44,252 nt of DNA from an uncultured Acidobacteriia bacterium (GTDB lineage Bacteria; Acidobacteriota; Terriglobia; Bryobacterales; Bryobacteraceae), in NCBI GenBank assembly GCA_903882645.1, contig CAIRXZ010000110.1, positions 1 to 44,252 of the forward strand, in the 5' to 3' direction. Each line of letters opens with the position of its first letter. The stretch's first letter is position 1. Positions 1-44,252 of this stretch are shown here, in pieces. The position numbers and the translations under genes are program-made. The notes beneath the pieces are model-generated. The model searched no databases. It was given only the letters and a program-made list of their open reading frames with translations, and was not told the DNA's origin.

Positions 1-253
1 CGCCCTTCCTATCCCAGGGCGGTCTGGGGCAAACCCAAATCGTTCCCCCATCGCAGGGACTAGCACCATGCTACGCGACGCTCAAAAAGTATGCGGCATT
101 GGGCAATCCTGCCCGCAAGCCGGCCTTCCGGCCGGCTGGACCCGCTGGAAAGCGGGTCCGCAGGCTGAAAAGCCCGCCCCACGGCCTTCCGGCGACTTTC
201 GGTTGCAGTCGGCGGTTTGCCGGGAACTCCGGGCGTGAAACGGTGTCCAAGGG
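1..253. other. Leader region with two tandem hairpins, no confident gene
   Basis: No gene can be supported here, although two forward frames stay open for most of the stretch. Two perfect stem-loops lie side by side: positions 118-137 (AGCCGGCC, loop TTCC, GGCCGGCT) and 138-159 (GGACCCGCT, loop GGAA, AGCGGGTCC). Neither is followed by a T-run, so they look more like a dispersed intergenic repeat than a classical terminator. The AAGGGG at 248-253 can serve as ribosome binding site for the next gene. Confidence 0.5.
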
Positions 254-1024
254 GTGATGGAACTCGAGATTCAGCGGCTGACCAAGCGCTTCAACGGGAT
301 ACCGGCGGTGGACGACGTCAGTTTCACGATCCGGCCGGGGGAGATCCTGGGGTATGTCGGGCCCAACGGCGCGGGGAAGAGCACCACGGTGAAGATGATC
401 ATCGGGCTGCTCGAACCGAGTGACGGGCGGATTTTGTACGGCGGCGCCAGCATCATCGACGACCTTCCCGGCTTTCAGCGGCGGCTGGGCTACGTGCCGG
501 AGGAGCCGAACCTGTATCCGTTTCTTTCCGGCCGCGAGTACCTCCAGCTCACGGGCCGGCTGCGCGGCATCGGGCGGAAGACGCTGGAGGCCAAGATCGA
601 AGAGTTCCTGCGGATCTTCTCGCTATGGGAGGACCGGGAAACGCCGCTTTCCTCCTATTCGAAGGGCATGCGGCAGAAAATCCTGCTCTCCGCGGCCCTG
701 CTGCACAACCCGGAGGTGCTGATCCTCGACGAGCCGCTATCCGGCCTGGATGTGAACACGATGGTGGCGGTTCGCGAGCTGCTGGCGAGCCTGGCGGCGC
801 GGGGCAAGGCGATTCTGTACAGCTCGCACGTGCTCGACGTGATGGAGAAGGTCTGTTCCCGCGTGCTGATACTGCGGAAGGGGCGCGTGCTGGCGGACGA
901 GTCCATCGTCCATCTGCGCGAGCTGACCCATGAGCCATCGCTCGAAGGCATCTTCGCCCGGTTCACCGAGGACGACGGCAAAGGGCTGCTTGCGGAACGC
1001 ATCATCGAGGCGATGCGGGCATGA
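254..1024 (+). CDS. ABC transporter ATP-binding protein
   Basis: This is the cytoplasmic ATPase subunit of an ABC transporter and would power the membrane partner encoded next. The 256-residue product carries Walker A GPNGAGKST at residues 36-44, the signature SKGMRQK, Walker B VLILDEPLSGLD and the H-loop in SSHVLD, in family order and at full single-domain length. The arrangement resembles CcmA/NatA-type exporter ATPases. The start is GTG at 254 or the adjacent ATG at 257; AAGGGG lies just upstream of both. The permease gene follows after 85 bases that contain two hairpins, so the pair probably forms one transcription unit. Substrate cannot be told from sequence. Confidence 0.93.
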   Translation: MMELEIQRLTKRFNGIPAVDDVSFTIRPGEILGYVGPNGAGKSTTVKMIIGLLEPSDGRILYGGASIIDDLPGFQRRLGYVPEEPNLYPFLSGREYLQLTGRLRGIGRKTLEAKIEEFLRIFSLWEDRETPLSSYSKGMRQKILLSAALLHNPEVLILDEPLSGLDVNTMVAVRELLASLAARGKAILYSSHVLDVMEKVCSRVLILRKGRVLADESIVHLRELTHEPSLEGIFARFTEDDGKGLLAERIIEAMRA

Positions 1025-1058
1025 CGCCCGGTGGCGCGGAGGGGGTTAAGGAAGAAGA

Positions 1059-1094
1059 GCGGGTCCAGGGGGACCCGCGCGGACCGGGGGGTCC
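1059..1094. repeat. Two short hairpins between ABC ATPase and permease genes
   Basis: The gap holds the perfect stem GCGGGTCC-AGGG-GGACCCGC (1059-1078), then GGACC-GGGG-GGTCC (1081-1094). They resemble the GC-rich hairpins at 118-159. They may stabilise the upstream message or lower downstream expression; there is no T-run. Confidence 0.5.
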
Positions 1095-1109
1095 GCCCCA
1101 CCAAGAAAG

Positions 1110-2882
1110 ATGGTCCGCATGAGCTGGATCGAGGAGACGCACGGAACCAAGTTCGAGCTGGTGCGCCATTTCCTGGCGCGGATGTTCGATAGCGAGATGT
1201 TCTCGGCGCGCGGACAGTGGCTCAGGCTGGCGGTGAGCGCGTTCGCGATGGCGCTTCCGGCGGGCATGCTGCTGCTCGACCCGCCCTACATGGCGCACCG
1301 GTTCTCGATGCCGTCGCCGGAGGCGGTGCGCGCGGGCGCCATCGCCGACGAACTGGGGCTGCTGACCTTCCTGTTCGCCATCACCGGCGTGGTGGCGCTG
1401 CTGGCCTGGCAAGCGCTGTTCCCGAGCCGCCGCGATTATCTGGCTGTGGCGGGCTTGCCGGTGCGCTCGCGGCAGATTTTCGCGGCCCGATTCGCGTCCA
1501 TGGCGATCTTCGCCCTGGTTCTGGTCGGCGCGATGAACGTGCTGCCGAGCCTGATGGCGCCGCACCAGTTCACGGCGCACGCGGAGACGGGCGTTTCGGC
1601 CATGACCACCATCGCGGCGCGGGCGGCGGCTTCCAGCCTGGGCTGTCTCTTCATCTTCTTTTCCATAGTGGCGATCCAGGGCGTGCTGCTGAACGCGCTG
1701 CCCGGGCGCATGTTCGCCCGCGTTTCCACCTACGTCCAGGGAGCGCTGGTGGCGGTGTTGTTCCTGGCCGGACTGCTCAGTTGGTCCATGGTGGATTGGG
1801 ACGCGAAGACGATCGCCCGGCTGCCCGATTTCGGGGCATGGGCGCCGCCGGTGTGGTTCGCGGGCGTGCACCAGGCGATCCTGGGAGACCGCGACCCGTT
1901 TTTCGTCGGGATGGCCAAACGCGCGCTGATGGCCGTGGCGGGGGCGGCCGGGCTGGCGGCGCTGACCTACGTGGCGGCCTACAGCCGCTACCGAAAGCTG
2001 CTGCTCGAAGGCTCGGAAGCGGCGCCGAACCGGCGCGAGCGCAAGTGGAGCCTGATTCGCCTGCTGGCGCGCGACCCGCGCCGCGAAGCCGTCATGGAGT
2101 TCATGGCGAACGTGCTCTCGCGCAGCCGGACTCACCGCCTTGTGGCGATGGCCTACCTGGGCGCGGGGTTGGCCATTATGGTGAACGCCTCCCTGCTCTC
2201 GGGGGCGGCGAGGCGCTGGCCGGCGGGAGGATGGCGCGGCGCGCTCGATTTCGCCGTGCTGGTGTGGCCGATCGGCATGTCGTTCGTGATGCTGGCCGGC
2301 ATCCGGCACGCGTTTTCGATGCCCGCCGAATGGGCTTCAAACTGGGTCTTCCGCATCACGGAAAGCGAGGGCCGGCGCGAGTGGATGTCGGCGGTGGAGC
2401 GCTTCACCGTCGCGGTTGTGATTGCGCCCATTCACCTGGTTTCTCTGCCCGTGGCGGTGGCGCTGCTGGGCTGGCCCACTGCCGTGCGCATGACGGTATT
2501 CCAGCTTGTGGTCGCGCTCGCTGCCTTCGACGTACTATTTGACAGTTGGCAGCAATTGCCGTTCACCTGTACTTACGTTCCGGGGAAGCGTTCGCTGGTG
2601 GTAGTCGCCGGATTCTGGGTGGAGTCGCTGGGGTTGCTGCTGCCCATGCTCTCGGTCATGATCGCGACGGCAAGCCGCATGACGGGGATCTTCGTTGTGT
2701 ATTTCGCGGTTTTTGTGGCGATTTGGATCTGGCTGCGGCGCCGCCGGCGCGAGGGATGGGGCGAGGCCAACCTGCTGTATGAGGACTTCGGGGACGCCTT
2801 GCTCGATCTGGGCATCAAGGACATGATGTACCGGGGACCGGATGTGGCGGGGCCCGCGGCCGCGCCGCCCGCCGAGGGCTGA
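1110..2882 (+). CDS. ABC transporter membrane (permease) protein
   Basis: A 590-residue polytopic membrane protein, probably the permease partner of the upstream ATPase. About twelve hydrophobic segments are visible, beginning near LAVSAFAMALPAGMLLL and ending near FVVYFAVFVAIWIWL, in two halves separated by a charged loop around residues 290-335. The size and layout resemble large ABC-2 type exporter permeases in which two membrane halves are fused. No substrate-binding domain is present, which fits an exporter. The start at 1110 has AAGAAAG just upstream; ATG 1119 is an alternative. The family call rests on context and hydropathy rather than a sharp motif. Confidence 0.75.
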   Translation: MVRMSWIEETHGTKFELVRHFLARMFDSEMFSARGQWLRLAVSAFAMALPAGMLLLDPPYMAHRFSMPSPEAVRAGAIADELGLLTFLFAITGVVALLAWQALFPSRRDYLAVAGLPVRSRQIFAARFASMAIFALVLVGAMNVLPSLMAPHQFTAHAETGVSAMTTIAARAAASSLGCLFIFFSIVAIQGVLLNALPGRMFARVSTYVQGALVAVLFLAGLLSWSMVDWDAKTIARLPDFGAWAPPVWFAGVHQAILGDRDPFFVGMAKRALMAVAGAAGLAALTYVAAYSRYRKLLLEGSEAAPNRRERKWSLIRLLARDPRREAVMEFMANVLSRSRTHRLVAMAYLGAGLAIMVNASLLSGAARRWPAGGWRGALDFAVLVWPIGMSFVMLAGIRHAFSMPAEWASNWVFRITESEGRREWMSAVERFTVAVVIAPIHLVSLPVAVALLGWPTAVRMTVFQLVVALAAFDVLFDSWQQLPFTCTYVPGKRSLVVVAGFWVESLGLLLPMLSVMIATASRMTGIFVVYFAVFVAIWIWLRRRRREGWGEANLLYEDFGDALLDLGIKDMMYRGPDVAGPAAAPPAEG

Positions 2883-2949
2883 CCTGCCAGCCGTGTAATT
2901 GCCGCGCGGATTTCCAATCCGCCGCCGGCCGAGGCGCGGCCCCCGGGGC

Positions 2950-2981
2950 GGGGCAGACCAAAAAAAACGACGGTCTGCCCC
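2950..2981. terminator. Hairpin between convergent genes, probable bidirectional terminator
   Basis: A perfect 10-bp stem (GGGGCAGACC / GGTCTGCCCC) encloses a 12-base loop containing an A8 run. It lies between the convergent 3' ends of the ABC permease and the GH3 gene. The right half (AAACGACGGTCTGCCCC) recurs with one change at about 29808-29824, so this is also a member of a dispersed repeat. Confidence 0.6.
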
Positions 2982-2993
2982 ACTATTGCGCCG

Positions 2994-5192
2994 CTACGAC
3001 CCTAAGTCGATCGTCTGTTGCAGCTTGACGTCAGCCGAGGAGGCGCCCACCATCAGGTTGACTTTCTCGTCCTCGACCACCCACTTGTGGGCCTGCGCAT
3101 CCCAGTAGGCAAGGTCCGCCGCCTTGATCGGGATGCGGACGGTCTTCGTCTCGCCGGCTTTCAGTGCGACGCGCTGGAAGCCCTTAAGTTCCTTGATGGG
3201 CCGCTCGACTTTGGAACCCATGTGCTTCACGTACAACTGAACGACTTCCTGACCGTCCCGCTTGCCCGTGTTGCGGACGTCCACGCTGACGGTGAGCCGG
3301 CCGTCCTTGGCCAGACGCGGCGTGCTGGTGCGGAGGTTCGAGTAAGCGAAGGTCGTGTAACTCAACCCGTAGCCGAACGGATAGAGCGGCTGACCTTTGA
3401 AATACATGTAAGTCCGGTTGTTGCGGATGTTATAGTCCATCATGGGCGGCAAATCGTCGATGGACTTCACCCAGGTTTGGACAAGCCGGCCGGCGGGGTT
3501 GTAGTCGCCGAACAGAACGTCGGCCAGAGCGGCGCCTTCTTCCTGGCTGTTGTGGGCCATGTGAACGATGGCGGGCACATTCTCCTGGGCCCAGTTGATG
3601 GTGAACGGAAAGCTGGCCTTGATGACCACGATCGTCCTGGGATTGGCCTTGAAGACATCCTTGATCAACTGGTCGTGCGCGGGTTGCAGGTCGATGGACC
3701 TGCGGTCGATGCTCTCCTTGCCGTCGCTGAGGGGTTCGCACTTGGCCCAGCCGGCATCGCAGGTCGGGTGGTTGCCGATGACGACGATGGCGACGTCGGA
3801 GGCCTTGGCCGCTTCGACCGCCGCGTTGTTATCGTTGTTGAGGGCGAAGTTCACCTTGACGCCGGGGCCGACCTTCTTCTTGATTCCATCGAGCGGAGTA
3901 ATCGCATAGGGGAACGCGCCGCTATACCAGTCCCAGGCGACGTCGTTGGACCGCGGGCCGACAACCGCGATAGACTTCAGCTTGGACTTATCCAAAGGCA
4001 GCAGGTTGTTCGTGTTCTTCAGGAGCACAATCGCCTCCTGCGTCACTTGGCGGGCCAGCAGCTTGTTCTCGTCCCTTGTCCAGGGCGCCGTGCCGTCTTT
4101 GATCTTGGCGTAGGGGACCATCTCGGGCGGATCGAGCATACCGAGCTTGATCATCACCCGGAAGCTGCCTCTGATAGCCTCCTCGATCTCCGGCATGGTG
4201 ATCAACCCCTTCTGGAGGGCCTGTGTGACAGCGTCCTTATAGATGCCATCGAGAAACTGGTTGATGCCCACTCTAATTGCGCCCACAGCGGCCGTGGGCA
4301 GGTCCGGAAAGTACTTGGTAGCCCTCACCATGGCGTCGAGCGAGCCGGCGTCCGTGGTGATGATGTGATTCACCCCCCACTCCTTGATGGTGATTTCCCT
4401 CAGAATCGGCTGGGCGGTCATGGGGATGCCGTTCATGCCGTTGTAAGCCGCCATGTAAGAGCGGGCGCCCGCTTCGACGCCCATGCGGAAGGGCACGGAG
4501 TAATATTCGCGCAAGAGCCGTTCGTCGAAGTCGGAGGACGATCTCATCCGGCCGTTCTCGTTGCTATTGGCCAGGAAGTGCTTCAACAGAGCGGCGGTCT
4601 GCCAGTACTTGGGATCGTTGCCCTGAAGCCCCCGGACGAACGCGGCGGTCAGCGTGCCGTTCAGGAACGCGTCCTCGCCGTAACACTCTTCCGTTCTGCC
4701 CCAGCGGATGTCCCGGCCGAGATCCGCGTTCGGCGCGCGGATAATCAGGGACTGAGAACCGCCGCGGCTGTATCTCGGGGTTTGGTTGAGCCAGCGCGCT
4801 TCGTAGCCTTCCAGGGCGGCGGCCTTTTGGAGAATGGCGGGGTCCCAGGTTTCCCCAAGCCCGATGGACTGAATGAAAGTGGTTGTCGGGATGCCGGTGG
4901 GCGACTTGCCTCGCGCCAGCCCATGCAGGCCTTCCGCCTGGTTGTAGCCCCGGATTCCCAGGCGGGTCAAAGAGGGACCGGGACCGTTTCGCCCGCCCAG
5001 GTAGTAATTGGCGCCCAGGACGTCGACCTTCTCCGCCGCGGTCAGCAGGGAAATGATGTTGGTGACCCTTTCCTCAATCGAAAGACTGGGATTCTGAAAT
5101 GGATACTGGTACTGGTTCTGGGCGGGCGTCTGGGCAATGGCGATGCCCATCGCGAGGCACAAAGCGCACAATGATACCGCGGCTCTTTTCAC
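2994..5192 (-). CDS. Secreted glycoside hydrolase family 3 (beta-glucosidase/xylosidase type)
   Basis: A predicted exported GH3 enzyme that hydrolyses beta-linked gluco- or xylo-oligosaccharides. GTG at 5192 is preferred because GGAGG sits a few bases upstream and the protein then begins MKRAAVSLCALCLAMGIAIA, a signal peptide; this gives 732 residues. The GH3 N-terminal barrel comes first, with the expected nucleophile Asp at about residue 281 in TTDAGSLD. The C-terminal alpha/beta domain carries the acid/base region KESIDRRSIDL, and a fibronectin-III-like domain (DVRNTGKRDGQEVVQLYV) closes the protein. The residue after the nucleophile is Ala where many relatives have Trp. A possible -10 (TACAAT) and a small dyad lie upstream. 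Exact substrate is not predictable. Confidence 0.93.
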   Translation of the reverse strand: MKRAAVSLCALCLAMGIAIAQTPAQNQYQYPFQNPSLSIEERVTNIISLLTAAEKVDVLGANYYLGGRNGPGPSLTRLGIRGYNQAEGLHGLARGKSPTGIPTTTFIQSIGLGETWDPAILQKAAALEGYEARWLNQTPRYSRGGSQSLIIRAPNADLGRDIRWGRTEECYGEDAFLNGTLTAAFVRGLQGNDPKYWQTAALLKHFLANSNENGRMRSSSDFDERLLREYYSVPFRMGVEAGARSYMAAYNGMNGIPMTAQPILREITIKEWGVNHIITTDAGSLDAMVRATKYFPDLPTAAVGAIRVGINQFLDGIYKDAVTQALQKGLITMPEIEEAIRGSFRVMIKLGMLDPPEMVPYAKIKDGTAPWTRDENKLLARQVTQEAIVLLKNTNNLLPLDKSKLKSIAVVGPRSNDVAWDWYSGAFPYAITPLDGIKKKVGPGVKVNFALNNDNNAAVEAAKASDVAIVVIGNHPTCDAGWAKCEPLSDGKESIDRRSIDLQPAHDQLIKDVFKANPRTIVVIKASFPFTINWAQENVPAIVHMAHNSQEEGAALADVLFGDYNPAGRLVQTWVKSIDDLPPMMDYNIRNNRTYMYFKGQPLYPFGYGLSYTTFAYSNLRTSTPRLAKDGRLTVSVDVRNTGKRDGQEVVQLYVKHMGSKVERPIKELKGFQRVALKAGETKTVRIPIKAADLAYWDAQAHKWVVEDEKVNLMVGASSADVKLQQTIDLGS

Positions 5193-5253
5193 GGCGATTC
5201 CTCCCGGCGGTGAAAGCCCGGCCGGGATTTCCGTCCTGCCATCCCGGCCAGTA

Positions 5254-5268
5254 TCGATTGTACATCGA
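5254..5268. promoter_or_regulatory. Possible operator and -10 upstream of GH3 gene
   Basis: The dyad TCGAT-TGTAC-ATCGA overlaps a TACAAT hexamer read toward the GH3 gene (complement of 5257-5262), about 65 bases before its GTG start. The -35 is weak. It could be a repressor site, but a 5-bp arm is short enough to arise by chance. Confidence 0.3.
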
Positions 5269-5344
5269 GGCGCGGTAATTGGAGGCGATTCTCTCATTTG
5301 TCCCGTGCCGGGCGGATGGGCGGGCCGGGGCGGCGCACGAATGC

Positions 5345-5432
5345 CGGGCAAGGGCTTCGCCCTTGAAATCCCTTCGGGATTTGGGAGTCAGGAGACAGAA
5401 GTAAGGAGTCAGCGTGGCCTGCGGCGGCGGCG
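5345..5432 (+). repeat. Dispersed repeat copy 1 (CAAGGGCTTCGCCCTTG family)
   Basis: An intergenic element made of a hairpin CAAGGGC-TTC-GCCCTTG, a second small hairpin around AAATCCC/GGGATTT, a stretch rich in GGAGTCAGGAGACAGAAG, and a GGCGGCGG tail. An inverted copy lies at 32981-33072 with the same order of parts. Confidence 0.75.
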
Positions 5433-5500
5433 GATTCATGAACCGGTTACCATCGAATGATGGTGGAGGCAAGGCGCAAACATTTGGCGGGCTGTGTGCG

Positions 5501-6004
5501 ATGCTGATTATCCTTGGCGGCCTGCCGGGCGTTGGAAAGACGGCCATAGCGCGGGAGTTGGCTCGCCGCATCGGCGCCGTACACTTGCGGGTCGATTCGA
5601 TAGAGCAAGCCATCCGGGCTTCCGGGATGGTCAGCCAACCTCTCGACGATGCGGGGTACCGCGTCGCCTACGCGGTCGCCGAGGACAACCTGCGGATTGG
5701 CCGAACGGTGATCGCGGACTCGGTGAACCCGATTCGCGCGACTCGCGATGCATGGGTCGAAGCGGCGAAACGCGGGCAGGCCGGGGCGGTTGAAATCGAG
5801 GTCACATGCTCCGACGCCGGCGAACATCGGCGCCGCGTGGAAACGCGAACCACCGACATTCCCGGATTACGGCTTCCGAGTTGGGAGGAGGTGGTCTGCC
5901 GGGAATATCATCCATGGGATCGCGAGCGCCTCGCGATCGACACCGCGGGCCGGACCGTGGAGCAGAGCGTCGACGATGTTCGAGACGCGCTGACAAAGGG
6001 ATAG
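5501..6004 (+). CDS. AAA-family P-loop kinase (predicted small-molecule kinase)
   Basis: A 167-residue P-loop NTPase of the predicted-kinase type. The Walker A motif GLPGVGKT starts six residues from the ATG at 5501, which is why this start is preferred; an upstream ATG at 5438 would add residues with no family similarity, partly out of the dispersed repeat. Later motifs include VIADSVNPIRATRDAW, a Walker-B-like/lid segment, and RVETRTTDIPG, a pattern seen in small bacterial kinases related to zeta toxin and chloramphenicol phosphotransferase folds. No strong ribosome binding site is visible before 5501. It stands alone upstream of a decayed PIN gene and the brnTA pair. Substrate is unknown. 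Confidence 0.75.
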   Translation: MLIILGGLPGVGKTAIARELARRIGAVHLRVDSIEQAIRASGMVSQPLDDAGYRVAYAVAEDNLRIGRTVIADSVNPIRATRDAWVEAAKRGQAGAVEIEVTCSDAGEHRRRVETRTTDIPGLRLPSWEEVVCREYHPWDRERLAIDTAGRTVEQSVDDVRDALTKG

Positions 6005-6014
6005 CGCGGCGGCT

Positions 6015-6316
6015 GTGAATTGTTTTGGAGCATTTGCGAGGCGCGATTCGCGCCGCGCGGAGATGGAAGCGGCCTGGAGATTTACCCGCTCCGTAGCGAT
6101 CGTGCTCGCTACCATTGAGGATGCTGAATTGCCGCACATGCACACCCTGATGTCGCGCTACTGGGACCGCCCCATGGACCTCGCCGACGCGACTCTGGCG
6201 TACCTGGCAAAGCGGAATCTCTCTTCACGATTCTCACCGTGGACCGTGCGGATTTCGAGACGTACCGGATCGAGGGGAGACGGCGGTTTCGGGTTGTGCC
6301 CGTCAATCGGGTGTAG
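6015..6316 (+). pseudogene. Frameshifted VapC (PIN-domain) toxin remnant
   Basis: One frame reads a PIN-domain C-terminal part, LMSRYWDRPMDLADATLAYL followed by AKR, up to about 6221. From 6224 the next frame continues the same domain with FTILTVDRADFETYRIEG and ends in RFRVVPVNRV at the TAG 6314-6316. Joining the two frames restores the usual VapC ending, so a small indel near 6216-6224 has broken the gene. The N-terminal part of the PIN domain, with its first catalytic Asp, is not recognisable, so the 5' end is also lost or scrambled. No antitoxin gene accompanies it. The left boundary is approximate. Confidence 0.72.
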
Positions 6317-6396
6317 GGGGCGGGTCGGTGGGCGTCGAAGTTACAGGTCTTGGGAGGCCCGCGGCCGCGCGACGGGCGTTGCGCCACGGGATGCCC

Positions 6397-6657
6397 CTAA
6401 CGGCTCTGCCGCATCAGTTGTCGCAGGTAAGCGTTGATTCGAGTCTGATACCCTTCTCCCGCTGCCTTGAGCCATGCTACGACGTCGGCATCGAGCCGAA
6501 TCGTCACAGTGGCTTTCTTTGGTCGATAGAACTTGCCGATCACGGCATCCGATGGGATCTCCCGAATTTCAGGGATGTCGGTCAGATCAATGTCGGAATC
6601 CGGCCGTTCAGCGAGATTCCGAAGCTCCTTTCGCTTCTCAGCCGTTAGCTTGTGCAT
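6397..6657 (-). CDS. brnA: BrnA-type antitoxin
   Basis: Antitoxin of a type II toxin-antitoxin pair; it neutralises BrnT and, in this family, also represses the shared promoter. The 86-residue product starts MHKLTAEKRKELRNL and ends with a ribbon-helix-helix-like segment KKATVTIRLDADVVAWLKAA, then GYQTRINAYLRQLM, the hallmark of BrnA. The ATG at 6657 lies 20 bases inside the 3' end of brnT, so the two genes are translationally coupled in the usual toxin-first order. Upstream in-frame ATGs exist but would only add residues read out of frame from brnT. Confidence 0.9.
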   Translation of the reverse strand: MHKLTAEKRKELRNLAERPDSDIDLTDIPEIREIPSDAVIGKFYRPKKATVTIRLDADVVAWLKAAGEGYQTRINAYLRQLMRQSR

Positions 6658-6925
6658 ATAGTCTCCTCTCTCGCCGGGTTGCAGGACGGGCCGAGATGAT
6701 CCGGATGACCTCGTCGGAAACTTCTTCCGTATACGTATGCACGACAACGAGAATGACGATCTCTTCAATCGAGCCGATGGCGCGCCAACGTGCTTCGCCA
6801 TCCGTGATCCGCTCGACGAAGGTCACGCAGAAGGGGTCATCGAAAACAAGCTGAGCCGTTTCAAAGTCGATGCCGTGCTTCGTCTTGTTGGCGGCGTTCT
6901 TTGCCGGGTCCCATTCGAACCGCAT
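6638..6925 (-). CDS. brnT: BrnT-type toxin (RelE-like ribonuclease)
   Basis: Toxin of the BrnT/BrnA pair, a RelE-fold ribonuclease that halts translation when freed. The 95-residue protein has the family start FEWDPAKNAANKTKHGIDF, the central FVERITDGEARWRAIGSI with its catalytic Arg, and the closing segment VIRIISARPATRRERRLY. It is full length with all expected blocks, so it is probably active. It precedes and overlaps brnA. An A+T-rich patch with a small palindrome lies directly upstream of the ATG and is the likely autoregulated promoter. Confidence 0.92.
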   Translation of the reverse strand: MRFEWDPAKNAANKTKHGIDFETAQLVFDDPFCVTFVERITDGEARWRAIGSIEEIVILVVVHTYTEEVSDEVIRIISARPATRRERRLYAQANG

Positions 6926-6951
6926 CTGTATTTACAGTATAGTCCATACAA
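6926..6951 (-). promoter_or_regulatory. A+T-rich control region of brnTA with palindrome
   Basis: Immediately before the brnT ATG sits CTGTATTTACAG (6926-6937), a palindrome with 5-bp arms, followed by TATACT (complement of 6936-6941) as a -10-like hexamer. The patch stands out from the GC-rich surroundings. By analogy with known brnTA operons it may be the BrnA operator; the -35 is not clear. Confidence 0.45.
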
Positions 6952-6990
6952 CTCAGGACGAAGGGCTAGGGACAAACCCCAGCCCGGGCA

Positions 6991-7129
6991 TCAGGGGACC
7001 TCGCGGATGGTCAAATCGATGCCCTGGATGGCGGGTACAGGCATCTGGCGCGACAGCCGGAACAGCAGCCAGTCCTCCAGTACCTCCGCCAACGTCCGCT
7101 TCCCGCTCAAGGACGACCGTATAGCGCAT
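6991..7129 (-). pseudogene. Possible HicB-type antitoxin remnant
   Basis: Reading leftward from an ATG at 7129 the protein begins MRYTVVLEREAD, the standard start of HicB antitoxins, with AAGGG nine bases upstream. The frame then turns into low-similarity sequence. A second frame gives TLAEVLEDWLLFRLSRQMPV and PAIQGIDLTIREV, loosely like a HicB C-terminal part, ending at 6991. This suggests a deleted and frameshifted gene, but only the first dozen residues are convincing. Confidence 0.3.
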
Positions 7130-7514
7130 GGTGAACGGCCCTTGATTCCGACGATGCGAGCGAATGCGCCGGGGTGGCTTCGCGCCCGTCTGCTCCGCGG
7201 CGAGGATGGACACGCACGGCGCGTAGTAGTACACATTCGGTACGCGCGCACTACCAAGCTTTCGCCCGCAGAGTAGAGAGTTCCTCAACCACATCGCTCT
7301 TATGCGGCGACTTCGGCAGGCCGATGCCGAAGGCCGCGATGCTAAAGACCTCCTGGTTGAAGACTGGAAGAAACTGGCCCGTTGGTTGCAGTCGGATCCG
7401 CGCATTCTCGCGCCAGCGTTGCGGGGCTGGTGGCGCCCTTGGGTTGAGGTTGACACCGAGGCTCCTGTCCCGAAAGTGGGATTGTCGTCGAACGCCCCAA
7501 ATTCCTGCACCCTC
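7130..7514. other. Unresolved stretch between HicB-like remnant and aminotransferase gene
   Basis: No gene is assigned. Several frames on both strands are open without a convincing start or family match. Rightward, MRRLRQADAEGRDAKDLLVE begins at 7302 and runs on through the aminotransferase gene in the wrong strand. Leftward, a frame in phase with the aminotransferase stop continues to a TAG at 7251, with the segment VFNQEVFSIAAFGIGLPKSP. Either could be the tail of a decayed gene or a translated dispersed repeat. Confidence 0.3.
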
Positions 7515-8795
7515 CTACTCAACCGCCTCCCATGCCAACGCCTCCTCGAACGCCCGGATGATATCGTCTTCGTCCTCGCTCGTGAGGCACGAGGGGATCG
7601 GCAGCAGGATGCTGCGCTCGAACAGGCTGTCGGCGGCGGGGCACGCGCCTTTGCCGTAGTCGGGGACCAGGCCCTGGTTCTCGGCAAGTCCCCACGGAAA
7701 ACCGGGCGCCACGCTGGTCTTGTTTACAAGGCTCGGAATGTTGTAGTAGAGGTGCATTCCCCAATCGGTCATCACGACGTTCGAGCACCCCTGGGGCCAC
7801 GTGACGATTCCATCCGCTCTCATGCGCTCGTTCACGCGGCGCGCCATTTCGGGGCTGGGATAGGTCGTGATCAGAAAGCAGCCGGTATCGCCGGCGGGGT
7901 CGGGCGCCGTCCTCAACCGCACGCGCGGGAACCGGGCGAGAGCCGCGCGGATGCGGTACTTGCTGGCGCGCATGGCGGCGGTTATGGCCGGCAGCCTGCG
8001 CAATTGGACGCGCAGGATCGCGGCGCGCAACTCGTCCATGCGGGCTCCCTTCCCCCAAAGAAACTCTCCGGCGTCGCTGAAATCCGATTGCCCGTTCTCG
8101 TCCTTGGGGTAGCCCAGGTCGTGACACGCCACGGCGCGCCGGTAGAGCGCGTCGTCATTGGCGACCACGCAGCCGCCCTCGCCCGCTGTCATGTTCTTGT
8201 TCATCTGGAAGCTGAAAACCCCCATGTGGCCGAAGGTCCCCACGCTTCGGCCGCCGATGCGCCCGCCGCAGCACTGCGCGCAATCCTCCAGCAGAAGCAG
8301 TCCGCGCCGGTCGGCGATTTCCCGGACCGCCTCGACGTTGCCCGGAGCGCCGCTCATGTGCGTCATCAGGATGACCGTGGCGTGCGGAGTGATCCGCCGC
8401 TCGACCGAGGCCGGGTCCAGGCAGAACGTGTCATCGATATCGGCCAGCACGGGAATCGCGCCCTGGTTCACGACCGCCGCCGCCACCGAGACCCACATAT
8501 AGGCGGGTATGACGACCTGCTGCCCCGGCCCCACCCGCATGGCGGAGAGGGCCACGGACAGCGCGCCCATGCCGCTGCCCACGGCCAGCGCGTGTTTGAC
8601 GCCGATGAACGCGGCGAACTCCCGCTCCAGGGTCGCGACCTCGTTCTGAAGGTCGATGCCGAAGTACCGGAACGGCGATTTGGCGGAAAGCACCCTCACC
8701 GCCGCGTCAATCTCCTCCTGGCCCACGTAATGGGCGCCCGGAAACTCAAGCGGCAGCGGCTTGGTCCGGATCGGGGTCTTGCCGGCGGCCGGCAT
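7515..8795 (-). CDS. DegT/DnrJ/EryC1/StrS-family PLP aminotransferase
   Basis: A PLP-dependent aminotransferase of the sugar-aminotransferase family, which usually aminates keto-sugars for glycans or aminoglycoside-like products. With the ATG at 8795 the protein has 426 residues. It shows the family opening PLEFPGAHYVGQEEID, the PLP-ring Asp in LLLLEDCAQ (about 171), and the Schiff-base Lys in FSFQMNKNMTAGEGG (about 200). An upstream ATG at 8828 would extend into sequence shared with the opposite-strand ceramidase fragment, so 8795 is preferred; neither has a clear ribosome binding site. No other sugar-nucleotide genes are adjacent, so the substrate is open. Confidence 0.88.
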   Translation of the reverse strand: MPAAGKTPIRTKPLPLEFPGAHYVGQEEIDAAVRVLSAKSPFRYFGIDLQNEVATLEREFAAFIGVKHALAVGSGMGALSVALSAMRVGPGQQVVIPAYMWVSVAAAVVNQGAIPVLADIDDTFCLDPASVERRITPHATVILMTHMSGAPGNVEAVREIADRRGLLLLEDCAQCCGGRIGGRSVGTFGHMGVFSFQMNKNMTAGEGGCVVANDDALYRRAVACHDLGYPKDENGQSDFSDAGEFLWGKGARMDELRAAILRVQLRRLPAITAAMRASKYRIRAALARFPRVRLRTAPDPAGDTGCFLITTYPSPEMARRVNERMRADGIVTWPQGCSNVVMTDWGMHLYYNIPSLVNKTSVAPGFPWGLAENQGLVPDYGKGACPAADSLFERSILLPIPSCLTSEDEDDIIRAFEEALAWEAVE

Positions 8796-8823
8796 CAAGA
8801 CCGCGCCCCAGGCGAGGCTCTGG

Positions 8824-9186
8824 GGCATGCAACAAGTGGCGGCATGTCCCGGACGGCGTCTCGAATCCGGATCGAGCCAGCGCACGGGGTACAAGTTCGC
8901 GGATGCCGACCCGGTGAACATCCGGCTAAGCCTGCTGATGCTCGACCGCATCGCCCTGGCCGGCGTTTCCGGCGAAGTCTTCACGTCGATCGCTCAACGG
9001 CTCAAGGCGGAGTCGCCGTTCACCAGCACCGTCATGGTGACGCACGCCAACGGATCGAGCGGGTACATTCCCAACGACGCGGCCTTCGACCAGGTCAGCT
9101 ATGAAATCACCACCACGCACCTGAAGCCCGGCTGCGCCGAGAACGCCATCGTGAATGGCTTTCTCGATATGATCCGGCGCAACTGA
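8824..9186 (+). pseudogene. 3' fragment of a neutral/alkaline ceramidase gene
   Basis: The frame ending at 9186 reads as the end of a bacterial neutral ceramidase-type hydrolase: CPGRRL, NIRLSLLMLDRIALAGVSGE, VFTSIAQRL, then MVTHANGSSGYIPNDAAFDQ and LKPGCAENAIVNGFLDMI. Intact proteins of this family are several hundred residues long and carry their zinc site further upstream; here only about the last 120 residues survive. The left edge coincides with the start of the opposite-strand aminotransferase gene, so a rearrangement probably removed the 5' part. No start codon or ribosome binding site is appropriate, so it is treated as non-functional. Confidence 0.7.
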
Positions 9187-9267
9187 CGCCGCGCTCGCGG
9201 CCCATGGCGATCGGACCAGACGCCAAGCTAACCGTTCGCGCGCCGTGCGATAAAATCGAGTTTCTCC

Positions 9268-9729
9268 ATGCATGATCGTCATCGGCTCCTCGCCGATTTC
9301 CCCGTAATCACCACGATCCCCCTGTTATGGGGCGACCAGGACGCCTTCGGGCACGTTAACAACCTGGCCTACTTGCGTTGGGCGGAATCCGCGCGCGTCG
9401 ACTACCTTCTCCGCATCGGGCAGTTCCCCGATCTGCCGCCCTCCGGGATCGCTCCGATTCTGGCAAGCGTCAAGTGCGACTACCGGCGCGTGTTGAACTT
9501 CCCCGACACGGTCCACGTTGGGACGCGGATCGCCAGAATCGGCAATAGCAGCCTTCGGATGGAGCACCGAATCGTGAGCCAGAATCTCGGCGAGATTGCC
9601 GCCGAGGTCGATTCGATTCTGGTGATGCTCGACTACAGCCGCAACAAACCCGTGACGGTTCCGGCGGAAGTGCGAAGCGTCATAGGCGGCCTGGAGGGCC
9701 GATCCTTCGAGGCTCCCTGCCCGGCCTGA
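9268..9729 (+). CDS. Hotdog-fold acyl-CoA thioesterase
   Basis: A cytoplasmic 153-residue thioesterase of the YbgC/FadM (4HBT) type, expected to hydrolyse acyl-CoA or acyl-ACP thioesters. The signature WGDQDAFGHVNN lies at residues 21-32, with the catalytic Asp at about 25, followed by the helix LAYLRWAESARVDYLL and the strand pattern of a single hotdog domain. GATAAAAT at about 9249-9256 may be a -10 element. The gene is monocistronic and ends just before a long inverted repeat. Natural substrate cannot be assigned. Confidence 0.9.
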   Translation: MHDRHRLLADFPVITTIPLLWGDQDAFGHVNNLAYLRWAESARVDYLLRIGQFPDLPPSGIAPILASVKCDYRRVLNFPDTVHVGTRIARIGNSSLRMEHRIVSQNLGEIAAEVDSILVMLDYSRNKPVTVPAEVRSVIGGLEGRSFEAPCPA

Positions 9730-9745
9730 GCTTCTCTTCAACCAG

Positions 9746-9820
9746 GACCGCTCCCTGACGGTCGCGGCTCTGTCCGGAGCAGTGTGCTTCATTCAGAGCC
9801 GCGGCCGTCAGGGAGCGGTC
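9746..9820. terminator. Long inverted repeat between convergent genes
   Basis: Two 27-base arms (9746-9772 and 9794-9820) are complementary at 26 positions around a 21-base loop. The left arm starts GACCGCTCCCTGACGG. The element separates the convergent thioesterase and mannonate dehydratase genes and probably ends transcription from both sides. A third single-arm relative at 32921-32946 shows it belongs to a dispersed family. Confidence 0.75.
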
Positions 9821-9829
9821 TTCTCACGG

Positions 9830-10924
<1,095 letters not shown>

Positions 10925-10942
10925 GGCGATCCTCGGCGCCAT

Positions 10943-10960
10943 TGTAACGCAGGTGTTACA
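10943..10960. promoter_or_regulatory. TGTAAC-N6-GTTACA dyad, probable operator
   Basis: A perfect 6-bp inverted repeat with a 6-base spacer, placed 18 bases upstream of the mannonate dehydratase-like start and just before the -35 of the transporter promoter. It is a good candidate binding site for a dimeric sugar-acid regulator controlling both divergent genes. No regulator gene is adjacent. Confidence 0.5.
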
Positions 10961-10965
10961 GCGCG

Positions 10966-10993
10966 TTGCGGCCCGCGGGCAGCGTGCTAGACT
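10966..10993 (+). promoter_or_regulatory. Sigma-70-like promoter of the ACS transporter gene
   Basis: TTGCGG (10966-10971), a 16-base spacer and TAGACT (10988-10993) make a moderate housekeeping-type promoter about 95 bases before the transporter ATG. Its -35 starts six bases after the TGTAAC dyad. Confidence 0.4.
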
Positions 10994-11089
10994 CCTGGTA
11001 ATGCGAATCGGACCGCGCCGTCCCGAATACTGGCCATTGGCGGCGGCTTGCGGGGCGAGAATTGCTCGCAGGACCCTAAGGAGGCTCGC

Positions 11090-12409
11090 ATGAGCGTTTC
11101 ACCCCGGCAAGCGGGAGAGCGGTTCGAGGCCGCGATCTACCGCAAGATCACCTGGCGGCTGATGCCGTTCCTGTTCGTCTGCTACCTGCTGGCCTACATC
11201 AATCGCGTGAGCGTGAGTTTCGCGAAGCTCCAGATGCAGACGGACCTGAGGATGAGCGAAACCATCTTCGGCGCGGGGATGGGCATTTTCTTTATCGGCT
11301 ACTTCTTCTTCGAAGTGCCGGCCAACATGATCCTGCGCAAGCTGGGGGCGCGCCGGTGGCTCGGGCCTATCATGATCGCCTGGGGCGTGGTTTCGGCCTG
11401 CACCATGTTCGTCAAGGGAACGACCAGCTTCTACGCGGTGCGGTTGCTTCTGGGCGTCGTGGAATCGGGTTTCTTCCCCGGCGTGATTCTCTATCTGACG
11501 TTCTGGTACACGCGCAAGCACCGCGCCAAGATGGTGGCGGTGTTCATGACCGGAATCCCGGTATCGAGCGTGGTGGCGTCGCCGATATCGGGCTGGATCT
11601 TGAAGAACATGACCGGTGTCGGCCACTTGGCCGGGTGGCAGTGGCTCTTCCTGTCCGGGGGCGTTCCCTCCGTGATCGCGGGGCTGGTCACCCTCCTCTA
11701 CCTTCCCGACAGCCCGCTGGAATCTTCCTGGCTGAGCCAGGAGGAGAAGGACATGGTGGCGCGGCGGCTCGAGGAGGAAGAGGACGTCAAGAAGCAGGCC
11801 GGCGGCGGGCAACACCGCGTCGCCGACGTGTTTCGCAGCCCGCGGGTCTGGCTGATGTGCGTGATTTACTTCGGAATCGTGATGGGCAGTTACGGGCTGA
11901 CGTTCTGGCTGCCGCAGGTGATCAAGGAGACGCTCACCACTGACCCGCAGAAGATCGGCTGGATCCTGGTGTTGCCCTTCGGCGCGGCGACCGCGGCGAT
12001 GGTCCTGGCCGGGCGGAGCTCCGACATCACCGGCGAGAGGCGGTGGCACGTCGCCGGCTCGCTCCTGCTGGGCGCGGCGGCCTTCGCGGTGAGCGCGATT
12101 CCGGGCATCCCCGGGGCGGCGGGCCTGCTGGCCCTGACTTTCGCGGCGATGGGGATTGTGACCGCCAATGCGTTGTTCTGGGCGCTGCCCACGGAAGTTC
12201 TCTCGGGCGCCGCGGCGGCGGCCGGGATCGCCTGGATCAACTCGGTAGGGAACCTGGGGGGCTACGTGAGTCCGCAAGTGATCGGCCTGATCCGCGACAA
12301 GACGCACAGCATGTTCGCGGCGATGCTGGTGCTTTCCGGCGCCGCGCTGGTGTCCGGCCTGGTGACGCTGCACGTGGCGCGGAAGACGCGGCGGCCCAGT
12401 TCCGCGTAA
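11090..12409 (+). CDS. MFS transporter, ACS family (sugar-acid symporter)
   Basis: A 439-residue inner-membrane symporter of the anion:cation symporter branch of the major facilitator superfamily, whose members carry tartrate, galactonate, glucarate or hexuronates with H+. The start is supported by AAGGAGG at 11078-11084 before ATG 11090. Twelve hydrophobic segments are visible; family marks include LAYINRVSVSFAKLQMQ in the first helix, IGYFFFEVPANMIL, and VVESGFFPGVILYLTFWY, with a charged central loop near residue 220. Divergence from the mannonate dehydratase-like gene points to uptake of an aldonate or uronate. The 3' side runs into a dispersed hairpin repeat. Confidence 0.88.
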   Translation: MSVSPRQAGERFEAAIYRKITWRLMPFLFVCYLLAYINRVSVSFAKLQMQTDLRMSETIFGAGMGIFFIGYFFFEVPANMILRKLGARRWLGPIMIAWGVVSACTMFVKGTTSFYAVRLLLGVVESGFFPGVILYLTFWYTRKHRAKMVAVFMTGIPVSSVVASPISGWILKNMTGVGHLAGWQWLFLSGGVPSVIAGLVTLLYLPDSPLESSWLSQEEKDMVARRLEEEEDVKKQAGGGQHRVADVFRSPRVWLMCVIYFGIVMGSYGLTFWLPQVIKETLTTDPQKIGWILVLPFGAATAAMVLAGRSSDITGERRWHVAGSLLLGAAAFAVSAIPGIPGAAGLLALTFAAMGIVTANALFWALPTEVLSGAAAAAGIAWINSVGNLGGYVSPQVIGLIRDKTHSMFAAMLVLSGAALVSGLVTLHVARKTRRPSSA

Positions 12410-12469
12410 AGCCAGCCGGCGCCTTTTGGTTCCGGGTCAGTTGTTGTTGGAGAAGATCAAAACACGACT

Positions 12470-12541
12470 GGCCGCCGATGAACACCGATGAACGGGGATT
12501 GAGACGAATGGCCTATCCGCGTTAATCCGCGTTCACAGGCT
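12470..12541. repeat. GATGAAC hairpin repeat, copy A (downstream of flgJ)
   Basis: The left part GCCGCCGATGAACACCGATG continues as AACGGGGATT; the right part (ATCCGCGTTAATCCGCGTTC) is roughly complementary to it, so the element folds. Copy B at 14021-14099 shares about 30 near-identical bases in the opposite orientation. It lies between the 3' ends of the transporter gene and flgJ. Confidence 0.75.
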
Positions 12542-12581
12542 GTCCAATAGACTTTTTCCGGCTTTTCCAGCAGCATCCGAG

Positions 12582-12878
12582 TCACTTCCTTTCGAGGCCC
12601 GCTACGATCAGCTTCGCCAGACCCAGGCCTCCGTTTTGCGCCATGGCGATGGCTAGCTGCTGTTCGCCGAGTTCCGTGGCGCAGCCGCCGGCCGAGTCTC
12701 CGTCCGACCCGAGCCACCCGGCGCCATCGCCCTTCGCCGAGCGCAGGACCTGTTCTAGCAGCAGGGCTTCGAACTGTTGCGCGGCGTCGCGGATCTTGGC
12801 GGGATCGTCGGTTTTGAGACCTGCGCCGGGCGCGGCCTGGTTGGCGAGCAGCGGGGCGAGGCTTGCCTGGCTGACCAT
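12582..12878 (-). CDS. flgJ: FlgJ-type rod-binding protein (no muramidase domain)
   Basis: A 98-residue protein matching only the N-terminal rod-binding/chaperone domain of FlgJ, needed for assembling the flagellar rod in the periplasm. The core is KIRDAAQQFEALLLEQVLRS, a loop rich in Gly and Asp, and LAIAMAQNGGLGLAKLIVAG. Enterobacterial FlgJ is about three times longer because of a peptidoglycan-hydrolase domain, which is absent here, as in many other phyla. The ATG shares one base with the flgI stop (TGATG), so the genes are coupled. It is the last gene of the leftward flagellar operon and is followed by a hairpin repeat. Confidence 0.88.
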   Translation of the reverse strand: MVSQASLAPLLANQAAPGAGLKTDDPAKIRDAAQQFEALLLEQVLRSAKGDGAGWLGSDGDSAGGCATELGEQQLAIAMAQNGGLGLAKLIVAGLERK

Positions 12879-13978
12879 CAGATCACCACCACTTCTGCGT
12901 CCAGCGCTCCGGCGCTCCGCAGGTTCTGAAGAATGGAAATCACGTCGCGGGGCGTGGAGCCGATGGCCGTGAGGGCGATCACCAGTTCTTCGACGGTGGC
13001 GCCCTGCTTCAGAACGATGTTGCGCGCCTTCTCTTCCTTGGCCCCCACCGTGGTTTGGGGAACGACTTCGGTCTGCCCCCCCTGGGACAATGCGTTCGGC
13101 TGCGAGACCGTGAAGGTGGTCTGGATTTGCACGCTCAAGTTGCCGTGCAGAATGGCCACCGGAGCGATGCGAACGTCCTTTCCCAGCACGATCGTGCCGG
13201 TGCGCTCGTTGACCACGACGCGCGCGGGGCGATCCGCATCGACGGAGACGCCTTCCAGTTCCGCCATGAACTCGGTCGGGCGCGCCGCGAACGCGGGCGG
13301 GATCGTCACGCTGACCAGGCCGGCGCTCTCGGCGCGCGCCAGCGGGACGTCGGGGCCGAACTTCTTGTTGATGGCTTCGACCATGCGCGCGGAGGTAGTG
13401 AAATCCGATTGGCGCAGTTGCAGCCGCACCACCGATTTGGGGGCCACGGAGGGCGCCGCGCGCTCCACGGTAGCGCCGCCGGGCGAACGCCCGACCGTGG
13501 GATGGTTCACGCTTTGGGCGTTCCCCGCCCCGCCGGCGGCGAATCCTCCGGTTACCACCGGACCTTGCGCGATGGCATAGACCTGCCCGTCCGCGGCGCG
13601 CAGCGAAGTCAGCACCAGGATGCCGCCTTGCAGGTTCATCGCGTCGCCCACCGCCGCCGCCGTGGCGTCGATGTGCATTCCCGGCTGGGCGAAAGCCGGG
13701 AGCGTGGCGGTCACCATGACGGCCGCCGTGTTCTTGACGCGCAGAGCGGTCCCGGAGACGGCGATGCCCATGCGCTCGAGGACGTTGGCCAGGCTTTGGT
13801 ACGGAAAAATCGTCTGTTGCCGGTCGCCCGTGCCGGCCAGCCCGACCACCAGTCCATAACCGATCAACTGGTTGTCGCGCACGCCTTCCACGTCGACCAG
13901 GTCCTTCAAGCGCGCCGCAACCGCGGGGCCCGCCGGCAGAATGCACGCGATGGCGAGAGCCAGAATTCGTTTGCTCAT
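12878..13978 (-). CDS. flgI: FlgI, flagellar P-ring protein
   Basis: Builds the periplasmic P ring around the flagellar rod in the peptidoglycan layer. The 366-residue product matches the family length and starts MSKRILALAIACILPAGPAV, a signal peptide, followed by LKDLVDVEGVRDNQLIGYGL, VVGLAGTGD and the typical closing region TAIGSTPRDVISILQNLRSA. No Shine-Dalgarno sequence precedes ATG 13978; ATG 14014 upstream would add 12 residues and also lacks one. The gene is separated from flgH by 152 bases holding hairpin repeat copy B, unlike the other, mostly overlapping junctions of the operon. Confidence 0.95.
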   Translation of the reverse strand: MSKRILALAIACILPAGPAVAARLKDLVDVEGVRDNQLIGYGLVVGLAGTGDRQQTIFPYQSLANVLERMGIAVSGTALRVKNTAAVMVTATLPAFAQPGMHIDATAAAVGDAMNLQGGILVLTSLRAADGQVYAIAQGPVVTGGFAAGGAGNAQSVNHPTVGRSPGGATVERAAPSVAPKSVVRLQLRQSDFTTSARMVEAINKKFGPDVPLARAESAGLVSVTIPPAFAARPTEFMAELEGVSVDADRPARVVVNERTGTIVLGKDVRIAPVAILHGNLSVQIQTTFTVSQPNALSQGGQTEVVPQTTVGAKEEKARNIVLKQGATVEELVIALTAIGSTPRDVISILQNLRSAGALDAEVVVI

Positions 13979-14020
13979 GGTTAGGAGGTTGCCGACAGAA
14001 CCCGATAGAAACATACTTAG

Positions 14021-14099
14021 CCGCGGATGAACGCAGATGAACGCCGATTCGGAGAATGTGAGGGTTTTCAATCCGCGTTCATCGGTGTTCATCGGCGGC
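14021..14099. repeat. GATGAAC hairpin repeat, copy B (between flgH and flgI)
   Basis: Left arm 14021-14049 (starts CCGCGGATGAACGCAGATGA) and right arm 14070-14099 are complementary at roughly 26 of 30 positions. The complement of the right arm is nearly identical to the left arm of copy A at 12470. It interrupts the flgH-flgI junction on the transcribed path of the operon. Confidence 0.78.
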
Positions 14100-14130
14100 C
14101 ATTGCTTTTCTGGCATTTTCGGCGAGCTTC

Positions 14131-14829
14131 TCAGAACGGCAGAAGGCCCAGCAACAGCCGGTAGAGGAAGAACGGCCGCTTGATGGCGTCGCCGACCACG
14201 CCTTTTCCGTTGATATGCACTTCGAGCTGCGCCAGACGGTCGGATTGAACGCTGTTGGCGGGATCGATGTCGGCCGGCCGTACGACGCCGCGGACCGTGA
14301 TCGTCTGGCGCTCGGAGTTGACCTGAACGTCCTTGGCGGCTTCCACCACCAGACCTCCGTTGGGCAGCGCGTGAGTGACGCGGGCGGTGAGCGTGGTGGA
14401 AATGGTGGTGAGCCGGCTGGTGGTTCCCTGCCCGTTGAGCTGCGTATTGCCGGAAACGCCGGCCAGGTTGGCCCAAGGGCCGGCGGCGTTCTTGATGCCG
14501 TACAGAGCCGATACGGAGTTGGCCGTGCTGGAGGCGCGCGCCGTCTTGGTGGCGCCGGTCGACACCGCCGAGGCCTGCTCCGCCACTACGATGGTGAGGA
14601 CGTCGTCCACCTGGCTCGCGCGCACGTCGCGAGCCGCGTCGGCCAGGCGCGAGCCGGCCACCCACGCCGATCCCGGCGTGGCGTTGGAGCTTTCCGCCGA
14701 ACGGCGCTCCGCCTCGGAGACATAGCGGTCCAAGGGCGACAGGACCGGAGGCTTGGTCTGCTTCTTCTTGGCGGGGGCCGCCCCGGCCAGCGCGCCAATC
14801 AGGCATGCGAGCGAGATCAGTCGCTTCAT
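14131..14829 (-). CDS. flgH: FlgH, flagellar L-ring protein
   Basis: Forms the outer-membrane L ring of the basal body. The 232-residue product has the family core: DAARDVRASQVDDVLTIVVA near residue 60, TRLTTISTT-like strands, ALPNGGLVVEAAKDVQVN, and the closing GVVRPADIDPANSVQSDRLA. The N-terminus MKRLISLACLIGALAGAAPA is a signal peptide, but its only Cys (residue 9) sits in SLAC, a poor lipobox with a very short hydrophobic run, whereas most FlgH proteins are lipoproteins. The start overlaps the flgA stop by four bases. Confidence 0.93.
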   Translation of the reverse strand: MKRLISLACLIGALAGAAPAKKKQTKPPVLSPLDRYVSEAERRSAESSNATPGSAWVAGSRLADAARDVRASQVDDVLTIVVAEQASAVSTGATKTARASSTANSVSALYGIKNAAGPWANLAGVSGNTQLNGQGTTSRLTTISTTLTARVTHALPNGGLVVEAAKDVQVNSERQTITVRGVVRPADIDPANSVQSDRLAQLEVHINGKGVVGDAIKRPFFLYRLLLGLLPF

Positions 14830-15725
14830 GGAATCCCCTTTCCGGCGGAGCCATCGACGGAGACTCTGCCCTTTCCTTCGACGCGCGCCAGAAACCGTTT
14901 TTTCGACACCGTATTGAGCACCGGGATGGTCTCGCCCAGCGCCCCGGCGCCTTGCGCCTGGGCTTCGAACTCGATGCGCACGCCGCCGCTTTGCACTTCG
15001 ACCTTGACGGTCTCCCCTTGCAGGATCTCCCTGGGGGCCTCGAGCTGGTCGAGGCGGATGGCGCTGCCCGCGCGGATGGAAACGCGCGGCCATCTTCCGA
15101 CCACCTGGTCGAGGGAAGCGGCGAAAGGCCCGTCGACAGGGGCCTCCTCGCGCGTTTGCGCCGCCGCTTGACCGGCCAGGACGGGCCGGCCGGAGCGCAA
15201 GTCCTCGGAAGCCACGACGCGCGTGACGGCGACCAGCGCCTTCACTCGCGCCCAGATCGTGAATCTGCGATTCGCGCCGTAATGCACGCATCCATACCAG
15301 AAGGCGCCTCCGGCACCGGACCCGAGCGCGCCTCCCGCGCCGGTTTCGAGGCCGCGCAGAGGGAATTCGATTTCTCCTTCCGGCTGCGGATGCCGGCTGT
15401 AGTCGAGAATCTCGATGCGGGCCGCCGGCAATTGCTGGCGCATGGCCGCCAGGAGCTTGGCGGGATCGGGCGGCGCCACCGGGCGTTCCACGCAGATCTC
15501 CCTGTCCGGAGGGGCCGGCAGGCGCAAACGCGCCGCCAGCCGCTGCAACTCGGGCGCGCTAAAGACCCGAGCCACGCCCGGAGCCGGCGCCAAAGCGATT
15601 TCGGCGTCCGGGCTGGCGGCGGCGAAGACCGGGAACGCCGCGGCCAGGTCCCCGGCCAGAATGCGGTCCGCGCCGGCGCTTACCGCCAGGCAGCCGGCCA
15701 ACGCAAATGCGGCGAGCGGGATCAT
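14826..15725 (-). CDS. flgA: FlgA, P-ring assembly chaperone
   Basis: Periplasmic chaperone for P-ring formation. The 299-residue protein carries the C-terminal chaperone/SAF-like region: VVASEDLRSGRPVL, IRAGSAIRLDQLEAPREIL, QGETVKVEVQSGGVRIEFEA and GALGETIPVLN. The N-terminal half is less conserved. The N-terminus MIPLAAFALAGCLAV contains LAGC, which reads like a lipobox, though no basic residue precedes it. It overlaps flgG upstream and flgH downstream by four bases each (ATGA), so translation is coupled through flgG-flgA-flgH. Confidence 0.88.
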   Translation of the reverse strand: MIPLAAFALAGCLAVSAGADRILAGDLAAAFPVFAAASPDAEIALAPAPGVARVFSAPELQRLAARLRLPAPPDREICVERPVAPPDPAKLLAAMRQQLPAARIEILDYSRHPQPEGEIEFPLRGLETGAGGALGSGAGGAFWYGCVHYGANRRFTIWARVKALVAVTRVVASEDLRSGRPVLAGQAAAQTREEAPVDGPFAASLDQVVGRWPRVSIRAGSAIRLDQLEAPREILQGETVKVEVQSGGVRIEFEAQAQGAGALGETIPVLNTVSKKRFLARVEGKGRVSVDGSAGKGIP

Positions 15726-16513
15726 CGGCTGAGTTGGTTGACGTTCTGGTACATCTGGTCGGCCGCCGTGACTACCTTGGAGTTGGCCTCATAGCCGCGC
15801 TGCGCCTGAATCAGGTTGATGAACTCGTCGACGATCGAGACGTTCGACTGTTCGACGTAGCCCTGCATCAGCGACCCCATTCCCTCGGACCCGCCCGGAT
15901 TGCCCACGGTCGCGTCTCCCGAGGCGTCGGTTGGAATGAACAGGTTTTGGCCGATGCTGTTCAACCCCGCCGGATTCTGGAAGCTGGCGAGTTGGATTTG
16001 GCCGGCCTGCTGGGCGGCCGTCTGGTTGGGCAGGGTGTAGGAAACGGTGCCGTCCTTGGCAATGTTGATCTGCTGCGCGTCGGCGGGGATGGTGATCTGC
16101 GGTTGAATGGGATCTCCGCTCAGGGTCACCACGTTGCCGCTCTTGTCGAGGTGGAACTGGCCGGCCCGGGTGTAGGCCAGCGTGCCGTTCGCCTGCTGCA
16201 CCTGGAAGAAGCCGTTGCCCTGAATGACGATATCGAGAGGGTTGTCGGTCTCCGAGAAGGCCCCCTGCGTGAAGACCACTTCGTTGGAGGCCGTGCGCGC
16301 GCCGAGGCCGAGCTGCAGTCCGGTTGGAACCACGGTCTGCTGTCCGGACGCGGTCCCCGGCTGCACCATGCTCTGGTACATCAGGTCCTCGAACTGGGCG
16401 CGGCGCGATTTGTACCCCACGGTGCTCGCGTTGGCCAGGTTGTTGGCGATGTTCTCCACGTTGGTTTCCTGCGCCCTCATTCCGCTGGCGGCGCTGTACA
16501 GTGCTCGAATCAT
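15722..16513 (-). CDS. flgG: FlgG, distal rod protein
   Basis: Main component of the distal rod. The 263-residue length is standard. It begins MIRALYSAASGMRAQETNVE with the rod/hook family motif NIANNLANASTVGYKSRRA, has the central DIVIQGNGFFQV block, and ends with the family C-terminus FINLIQAQRGYEANSKVV plus TAADQMYQNVNQL. AAGGAG sits seven bases before ATG 16513. It follows flgF after a 13-base gap. Confidence 0.97.
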   Translation of the reverse strand: MIRALYSAASGMRAQETNVENIANNLANASTVGYKSRRAQFEDLMYQSMVQPGTASGQQTVVPTGLQLGLGARTASNEVVFTQGAFSETDNPLDIVIQGNGFFQVQQANGTLAYTRAGQFHLDKSGNVVTLSGDPIQPQITIPADAQQINIAKDGTVSYTLPNQTAAQQAGQIQLASFQNPAGLNSIGQNLFIPTDASGDATVGNPGGSEGMGSLMQGYVEQSNVSIVDEFINLIQAQRGYEANSKVVTAADQMYQNVNQLSR

Positions 16514-16526
16514 TCGATCTCCTTGT

Positions 16527-17258
16527 CTACGGCCCCACCTTGGCCACCTGCTCGATGGCCTCCTTGCTCATCTCGCTCCCGATCAACACGGCCTTCTGCA
16601 TCATTTCAAACTGGCGCATGACCCCCACCAGCCGCACGGCGCCGTCGGCCGCGCCGGCGTTGGAATCTTCCAGCTTGCCCTGTTCGACGGAGGTTTTCGC
16701 CGCGGCGGCCGGCTTCACGGCGGGGCCCGCGACAAAGTAGTTGCCGCCTTGCTTGGCCAGGCCGGCGGGATCGGCGAAATCCGCCAGGGCGATCCGCCCG
16801 AGAGTGTTTCCGTTCTGCTGGACGGCGCCGTCTTTCGATATCTCGACCGGCCCGGCGGAGTTGAGGGTCAGCGCCTGCCCGGTCGAGTCCAGCACCGGGT
16901 AGCCATCCGGCGTAATCAACTTGCCGTCCGGCGCGAGCCTGAAACTTCCGTTGCGGGTGTAGAGCGGCCCGCCCGGCCCCCGGACCGTGAAGAAGCCCGT
17001 GCCGGAGAGAGCCAGGTCGAGCGGGTTGCCCGTGGGATGAACGGACCCTTGGGACAGGTCTATCCACTGGCGCTCGATCAACGGCATGGTCGCCGCGGGC
17101 GCGTTGTCCGCCGCCTCGGGAGCTATATAGAGGGTGTAGAACTCGCGGTCGGCCTTGTATCCGCCGGTGGATGTGTTGGCGATGTTGTTGGCCAGCAAGT
17201 CGAGCGATTCCATCCGGGCGCGAAGTCCGCTGGCCGCGATGGCCGTCATGGAGTCCAT
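16527..17258 (-). CDS. flgF: FlgF, proximal/distal rod protein
   Basis: Rod protein located next to FlgG. The 243-residue product starts MDSMTAIAASGLRARMESLD, then LLANNIANTSTGGYKADREF, and contains LDLALSGTGFFTVRGPGGPL and a C-terminal helix (VRLVGVMRQFEMMQKAVLIG). It opens the leftward operon flgF-G-A-H-I-J. No Shine-Dalgarno sequence precedes the ATG at 17258; a sigma-54-like element directly upstream would give a leader of only a few bases. Start M4 (17249) is an alternative. Confidence 0.93.
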   Translation of the reverse strand: MDSMTAIAASGLRARMESLDLLANNIANTSTGGYKADREFYTLYIAPEAADNAPAATMPLIERQWIDLSQGSVHPTGNPLDLALSGTGFFTVRGPGGPLYTRNGSFRLAPDGKLITPDGYPVLDSTGQALTLNSAGPVEISKDGAVQQNGNTLGRIALADFADPAGLAKQGGNYFVAGPAVKPAAAAKTSVEQGKLEDSNAGAADGAVRLVGVMRQFEMMQKAVLIGSEMSKEAIEQVAKVGP

Positions 17259-17272
17259 AGCGGGACGGAATA

Positions 17273-17288
17273 TGCACGCCGGGGGCCA
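17273..17288 (-). promoter_or_regulatory. Sigma-54-like -24/-12 promoter of flgF operon
   Basis: Read leftward the sequence is TGGCCCCCGGCGTGCA. It has the GG and GC dinucleotides at exact -24/-12 spacing and matches 10 of 12 defined positions of TGGCACG-N4-TTGCA. Predicted transcription start is near 17262, four bases before the flgF ATG. RpoN control of rod and ring genes is known in other bacteria; here it is inferred. Confidence 0.45.
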
Positions 17289-17313
17289 GGCGGAATAAGG
17301 GAGGTAAATATCT

Positions 17314-17339
17314 CAAAATACGACGGCCGCGGCCGATAT
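17314..17339 (+). promoter_or_regulatory. Weak sigma-28-like promoter upstream of fliK
   Basis: CAAAATAC (17314-17321), ten bases, then GCCGATAT (17332-17339), matching seven of eight bases of the sigma-28 -10 GCCGATAA. The -35 is poor. GCCGATAT also occurs inside unrelated genes in this window, so the match alone is weak; its position before fliK is the argument. The region to 17480 otherwise holds no gene. Confidence 0.3.
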
Positions 17340-17480
17340 GCCGGGAAGGGTGGGTTTCACGTCGCGGCGGAATCTTGGCGCGCGGCCCCCTTCGGGGCAT
17401 TTTCTTGGCGCCCCGCGCGGCTTTAAGCCGTTGAAAACGCGCCCCGCTTTTTTGGCCGTCGAGCTGCAACGCACCACGCC

Positions 17481-19265
17481 GTGGCCGATCTTGCCGCTCA
17501 GCTCGCCTTGCCCCGCGACTTCGGATGGCGCCAGCCATCCAGCGTCGCCGCGCCGTCCGCCACGGAGAAGGGCGCCGCCGCGGAGACGGCCACGGGAACC
17601 GCGGCCGTAAGGGCCGCGCGCTTCCGGGCGTTGTTCAGGCCGCTGGCCGAAGAGGAGCGGGACGCTGCTAGGAAGGGATCTCCGAAGGACGAAGCGCGGA
17701 CTCTTCCCGCATCCGGAGACGCGCCGCCGCCATTGAACGCGCAACCGCCCGCGCCAGCGGCGGCGCCGCCCGCTCCGGTCTCCTTGGAACCGGACTTCAC
17801 CTCCCAGACGGTCGTTTCCGCCGATTTGCAGCCCGCGCCGGACGGATCGGAAGCGGCGAGCGCCAGCTTGAACGATGCGTGGCAGCCGTTGCGGGAAGCA
17901 GGGGCGCGGTCCGCCTGGGGGGCGGTTGCGGCGGGAACGGCGCAGCCAGAGGCTCCGCCCCCTTTGAACCCCGATTCCGCGGGGCAGTTGCGGACTTCCG
18001 GCGTTGGCGCGAGCGCTTCGGGCGGGAACGATCCGTTGACCTCGTGGCGCGGACCCGCGCAAGAGCCCGCCGCGCAGGATCGTCCTGCAGCGGCGGCCGC
18101 GCCTGCCGGGTTGGCCAGTTCGGCCCCGGATTCCGCTGGCCAGCCGGTCGCTTCCGGCGTCGCGGAAACGCGCGCGACAGGTTCACTGCCCCCGCCGGAG
18201 CCTCGAAAGCAGCCGCTTGAGACGTCCCTGGCCGCGTTGTTCCCGGCGGCGCTTTCCGCGCCGGCCGCAACCGCCGCCCCGCGCCGGATCGAGGAACTCG
18301 GACCGCCCGCCGCGGAAGTCTCTCCGGCTGCGGCCGGGCGCGTCTCGGGAGTGGGGGAAGGCTTCACTACGCCACCTTCTCCCTCCGGGCGCGAAGACGG
18401 GACTGGCGCGCCGGCGGCGCGGGGCGAGCTGGCGTTCGCCGGACGGCTGATTCAGGCGTCCTGGGCATCTTCCCAGGCGGCCGCGCCCGCGTCCTCTCAG
18501 GGGCGCGGCGGAAACGCTGCCGGTTCGAACGGCGAGCGTCCCGCGCGGCCCGCCGGTCCGGCGGAGACGGCCGGCGGGGCGGCCGACTCGCCAGCCGGGA
18601 CGGCCGCGGGAGATCGCGCGGGGAATCCGGAGGGCGGGACGGGCGGCTCGTCGGCTTCCAAGCCGCCTTCCGGCGGTGAAACGGAACGCGCGCCGGCGGA
18701 GCGGATCCACGAGCCGGCGTCTGCGTCCAGGCCGCAGGCGGCGGAGCCGCCTGGCGGCGCGGCCGTTCCGGTCGCCGACTCCAGCCCCCGCCAGGATGCG
18801 CGCCGCTCCGAGGCCTCCGGCGGCGCGCCCGCGCAGCCGCTTGCCGCGAGCGCCGGGCGAGCGACGGAAACGGCGGCCCCCGGTCCGGCGCGCGACATCA
18901 CGCTCTCTCTGGACAATGGGCTCCAGCGGGTCGCGGTCCACCTGCAGGAGCGGGGCGGGGAGGTGCGCGTCGCGGTGCGAACCCCGGACCCGGCGCTGGC
19001 GGGCGATCTGCGCCGGGCCCTGCCGTCGCTCACCGCAAAGCTGGAGCAGACCGGCTTCCGGACGGAAACCTGGCACTCGGAAGCCGCGCCGCGCCGCTCG
19101 GCGGAAGCCGCCGCGCGGGGGGCTTCGGAAGACCCGGCCGGCCAGAGCCGCCAGGACGGGCGGGAGCGGCGCGAGGGCCAGCCGCAGCCCCGCGAGAACC
19201 AACAACGGCCCGATCGAAAAAAGGAAAGGAAGGATTTCGCATGGTTTATGTCGTCTCTCGGTTAA
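17481..19265 (+). CDS. fliK: FliK, flagellar hook-length control protein
   Basis: Secreted ruler that sets hook length and triggers the FlhB export switch. The 594-residue product is mostly a low-complexity chain of Ala, Pro, Gly, Glu and Arg, as expected for FliK rulers. A compact C-terminal domain follows near residues 470-540: ITLSLDNGLQRVAVHLQERG, GEVRVAVRTPDPALAGDLRR and LPSLTAKLEQTGFRTETW. GTG 17481 is the first start after an in-frame stop near 17427, and no ribosome binding site is evident, so the true start could be later. FlgD and FlgE genes follow, the standard hook operon order. Confidence 0.85.
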   Translation: MADLAAQLALPRDFGWRQPSSVAAPSATEKGAAAETATGTAAVRAARFRALFRPLAEEERDAARKGSPKDEARTLPASGDAPPPLNAQPPAPAAAPPAPVSLEPDFTSQTVVSADLQPAPDGSEAASASLNDAWQPLREAGARSAWGAVAAGTAQPEAPPPLNPDSAGQLRTSGVGASASGGNDPLTSWRGPAQEPAAQDRPAAAAAPAGLASSAPDSAGQPVASGVAETRATGSLPPPEPRKQPLETSLAALFPAALSAPAATAAPRRIEELGPPAAEVSPAAAGRVSGVGEGFTTPPSPSGREDGTGAPAARGELAFAGRLIQASWASSQAAAPASSQGRGGNAAGSNGERPARPAGPAETAGGAADSPAGTAAGDRAGNPEGGTGGSSASKPPSGGETERAPAERIHEPASASRPQAAEPPGGAAVPVADSSPRQDARRSEASGGAPAQPLAASAGRATETAAPGPARDITLSLDNGLQRVAVHLQERGGEVRVAVRTPDPALAGDLRRALPSLTAKLEQTGFRTETWHSEAAPRRSAEAAARGASEDPAGQSRQDGRERREGQPQPRENQQRPDRKKERKDFAWFMSSLG

Positions 19266-19344
19266 CCCGGGCCCGATGCGCCCGCAAAACCTCTCTGTTG
19301 CGCGTCGGGTTCATGGCCGGCGGAGCCGGCCGGGAGGTGCGCCC

Positions 19345-19644
19345 GTGAGTCCCAGCGTGCAGGCTGCCGCCGGCGCCGGGGCAACCGCCGCCTCCACAAG
19401 CGCCGCCGCCGGCGCCTCCGCCGCCGATGTCACCACGGACCAGTTCCTGAAGCTTCTGGTGGCCGAGATCCAGAACCAGGACCCGCTCAACCCGGCCGAC
19501 GGCACGCAATTCCTGACGCAGCTTGCGCAGTTCCAGCAGGTCGAACAGGGCGTGAGTACAGGCCAGAACGTCTCGGCGATCCTTACGGACCTGAACAGCA
19601 TGGTCGCGTCTGACAATGGCGGCGCGGCGAAAACGCAATCTTAG
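19345..19644 (+). CDS. flgD: FlgD, hook-capping protein (short form)
   Basis: Cap protein that guides hook assembly. The family core VTTDQFLKLLVAEIQNQDPL, then NPADGTQFLTQLAQFQQVEQ, is intact. GTG 19345 is preferred because GGGAGG lies at 19332-19337; it gives 99 residues. Many FlgD proteins continue for another hundred residues with a Tudor/Ig-like part; here the chain stops soon after the core, so it is a minimal form. An ATG at 19275 would add residues without family similarity. Confidence 0.87.
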   Translation: MSPSVQAAAGAGATAASTSAAAGASAADVTTDQFLKLLVAEIQNQDPLNPADGTQFLTQLAQFQQVEQGVSTGQNVSAILTDLNSMVASDNGGAAKTQS

Positions 19645-19658
19645 AACAGGAGAATCGA

Positions 19659-20915
19659 ATGTTTACATCTTTTTCCACGGCTCTATCGGCCCTCAACGCC
19701 GATTCCACCGCGCTCAGCGTGGTGGGAAACAACCTGGCTAACCTGAACACGTCGGGGTACAAGGCCAGCGTGGTCTATTTCCGCGACTTGGTGACGCAAT
19801 CGGTCGGCGCGGGGCTGGGCGAGACGCAGGTTGGATTCGGCACCGCTCAGCCGAACACGATACGTGAGTTCACCCAAGGAGCGATTCAGGCAAGCTCGGG
19901 GCCGCTCGACGCGGCCATTCAAGGCGACGGTTTCTTCATCGTCAAGGACCAATCGGGGCAGGTTATGTACACGCGCGCCGGCAATTTCCAGACGGATGCG
20001 GCCGGCCGTCTGGTGACCAGCACCGGGGAGCGGGTGCAGGGCTGGTCCGTGAATCCCGTCACCGGGAAGGTGGATACGACCGTCGCCACAGGCGACATCG
20101 TGGTCCCAACCGGCTCGGTGAACCCGCCCATCGCCACGAAGAGCTTCACGCTCGACCTCAACCTGAACTCCGCCGCTACGGTGACCGGCTCGCCGAATCT
20201 CTCCTATCCGATCACGGTCTACGATCAATTGGGAACCGCCCATGTCGTGACGGCGAATTTCACGAAGACCGGCACCAACAGTTGGTCGTACGACCTGAGC
20301 GTTCCGGCCGGCGACGTCGACACAACCGATCCGTCGGCGTCCACGGATGTCACCGGCACGCTGAACTTCACCAATACCGGACAACTCGACACGACGGCCA
20401 CTCAAACTTCGGTAACCCTCAATGCGGGGCCGTTGGTCGATGGCGCTCCGGCTCTGGCGATCACCTGGAACATGCTCAATTCCGACGGGAGCCCGCGTCT
20501 GACGCAGGTAGCGGAGAAATCGGGGGTTTCGGCCAGTACCCAGGACGGCAGCCCGGCCGCGCAGTTGACGAACGTCGGCTTAAGCGACGGGGGCCTGATC
20601 GAAGCTCAGTTCTCCGACGGCACGCAGATCGTGGTGGGGCAGCTTGCCATGGCTTCGATCCGCAACCCCGATTCGCTGGTGGCGCGGGGAAACAACAACT
20701 TCGCCGCCACCGCGAACACCGCCACGCCGGTGCCAGGGCTGCCGGGGTCGGGCGGACGCGGGCAGATCGTGGGAGCCTCCATCGAGGCGTCCACGGTCGA
20801 CCTAGCCACCGAACTCACGAACCTGATCGTCTACCAGCGCGCGTATGAGTCGAACTCGAAGGTGGTGACGTCGGTCGACCAGCTCAGCCAGGACACTATA
20901 AACCTGATCCACTAA
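19659..20915 (+). CDS. flgE: FlgE, flagellar hook protein
   Basis: Structural subunit of the hook. The 418-residue protein starts MFTSFSTALSALNADSTALS, then VVGNNLANLNTSGYKASVVY, followed by LDAAIQGDGFFIVKDQSGQV, a variable middle rich in Thr, Ser and Asn, and the C-terminal LTNLIVYQRAYESNSKVVTS shared with rod and hook proteins. AGGAG lies eight bases upstream of the ATG. It sits between flgD and a short fliN. Confidence 0.97.
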   Translation: MFTSFSTALSALNADSTALSVVGNNLANLNTSGYKASVVYFRDLVTQSVGAGLGETQVGFGTAQPNTIREFTQGAIQASSGPLDAAIQGDGFFIVKDQSGQVMYTRAGNFQTDAAGRLVTSTGERVQGWSVNPVTGKVDTTVATGDIVVPTGSVNPPIATKSFTLDLNLNSAATVTGSPNLSYPITVYDQLGTAHVVTANFTKTGTNSWSYDLSVPAGDVDTTDPSASTDVTGTLNFTNTGQLDTTATQTSVTLNAGPLVDGAPALAITWNMLNSDGSPRLTQVAEKSGVSASTQDGSPAAQLTNVGLSDGGLIEAQFSDGTQIVVGQLAMASIRNPDSLVARGNNNFAATANTATPVPGLPGSGGRGQIVGASIEASTVDLATELTNLIVYQRAYESNSKVVTSVDQLSQDTINLIH

Positions 20916-20922
20916 ACCGCCG

Positions 20923-21171
20923 ATGACTCCTTTGGAAGAAATCGCGCCTCTGGCCGACGTTCCAGTGGATATCGAGGTCGAACTGGACCGGCGGATCATG
21001 CTGGCGCGCGAGGTGCTCGAACTCGAAGAAGGCGCTGTGATCGCCACGGCGCGGTCCGCGGGGGAAAACATCGATATCTACATCGGTGGCGTGCTCTGCG
21101 GCTCCGGCGAGATCGTGGTGATCGAGAACGTGCTGGGAGTCCGAATCACCGATTTCCGCGAAGAGTCGTAA
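20923..21171 (+). CDS. fliN: FliN, flagellar switch protein (short)
   Basis: Component of the rotor C ring, involved in switching and in docking export cargo. The 82-residue product is essentially one SpoA domain: LADVPVDIEVELDRRIMLAR, EVLELEEGAVIATARSAGEN and IDIYIGGVLCGSGEIVVIEN. It begins seven bases after flgE. A second, longer FliN is encoded at 28394-29266, so the window has two SpoA proteins and no FliM. Confidence 0.93.
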   Translation: MTPLEEIAPLADVPVDIEVELDRRIMLAREVLELEEGAVIATARSAGENIDIYIGGVLCGSGEIVVIENVLGVRITDFREES

Positions 21172-21184
21172 GGAGCGGATCGCC

Positions 21185-21472
21185 ATGGACGTGTTGCAGG
21201 AGATCGCCGCGGTGGCCGCCGTTCTAGGCCTGCTGGGAGCCGTGCTCTGGCTCCTGCGGCGGCGGGGGGTCGCCGGAATCCTGCCGTTGAGGAGGCCGGG
21301 CGGCCGCAAGCTGGAATGCGTGGAGCGCCTGCCGCTATCGCCGCAGCACGCGCTCCATCTCGTACGCCTGGGCGACAGGGGACTGCTGGTGACGTCGTCT
21401 CCGTCCGGGTGCGCGCTGATCGAGAGCTTTCCCTGGCGGGAGTTCGAGAGTCCGCGGGAGACCGCCCGATGA
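21185..21472 (+). CDS. fliO: FliO, flagellar export-gate assembly protein
   Basis: Small membrane protein that assists FliP assembly. The 95-residue product has one N-terminal membrane segment (IAAVAAVLGLLGAVLWLL) followed by RRR and a short cytoplasmic domain with RKLECVERLPLSPQHALHLV and LGDRGLLVTSS, typical of FliO. AAGGAG precedes the ATG by eight bases. Its stop overlaps the fliP start (ATGA). Identification depends on both sequence pattern and position between fliN and fliP. Confidence 0.88.
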   Translation: MDVLQEIAAVAAVLGLLGAVLWLLRRRGVAGILPLRRPGGRKLECVERLPLSPQHALHLVRLGDRGLLVTSSPSGCALIESFPWREFESPRETAR

Positions 21473-22203
21473 GGAAGGCCGGTTGGCTGGCGTTTTTCGC
21501 GGCGGCTCTTCCGGCGGCGGCCGCCAGCGCCGAGCCGCTCTCCCTTCTCGGCATATCGGCGGGAAAGAGCGGCGGTCTCAGCGTGCCGATGCAGATCGTG
21601 ATTCTGCTGACGATGATGACCCTGCTGCCGGCGGCGGTCATGTCGATCACTCCATTCCTGCGCATCGCGGTGGTCCTGCACTTTCTGCGGCAAGCGCTCG
21701 GAACGCAGAGCACGCCGTCCAACCAGGTGCTTTTGGGGTTGGCCCTGTTTCTGACCATCGTGATCGTGCAGCCGGTCGTCGCGGACATCTACCGCCAGGG
21801 CTGGGAACCGATGGAGGCCGGCAAATTGACGGCGCAGCAGGCTTTCGAACAAGGCTCGAAGCCGTTGCGGCAGTTCCTGCTGCGATTCGCCCGCGAGAAG
21901 GACATCCGGCTGTTCGTGGAAATCGCGCGCGCCCCGGCGCCCCGCTCGCCCGCGGACCTGGACCTCCAGATCCTGATTCCGGCCTACATTCTCTCGGAAC
22001 TGAAGACCGGGTTCCAGATTGGCGCGGTGTTGTTTTTGCCGTTTCTGGTGATCGATCTGGTGGTGGCCTCGGTCACTCTATCCATTGGCATGGTGCAGTT
22101 GCCGCCGGTCATGGTATCGGCGCCATTTAAGATCCTGCTGTTCGTCCTGGTGGACGGATGGAACCTGGTGGTGGGTTCGCTCATGCGGAGTTTCCGCGGA
22201 TGA
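21469..22203 (+). CDS. fliP: FliP, flagellar type III export gate protein
   Basis: Core subunit of the export gate in the inner membrane. The 244-residue product begins with a cleavable signal (MRKAGWLAFFAAALPAAAAS), as FliP does, and includes IVILLTMMTLLPAAVMSITP, LRIAVVLHFLRQALGTQSTP, SNQVLLGLALFLTIV and the C-terminal LQILIPAYILSELKTGFQIG and MVQLPPVMVSAPFKILLFVL. It overlaps fliO and fliQ by four bases each. Confidence 0.97.
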   Translation: MRKAGWLAFFAAALPAAAASAEPLSLLGISAGKSGGLSVPMQIVILLTMMTLLPAAVMSITPFLRIAVVLHFLRQALGTQSTPSNQVLLGLALFLTIVIVQPVVADIYRQGWEPMEAGKLTAQQAFEQGSKPLRQFLLRFAREKDIRLFVEIARAPAPRSPADLDLQILIPAYILSELKTGFQIGAVLFLPFLVIDLVVASVTLSIGMVQLPPVMVSAPFKILLFVLVDGWNLVVGSLMRSFRG

Positions 22204-22469
22204 CTCCCGCCAGCGTCGTCGACATGATGCGGGAATGCTTGCTGGCCGCGTTCTGGCTGGCTGCCCCGTTGCTGGCGATCGGTTTCTTCGTGGGCATCGC
22301 GATCAGTCTGGTGCAGATCGCCACTTCCATGCAGGACAGCGCGTTCAGCACCATCCCGCGGCTGGCCGCGTTTCTGCTGGGCCTGCTGCTGATGATGCCG
22401 TGGATGCTGCACAAGAGCATGGCGTACACGATCGGACTGCTGGGAGATCTGGGCCGGTATGCCCGGTAG
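22200..22469 (+). CDS. fliQ: FliQ, flagellar type III export gate protein
   Basis: Small export-gate subunit with two membrane helices. The 89-residue product shows VVDMMRECLLAAFWLAAPLL, IGFFVGIAISLVQIATSMQD and the family LAAFLLGLLLMMPWMLHKSM. ATG 22200 overlaps the fliP stop by four bases and gives the standard FliQ length. Its 3' end overlaps fliR by 11 bases. Confidence 0.96.
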   Translation: MTPASVVDMMRECLLAAFWLAAPLLAIGFFVGIAISLVQIATSMQDSAFSTIPRLAAFLLGLLLMMPWMLHKSMAYTIGLLGDLGRYAR

Positions 22470-23232
22470 CCTGACGCTCTCGGCCGGAACGCTGTACGGG
22501 TTTCTGCTGACGCTCGCGCGCGTGGGCGGCGCCTTGGTCTTCGTGCCGCTGCCCGGAGTGAAAGGCGCGCCGGAGCCGGCGCGCGCGGCTTTGGCGGCGG
22601 GGTTCGCGCTGGCGCTGTCGGCGCGCTGGCCGGTTATCGACGATAGCGCCGTTACGGCGGCCAGGCTGGCGGGGTGGGCCGTGGCGGAGGCGGCCGTGGG
22701 CATCGCCATCGGCGTCGCGATGGCGATCGCGCTGGAAGCATTCTCGCTGGCGGCGCAGTTGCTGGGACTGCAGGCGGGCTACGCCTACGCCTCGATGGTC
22801 GATCCCACGACCCAGGCCGACTCCGGCGTGCTGGTGGTTTTCGCTCAGATCGTGTCCGGAGTCATGTTCTTCGCCTTGGGGCTCGACCGCGAGGTGTTGA
22901 GGCTGTTCGCCGGCAGCCTGGACGCCATTCCCGCTGGAAGCTACCGTTTCGGAGCATATTCGGCGCAGCCGCTCATCGAGCTCGGCGCGGCGCTGTTTTC
23001 GGTGGGTCTGCGCCTGGCGCTGCCGGTCATCGCCCTGCTGGCGATGCTGGACATGGCGCTGGCATTGCTCGGCCGGCTCAACCAGCAATTGCAGCTGATC
23101 TCGCTGGCGTTCCCCGCCAAGATGCTGGCCGCGCTGCTGGCGGTAGGCTGGATCGCGGCGCTCTTTCCGCGCGTCCTGATGGCGTTCGGCGGGCTGGCCT
23201 GCGCGGCCGCGCGCCGGATGCTGGGCCTATGA
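22459..23232 (+). CDS. fliR: FliR, flagellar type III export gate protein
   Basis: Export-gate subunit that completes the FliPQR channel. The 257-residue protein has six hydrophobic segments; recognisable blocks are FLLTLARVGGALVFVPLPGV, GWAVAEAAVGIAIGVAMAIA, GLQAGYAYASMVDPTTQADS and LPVIALLAMLDMALALLGRL. It overlaps fliQ by 11 bases and precedes flhB by six, a normal export-gene order. Confidence 0.95.
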   Translation: MPGSLTLSAGTLYGFLLTLARVGGALVFVPLPGVKGAPEPARAALAAGFALALSARWPVIDDSAVTAARLAGWAVAEAAVGIAIGVAMAIALEAFSLAAQLLGLQAGYAYASMVDPTTQADSGVLVVFAQIVSGVMFFALGLDREVLRLFAGSLDAIPAGSYRFGAYSAQPLIELGAALFSVGLRLALPVIALLAMLDMALALLGRLNQQLQLISLAFPAKMLAALLAVGWIAALFPRVLMAFGGLACAAARRMLGL

Positions 23233-23238
23233 GGCGGC

Positions 23239-24303
23239 ATGCCGGACAAATCGGGGAAGACCGAGCAACCCACGCAAAGGCGCCTGCAGAAGGCGCGGGA
23301 AGAGGGCCAGTTTCCGGCGGCGAAGGAGTTCGTGGGGGCGCTGCAGTTTCTGACGTTCGCGGCGATCCTTGCGTTGGGTGGTCCGCGCTGGCTGGAGGGC
23401 TTCCGCCAGACGGCCCGGTCCGTGTTCCGCGCCGCTTTCGCCGGCGAGTTGAAAGCCGCGGACTTGACGAACATCGCCTGGCGCGTATTTTGGAGCGACA
23501 TGCTCCCGCTGGTTGCGGGCGGCATGGCGATCGCCATGGCGACTCTGGGCTTCCGCCTGCTCACCACCCGCTTCGGAGTGAGCCTCAAGCGGCTGGCGCC
23601 GGACCTGTCGCGCCTCGACCCGGTTTCCCGGCTGAAGGAATTGCCCCGCCAGAACCTGCCGTCGCTGATCCAGGCCGTCATCCTGCTGCCGTTGTTCCTC
23701 TGGGCCGCCTACGCCGTCGTGCGCGAGAAGCTCGATCTTTTCCTGGCGTTGCCGCTGCAGACCGTGGAGAAAGGGAGCGCGTTGCTGGGGGCCTCGCTCA
23801 TGGAGTTGTTCTGGAAATCCGCGGCGGTGTTCCTGGTATTTGGCGCGGTGGATCTGTTCCGGCAGTTGCGGCGCTACAAGCGCGACCTGCGCATGAGCAA
23901 GCAGGAAATCCGCGAGGAGCTCAAGGATCTGGAAGGCAACCCGCAGATCAAGATGCAGATCCGCCGTTTGCGGCGCGACCTGGCGCGCCGCCAGATGATG
24001 AAAGAGGTTCCCAGCGCGACGGCGGTGGTGGTCAATCCCACGCACTTCGCGGTGGCGATCCGCTACCGGATGGACAGCCCGACCGCCCCGGTAGTGGTCG
24101 CCAAGGGAAAGAACTACCTGGCCCAGCGCATCCGCCAGCGGGCGGTGGAGAACCAGGTTCCCATAGTCGAGAATCCGCCTCTTGCGCAGGCGCTCTACAA
24201 ATCGGTCGAGGTCGGACAGGAGATTCCGCCGCACCTCTATCGCGCCGTGGCGGAGATCCTGGCTTACATTTTCAAACTCATGAACGGGAGGTTGCCAGGC
24301 TGA
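23239..24303 (+). CDS. flhB: FlhB, flagellar export switch protein
   Basis: Inner-membrane export protein whose autocleavage switches secretion from hook to filament subunits. The 354-residue product starts KSGKTEQPTQRRLQKAREEG, has about four membrane segments, and carries the self-cleavage motif NPTH at residues 266-269 in VVVNPTHFAVAIRYRM, followed by a C-terminal domain with PLAQALYKSVEVGQEIP. It is full length. FliK, its ruler partner, is in the same operon. Confidence 0.97.
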   Translation: MPDKSGKTEQPTQRRLQKAREEGQFPAAKEFVGALQFLTFAAILALGGPRWLEGFRQTARSVFRAAFAGELKAADLTNIAWRVFWSDMLPLVAGGMAIAMATLGFRLLTTRFGVSLKRLAPDLSRLDPVSRLKELPRQNLPSLIQAVILLPLFLWAAYAVVREKLDLFLALPLQTVEKGSALLGASLMELFWKSAAVFLVFGAVDLFRQLRRYKRDLRMSKQEIREELKDLEGNPQIKMQIRRLRRDLARRQMMKEVPSATAVVVNPTHFAVAIRYRMDSPTAPVVVAKGKNYLAQRIRQRAVENQVPIVENPPLAQALYKSVEVGQEIPPHLYRAVAEILAYIFKLMNGRLPG

Positions 24304-24304
24304 C

Positions 24305-26386
24305 ATGACTCCGGCCAAAGCCATCGCCGCGCCCGCGAAAGCCGCGTGGCCGGGGGCCGTTCCCCTGGAGACGCTGAGCGATCTGGCGGTCCCGATCGCG
24401 GTGCTGGCCATCGTGATCGCGCTCATCACGCCCCTGCCGGGCTTTGTGCTGGACCTGCTGATCGCCTCCGACATTCTGCTGTCGGTGATGGTGATGATGG
24501 TCTCGCTGTATCTGGTGCGGCCCGTCGAGTTCAGCTCGTTTCCCACGACGCTGTTGCTGCTGACGCTGTTCCGCCTGGCGCTGAACGTCTCTTCTTCGCG
24601 GCTGATCCTGCTCAACGGCAACACGGGAACCACGGCGGCCGGGCAGATCATCGGAGCGTTCGGCAGCTTCGTGGTGGGCGGCAACTACGTGATTGGAGCG
24701 GTGATTTTCCTGGTTCTGATCGCGATTCAGTACGTGGTCATCAATCACGGCGCGGTGCGCATCTCGGAGGTCACCGCGCGCTTCACCTTGGACGCTCTGC
24801 CCGGCAAGCAGATGTCCATCGATTCGGATCTCAACTCGGGCCTGATCGACGAAGCCGAGGCCAAGCGCCGCCGCAAGCAGCTCGCGGCCGAGGCCGAATT
24901 CTACGGCGCCATGGACGGCGCGTCGCGCTTCACGCAGCGCGACGCGGTGGCCAGCATTCTGATCACCGGCATCAACATCGTGGCGGGGTTTCTGATCGGC
25001 GTTTTGCAGCATGGAATGGAGTTCTCCAAAGCCTTGCAGACCTACACGGTCCTCACCATCGGCGACGGGCTGGTCACGGTGATCCCGGCGCTGATGATCT
25101 CCATTTCCGGAGGCCTGATCATTACGCGCGCGGGTTCCGACGCGCGGCTGGGGGTTGAGTTCCGCCGCCAGATCTTCGGCAACTCGCAGCCGCTCATGCT
25201 GGCGGCTGGAGTGCTGATCGCGCTGGCGGCGCTGCCCTCGATGCCCAAGATCCCGTTTTTGCTGCTGGGCGGCGGCGCGGGCGCGGCGGCTTGGAGAATG
25301 CGCCGCAAGGAGCGGCGGCTCGCGGCGGCGCCCGAGGAGGCCAAGCCGGCGGCCGCGCGGGAGAACCTGGAGTCCTTGCTGAAAGTGGAGCCGCTGGCGA
25401 TCGAGGTGGGGCTTGGACTGGTGGGGCTGGTGGAGGGCGCGCAGGAGTCGCCCCTTTTGCGGCGCATATCGGGGATCCGGCGGCAACTCGCCGCCGACCT
25501 GGGATACCTGGTTCCTCCCGTGCGCGTGACCGACAACCTCTCGCTGCGCAGCCGGGAATACGCGGTTTCCATCAAGGGCGTGGAGGTCGCGCGTTACGAG
25601 CTGCCGCAGGGCTGCGATCTGGCGATCCCGTCGGGGCCGATGGGAAGCGCGCTGGAGGGCCAGCCCACGCGCGAGCCGGCCTTCGGCATCGACGCGCAGT
25701 GGATACCCAGCGAGCGGGCCGAGCGGGCCCGCGCCGCCGGCTACACCGTGGTGGACGGCGTGAGCGTGCTCGGCACGCACCTGGCGGAGCTGATCAAGCG
25801 GTATGCGCACGAGTTGTTCTCGCGCCAGGACGCCAAGCGGCTGCTGGACCGGGTGGCTGTGGAGAACCCCAAAGCGGTGGAGGATCTGGTTCCCAAGCTG
25901 CTGCCGATGGCCGCGGTACAGAGGGTGCTGCAGAACCTGCTGCGCGAGCGCGTTTCCATCCGCGACGCCGGGACCATTCTGGAGGCTTTGGGAGAGGCCG
26001 CCACGGCCACGCGCAACTCGATTCTGCTGACCGAATACGTCCGGCAGGCCATACGGCGGACCGTGGTGAAGCCCTACTTGAACCGCTCCGGAGATTTGCC
26101 GGCCTGGTTCGTCGATCCCTCCATCGAGCGCGCGGTGGAGAGCGCGGCGCAGCACGGCGAGCAGAACAGCCATCTGGCGCTGGCGCCGGAAGCCATTCGC
26201 GGCATTCTGAACCGCGTGCTGAACCGGGCGGGGTCGCCCGAAACGCCGGTCGCCGCGATCACCTCTTCGGCGGCGCGGTACTTCCTGCGCCAGATCGTGG
26301 AGCCTTCGGCGCCCGGCCTCTTCTTCCTTGCGCACAACGAAATCCCGCCCGGCGTGAGGGTGCAGTCTCTCGGCAACATTCAGTGA
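24305..26386 (+). CDS. flhA: FlhA, flagellar export gate protein
   Basis: Largest export-gate subunit; its membrane part forms the proton-driven gate and its cytoplasmic part docks chaperone-substrate complexes. The 693-residue protein has eight hydrophobic segments and the FHIPEP-family blocks FPTTLLLLTLFRLALNVSSS, RFTLDALPGKQMSIDSDLNS and FVKGDAIASI-like FTQRDAVASILITGINIVAG. The C-terminal cytoplasmic domain extends from about residue 350. It starts two bases after the flhB stop. It is followed by 89 bases without a gene before flhF. Confidence 0.97.
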   Translation: MTPAKAIAAPAKAAWPGAVPLETLSDLAVPIAVLAIVIALITPLPGFVLDLLIASDILLSVMVMMVSLYLVRPVEFSSFPTTLLLLTLFRLALNVSSSRLILLNGNTGTTAAGQIIGAFGSFVVGGNYVIGAVIFLVLIAIQYVVINHGAVRISEVTARFTLDALPGKQMSIDSDLNSGLIDEAEAKRRRKQLAAEAEFYGAMDGASRFTQRDAVASILITGINIVAGFLIGVLQHGMEFSKALQTYTVLTIGDGLVTVIPALMISISGGLIITRAGSDARLGVEFRRQIFGNSQPLMLAAGVLIALAALPSMPKIPFLLLGGGAGAAAWRMRRKERRLAAAPEEAKPAAARENLESLLKVEPLAIEVGLGLVGLVEGAQESPLLRRISGIRRQLAADLGYLVPPVRVTDNLSLRSREYAVSIKGVEVARYELPQGCDLAIPSGPMGSALEGQPTREPAFGIDAQWIPSERAERARAAGYTVVDGVSVLGTHLAELIKRYAHELFSRQDAKRLLDRVAVENPKAVEDLVPKLLPMAAVQRVLQNLLRERVSIRDAGTILEALGEAATATRNSILLTEYVRQAIRRTVVKPYLNRSGDLPAWFVDPSIERAVESAAQHGEQNSHLALAPEAIRGILNRVLNRAGSPETPVAAITSSAARYFLRQIVEPSAPGLFFLAHNEIPPGVRVQSLGNIQ

Positions 26387-26475
26387 TGCCGGGCCTACAG
26401 AAAACCGCCGTACCAGACGATTAACTGCCCGAGCGGACAAGACGGGAGGCGCGGAATGTCCAGGAGCCAGGATCG

Positions 26476-27615
26476 ATGAAGATCAAGTCGTACTTTGCCC
26501 GGACCGTGGAGGACGCCATGGCGCTCGCGCGGCAGGAACTTGGCCCCGACGCAATGCTCGTGAACAGCCGCAAGGCGGCGCCCGAAGCGCGAAGCTTGGG
26601 CGAGTACGAAGTGGTGTTCGCCGCCGATCCGGCGCCCCTACCCGCGCCGCGTCCCGCGGAGGCCGGCCCGGCGTCCGGAGAGCGGCTGTCGAAGGAAGTG
26701 GCGGAACTCAAGAGAGAGCTCGAGGGCATGCGGCGGGCGCTTACGCGGTCGGCATTCGCGCCCTCGCAATGGATGTCCTCGTCGCCGGATCTTTCCGAAG
26801 CGTACGCGGCCTTGACCGCCAACGAGGTGGCCCCGGACCTGGCGCGGGAGATCGTGCAGTCGGCGGCGGTACGCGCGGCCGGACCGCGCCGGCCGGTTTC
26901 CGGTGGGCCGGCGCGCCAGGATGGAGAGGCGCTCCAGCGCGCCCTGGCCGAAGAACTGGAATCGCGCATCACGGCCGAGCCTCTGCTCGGCCGCGGCGAG
27001 ACGCGGCCTCGGATTGTGGCTTTGGCCGGGCCGCCCGGATGCGGCAAGACCACGACGCTGGTGAAGCTGGCGGTGAACTACGGTCTGGCCGCGCGCCGGC
27101 CCGTGTTGCTGCTTTCCATGGACACGTACCGGGTTGCGGCCGCCGAGCAGTTACGGTCCTACGCGGCCATCCTCGGGGTGGGCTTCCACGTTATCGAGAC
27201 GACGGGAGCCTTGGCGCAGGCGATCGAGGAGAACCGCGGCAAGGATCTGATCTTCATCGATACCCCGGGCTTCGGATTCGGCGACATGGATCACGCCGCG
27301 CCGCTGGCGCGTTTCTTGGCCGCGCGCGGCGATATCGACACGCAATTGGTCCTATCGTGCTCGATGAAATCCGCCGATCTTACCCGCATGGTGGATTCGT
27401 TCGCGAGCTTCCAGCCGCAGCGGCTGCTGTTCACAAAGCTCGATGAAACCGGTTCTTTCGGCCCGATCCTCAACGAAGCCGCGCGTACCGGAAAGCCGCT
27501 GTCGTTTTTCGGCGCCGGCCAGCGCATCCCCGAGGATCTCGAAACGGCGAGCCGGCGCCGGGTGTCCGAACTGGTGCTCGCCGGCCATTCCGTGCGCGCC
27601 CTGTCGGCGGCGTAG
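26476..27615 (+). CDS. flhF: FlhF, SRP-type GTPase for flagellar placement
   Basis: SRP-family GTPase that helps decide number and location of flagella. The 379-residue product has the FlhF start MKIKSYFARTVEDAMALARQ and ELGPDAMLVNSR, a variable basic/acidic middle, then the NG domain: G1 GPPGCGKTTT at 185-194, DTYRVAAAEQLRSYAAILGV, FIDTPGFGFGD, and TKLDETGSFGPILNEA. AGGA precedes ATG 26476. FlhG/MinD-like, the usual partner gene, does not follow; fliA does. Confidence 0.96.
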   Translation: MKIKSYFARTVEDAMALARQELGPDAMLVNSRKAAPEARSLGEYEVVFAADPAPLPAPRPAEAGPASGERLSKEVAELKRELEGMRRALTRSAFAPSQWMSSSPDLSEAYAALTANEVAPDLAREIVQSAAVRAAGPRRPVSGGPARQDGEALQRALAEELESRITAEPLLGRGETRPRIVALAGPPGCGKTTTLVKLAVNYGLAARRPVLLLSMDTYRVAAAEQLRSYAAILGVGFHVIETTGALAQAIEENRGKDLIFIDTPGFGFGDMDHAAPLARFLAARGDIDTQLVLSCSMKSADLTRMVDSFASFQPQRLLFTKLDETGSFGPILNEAARTGKPLSFFGAGQRIPEDLETASRRRVSELVLAGHSVRALSAA

Positions 27616-27641
27616 GGCCGGTTTCAGGGTGGTGTTGGCCT

Positions 27642-28397
27642 ATGTATGCGTATGCGGCGTCTGAATCGATAAACGGCGATGAGCGGGAGCGCCTCATCCT
27701 GGAGCATCTCCCGCAAGTCCGGCTGATCGCGCGGCGCATCCAGGAGCGCCTGCCCGACAACGTGGCGCTGGAGGACCTGATCTCGAGCGGCGTGATCGGC
27801 CTCATTTCCGCGATCGACCACTTCGACCCCGCCCACAACGTCAAGCTGAAGACGTACGCGGAGTACAAGATTCGCGGGGCCATCCTCGACAGCCTGCGCG
27901 GGCTGGACTGGGCTCCCCGGCAGAAACGGCGCCGGGCGAAACAGATCGAGGCGGCCATCGCCCAGGCGGAGCAACTGCATCAGAGGGCTCCGACGGAAGA
28001 GGAAGTCGCCGCGCACCTGAGGATCTCGATTGACGAATACCACGAGTGGCTGGTCGAAGTCCGCGGACTGAACGTGGCCAGTCTCGATCACACCCATGGG
28101 TCCCCCGGGAAGGACCTGTTGCACTACATCGCGTCCGGCGGCGAGGACCTTCCCTCGGTCCTTCTGGAAAAGTCGGAACTGGAACGGGTCCTGGCGGCGG
28201 GAATCGACGGCATCCCGGAAATCGAACGCACGGTTCTTGGCTTGTACTACCGCGAGGAGTTGACCTTGCGCGAGATTGCGTCGGTCATCGGGCTGCATGA
28301 ATCGCGGGTTTCCCAATTGAAGTCGCAGGCCATCTTGAGGCTGCGCGCGCACCTGGCCGAGCGTTGGCCGGCGTCACGCGGAATGGTGAGGGTATGA
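27642..28397 (+). CDS. fliA: FliA, sigma-28 RNA polymerase sigma factor
   Basis: Alternative sigma factor for late flagellar and chemotaxis genes. The 251-residue product has region 2 (ALEDLISSGVIGLISAIDHF, KLKTYAEYKIRGAILDSLRG, LDWAPRQKRRRAKQIE), region 3 (APTEEEVAAHLRIS) and region 4 (IPEIERTVLGLYYREELTLR, EIASVIGLHESRVSQLKSQA). Full length. It overlaps the next gene by four bases. The anti-sigma factor FlgM is not found in the window. A matching sigma-28 promoter is seen at 43660-43687. Confidence 0.96.
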   Translation: MYAYAASESINGDERERLILEHLPQVRLIARRIQERLPDNVALEDLISSGVIGLISAIDHFDPAHNVKLKTYAEYKIRGAILDSLRGLDWAPRQKRRRAKQIEAAIAQAEQLHQRAPTEEEVAAHLRISIDEYHEWLVEVRGLNVASLDHTHGSPGKDLLHYIASGGEDLPSVLLEKSELERVLAAGIDGIPEIERTVLGLYYREELTLREIASVIGLHESRVSQLKSQAILRLRAHLAERWPASRGMVRV

Positions 28398-29266
28398 ACG
28401 CCGGCGAAACGGGCGCCTCGCGCCATCTGGCGGATGCCGGGAACGCGCGGCGTTTGGTCGACGGCTGGGCCGAGAGCCTGGCTCAGGTTTTCGAATCCAT
28501 GGCCGGCGAAAGGCCCGAGGTCCAGTGGCAGCCGGCGGCCGGGCCGTTGCCTTCGGCGGAAGGAACGGAACACGAGTTCCTGTGGTGGGAACAGCCCTTT
28601 CAAGCCGGCGCCGGCGTGACGGTTTGGGTGGCGGCTGCGCGCCCGGCCTGGGAGTATGCCGGCGCCATGACCCTACAGGCCGCGGGGCTTATAAAAGTCG
28701 ATCCTGCGGAAGCCAGGAACACCTGGCTTGAGATCCTGGGGCAGTCGCTGTCGGCCATGGCGCGAGCCACGGGAGCGATTGTGGGCCGGGAGGTTTCCTG
28801 CGGGACCGGCGCCGAGCGCCCGCCTGGACCGCAGGTGAGCGATTTCGTCTCGGTCGCGCTGAAATTCGCCGGGGCTTCTCCAGATCCGCTGGTTCTGGCG
28901 CTCAGCCCCAACCTCCTGGACTTGATTTCCGGGCCTTTCGAGAAACCGGCCGAGCCCGTCGAGGCCGCCGATGAGGCGCCCCAGGCGGCCGTTCCGAGCG
29001 CGCGCTCCCGCACCATGGACCTGCTGCTCGAAATCGAGCTGCCGGTCAGCATTTCCTTCGGCAGGATCCAAATCCCGATGAAAGACGTGCTGAAACTGAC
29101 GACTGGATCCATCGTCGAACTCGACCGCGACGTGAACGAACCCGTCGAGGTGATGGTCAACCATTGTCTGATCGCGCGCGGCGAGGTGGTGGTGGTGGAA
29201 GGAAACTACGCCGTGCGCATCCAGCAGATCGCTAGCCGCCAGGACCGGCTGCGGAGCGTCCGATGA
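28394..29266 (+). CDS. fliN: FliN-type switch protein with long N-terminal domain
   Basis: A 290-residue protein whose C-terminus is a SpoA (FliN) domain: LLEIELPVSISFGRIQIPMK, DVLKLTTGSIVELDRDVNEP and VEVMVNHCLIARGEVVVVEG. The N-terminal 200 residues are not recognised; they contain WLEILGQSLSAMARATGAIV, vaguely like the helical signature of FliY/CheC phosphatases, but a clear catalytic motif is not seen. Such an architecture may combine FliN and FliM- or FliY-like roles. ATG 28394 overlaps the fliA stop; the next gene overlaps by four bases. Confidence 0.82.
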   Translation: MNAGETGASRHLADAGNARRLVDGWAESLAQVFESMAGERPEVQWQPAAGPLPSAEGTEHEFLWWEQPFQAGAGVTVWVAAARPAWEYAGAMTLQAAGLIKVDPAEARNTWLEILGQSLSAMARATGAIVGREVSCGTGAERPPGPQVSDFVSVALKFAGASPDPLVLALSPNLLDLISGPFEKPAEPVEAADEAPQAAVPSARSRTMDLLLEIELPVSISFGRIQIPMKDVLKLTTGSIVELDRDVNEPVEVMVNHCLIARGEVVVVEGNYAVRIQQIASRQDRLRSVR

Positions 29267-29658
29267 TGTCGGCCGCCCTGCCGCTTGCCTTGCTTTGCGG
29301 CTTCGTACTGGCCGGGTTGGCCGCGACGCTTGCGGGTCTCTTCTGCATGCAGCGCATGATGCGGGCGGCGGCCGGGCGCGCGGAGACGTACCGGGCGGAG
29401 TGCGCGGCCGCTGTCGAAGCCGCGCGGAAGGATATCGAGGCGTGCTCGCGGCAACTCCTGGAGATGCGGATGGGACCTCCCGCAATGGCCGTCCCAGGTT
29501 TTCCCAGGCCGGGGTTGAACCTGACCAACCGCTCGCAGGCGCTTCGCATGAGCCGCCGGGGCGAAACGCCGGAGCAGGTCGCAGCCGCGCTGGGCGTTCC
29601 GCTCCAGGAGGTCGATCTGCTGCTCAAGGTGCATCGCATCGTGATCGATTCGCATTAG
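29263..29658 (+). CDS. Membrane-anchored DUF2802-like protein of flagellar operon
   Basis: A 131-residue protein with one N-terminal membrane helix (LPLALLCGFVLAGLAATLAG), a short coiled region (YRAECAAAVEAARKDIEACS), and a C-terminal helix-turn-helix-like segment NRSQALRMSRRGETPEQVAA, then ALGVPLQEVDLLLKVHR. The layout resembles DUF2802 proteins found at the ends of flagellar and chemotaxis operons in Proteobacteria; the assignment is inferred from pattern and place. It overlaps the long fliN by four bases and is the last gene of the operon. Function is unknown. Confidence 0.6.
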   Translation: MMSAALPLALLCGFVLAGLAATLAGLFCMQRMMRAAAGRAETYRAECAAAVEAARKDIEACSRQLLEMRMGPPAMAVPGFPRPGLNLTNRSQALRMSRRGETPEQVAAALGVPLQEVDLLLKVHRIVIDSH

Positions 29659-29830
29659 AAACGCGCGCCGGTGACGCGGCGCAACTTCCTTCCGGCGTTT
29701 GGCTGGGCTGGTCTTCCGCAGCTCCGCACCGTGCCGGCCAGGGTTGGCTTCGCGTTCTCATCGCCGCCGATGCGCGATCCCCGCCCATCTCCAACAGACC
29801 ACAAGAAACGACGGTCCGCCCCGCATGCTC
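29659..29830. other. Gap with Tat-like false start and dispersed repeat arm
   Basis: From GTG 29671 the forward frame begins TRRNFLPAFGWAGL, like a twin-arginine signal, but continues without family similarity, so it may be a gene remnant. At about 29808-29824 AAACGACGGTCCGCCCC repeats the right arm of the hairpin at 2950-2981. No terminator with a T-run is seen for the flagellar operon. Confidence 0.35.
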
Positions 29831-31207
29831 TCAGCCGGCCGCCTCCCGCACCAGTTCCCAGGCGCGTTCGACGTGCGCGCTTGTGGTGGCTTGGTTGCCG
29901 ATCGCCAGGCGGAGGGTGAAGCGGCCGTTTAGAACGGTGCCGGACATGAAGATTTCGCCGGAGGCGTTCACGCGCTCCTGGATGCGGCGGTTTTCGTCGT
30001 CGGTTCCTTTGCAGCGGAAGCAGACCACCGAGAACGGGGTGGGCGCGGTGCGCGCGAAGCGCGGGTCGGCGTCGATCCGGCGGGCGAGTTCCTGAGCCAG
30101 GCGGACATGCTCGCGCAGGATGTCCGCCAAGCCCTCGCGCCCGAAGTAACGCATCACAAACCACAGCTTGAGCGCGCGGAAACGGCGGCCGAGCGGCACG
30201 CCGTAGTCCATCAGGTTGACGGCGCGCGGATCGTCGGCCGTGCGCAGGTACTCGGGGATCAGCGAGAACGCGGCGCGCAGCACGTCCGGCCGGCGGGTGT
30301 AGAAGACACTGCAATCCACCGGGGTCAAGAGCCACTTGTGCGGATTGGTGACCAGCGAATCGGCGCGCTCACAACCGGCGAACGCCCAGCGGAACTCGGG
30401 CGCCAGCATGATCGATCCGGCATAGGCGGCATCCACGTGCAGCCAGATGGCGTAGCGTTCGCAGATCTCCGCGATTGCGGGCACGGGGTCCACGCTGGTG
30501 GTGGAGGTGGTGCCGACCGTGGCGCAGACGCAGCAGGGGCGCAGGCCCGCCGCCAGGTCGCGCTCGATGGCGGCGGCCAGCGCATCCGGGCGCATTCGAA
30601 ACTCGGAATCCACCGGTGTCTTGCGCACGTAATCCTGGCCGATGCCTACCGCGATGGCGCCCTTCTCGATGGACGAATGCGCCTGCTCGGAGGTGTAGAC
30701 CACCAGACCCTGGGGCGTGCCGCGGGTGCGCGACTCAGGGACGGCGGCATGGCGCGCGGCGGCGATGGCGTGCATGCTGCCGATTGAGGCGGTGTCGTAG
30801 ATGCATCCAAACCAGTCCTCCGGCAGGCCGGTCCACTGGCGCAGCCAGCGCAGCGCGACCTGCTCGAGCTCGGTGACCGCCGGCGCGCTCTTCCACAACA
30901 TCCCGTTCAGGTTGAGGGCCGTGGCCAGCAGTTCGCCGAGGATGCCAGGCTCGGACGCGGAAATGCCGAAGTAGGCCATGAAGCCGGGATGGTTCCAATG
31001 CGTGACCGCTGGCACGACCAAACGCTCGAAATCCGCGAGGATGGTCTCCATGGGTTCGCCGCGCTCGGGACCTTCGGCGGGCAGAGCGTCGGTAAGCTGG
31101 CCGGGCGCGACGCGCGCAAGCACGGGATAACGGCCAGGATGCGCGAGATAATCGGCGATCCAGTCGATCGCCTGGTAGCCGTGGCGGCGGAATTCTTCGG
31201 GAGTCAT
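29831..31207 (-). CDS. PLP-dependent aromatic-L-amino-acid-type decarboxylase
   Basis: Group II pyridoxal-phosphate decarboxylase of the aromatic amino acid/tyrosine/tryptophan decarboxylase family, which removes CO2 to yield amines. The 458-residue protein has the family opening MTPEEFRRHGYQAIDWIADY, WNHPGFMAYFGISASEPGIL, TSEQAHSSIEKGA, the PLP-pocket HVDAAYAG (257-264) and Lys 291 in NPHKWLLTPVDCSVFY. ATG 31207 overlaps the stop of the upstream esterase gene by four bases, implying coexpression. Exact substrate is not resolved; it could also act on other bulky amino acids. Confidence 0.9.
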   Translation of the reverse strand: MTPEEFRRHGYQAIDWIADYLAHPGRYPVLARVAPGQLTDALPAEGPERGEPMETILADFERLVVPAVTHWNHPGFMAYFGISASEPGILGELLATALNLNGMLWKSAPAVTELEQVALRWLRQWTGLPEDWFGCIYDTASIGSMHAIAAARHAAVPESRTRGTPQGLVVYTSEQAHSSIEKGAIAVGIGQDYVRKTPVDSEFRMRPDALAAAIERDLAAGLRPCCVCATVGTTSTTSVDPVPAIAEICERYAIWLHVDAAYAGSIMLAPEFRWAFAGCERADSLVTNPHKWLLTPVDCSVFYTRRPDVLRAAFSLIPEYLRTADDPRAVNLMDYGVPLGRRFRALKLWFVMRYFGREGLADILREHVRLAQELARRIDADPRFARTAPTPFSVVCFRCKGTDDENRRIQERVNASGEIFMSGTVLNGRFTLRLAIGNQATTSAHVERAWELVREAAG

Positions 31208-32853
31208 TTCTGCACGTTTACCGTTCCGGTGGCCAGCATTTTGGCGGACGCATCGGCCGGCGCTTTCCAGTTTTGATCGAAGTAACCTTCGGAAACCACA
31301 TTGGCCAGCGAGCCTCTGAAGAGAATGAAGTCGCCTAACGTGGTCAGGAGGCGAAAGAGGGGCGGCGCGAATGGGTCGCCGCCGCGGCTGGTTTCCTCGG
31401 TCCCGGTCCACCACGGCAATCCCGAGCTGACCAGGGCATAGCGCCGGCCAACCGGCGCGATGAAGAGCAGACCGTAATCGGCGGCGCCGGCATTGAGCGA
31501 TAACGGCAGCGCGGCGGCGAATCGCGCGATCGCGGAATTGGTTTCGCGCGAGCCGAAGAGAACCAGGTTGGCGCTCTCGAGATCGGCGTCCGTCACGTCG
31601 GCGTCGGCCTTCACGGGCAGCGCCAGAGACAGGCGGGCGTAAGCGGGCGTGGACCAATCGGCTGCGCGCCCGGCGGCCTGGCGGCGCGACGCAAGCACGC
31701 CGGGCGGCGGGTGGTCGGCGGTCCCGTACACATAAATATGACGGCCGGAGACGGCGGCGGCGATGGGACCTTCGGCGCCCGCGCGCTTGCCCGCGGGCGC
31801 GGCCTGACCCTGCCGCCAGACGCCATTGGCCTTGAAGAAGGAAAGAGGCGCACCCGGCCTCACGCGAATCGCCGCGCGGTCGATGGTCACCACGGCTGGC
31901 AGACTGAGCGCTGTCCCGAGGATGCTGAAGGCATCCACGTCGCGGGTCTCCACCGACATCGCCGTCTTGCCCGCCAGGCGGGCGTCGATGGAGGCCAGGG
32001 CCCCCGGTGTGAATCCATCGATCCGCATCCAATAGGCCGAAGCGTAGCGATAAGACCGGGTTACCAGCCGCACGCGCTCCGGTGCCGGGTTGCGGCGGTA
32101 CCTGGCGAACCACTCGAAGACGGCCCCGTTGGCGTAGGCGTTATCCCACGCATTGTGGCGGACCACGGGGTATTCGATGTACTCGGCCGGAGCGCCCGCG
32201 TCCAGCAGACGTTTTTGCCAGTCGCGCGACGAGGCGGCGGGAACGGCGGGATCGAGCGCGCCCTGGAACATGCGAATCGGCAGGTTGAGCGCGTTGGGCG
32301 CCAATTCCTCGCTGCCGGGGATCGTGGCGGCGCACACCGGCGCCACGGCGGCCCACACATCCGGACGCGTCAACGCGAGCCAAAGAACGCCCCCGCCGCC
32401 CATCGAGATGCCGGTGAGGTAGATCCGGTCCTCATCGATGGGGTAGCGGCTTTTCACGTCGGCCAGCACGTCGTAGACGTCCCGCTCGGCGATGCCTTGG
32501 TAGCCCATCGTGCCGCGCGCGAACGGGCAGGCCACGATGAAATCCACGTCGCGCAGGGCGGGGAATCCGCGCCCCACCGCAAGGCCGATATCGCCTGGGG
32601 CGCCCCTTACGCCCAAAAGCTGCGCCAGATTCACGCTGTGATTGGTCTCCTCGGCGTGGAGGCCGATCACCAGCGGATACTTCCTCGATGGATCGAACGA
32701 TCTGGGAAGGTACAAGGCGTAGGGCTGGAGGGAATCGTCCACTTCGGAGTGAAACGCCGCCGTCCGCGGACCCGTCGCGCCCGGCTGCGCGGCGAGGGCG
32801 GCGAGCCCGAAAAGCAGCGACGCAAAGGCAGCCGGCCTGGCGCCCCTTCGCAT
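31204..32853 (-). CDS. Secreted alpha/beta-hydrolase (esterase/prolyl-oligopeptidase type)
   Basis: A predicted exported serine hydrolase of about 549 residues. The N-terminus MRRGARPAAFASLLFGLAAL is a signal peptide; ATG 32853 is chosen, ATG 32865 being possible, and neither has a ribosome binding site. The hydrolase core has LYLPRSFDPSRKYPLVIGLH, nucleophile Ser in YLTGISMGGGG, IRMFQGALDPAVPA with a likely Asp, and VVRHNAWDNAYAN with a likely His. The C-terminal 250 residues resemble no family I can name. It is the first gene of an operon with the decarboxylase. A peptidase or a polysaccharide esterase are both possible. Confidence 0.82.
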   Translation of the reverse strand: MRRGARPAAFASLLFGLAALAAQPGATGPRTAAFHSEVDDSLQPYALYLPRSFDPSRKYPLVIGLHAEETNHSVNLAQLLGVRGAPGDIGLAVGRGFPALRDVDFIVACPFARGTMGYQGIAERDVYDVLADVKSRYPIDEDRIYLTGISMGGGGVLWLALTRPDVWAAVAPVCAATIPGSEELAPNALNLPIRMFQGALDPAVPAASSRDWQKRLLDAGAPAEYIEYPVVRHNAWDNAYANGAVFEWFARYRRNPAPERVRLVTRSYRYASAYWMRIDGFTPGALASIDARLAGKTAMSVETRDVDAFSILGTALSLPAVVTIDRAAIRVRPGAPLSFFKANGVWRQGQAAPAGKRAGAEGPIAAAVSGRHIYVYGTADHPPPGVLASRRQAAGRAADWSTPAYARLSLALPVKADADVTDADLESANLVLFGSRETNSAIARFAAALPLSLNAGAADYGLLFIAPVGRRYALVSSGLPWWTGTEETSRGGDPFAPPLFRLLTTLGDFILFRGSLANVVSEGYFDQNWKAPADASAKMLATGTVNVQK

Positions 32854-32873
32854 GAGTCCGCTCATCGCCGTAC

Positions 32874-32893
32874 GGGTCGGGCATGCCCGACCC
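32874..32893. repeat. Perfect 20-bp palindrome
   Basis: GGGTCGGGCATGCCCGACCC is fully self-complementary, with CCTACC just after it. It lies directly upstream of the esterase gene. It may be part of a dispersed repeat or a regulatory site; it is too GC-rich to judge by eye. Confidence 0.6.
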
Positions 32894-32920
32894 CTACCCG
32901 GCAGCCGCAACGTCCCGGGA

Positions 32921-32946
32921 CAGAGCCGCGACCGTGGGGGAGCGGT
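32921..32946. repeat. Single-arm relative of the 9746-9820 inverted repeat
   Basis: CAGAGCCGCGACCGTGGGGG followed by AGCGGT matches the right arm at 9794-9820 at about 22 of 25 positions. Its partner arm is not evident, so this is a degenerate or half copy. Confidence 0.5.
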
Positions 32947-32980
32947 GCTCGCACGCCATGTCACACTCCCGTTCAATCCC

Positions 32981-33072
32981 GCGCCGCCGGAGGCCAAGCT
33001 GTTTTCCGTCTTCCGACTTCTGTCTTCTGACTCCCAAATCCCGCGGGGATTGCAAGGGCGAAGCCCTTGCCT
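32981..33072 (-). repeat. Dispersed repeat copy 2, inverted
   Basis: Read leftward it repeats the element at 5345-5432: the CAAGGGC-TTC-GCCCTTG hairpin, GGGATTTGGGAGTCAGAAGA, ACAGAAG and a GGCGGCGC tail. It ends one base inside the 3' end of the DUF2934-type gene. Confidence 0.75.
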
Positions 33073-33292
33073 AGTCTCTCCGCCCTTTCAGTTCCCGCTC
33101 GGCGCGGAGCCAATCGTCGAGCGGGGACCCGCCCTGGCCTCCGCGCGCTTCCCAGTACGAGTACGCCAGCAGGGCGACGTCTTCCCGCGCCGGAACCGGC
33201 GCGGGGTTGGGCCGGCCGCCCATCGTGGAGCGCCACTGCGAGCGGCTGGCGTGCATCTTTCCGCGGAAGTAATCCATGGGGTTTTGAAACAT
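33071..33292 (-). CDS. Small DUF2934-type protein
   Basis: A 73-residue protein whose C-terminal half, ALLAYSYWEARGGQGGSPLD and DWLRAERELKGR, matches the short DUF2934 pattern of soil bacteria; the function of that family is unknown. ATG 33292 gives MFQNPMDYFRGKMHASRS; ATG 33277 is an alternative. TTATAC lies close upstream, so a promoter may be present, but no ribosome binding site is clear. The 3' end touches the dispersed repeat. Codon use is unremarkable. Confidence 0.6.
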   Translation of the reverse strand: MFQNPMDYFRGKMHASRSQWRSTMGGRPNPAPVPAREDVALLAYSYWEARGGQGGSPLDDWLRAERELKGRRD

Positions 33293-33327
33293 ACTGTATA
33301 ACAAGTTTCGACCGCGCGAGGGCGCCT

Positions 33328-34191
33328 TCACGCGCCTTTCGGATAGCAGCCGAGCACGCGCACGAAGTCAGCCGTCTCACGCAGATGGTTGAGCGCGTTT
33401 TGCGCGTTGGGCGTATCCACCCGGCCCTGAATATCCACGTAGAAGAGGTACTCCCACGGCTTTCCGCGCAACGGCCGCGATTCGATCTTCGCCATATTCA
33501 AGTCGCGCAGCGCGAAAGCGCTCAGCGCGCGGAACAGCGCGCCGGGAACGTTTCGCGTGCTGAACACCAGCGAGGTCTTCCACTGCGCGTGCGCGTCCGC
33601 CGCGACCGGATGGCGGCGCGCATATTCGGGCGTGCGCAGCAGGAAAAAGCGGGTGAAATTCTGCCGGTCGTCTTCAATGGACTTGCGGAGAATGCGCGCC
33701 CCATAGATTTCCGCGGCGACCGCCGAGGCGATCCCCGCGGCATCCGTCAGTTTCTCTTCCATCAGCATTTTCACGCTGCCGGCGGTATCGTAAAAAGGAA
33801 CACGCTCAATGCCTGGGTGGCGCGCGAAGAAATTCAGACACTGATTGAGCGCTACGGGATGCGAAAAAACGCGCTTGATTTTCGAAAAGGGAATGCCTTT
33901 CGGCGCGATCAGATTGTGGACGATCCGCACGTTGGTCTCGGCCACGATCGGGAAATCGAAGTTGAGCAGGTGGTCGTAATTCTCGTGGACCGAACCCGCC
34001 AGCGTATTTTCGATGGGCGCCACCGCGGCCGACGCGCGCCCCTCCTGGAGCGCGCGGAACAGATCTTCGAAGCGCACGCACGGCAGAACGGGGACGTCGG
34101 GGCCAAGCAGCCGGCGCGCGGCCTCTTCGCTGAATGCGCCGCGCTCGCCCTGGAAAGCGGCCGGAGCGGGACGCGCCTTCCGGGCGCTCAT
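33328..34191 (-). CDS. pheA: Prephenate dehydratase with ACT domain
   Basis: Converts prephenate to phenylpyruvate in phenylalanine synthesis. The 287-residue monofunctional enzyme has FQGERGAFSEEAARRLLG at the start, VAPIENTLAGSVHENYDHL, and the catalytic motif TRF at 180-182 in NFTRFFLL. A C-terminal ACT domain follows with GALF (217-220) and ESRP (237-240), the phenylalanine-binding motifs, so feedback inhibition is expected. No chorismate mutase domain is fused. The ATG overlaps the ubiX stop by four bases. Confidence 0.96.
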   Translation of the reverse strand: MSARKARPAPAAFQGERGAFSEEAARRLLGPDVPVLPCVRFEDLFRALQEGRASAAVAPIENTLAGSVHENYDHLLNFDFPIVAETNVRIVHNLIAPKGIPFSKIKRVFSHPVALNQCLNFFARHPGIERVPFYDTAGSVKMLMEEKLTDAAGIASAVAAEIYGARILRKSIEDDRQNFTRFFLLRTPEYARRHPVAADAHAQWKTSLVFSTRNVPGALFRALSAFALRDLNMAKIESRPLRGKPWEYLFYVDIQGRVDTPNAQNALNHLRETADFVRVLGCYPKGA

Positions 34192-34754
34192 GAGGCGGCT
34201 CCTTCCCAGCGCCGGATGGACTGGTCCGGCAATCCGATCAAGTCGAGCACGCGGTCGAGGCTGTGGTCTACGAGATCCATCACGGTTTGCGGGTTGTGAT
34301 AAAAGCCGGGAATCGGCGGCGCGATGATGGCCCCCATTTCCGCTAAGGCCGTCATGTTTTTCAAGTGTCCGAGGTGGAAGGGGCTTTCCCGAACGAGCAA
34401 AATCAACTTGCGTTTCTCCTTCAATGCGACGTCCGCCGCGCGCACCATCAGGTTGGAGCTGATGCCTTGCGCGATCGCCGACATGGTGTGGATCGAGCAG
34501 GGGGCGATCACCATGGCATCGGTCGGATAAGAGCCGCTCGCGAGGCGGCAGCCGATATCCTCCCACGGATACCAGTGGTCGGACATTTTCCTCACCTCCG
34601 CCGCCGTCTTCCCCGTCTCAAGGAACAAGGTCTTCTCGCCGGCGCGGGACAATATGAGGTGGATCTCCACGGATTGGAGCGATCTCAAACGCTCCAGCAG
34701 GCGCAGGCCGTAAATAGCGCCGCTGGCTCCGGAGATTCCCAAGACGATCCTCAA
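34188..34754 (-). CDS. ubiX: UbiX/Pad1-type flavin prenyltransferase
   Basis: Makes prenylated FMN, the cofactor for UbiD-family decarboxylases. A TTG start at 34754 is preferred because GGAGGA lies about seven bases upstream and the protein then begins MRIVLGISGASGAIYGLRLL, giving 188 residues, the family length; ATG 34802 would add 16 unrelated residues. Further marks are SGSYPTDAMVIAPCSIHTMS, AIAQGISSNLMVRAADVALK and LLVRESPFHLGHLKNMTALA. It is upstream of and overlapping pheA. No ubiD is in the window. Confidence 0.92.
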   Translation of the reverse strand: MRIVLGISGASGAIYGLRLLERLRSLQSVEIHLILSRAGEKTLFLETGKTAAEVRKMSDHWYPWEDIGCRLASGSYPTDAMVIAPCSIHTMSAIAQGISSNLMVRAADVALKEKRKLILLVRESPFHLGHLKNMTALAEMGAIIAPPIPGFYHNPQTVMDLVDHSLDRVLDLIGLPDQSIRRWEGAAS

Positions 34755-34805
34755 GGCGTTCCTCCACCGGCTCACGGCCGCCCAAGCTTCAGCGAGGATC
34801 ATACC

Positions 34806-34931
34806 ATGGAGCGCCCCGGACAGAACCTCAAGCGCGTTCGCGAGCGGTTTGCCGAATCAGGACCCTATGGTATGATGGTCCGCAATCAACGGGAAGGAGA
34901 GCGGAGCGACGTCGTCAATATCGCGCCGTGA
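34806..34931 (+). pseudogene. Short open frame resembling start of an XRE-type regulator
   Basis: From ATG 34806 the frame reads MERPGQNLKRVRERFAESGP and ends after 41 residues. PGQNLKRVRE is the common start of XRE helix-turn-helix proteins, but the rest of the domain is missing, so this would be a truncated remnant. The -10 and -35 of the next gene lie within it, and it might instead be a leader peptide. Confidence 0.3.
34849..34876 (+). promoter_or_regulatory. Sigma-70-like promoter of the 464-residue protein gene
   Basis: TTGCCG (34849-34854), 16 bases, TATGAT (34871-34876). It is the best promoter-like sequence between ubiX and the forward gene at 34953 and would give a leader of about 70 bases. 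Confidence 0.42.
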
Positions 34932-34952
34932 AGTGGACGGGCGGAGCAGCCG

Positions 34953-36347
34953 ATGACAGGCGAGCGCCAGAAAAAAACCCGCCAACTTTTCGCGGACGCG
35001 CGGAAGCTCCCCCCGTCCGAGCGAAGCGAATTGCTTGGCCGAATCGCGGTGCGTCTGGCGCTGGCGCTCGCCGTCGTACTGGCCGGGCTTGGCGCACTCA
35101 CCTACTGGCGGAACGGGCGGGCGGACCTTCGAGCGGGGACGCCGGGTAAACGTCCGGCTTCCGCGGCGGCCACTCGTCTCCGCACACTGCCCCCTCCCCC
35201 CGCCGAGCCTGGTGGGCCGATTCCCGGGCCGGCCCAGCCCGTGAGCATCGCCGTGGAGCATCCCGCGTACGTCTACGGCTTGGAGGTCCTGGCGAAAGAT
35301 CGCCCTCTTGTCGACGGCCTGCATTTAGTAGCGGGGGCGCCGCCGTTCGGGTGGATCGTAAAGGGCCAACTTTCCGCGAAGCTGACCGCCGATCCACCCC
35401 CTGGCCGCGGAACCCACACGGAACTTGCCTGGGTGCTGAATGGCAAGGAGGTTCAGCGGGCCGGCGTGGCGCCGGGCGGCGCGCTCGCATATGATAAGCG
35501 GGACCCGGCCGCGGGCGAATATACGGTCCAAGCGCTGGTTGATGGCCGCGTCGAGAAGGAGCTCCGGTTTGTGATCGAGCCGAGAACATCGCCGACGGCG
35601 CCGGCCACGACGGCGGGCGGCGGTATTGGCGGAGGCGCCGGGCCGGAGGCCGAGGCCATTGCGATGGCGGATCCTGCCGAAGGCTTGCGGAGACAAGCCG
35701 ACCAAGCCCGCGTCCGATGGCAAGAGGTCGTCGCGCAAGAGATGCCCAAGGCGAAGCGCGAGTGCGACCCAGCGCGCCGCCAGGCGTCGATCAAGAAGAT
35801 GAGCGACGCGCGGGGCAATTACGACGCGAAGAATATCCTGTTGTGGAACAGGTACACAGAACTCACTCTTGAGGGCTTGGCGCAGGGCGACGCTCCCCAG
35901 GCGAAGGCCGATTCGGACGTCACGATACAGGCTGTCGAGGCGTTCCTCAAGAGCGCGGAAGAGCGCTTGGCGGCCAAGAAAGAAGAGCAAGCCAAAGAGG
36001 AAGAACGGCAGAAGGCTGCGCCCTCCTCCGACGCCGACGACGTCAGCGAATACTTCACTGTCGTAAACATGCTCATTCAATCCATCGAACAGGAAGTTGC
36101 CCAGTGGAAGAAGACGCTCGCCTCGCTGAAACAGGCGGAGGCGAACCTCGAGATGAAGAAGAATCTCTGGGCGAACTTGAAGGAGCAAGCCGAGGAGTCC
36201 GTGCGGAACGTGAAGGCGGATGCTGCGTCCTACAGGTCCGAGTACGTCGGCCTCGACAAAGAAGTGTCTCTTAAATGCGCCGCGGCGATTCGTAACAACC
36301 CGGCGCGCAAGCAAGACAGCGGGCCGGCCGGAGGCAAGAAACAGTAA
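34953..36347 (+). CDS. Membrane-anchored coiled-coil protein of unknown function
   Basis: A 464-residue protein I do not recognise. Residues 1-30 (RQKKTRQLFADARKLPPSER) resemble the short N-terminal segment that precedes the kinase domain in acidobacterial Ser/Thr kinases, but no kinase follows. A membrane helix lies at about 32-51 (AVRLALALAVVLAGLGALTY), then a Pro-rich linker, a beta-rich Ig-like part at about 95-210 (GKEVQRAGVAPGGALAYDKR), a Gly/Ala spacer, and a long charged helical region at about 230-450 including RLAAKKEEQAKEEERQK. Topology suggests a short cytoplasmic tail and a large periplasmic part. It has its own promoter and no partner genes. Confidence 0.65.
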   Translation: MTGERQKKTRQLFADARKLPPSERSELLGRIAVRLALALAVVLAGLGALTYWRNGRADLRAGTPGKRPASAAATRLRTLPPPPAEPGGPIPGPAQPVSIAVEHPAYVYGLEVLAKDRPLVDGLHLVAGAPPFGWIVKGQLSAKLTADPPPGRGTHTELAWVLNGKEVQRAGVAPGGALAYDKRDPAAGEYTVQALVDGRVEKELRFVIEPRTSPTAPATTAGGGIGGGAGPEAEAIAMADPAEGLRRQADQARVRWQEVVAQEMPKAKRECDPARRQASIKKMSDARGNYDAKNILLWNRYTELTLEGLAQGDAPQAKADSDVTIQAVEAFLKSAEERLAAKKEEQAKEEERQKAAPSSDADDVSEYFTVVNMLIQSIEQEVAQWKKTLASLKQAEANLEMKKNLWANLKEQAEESVRNVKADAASYRSEYVGLDKEVSLKCAAAIRNNPARKQDSGPAGGKKQ

Positions 36348-36431
36348 GCTGGTTTCCCGTCACCGGCGGCGGAGTTCTCTATATGGGAATCCGGATCCAA
36401 GAGGTGCGCTTTGGCCCGCGGGATAGCCGCC

Positions 36432-37166
36432 TCACAGCCTTTTCAGCGCATCCTCCGCTTCCTTCAACCGGGGAAACTTCCTTTCCGCCTCCCGAAACTC
36501 GCGCGTGTGCACTCTGCGGCGCAAGCCCTTGTGGTCCACCGGGTAGCGCAGGTGCAGCATTTCATGAAACATCACGTACTCCAAGGCTAGCGGCTCCCCC
36601 GGCCGGTCGAAGATGCGGCTGATCACGATGGCGTTGTGGGAGGGGTCGAAATGCCCCAGCATGCCGCGCGCAGGGCGGCGGCTCCAGCCGAGCAGCGGCC
36701 TCCCCAACAGGCCGTCGAAATATTGCCGGTTCAGGCGGTCGAAGATCTCATCCAGATCGTGGGTTTCGCCGCGGGGCCCGGAAACGTACTTGCGCCCGCG
36801 AATCTGCCGCACCAGATGCGCCTGGCGCCGCACGTCGCGCCGGTTCAAATACAGCCGGTAGCGGTGGGAATACACGCGGGGAATCGGTTTCCGGTAGAGT
36901 TTGCCGAGCAGGATGTGGGCCAGCGCCTCCAGCACCGGGGCCGGAGCGCCCGCCAGCAGATCGGAAATGCGAACGCGGAGCCGTCCGTTATCCAGGCGGA
37001 TGAAGCTGTCGGCGTTGGCGAAACGGCAGAACTCGACGTGCAGGTCCGGGCCCGGGGTGCGCGGCTTCAGCTCGCGGAAAACGCGCGCGTATATTTCCTC
37101 CGGCGTCTCGAAGAACAGGGAGCTTTGGATGCTTTGAAGATCGAGCGTCCGTTCCGGTTCGGCCAT
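36432..37166 (-). CDS. SprT-like zinc metallopeptidase domain protein
   Basis: A 244-residue protein with a C-terminal SprT/M48-like metalloprotease pattern: FDRLNRQYFDGLLGRPLLGW, MLGHFDPSHNAIVIS, and zinc motif HEMLH at residues 201-205 followed by HLRYP and a third potential ligand in VHTREFREAE. The N-terminal half (QSSLFFETPEEIYARVFREL) is less clear. Relatives are annotated as SprT-like domain proteins of unknown substrate. It is transcribed alone, toward the gene at 34953. Confidence 0.82.
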   Translation of the reverse strand: MAEPERTLDLQSIQSSLFFETPEEIYARVFRELKPRTPGPDLHVEFCRFANADSFIRLDNGRLRVRISDLLAGAPAPVLEALAHILLGKLYRKPIPRVYSHRYRLYLNRRDVRRQAHLVRQIRGRKYVSGPRGETHDLDEIFDRLNRQYFDGLLGRPLLGWSRRPARGMLGHFDPSHNAIVISRIFDRPGEPLALEYVMFHEMLHLRYPVDHKGLRRRVHTREFREAERKFPRLKEAEDALKRL

Positions 37167-37267
37167 GTCTCAATTCAGGGTAGCAGGCGCCTATGGCGCC
37201 GACGTCGACAAAAACCCGTCGATGTCAGCCATCGGCCTTTCTTGTGCCGCCGCCGCGCGGCGGCCTT

Positions 37268-37305
37268 GGCTGACGGCTGATGGCTAATGGCTGATGGCTG
37301 ATGGC
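37268..37305. repeat. 7-bp tandem repeat (GGCTGAT)
   Basis: Five consecutive heptamers (GGCTGAC, GGCTGAT, GGCTAAT, GGCTGAT, GGCTGAT) plus GGC lie between the GNAT and SprT-like genes. The array is short and has no unique spacers, so it is a simple repeat. Together with the hairpin-prone GC stretch before it, it fills the intergenic gap. Confidence 0.7.
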
Positions 37306-37313
37306 TTCCTTGC

Positions 37314-37760
37314 CTACACTTTCCTCGCCATCCGCCAGCCGTCCGAGCCGTCTTCGTAGTAGCGGGGCGCGCGCCGCACGCATCGAAACGAGTATTTCGC
37401 ATAGAATGCCCGCGCCTCGAGGTTGGTGGTCTTGACCGTGAGGAAAAGGCGTTTTACGCCGCGCGCCCTGAGCCGCCGCAGGGCGCTCTCCAGCATGGCC
37501 GACGCGGCTCCCGCGCCGCGCGCCGCCGGGTCCACGGCGACGGAGACCAACTCCGCGCGGCGCCCGCGCGCGCGGGCAATCAGATACCCGCGGATGCTTC
37601 CGGCGCGCTCCGCGGCGAGAAACAGGTCTCCGGATGCGTCAAGATGCTCTGCAAACAGGTTGCGATCGTAGGCGTCCACGCTGAAACTGGCGCGCTCGAT
37701 CTCGAGGACGCGGTCCAGGTCGGCGGGCCGGATTTTGCGGACGGCGAACTGTGCGGGCAT
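37314..37760 (-). CDS. GNAT-family N-acetyltransferase (RimI-like)
   Basis: A 148-residue acetyltransferase using acetyl-CoA, similar to RimI, which acetylates protein N-termini. It has the GNAT order: VRKIRPADLDRVLEIERASF at the start, YLIARARGRRAELVSVAVDP, the acetyl-CoA loop ARGAGAASAMLESALRRL and the C-terminal LTVKTTNLEARAFYAKYSFR. ATG 37760 is chosen; ATG 37787 would add nine residues. It is divergent from feoA with a 119-base gap. Whether it is the ribosomal acetyltransferase or a generic GNAT cannot be told. Confidence 0.83.
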   Translation of the reverse strand: MPAQFAVRKIRPADLDRVLEIERASFSVDAYDRNLFAEHLDASGDLFLAAERAGSIRGYLIARARGRRAELVSVAVDPAARGAGAASAMLESALRRLRARGVKRLFLTVKTTNLEARAFYAKYSFRCVRRAPRYYEDGSDGWRMARKV

Positions 37761-37844
37761 TCGATTATCGTCAACGTTCCGTCGCATGGGAACCCGGCTG
37801 CCCGGCTCCGGCTTTGCCTCGCCGGACCAAGGCGGGCAGTCCTC

Positions 37845-37873
37845 TTGACAATTATTTCAGACTTCGGCATACT
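37845..37873 (+). promoter_or_regulatory. feoAB promoter, predicted leaderless
   Basis: A perfect -35 TTGACA (37845-37850), a 17-base spacer and CATACT (37868-37873). The predicted start of transcription falls at about 37880, the A of the feoA ATG, and no Shine-Dalgarno is present. No clear Fur or DtxR box is seen. Confidence 0.65.
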
Positions 37874-37879
37874 GGAACC

Positions 37880-38197
37880 ATGTTGCAACTCAGTGGCAAC
37901 AAGAGTCGGGCGGACGGCGGCCCCGCGACGCTGGTCGATCTGCGCCGGGGCGACGCCGCGGTGCTCGACTGCATCGACCTCCCCGGCGAAGACGCCCGCC
38001 GCCTGATGGAACTGGGTTTTCTGCCAGGCGCCCGTATTACCGCCGGACGGTCCGCTCCCGGCGGGGACCCCCGCGTATTCCAGGTGGATGGTTCGGAAAT
38101 CGCCCTGCGGCGCGAAACCGCGAGGCGGCTGAAAATCAGGCCGGATAACCGGCCCGTGAAAGCGGCCCGGCCGGAGAAGGCGCCGAGGCCCCGGTGA
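37880..38197 (+). CDS. feoA: FeoA, ferrous iron transport accessory protein
   Basis: Small SH3-like cytoplasmic partner of the Fe(II) transporter FeoB. The 105-residue protein has TLVDLRRGDAAVLDCIDLPG, RRLMELGFLPGARITAGRSA and FQVDGSEIALRRETARRLKI, the whole FeoA domain, plus a basic Pro-rich tail. The start at 37880 is where the promoter predicts the transcript to begin; longer versions from upstream starts have no family similarity. It overlaps feoB by four bases (GTGA). Confidence 0.94.
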   Translation: MLQLSGNKSRADGGPATLVDLRRGDAAVLDCIDLPGEDARRLMELGFLPGARITAGRSAPGGDPRVFQVDGSEIALRRETARRLKIRPDNRPVKAARPEKAPRPR

Positions 38198-40092
38198 GCG
38201 ATTGCGGCTCCTGCGCCGGACGCCCCGCAAGCTCCGTTCCGGACGTGCCCGGCGGCGCGGCCACGCCGGCCGACGCCCCAAAATCGGTTGCGTTGATCGG
38301 TCCGCCGAATTCCGGCAAGACCACTCTTTTCAATCGTCTCACGGGTCTGCGGCAGAAGGTCGCCAACTTCCCAGGGGTGACTGTGGAGCAGCACACCGGG
38401 GTCGCCGAGTTGCCGGACGGCCGCGCGATCGACGTCATCGATCTGCCTGGCGTTTACAGCCTGTCGCCGCGTTCGGAGGACGAACGGGTGGCGCGCGACG
38501 TGCTCACCGGCCGGCGGCCCGGCATTCCCCAGCCCGGCGCGATCCTGCTGGTGCTCGATTCCACCAACCTGAGCCGTCACCTCATGCTGGCGGCGCCGAT
38601 CCTGGCGCTGGGCGTTCCGACGCTGATCGTTCTGAACATGGCGGACGATCTGCGCAGCCGCGGCGGGCGTCTGGACCTCGCGGCGCTCTCGGCTCAACTC
38701 GGCGCCCCGGCGGCGCTGGTCAGCGCGCGCGGAGGCGAGGGAATCGGCGAGGTGCTCGACTTCCTGGCGGGCGCCATGCCCAAGCCCTTGCCCAGGCAAC
38801 TTCCCGTCCTCCAGGACGTGCCCAAGTGCCGGGAATGGGCGGGCCGCATGGGCAGCGCGGCCCGCTACCGTCCGCCGATTCCACCCAAGTGGACGCGCCG
38901 CCTGGACTCGGTCTTCCTGCACCCCGTGGCCGGCCCGCTGGTGTTCGCCGTGGTGGTGGTGGCGGTCTTCCAAACCATCTTCACGGCGGCGGTCCCGCCG
39001 ATGAACGCGGTGCGCTGGATGTTCGACGTATCCGGCAAGTGGATTGCGTCCGCGCTGCCGCCTTCGGTGTTCCGCTCGCTGCTGACCGAGGGCGTGTGGA
39101 GCGGCGTTGGGTCGGTGGTGGTCTTTCTTCCGCAGGTGCTGCTGTTGTTCTTGTTCATCGGCATCCTGGAGGATTCCGGGTACCTCGCGCGCGCGGCGCT
39201 CATCGCGGATCGCACCATGGCGCGCGTGGGCCTGCAAGGCAAGTCGTTCATTCCGCTGCTGTCGGCCTACGGATGCGCAGTGCCGGCCATCATGGCGGCG
39301 CGCACCATCGAAAACAAGCGCGACCGCACCGCCACCATTCTCATCGCGCCCTTCATGACGTGCTCGGCGCGCCTGCCGGTCTACACTCTGATCATCGCCG
39401 CGTTCATTCCGGAAAGCCGGTTGTTTGGGGTCCTGAGTACGCGCGCGGCGGCGCTGCTGAGCCTGTACATACTCGGCTTCCTGGCGGCGGTTGTCACGGC
39501 GAGGGCGCTGAAATCCTCGATTCTGAAGAGCGGCCGCACGCCGTTTCTGCTCGAGATGCCCTCCTACCGCTGGCCGACCGCGCAATCTCTCGGCCTGCGG
39601 CTGCTCGACCGCTCGAAGATCTTTCTCCGCCGCGCCGGAACGGTGATTCTGCTGGTCACCGTGATCCTGTGGGTCATGGCCCACCTGCCGACGGAAGGCG
39701 GGCGCGCGCCGGCCATCGAGCGCAGCTTCGCGGGGATGATCGGGCACGGCATCGAGCCGGTCATCCGGCCGCTCGGATTCAACTGGAAGATCGGGATCGG
39801 CCTGATCACGTCGCTGGCCGCGCGCGAGACCATCATCGGCACGCTCGGGGCGATCTACGGCATGGATCCGCACACCCACTCGCAGGGCCTGCAATCCGCT
39901 CTGCAACACGACCTCACGCCCGGCGGCGCGGTGGCCCTGCTGGTCTTCTTCGCGTTCGCCATGCAGTGCATCTCGACGATTGCGGTGGTGCGGCGCGAAA
40001 CGGGCGGGTGGAAGTGGCCCATATTCCAGTTCACCTATATGGGCGCGCTGGCCTATGCCGGGGCTTTCGTCGCGGCGCATTTGATCCGGTAG
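38194..40092 (+). CDS. feoB: FeoB, ferrous iron transporter
   Basis: Inner-membrane Fe(II) transporter with a cytoplasmic G domain. The 632-residue protein begins at GTG 38194. G1 is GPPNSGKT at 36-43, followed by FPGVTVEQHTG, G3 DLPGVYSLSPRSEDE and G4 NMAD. The membrane part includes LPQVLLLFLFIGILEDSGYL, LLSAYGCAVPAIMAARTIEN and TCSARLPVYTLIIAAFIPES, the core gate motifs. It is shorter than enterobacterial FeoB (about 770 residues), within the range seen elsewhere. No FeoC follows; a vapBC pair does. Confidence 0.96.
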   Translation: MSDCGSCAGRPASSVPDVPGGAATPADAPKSVALIGPPNSGKTTLFNRLTGLRQKVANFPGVTVEQHTGVAELPDGRAIDVIDLPGVYSLSPRSEDERVARDVLTGRRPGIPQPGAILLVLDSTNLSRHLMLAAPILALGVPTLIVLNMADDLRSRGGRLDLAALSAQLGAPAALVSARGGEGIGEVLDFLAGAMPKPLPRQLPVLQDVPKCREWAGRMGSAARYRPPIPPKWTRRLDSVFLHPVAGPLVFAVVVVAVFQTIFTAAVPPMNAVRWMFDVSGKWIASALPPSVFRSLLTEGVWSGVGSVVVFLPQVLLLFLFIGILEDSGYLARAALIADRTMARVGLQGKSFIPLLSAYGCAVPAIMAARTIENKRDRTATILIAPFMTCSARLPVYTLIIAAFIPESRLFGVLSTRAAALLSLYILGFLAAVVTARALKSSILKSGRTPFLLEMPSYRWPTAQSLGLRLLDRSKIFLRRAGTVILLVTVILWVMAHLPTEGGRAPAIERSFAGMIGHGIEPVIRPLGFNWKIGIGLITSLAARETIIGTLGAIYGMDPHTHSQGLQSALQHDLTPGGAVALLVFFAFAMQCISTIAVVRRETGGWKWPIFQFTYMGALAYAGAFVAAHLIR

Positions 40093-40114
40093 GGTCCGAA
40101 TGGTAGAATTCTTC

Positions 40115-40149
40115 CCATGCTATGGTAGATTGGTATATGCCATGGGCAT
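40115..40149. promoter_or_regulatory. Dyads at the vapBC start, possible autoregulatory operator
   Basis: Two small inverted repeats, CCAT-GCT-ATGG (40115-40125) and ATGCC-ATG-GGCAT (40137-40149), lie in an A+T-richer patch; the second contains the proposed vapB start codon. TAGATT and TATATG could act as -10 elements. VapB-type antitoxins commonly bind such sites. Confidence 0.35.
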
Positions 40150-40396
40150 GAACGTCAAGAATCCCGAGACGCAGCGGCTCGTCCGGGAGCTCGCACAACT
40201 CACCGGCGAGAGCCAGACTAAAGCGATCACCGAAGCCGTCCGCGAGCGCCTCAAGCATCTGCATCGGGAACGGAGCACGGGTCTTTCCGACCGTTTGCTG
40301 GCCATCGGCCAGGACTGCGCGCCGCGTCTCAAAGAGCCTTTTCGCTCCGCCGAACACGGCGACCTGCTCTACGACGACCTCGGCGTGCCGCGATGA
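40142..40396 (+). CDS. vapB: VapB-type antitoxin
   Basis: Antitoxin of a VapBC pair. The 84-residue protein begins MGMNVKNPETQRLVRELAQL, then TGESQTKAITEAVRERLKHL, the pattern of the PSK transcription-factor/VapB family whose N-terminal part binds DNA and whose C-terminal tail (AEHGDLLYDDLGVPR) blocks the toxin. ATG 40142 is chosen; 40148 would drop two residues. The stop overlaps vapC by four bases. It lies 49 bases after feoB. Confidence 0.88.
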   Translation: MGMNVKNPETQRLVRELAQLTGESQTKAITEAVRERLKHLHRERSTGLSDRLLAIGQDCAPRLKEPFRSAEHGDLLYDDLGVPR

Positions 40397-40794
40397 TCGC
40401 CGATTCGTCGGCTATCCTCGCGATTCTTCGCGCGGAGGCGGAAGCGAGCGCCTGTGCGCGAGCCATCGAAGCAGCAACCAGCCGGCGAATCTCCGCGGCC
40501 AACTTCCTGGAGAGCGCGATCGTGATAGACGGAAGCCGCGACCCGGTCGCCAGCCGCCGATTGGACGATCTGCTCAGAGAGGCCAAGTTCGTTATAGAAC
40601 CTGTCACGGAGGAACAGGCGAAGATCGCAAGAGAGGCCTACCGGGATTTTGGCAAAGGCAGCGGCAACCCGGCGCAATTGAACTTCGGCGACTGTTTCGC
40701 TTACGCGCTGGCGAAGGTCGCAGGGGAACCGTTGCTCTTTAAGGGAGACGATTTCACGCACACGGATATCGCGCCGGTCATCGGGATCCGGTGA
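40393..40794 (+). CDS. vapC: VapC-type PIN-domain toxin
   Basis: Ribonuclease toxin of the PIN family, held in check by VapB. The 133-residue protein has the four-acid site: Asp 4 in MIADSSAILAIL, Glu 40 in ISAANFLESAIV, Asp 100 in NFGDCFAYALAKV and Asp 119/120 in LLFKGDDFTHTDI, so it should be active. ATG overlaps the vapB stop. This intact gene contrasts with the broken PIN remnant at 6015-6316. Confidence 0.93.
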   Translation: MIADSSAILAILRAEAEASACARAIEAATSRRISAANFLESAIVIDGSRDPVASRRLDDLLREAKFVIEPVTEEQAKIAREAYRDFGKGSGNPAQLNFGDCFAYALAKVAGEPLLFKGDDFTHTDIAPVIGIR

Positions 40795-40927
40795 TCGGCC
40801 AGAGCGAGAGCCCCGCCGACGCGGCGGCGTGTCCATCGCGCAACTCTTTGCCGGGCGCTCTCCAGAGTGGAATGAGCCATAATTCAGATACTACTGGGCG
40901 GACTTCCAAGCTCCTACCGATTTTCGT

Positions 40928-41185
40928 GTGGGCGAGGCCGTCAAGTACCTGAGCACGCAGAAGCCTCGGGTCGTTGCGAGGTACAAAATGAGCGCAGACC
41001 GGCAGGAAGAGGAAAGGACAATCATCCGCGACTTGCGCGCGGAAGGAAGACGCCTGCTCAATGACTGGCCCCAGCTACGGCCTGAGCTACGCTACGAATA
41101 CCGCACAGCCAATGAAGCGGAGGAGAGAATCAAGCTACAAAGATTCATCGACTGGCTGATCGGCCCTGCCTGCGCACCCGAATAG
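40928..41185 (+). CDS. Small hypothetical protein
   Basis: An 85-residue, highly charged protein of unknown function. From GTG 40928 it reads MGEAVKYLSTQKPRVVARYK, then a helical stretch EERTIIRDLRAEGRRLLNDW and RIKLQRFIDWLIG. ATG 40988 is a plausible later start, leaving 65 residues. No domain is recognised and no partner overlaps it. It sits between two toxin-antitoxin pairs, so it may belong to the same mobile-like patch. The 133 bases before it (40795-40927) hold nothing identifiable. Confidence 0.45.
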   Translation: MGEAVKYLSTQKPRVVARYKMSADRQEEERTIIRDLRAEGRRLLNDWPQLRPELRYEYRTANEAEERIKLQRFIDWLIGPACAPE

Positions 41186-41218
41186 CCGGCGCGATCCGTC
41201 CTGTTTCCGGGACGCCGT

Positions 41219-41536
41219 CTAACTTGCCAACTCCTCGAACTGCGTGATCCGCACTTCTCGATCATTGAACACCGCGCGGATCTCGAGCCGGCCGCCCATA
41301 GCTTCGATGTATTCGGCCAGCGTGCTGACACAGATGTCGGACCGGTGCTCGATCTTCGAGACCTCTCCCTGATTAACGCCGAGGATTTCGGCGAGTTGCA
41401 ACTGTGTCATCTCCTGGGCTTTTCGCAATTGATCGAGCGGCATAGCCGCCAGACTTTTCCGGAACCGTCTCTCAATCCTTCGCTGCCGATCGGCCGGCAT
41501 CGCTTCCAGCAATTCACGAAAGTTACGAGTGGGCAT
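41219..41536 (-). CDS. XRE-type antitoxin (HigA-like)
   Basis: A 105-residue protein with a helix-turn-helix domain, RKAQEMTQLQLAEILGVNQG then EVSKIEHRSDICVSTLAEYI, and a basic N-terminal extension. It is the antitoxin and repressor partner of the preceding HigB-like toxin gene; the toxin-first order is typical of HigBA. Its ATG shares one base with the toxin's TAA stop (TAATG). The C-terminal part (LEIRAVFNDREVRITQFEEL) is short and acidic/beta-like. Confidence 0.88.
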   Translation of the reverse strand: MPTRNFRELLEAMPADRQRRIERRFRKSLAAMPLDQLRKAQEMTQLQLAEILGVNQGEVSKIEHRSDICVSTLAEYIEAMGGRLEIRAVFNDREVRITQFEELAS

Positions 41537-41895
41537 TAGATGCTTCCCTCCTTCTCGATCTCAAGCAGGTGTCGTTCAAAAAGCCGGTCCGCGATCGGCA
41601 CAAACTTCTCATACCAGCGGTCGTCGCCGGTCTTCTCGCCCCCGATCAAGAGAATTGCCGAGCGGAGCGGGTTGAATGCGTAGAGTGTCCGCAGCGGCCT
41701 CCCTGCGCTCTGGGTCCGCAACTCGCGCATCTGCGGATAACGGGAACTGCCGATTCTCGAGCTGTGCGGGAAACCGAGGGCAGGGCCGAATTCCATGAGA
41801 TGCCGAACGGAGTGCGCTACATCGTCCTGTTGTTCCTCGGAGAGGCTGTTCCACCAACCGCGGAATTCATCGGTGAACTCGACTTCCCACGCCAC
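41536..41895 (-). CDS. HigB/Gp49-like RelE-superfamily toxin
   Basis: Toxin partner of the XRE antitoxin, a RelE-fold ribosome-dependent ribonuclease. From GTG 41895 the product has 119 residues: WEVEFTDEFRGWWNSLSEEQ, SVRHLMEFGPALGFPHSSRI, MRELRTQSAGRPLRTLYAFN, AILLIGGEKTGDDRWYEKFV and IADRLFERHL, the full Gp49-like pattern. ATGs further upstream (for example 41940) would read through the predicted operator, so the GTG is preferred. An operator-like dyad is directly upstream. Confidence 0.88.
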   Translation of the reverse strand: MAWEVEFTDEFRGWWNSLSEEQQDDVAHSVRHLMEFGPALGFPHSSRIGSSRYPQMRELRTQSAGRPLRTLYAFNPLRSAILLIGGEKTGDDRWYEKFVPIADRLFERHLLEIEKEGSI

Positions 41896-41901
41896 GCCTA
41901 C

Positions 41902-41923
41902 AGTATGCCATATACGGAATACT
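41902..41923. promoter_or_regulatory. AGTATGCC-N6-GGAATACT dyad before the HigB-like gene
   Basis: Arms of eight bases with one mismatch (41902-41909 and 41916-41923) lie seven bases upstream of the toxin GTG in an A+T-rich island; CATACT read leftward within it could be the -10. It is a strong candidate for the antitoxin's autoregulatory site. Confidence 0.5.
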
Positions 41924-41965
41924 CCCTGCATCGCTGACATTACGCTGCGCGCCGATCCCGCGCCC

Positions 41966-43426
41966 TCAGTCCGCCGGACGGGCGCCGGCGGCTTCCTCGA
42001 ATACCGAGGTGAAGAAATCGCGCGCGGCCGGCGCGCTGCCGACGTGCAGGGTATTCGCTCCCTCGTCCACGAAGCCCAGGTAGCCGGCCCAACCCAGGTC
42101 GTCCAGTACGAACCGCAAACATTCCATCTCGCTGGGTGGGAGATCCGAAGCGTCGATATCGAAAACCTGCCCCGAGACGTGCGACAGCGCTTCGCGCTCG
42201 CTCAACTGGCGCGCATAGTCCTCGGGCTCGACCAGCGAGACGACTTCGAGCGGCCGGAACCGGTCCCTCCCTTGGTTGAGCTGGTCGAACAGCCGCCGGG
42301 TTTCAAAGGCGACGTAAACGAGCGCGCCGATGGCGACCGGGGCGCCTTTCTCACGATCCTCCAGATCCAAGGGGGAACTCGGCGGGATATTCAGGGAGTA
42401 GCCGAAATACTCCGGCCGGTCGAACGCCTTCACCAGCAGCTTTGCGCCCAGGACAGACCGGATATCGTCGCCGGTGTGGAACACAAGGTCGCTGCGCGTC
42501 AACCAGACCGTAAGACGATGCGGAGCGCGCCCGGGATTGAACTCGCTCTTGTATTGCTGCGCGAGGGAAGCGAATTCCCGCGGGTCGCGCCGGTAGAGAG
42601 CCAGCAACTGTTGGGCGCGCATCGCGCGGAACCAATATGTGGGCGACCAATCGCGCTGCATCTCACGCTGGACGGTCTCATAAATCTCGCGGTTCCAAAC
42701 CGGGCTCGCCGAGAAAAACATGCGCGCCACGGTGGCCTGGTCCTTGGGGATGCCCCGCGCGGCGCGCGTCAGATCCAGCAAATGGGCCACGCAGCCCTGG
42801 CCGCAGTGATAGGCGAAGACAGCCCAGTCGCGCCCGCCGAACTTCCGCTCCATTCCAGCCAGGTAGACCGCGGCGGCGGGGATGGCGCGGGCGGGGTTCA
42901 GGCGGTCGTCCCGGACCGTCACGGTGTAGGGTTCTTTTCGGGTGACCGTCTTATACTTCGGCGTCTTGCTCTTGCTCCTGACCTGGACCCGCTGGCGGGT
43001 CACGCGATAGCGCGTGGCGCGGGTCACCTTCAGTCCCATTTCGCGCGCAGTGGCTTCGGAGACCTGCATGATGCCCTTGGGACCCGACGGGCTCTCCGCC
43101 TTGGGGTCGCCCCAGCTCTCCAGGTAGGCGACGGCTTCGAGAGTTGCCTGCGGAAATCCGCTGCGTTTGGCCGCGGAACGGAACAGCGGCTGGAGCTTGG
43201 AATCGGCAGTCACGCGCCGCGCCCCCGCCACGGCCTCCGGCTCGCGCAGGATGGCGAATGTCTGGGTCTGAATCATCAGCGCGGTGCGCGCCTCGAGGGT
43301 CTCCTCCGGCATCTCGTCGCGCGCGGCGCCGATCCCCGCCGCCCGATGCGTGGGAACGAAGTACTCCCGGGAAGCGGGTTGACCAAACAGCGCAAAGCCC
43401 AGAAAAAGGAGAACTGAGGATCTCAT
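41966..43426 (-). CDS. SLT-type lytic transglycosylase with basic insert
   Basis: A predicted exported peptidoglycan lytic transglycosylase, 486 residues. N-terminus MRSSVLLFLGFALFGQPA is a signal peptide. The SLT domain has the catalytic Glu at about 103 in AVAYLESWGDPKAESPSGPK, GIMQVSEATAREMGL, then PARAIPAAAVYLAGMERKFG and VFAYHCGQG. Between these two blocks a segment of about 40 residues (RATRYRVTRQRVQVRSKSKT, PKYKTVTRKEPYTVTVRDD), rich in basic and Thr/Val residues, is inserted. The C-terminal 270 residues are unassigned. ATG 43426 has only a weak ribosome site. The 5' side faces a large hairpin repeat. Confidence 0.82.
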   Translation of the reverse strand: MRSSVLLFLGFALFGQPASREYFVPTHRAAGIGAARDEMPEETLEARTALMIQTQTFAILREPEAVAGARRVTADSKLQPLFRSAAKRSGFPQATLEAVAYLESWGDPKAESPSGPKGIMQVSEATAREMGLKVTRATRYRVTRQRVQVRSKSKTPKYKTVTRKEPYTVTVRDDRLNPARAIPAAAVYLAGMERKFGGRDWAVFAYHCGQGCVAHLLDLTRAARGIPKDQATVARMFFSASPVWNREIYETVQREMQRDWSPTYWFRAMRAQQLLALYRRDPREFASLAQQYKSEFNPGRAPHRLTVWLTRSDLVFHTGDDIRSVLGAKLLVKAFDRPEYFGYSLNIPPSSPLDLEDREKGAPVAIGALVYVAFETRRLFDQLNQGRDRFRPLEVVSLVEPEDYARQLSEREALSHVSGQVFDIDASDLPPSEMECLRFVLDDLGWAGYLGFVDEGANTLHVGSAPAARDFFTSVFEEAAGARPAD

Positions 43427-43482
43427 CCCGTCATCGACCAGTGTAATCCGCACGCGGCGCCTGAACTGTGGCTGGCGCCTTT

Positions 43483-43588
43483 GTGGAGCGAGCCCGCGGC
43501 TTGCCATGCCGCCATTCCTGGCGGCATCCTCCCGGCTGGCAGATGCCCGCGGGAAAGCGGGCATGGCAGGCCGGGAGGCCCACTCCAC
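43483..43588. repeat. Large multi-stem inverted repeat
   Basis: Outer arms start GTGGAGCGAGCCCGCGGC (43483) and end CCCACTCCAC; they pair at about 25 of 32 positions. Inside are two further stems, GCCGCC-ATTCCT-GGCGGC and ATGCCCGC-GGGAAA-GCGGGCAT. The RNA or DNA would fold into a three-stem structure. It lies between the divergent transglycosylase gene and the gene at 43698 and looks like a dispersed repeat. Confidence 0.65.
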
Positions 43589-43659
43589 GGGAGCGGAAAA
43601 GAAGCCTGCTGAAAGCTCAACGCCCGAGAGGCGGTGGGAGTGGACCTGGAAGCCGGCGT

Positions 43660-43687
43660 TAAAGGAAAGCTCCCTTCCGGCCGATAA
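43660..43687 (+). promoter_or_regulatory. Sigma-28 (FliA) promoter
   Basis: TAAAGGAA (43660-43667), 12 bases, then GCCGATAA (43680-43687), a perfect match to the sigma-28 -10; the -35 matches TAAAG. The spacer is one base longer than the usual 11. Transcription would begin near 43694, four bases before the next ATG. Confidence 0.6.
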
Positions 43688-43697
43688 GAGTACTGCC

Positions 43698-44033
43698 ATG
43701 GTTATCAGCTCAATCGCCGGCGAGGCGGTCTTCACAGCGGGCTGGATCGCGGTTGCGGCCGCGGCGGCGTACTCCCGCTACAAGAAAGCGCTCGAACGGG
43801 CGGAAAGCTCGCGCGAGGCCGGCGTCTCCGGCGCGACGCGGGAATATCACAACGGCCTGTATCTCGGGCGTTCCGAGATTCTGGCGCCGGGGAGCGAGCC
43901 AAAGGCGAAGGACCTTCCGGCGCCCGGCGGCATTGTCCCGGAAACGGCTACCGCCAGCCTGATTTCCCTGGCGCAGGCGCTCGATGGCGCGGCGCGGAAG
44001 GCTCAGCCGGTAAAGGAGAAGGTGCGCGCCTGA
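43698..44033 (+). CDS. Unknown small membrane protein, putative FliA target
   Basis: An 111-residue protein starting at ATG 43698 behind the sigma-28-like promoter. It begins with a hydrophobic segment, MVISSIAGEAVFTAGWIAVA followed by AAAAYSRYKKALERAESSRE, suggesting one membrane anchor and a basic/amphipathic helix, then a Gly/Pro-rich tail (SEILAPGSEPKAKDLPAPGG) and a final helix (SLISLAQALDGAARKAQPVK). I do not recognise a family. The promoter suggests co-regulation with late flagellar genes. A longer reading from 43506 would translate the hairpin repeat and is unlikely. It might be a flagellar or chemotaxis accessory protein. Confidence 0.6.
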   Translation: MVISSIAGEAVFTAGWIAVAAAAAYSRYKKALERAESSREAGVSGATREYHNGLYLGRSEILAPGSEPKAKDLPAPGGIVPETATASLISLAQALDGAARKAQPVKEKVRA

Positions 44034-44098
44034 GGCTCGGCGGGCGCGCGGCGAGTGCTTACCCGAACTGGGGATACATCATCTATTGGCGGTCCGTT

Positions 44099-44118
44099 GG
44101 CAGGCGAAAGCGCCTGCC
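44099..44118. terminator. Hairpin between convergent genes
   Basis: Perfect stem GGCAGGCG-AAAG-CGCCTGCC, located between the forward gene ending at 44033 and the leftward gene ending at 44139. There is no strong T-run, though TTTCTACATTTTCT follows a few bases later. Confidence 0.5.
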
Positions 44119-44138
44119 CCTGGAGTTTCTACATTTTC

Positions 44139-44252
44139 TCAGGCAGCGGCACTGCGGACGAGTTGCTTTTCCGTGATTTTGACCTCGAACTCCGTCAGAA
44201 GTTCGGGGTGTTCCGCCATCTCCTTGCGTAACAGAGTGACCAGATCCAGGCA
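44139..44252 (-). CDS. C-terminal end of an unidentified gene (partial)
   Basis: The leftward frame enters at the window edge and stops at 44139-44141. The visible 37 residues read LDLVTLLRKEMAEHPELLTE, then FEVKITEKQLVRSAAA. They are helical and charged; no family is recognised. It lies downstream of a hairpin shared with the convergent gene. The rest lies outside the window. Confidence 0.5.
   Translation of the reverse strand, partial: CLDLVTLLRKEMAEHPELLTEFEVKITEKQLVRSAAA

Follow-up and report, generated by a model that had tools for sequence, protein, structure and literature searches.

The window analysed here is an entire contig of 44,252 bp (C110 of genome G000) from a 5.27-Mb assembly of an uncultured soil bacterium of the family Bryobacteraceae. 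On its forward strand, a sigma-28-type -35 element (TAAAG, 43660..43664) is followed by a 15-nt spacer (43665..43679), the -10 element GCCGATAA (43680..43687) and a 10-nt gap (43688..43697), after which comes an ATG-initiated reading frame of 111 codons (43698..44033) encoding an orphan protein with one predicted membrane segment, hereafter P0001. A sequence-only reading of the window had described a perfect -10 element, a TAAAG -35 element and an ATG 10 bases downstream; these were confirmed by direct read of the sequence, as was a 111-residue frame (ATG at 43698, end at 44033). The divergent neighbour, on the reverse strand, encodes an SLT-domain lytic transglycosylase (41966..43423; PF01464, E 8.5e-18), included as context only, and is divergent from the P0001 gene in both genomes that carry the latter (G000 and its congener G002). 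Between the two genes lies an imperfect 32-nt inverted repeat (43497-43573), which is absent from the G002 intergenic region. A search of 43400-44252 gave no terminator-like site.

The gene of the presumed sigma factor, fliA (27642..28397, forward strand), matches TIGR02479 with 233.3 bits (cut-off 189.6) and NF005413 with 225.9 bits (cut-off 201), in agreement with the earlier statement that FliA is encoded in the window. The distance given there to the main flagellar cluster, 14 kb, corresponds to 14.4 kb between the P0001 gene and the nearest flagellar gene identified in the window, a FliN/FliY-like gene at 28364-29266.

The membrane segment of P0001 was predicted by hydropathy at residues 6-24 (43713..43769, forward strand). 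The 19-residue mean peaks at residue 6 in both genomes, with 1.61 (a modest value) in G000 and 1.87 in G002, and past residue 40 no value rises above 1.02; the single N-terminal segment of the earlier description is thus found by hydropathy and kept in the ortholog. The residues RYKK directly follow the segment and suggest that the N terminus lies outside and the C terminus inside. Stretches kept in the ortholog are AGWIAV, YSRYKKALE and REYH-GLY-GR. Searches against Pfam and NCBIfam gave no family for P0001, consistent with the claim that it belongs to none that is recognised, and PDB sequences were likewise without a match (best solved-structure E 0.56). An AlphaFold model was poor (mean pLDDT 56.3), with a long N-terminal helix at residues 4-44 and a helix at residues 81-102. 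In size, and in combining an N-terminal segment with a predicted cytoplasmic tail, P0001 resembles FliO-like small single-pass flagellar membrane proteins; it differs from them, in a comparison made through family libraries only, in having no Pfam or NCBIfam match, and its gene lies outside the flagellar cluster of the window.

The promoter match was compared with shuffled, reversed and simulated controls. The window contains a single TAAAN{13,18}GCCGATAA, a pattern that turns up at all in 1 of 100 shuffles, whereas GCCGATAA alone is not unusual (two in the window; two or more in 35 of 100 shuffles). Across the whole G000 genome, TAAA-N14..16-GCCGATAA occurs three times against one in a reversed control, and the stricter T[AC]AAG-N14/15-GCCGATAAG six times against none. 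Of 30 flagellin upstream regions, taken one per genome, 23 were used to construct a score matrix (the other seven held no acceptable site), and it took in the flagellin promoter of G000 and nothing from the P0001 locus. With this matrix the P0001 site scored 23.1, the top value in the window, compared with 20.3 for the best of 60 simulated windows. The second-best site (TCAAAATACGACGGCCGCGGCCGATAT, 17313-17339, score 21.6) likewise beats all 60 simulations and lies upstream of an open reading frame at 17481 whose FliK match is weak and below the cut-off.

A slightly different scan of the G000 genome returned nine matches, against one in the control. Five of them belong to flagellin, flgM, P0001, a 39-residue frame and a protein whose length is 299 residues or more and whose GGDEF match is weak (E 0.0099) and under the cut-off. 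The remaining four were judged by eye to be intragenic or undecided. The 39-residue frame lies on contig C218 (locus L004, 1501-1696), where a Shine-Dalgarno-like GGAGG and then a GTG start come after TAAAG-N15-GCCGATAAG. Its product is a tiny membrane protein, for which the genus yielded no convincing homolog (best other E 0.6).

The spacing of the P0001 site is native to the lineage. TAAAG-N15-GCCGATAAG precedes flgM of G000 and flbD of the congener G001, as well as two flagellin genes in other genera, and an N15 spacer is also found before a PilZ-like gene of G002 (named by eye). Flagellin genes of all four genomes of the genus have an N14 spacer, and the 23 flagellin promoters of the clade divide into 14 with N14, five with N15 and four with N13. 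The G000 flgM was assigned from FlgM matches that stay under the curated cut-offs in NCBIfam (E 1.1e-5) as well as in Pfam (E 0.0014). No such site was found within one mismatch per element before flbD of G000 or G003, and no flbD gene was found in G002. The sequence-only reading had called the spacer one base over consensus: the length of 15 nt is correct, and the implied abnormality does not hold for this lineage, since flgM and flbD share it. P0001 therefore has the TAAAG...GCCGATAA layout in common with the late FliA promoters of flgM, flagellin and flbD, and differs from these genes in having no known flagellar function and in how far the ATG lies behind the -10 element, at 10 nt for P0001 compared with 27 for flgM (G000), 17 for flbD (G001) and 48 and 50 for flagellin (G000 and G001). 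According to passages of a study of E. coli (PMC4183435), one FliA motif listed for that species is TAAAG-N14-GTCGATAA, one base shorter between the elements than the P0001 site. The same passages place FliA motifs within genes and at genes beyond the classic flagellar operons, and the non-classic targets they name differ from P0001.

The only ortholog of P0001 that we found is encoded on a contig of 16,565 bp in the congener G002 and is 57% identical in alignment. All 13 promoter bases are the same in the two genomes (5/5 in the -35 element and 8/8 in the -10 element), as are 11 of the 15 spacer bases and 5 of the 10 gap bases, the gap being 10 nt long in both. Identity is 78/99 over the first coding bases and 16/60 over the 60 nt upstream of the site. 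Conservation of the spacer exceeds that of the genus flagellin promoters, the latter as judged by eye, a point against the promoter reading. The alignment of the two genes contains indels of 9 and 3 nt, dN is 0.37 and dS 0.68 over 101 codons, and differences fall 28, 30 and 42 times on the three codon positions, a weak codon signal; the dN/dS figures fit a constrained yet fast-changing protein. The earlier expectation that the promoter is kept upstream of orthologs is borne out by the one ortholog found (n = 1). Being the top site of the window, natively spaced and kept in that sole ortholog, the sigma-28-type promoter proposed from the letters stands, and it is very probably real, as is the gene.

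Presence of the P0001 gene was determined across 61 genomes and was found in two, G000 and G002, out of four genomes of the genus. A profile search of 237 genomes of the family gave four matches at E 0.01, two of which were accepted as orthologs; among 396 genomes drawn evenly from the phylum, the single match was G000 itself. The two other family matches were taken as chance or composition, namely G187 (E 0.0036), in which the match sits in a TsaB-like frame (by eye), and G254 (E 0.0094). The same verdict applies to matches in the small set of fetched loci, L049 of G254 (E 3.4e-5, bias 20.9, best domain E 0.021) and L048 of G187 (E 2.1e-4), beyond which nothing in that set fell below E 3. The neighbouring transglycosylase is present at E 1e-60 in 10 of the 61 genomes, and the P0001 gene and its site lie beside it only in G000 and G002; one of the ten, G025, has only 225 nt of upstream sequence and carries no weight either way.

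Flagellin is encoded by 39 of the 61 genomes. The P0001 gene occurs in 2 of these 39 and in none of the 22 flagellin-negative genomes, and both carriers have flagellin and FliA. Because 37 flagellin-positive genomes are without it, P0001 is at most a lineage-specific accessory, and its presence in two of four genus genomes with no other convincing match means that it is no general flagellar part. The profile search of relatives called for in the sequence-only reading has thus been carried out, with two orthologs as its yield; it produced neither an ortholog that had lost the motif nor a spread of orthologs through genomes without flagella. The distribution of P0001 neither supports nor refutes a flagellar role.

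Given the usual distance from a -10 element to the transcription start, a gap of 10 nt would make for a nearly leaderless mRNA, and the bases before the ATG of P0001 resemble a Shine-Dalgarno sequence weakly at best. We surveyed 59 sites of the form TAAAG-N15-GCCGATAAG in Bryobacteraceae genera other than that of G000, chosen among the matches listed. At 18 of these 59 sites, an ATG 6-11 nt downstream opens a frame of 50 codons or more. Control bins of equal width, 28 in number and placed 30-195 nt downstream, averaged 2.3 such sites and never exceeded 7. This excess of near ATGs makes a nearly leaderless P0001 transcript plausible. At eight of the 18 loci (L109, L129, L133, L135, L137, L140, L155 and L156) the reading frame meets a stop no more than 12 nt upstream, so those frames can hardly begin further upstream. 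For L109 and L129, among the eight, another start is equally likely or better; L129 is a flagellin locus whose gene start lies 95 nt downstream, so its near ATG is probably no gene start. Homologous loci were counted separately (for example L102/L128, L133/L135 and L155/L156) and 10 of the 59 sites come from G075, so that independent events are fewer than the counts. With these qualifications, sigma-28-type transcripts in Bryobacteraceae may often be leaderless. The titles and abstract openings returned by a literature search contained no mention of the P0001 gene or of leaderless FliA transcripts in Acidobacteriota. L155 (62-679, G143) and L156 (290-913, G007) encode proteins of 206 and 208 residues that are alike by eye, each with an N-terminal hydrophobic segment, an ATG 9 nt behind TAAAG-N15-GCCGATAAG and the in-frame stop just upstream; neither matched a family over the cut-off.

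Two readings deny P0001 a promoter, a gene or both. The conserved block might encode the N terminus of a longer protein, with the likeness to a promoter fortuitous: the frame is open upstream in both genomes, the block reads LKES-S/L-LPADK in frame upstream of the ATG with 9 of 10 residues alike, and G002 has an ATG 22 codons upstream of the aligned one. In G000, however, no in-frame ATG, GTG or TTG lies closer upstream than the ATG at 43563, within the inverted repeat that G002 lacks, and the low identity in the 60 nt upstream of the site is against a continued coding region. Read as protein, moreover, TAAAG sits on a leucine codon, TTA in G000 and CTA in G002, and these make up 2 and 4 of 420 leucine codons in eight genes of the window, a rarity that argues for constraint on the DNA at TAAAG. 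We regard a longer protein as improbable. Still less probable is a chance match in front of a frame that is spurious or otherwise transcribed. Open frames come cheaply in GC-rich DNA, and P0001 combines the lack of a family with a weak codon signal; against this, promoter, distance, start and protein are all kept in the congener with indels of 9 and 3 nt, the six strict sites of the genome face none in the reversed control, and no sigma-70-like site was found in 43400-44252.

A different doubt concerns the sigma factor, since the promoter could be real and be read mainly by a second FliA/WhiG protein, with P0001 part of a non-flagellar programme. G000 encodes two proteins over the FliA/WhiG cut-off, the window FliA and one on contig C67 (222.5 bits), each with a counterpart in all three congeners, and the C67 protein and its counterparts form a separate group; G002 and G003 each have a third. 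With two or three such factors per genus genome, control by FliA is likely rather than proven. The C67 gene (L166, 5130-5894) has neighbours on its contig that do not look flagellar by eye. What lies behind sites of this type was assessed by a Pfam scan of 59 downstream proteins from 55 loci (54 from other genera and one from G000), for which 25 of 43 families were listed. These include HD (6), HDOD (3), FlgM (3), DUF4351 (3), flagellin (2), response regulator (2), two-component propeller (2), FlbD (1), CheX (1) and GGDEF (1), and also acyltransferase, methyltransferase, GntR and outer-membrane efflux families. The sites therefore mark flagellar, chemotaxis and signalling genes, yet not exclusively, and several precede genes without a flagellar name, which speaks for the second factor. 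On the other side, TAAAG-N15-GCCGATAAG stands before flgM of G000, flbD of G001 and the two flagellins of other genera, which are classic FliA targets; the shared motif favours FliA, while the promoter alone cannot separate the sigma factors. On balance we consider reading mainly by the second factor unlikely, if less so than the two possibilities above, and infer that FliA is the likely sigma factor of P0001.

The reading that we prefer, with a probability of roughly 60%, is that a working FliA-type promoter yields an mRNA almost without a leader, from which an inner-membrane protein of 111 residues is made, and that this protein is an accessory of the motile state, recent and specific to its lineage, in a single genus of Bryobacteraceae. 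The switch by which FlgM export releases FliA is established knowledge. By this scheme, once the hook is complete and FlgM has been exported, FliA-RNA polymerase would become active at the P0001 promoter and would start a few bases 5' of the ATG, giving a short, nearly leaderless transcript. Its product would sit in the inner membrane through one N-terminal helix with a cytoplasmic tail, and the tail would probably act on a partner in the motor, the chemotaxis system or the envelope. Because one relative keeps both promoter and gene, P0001 is probably expressed in motile cells. P0001 is thus probably an orphan gene that belongs to a known regulon; a flagellar function is possible, and the proposal of a late flagellar or chemotaxis component is compatible with the sequence data and goes no further than that. 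If the preferred reading is true, P0001 would be a tangible case of the flagellar regulon having captured an orphan gene. More tentatively, and with somewhat less than even odds, a large part of the sigma-28 regulon of Bryobacteraceae may be nearly leaderless, with the AUG 6-11 nt past GCCGATAA, and may repeatedly have recruited new short or N-terminally membrane-anchored proteins, P0001 being one young addition to the flagellar programme.

The promoter set gives the FliA-type form in Bryobacteraceae as TMAAG-N14/15-GCCGATAA, often right before a start codon, and this form can be used for mapping the regulon of the motile state in a large soil family, most of whose members are uncultured. G075 carries 15 strict sigma-28-type sites, the next highest count among the matches listed being 8, and the proteins behind three of its sites (L117, L123 and L124) resemble one another by eye.
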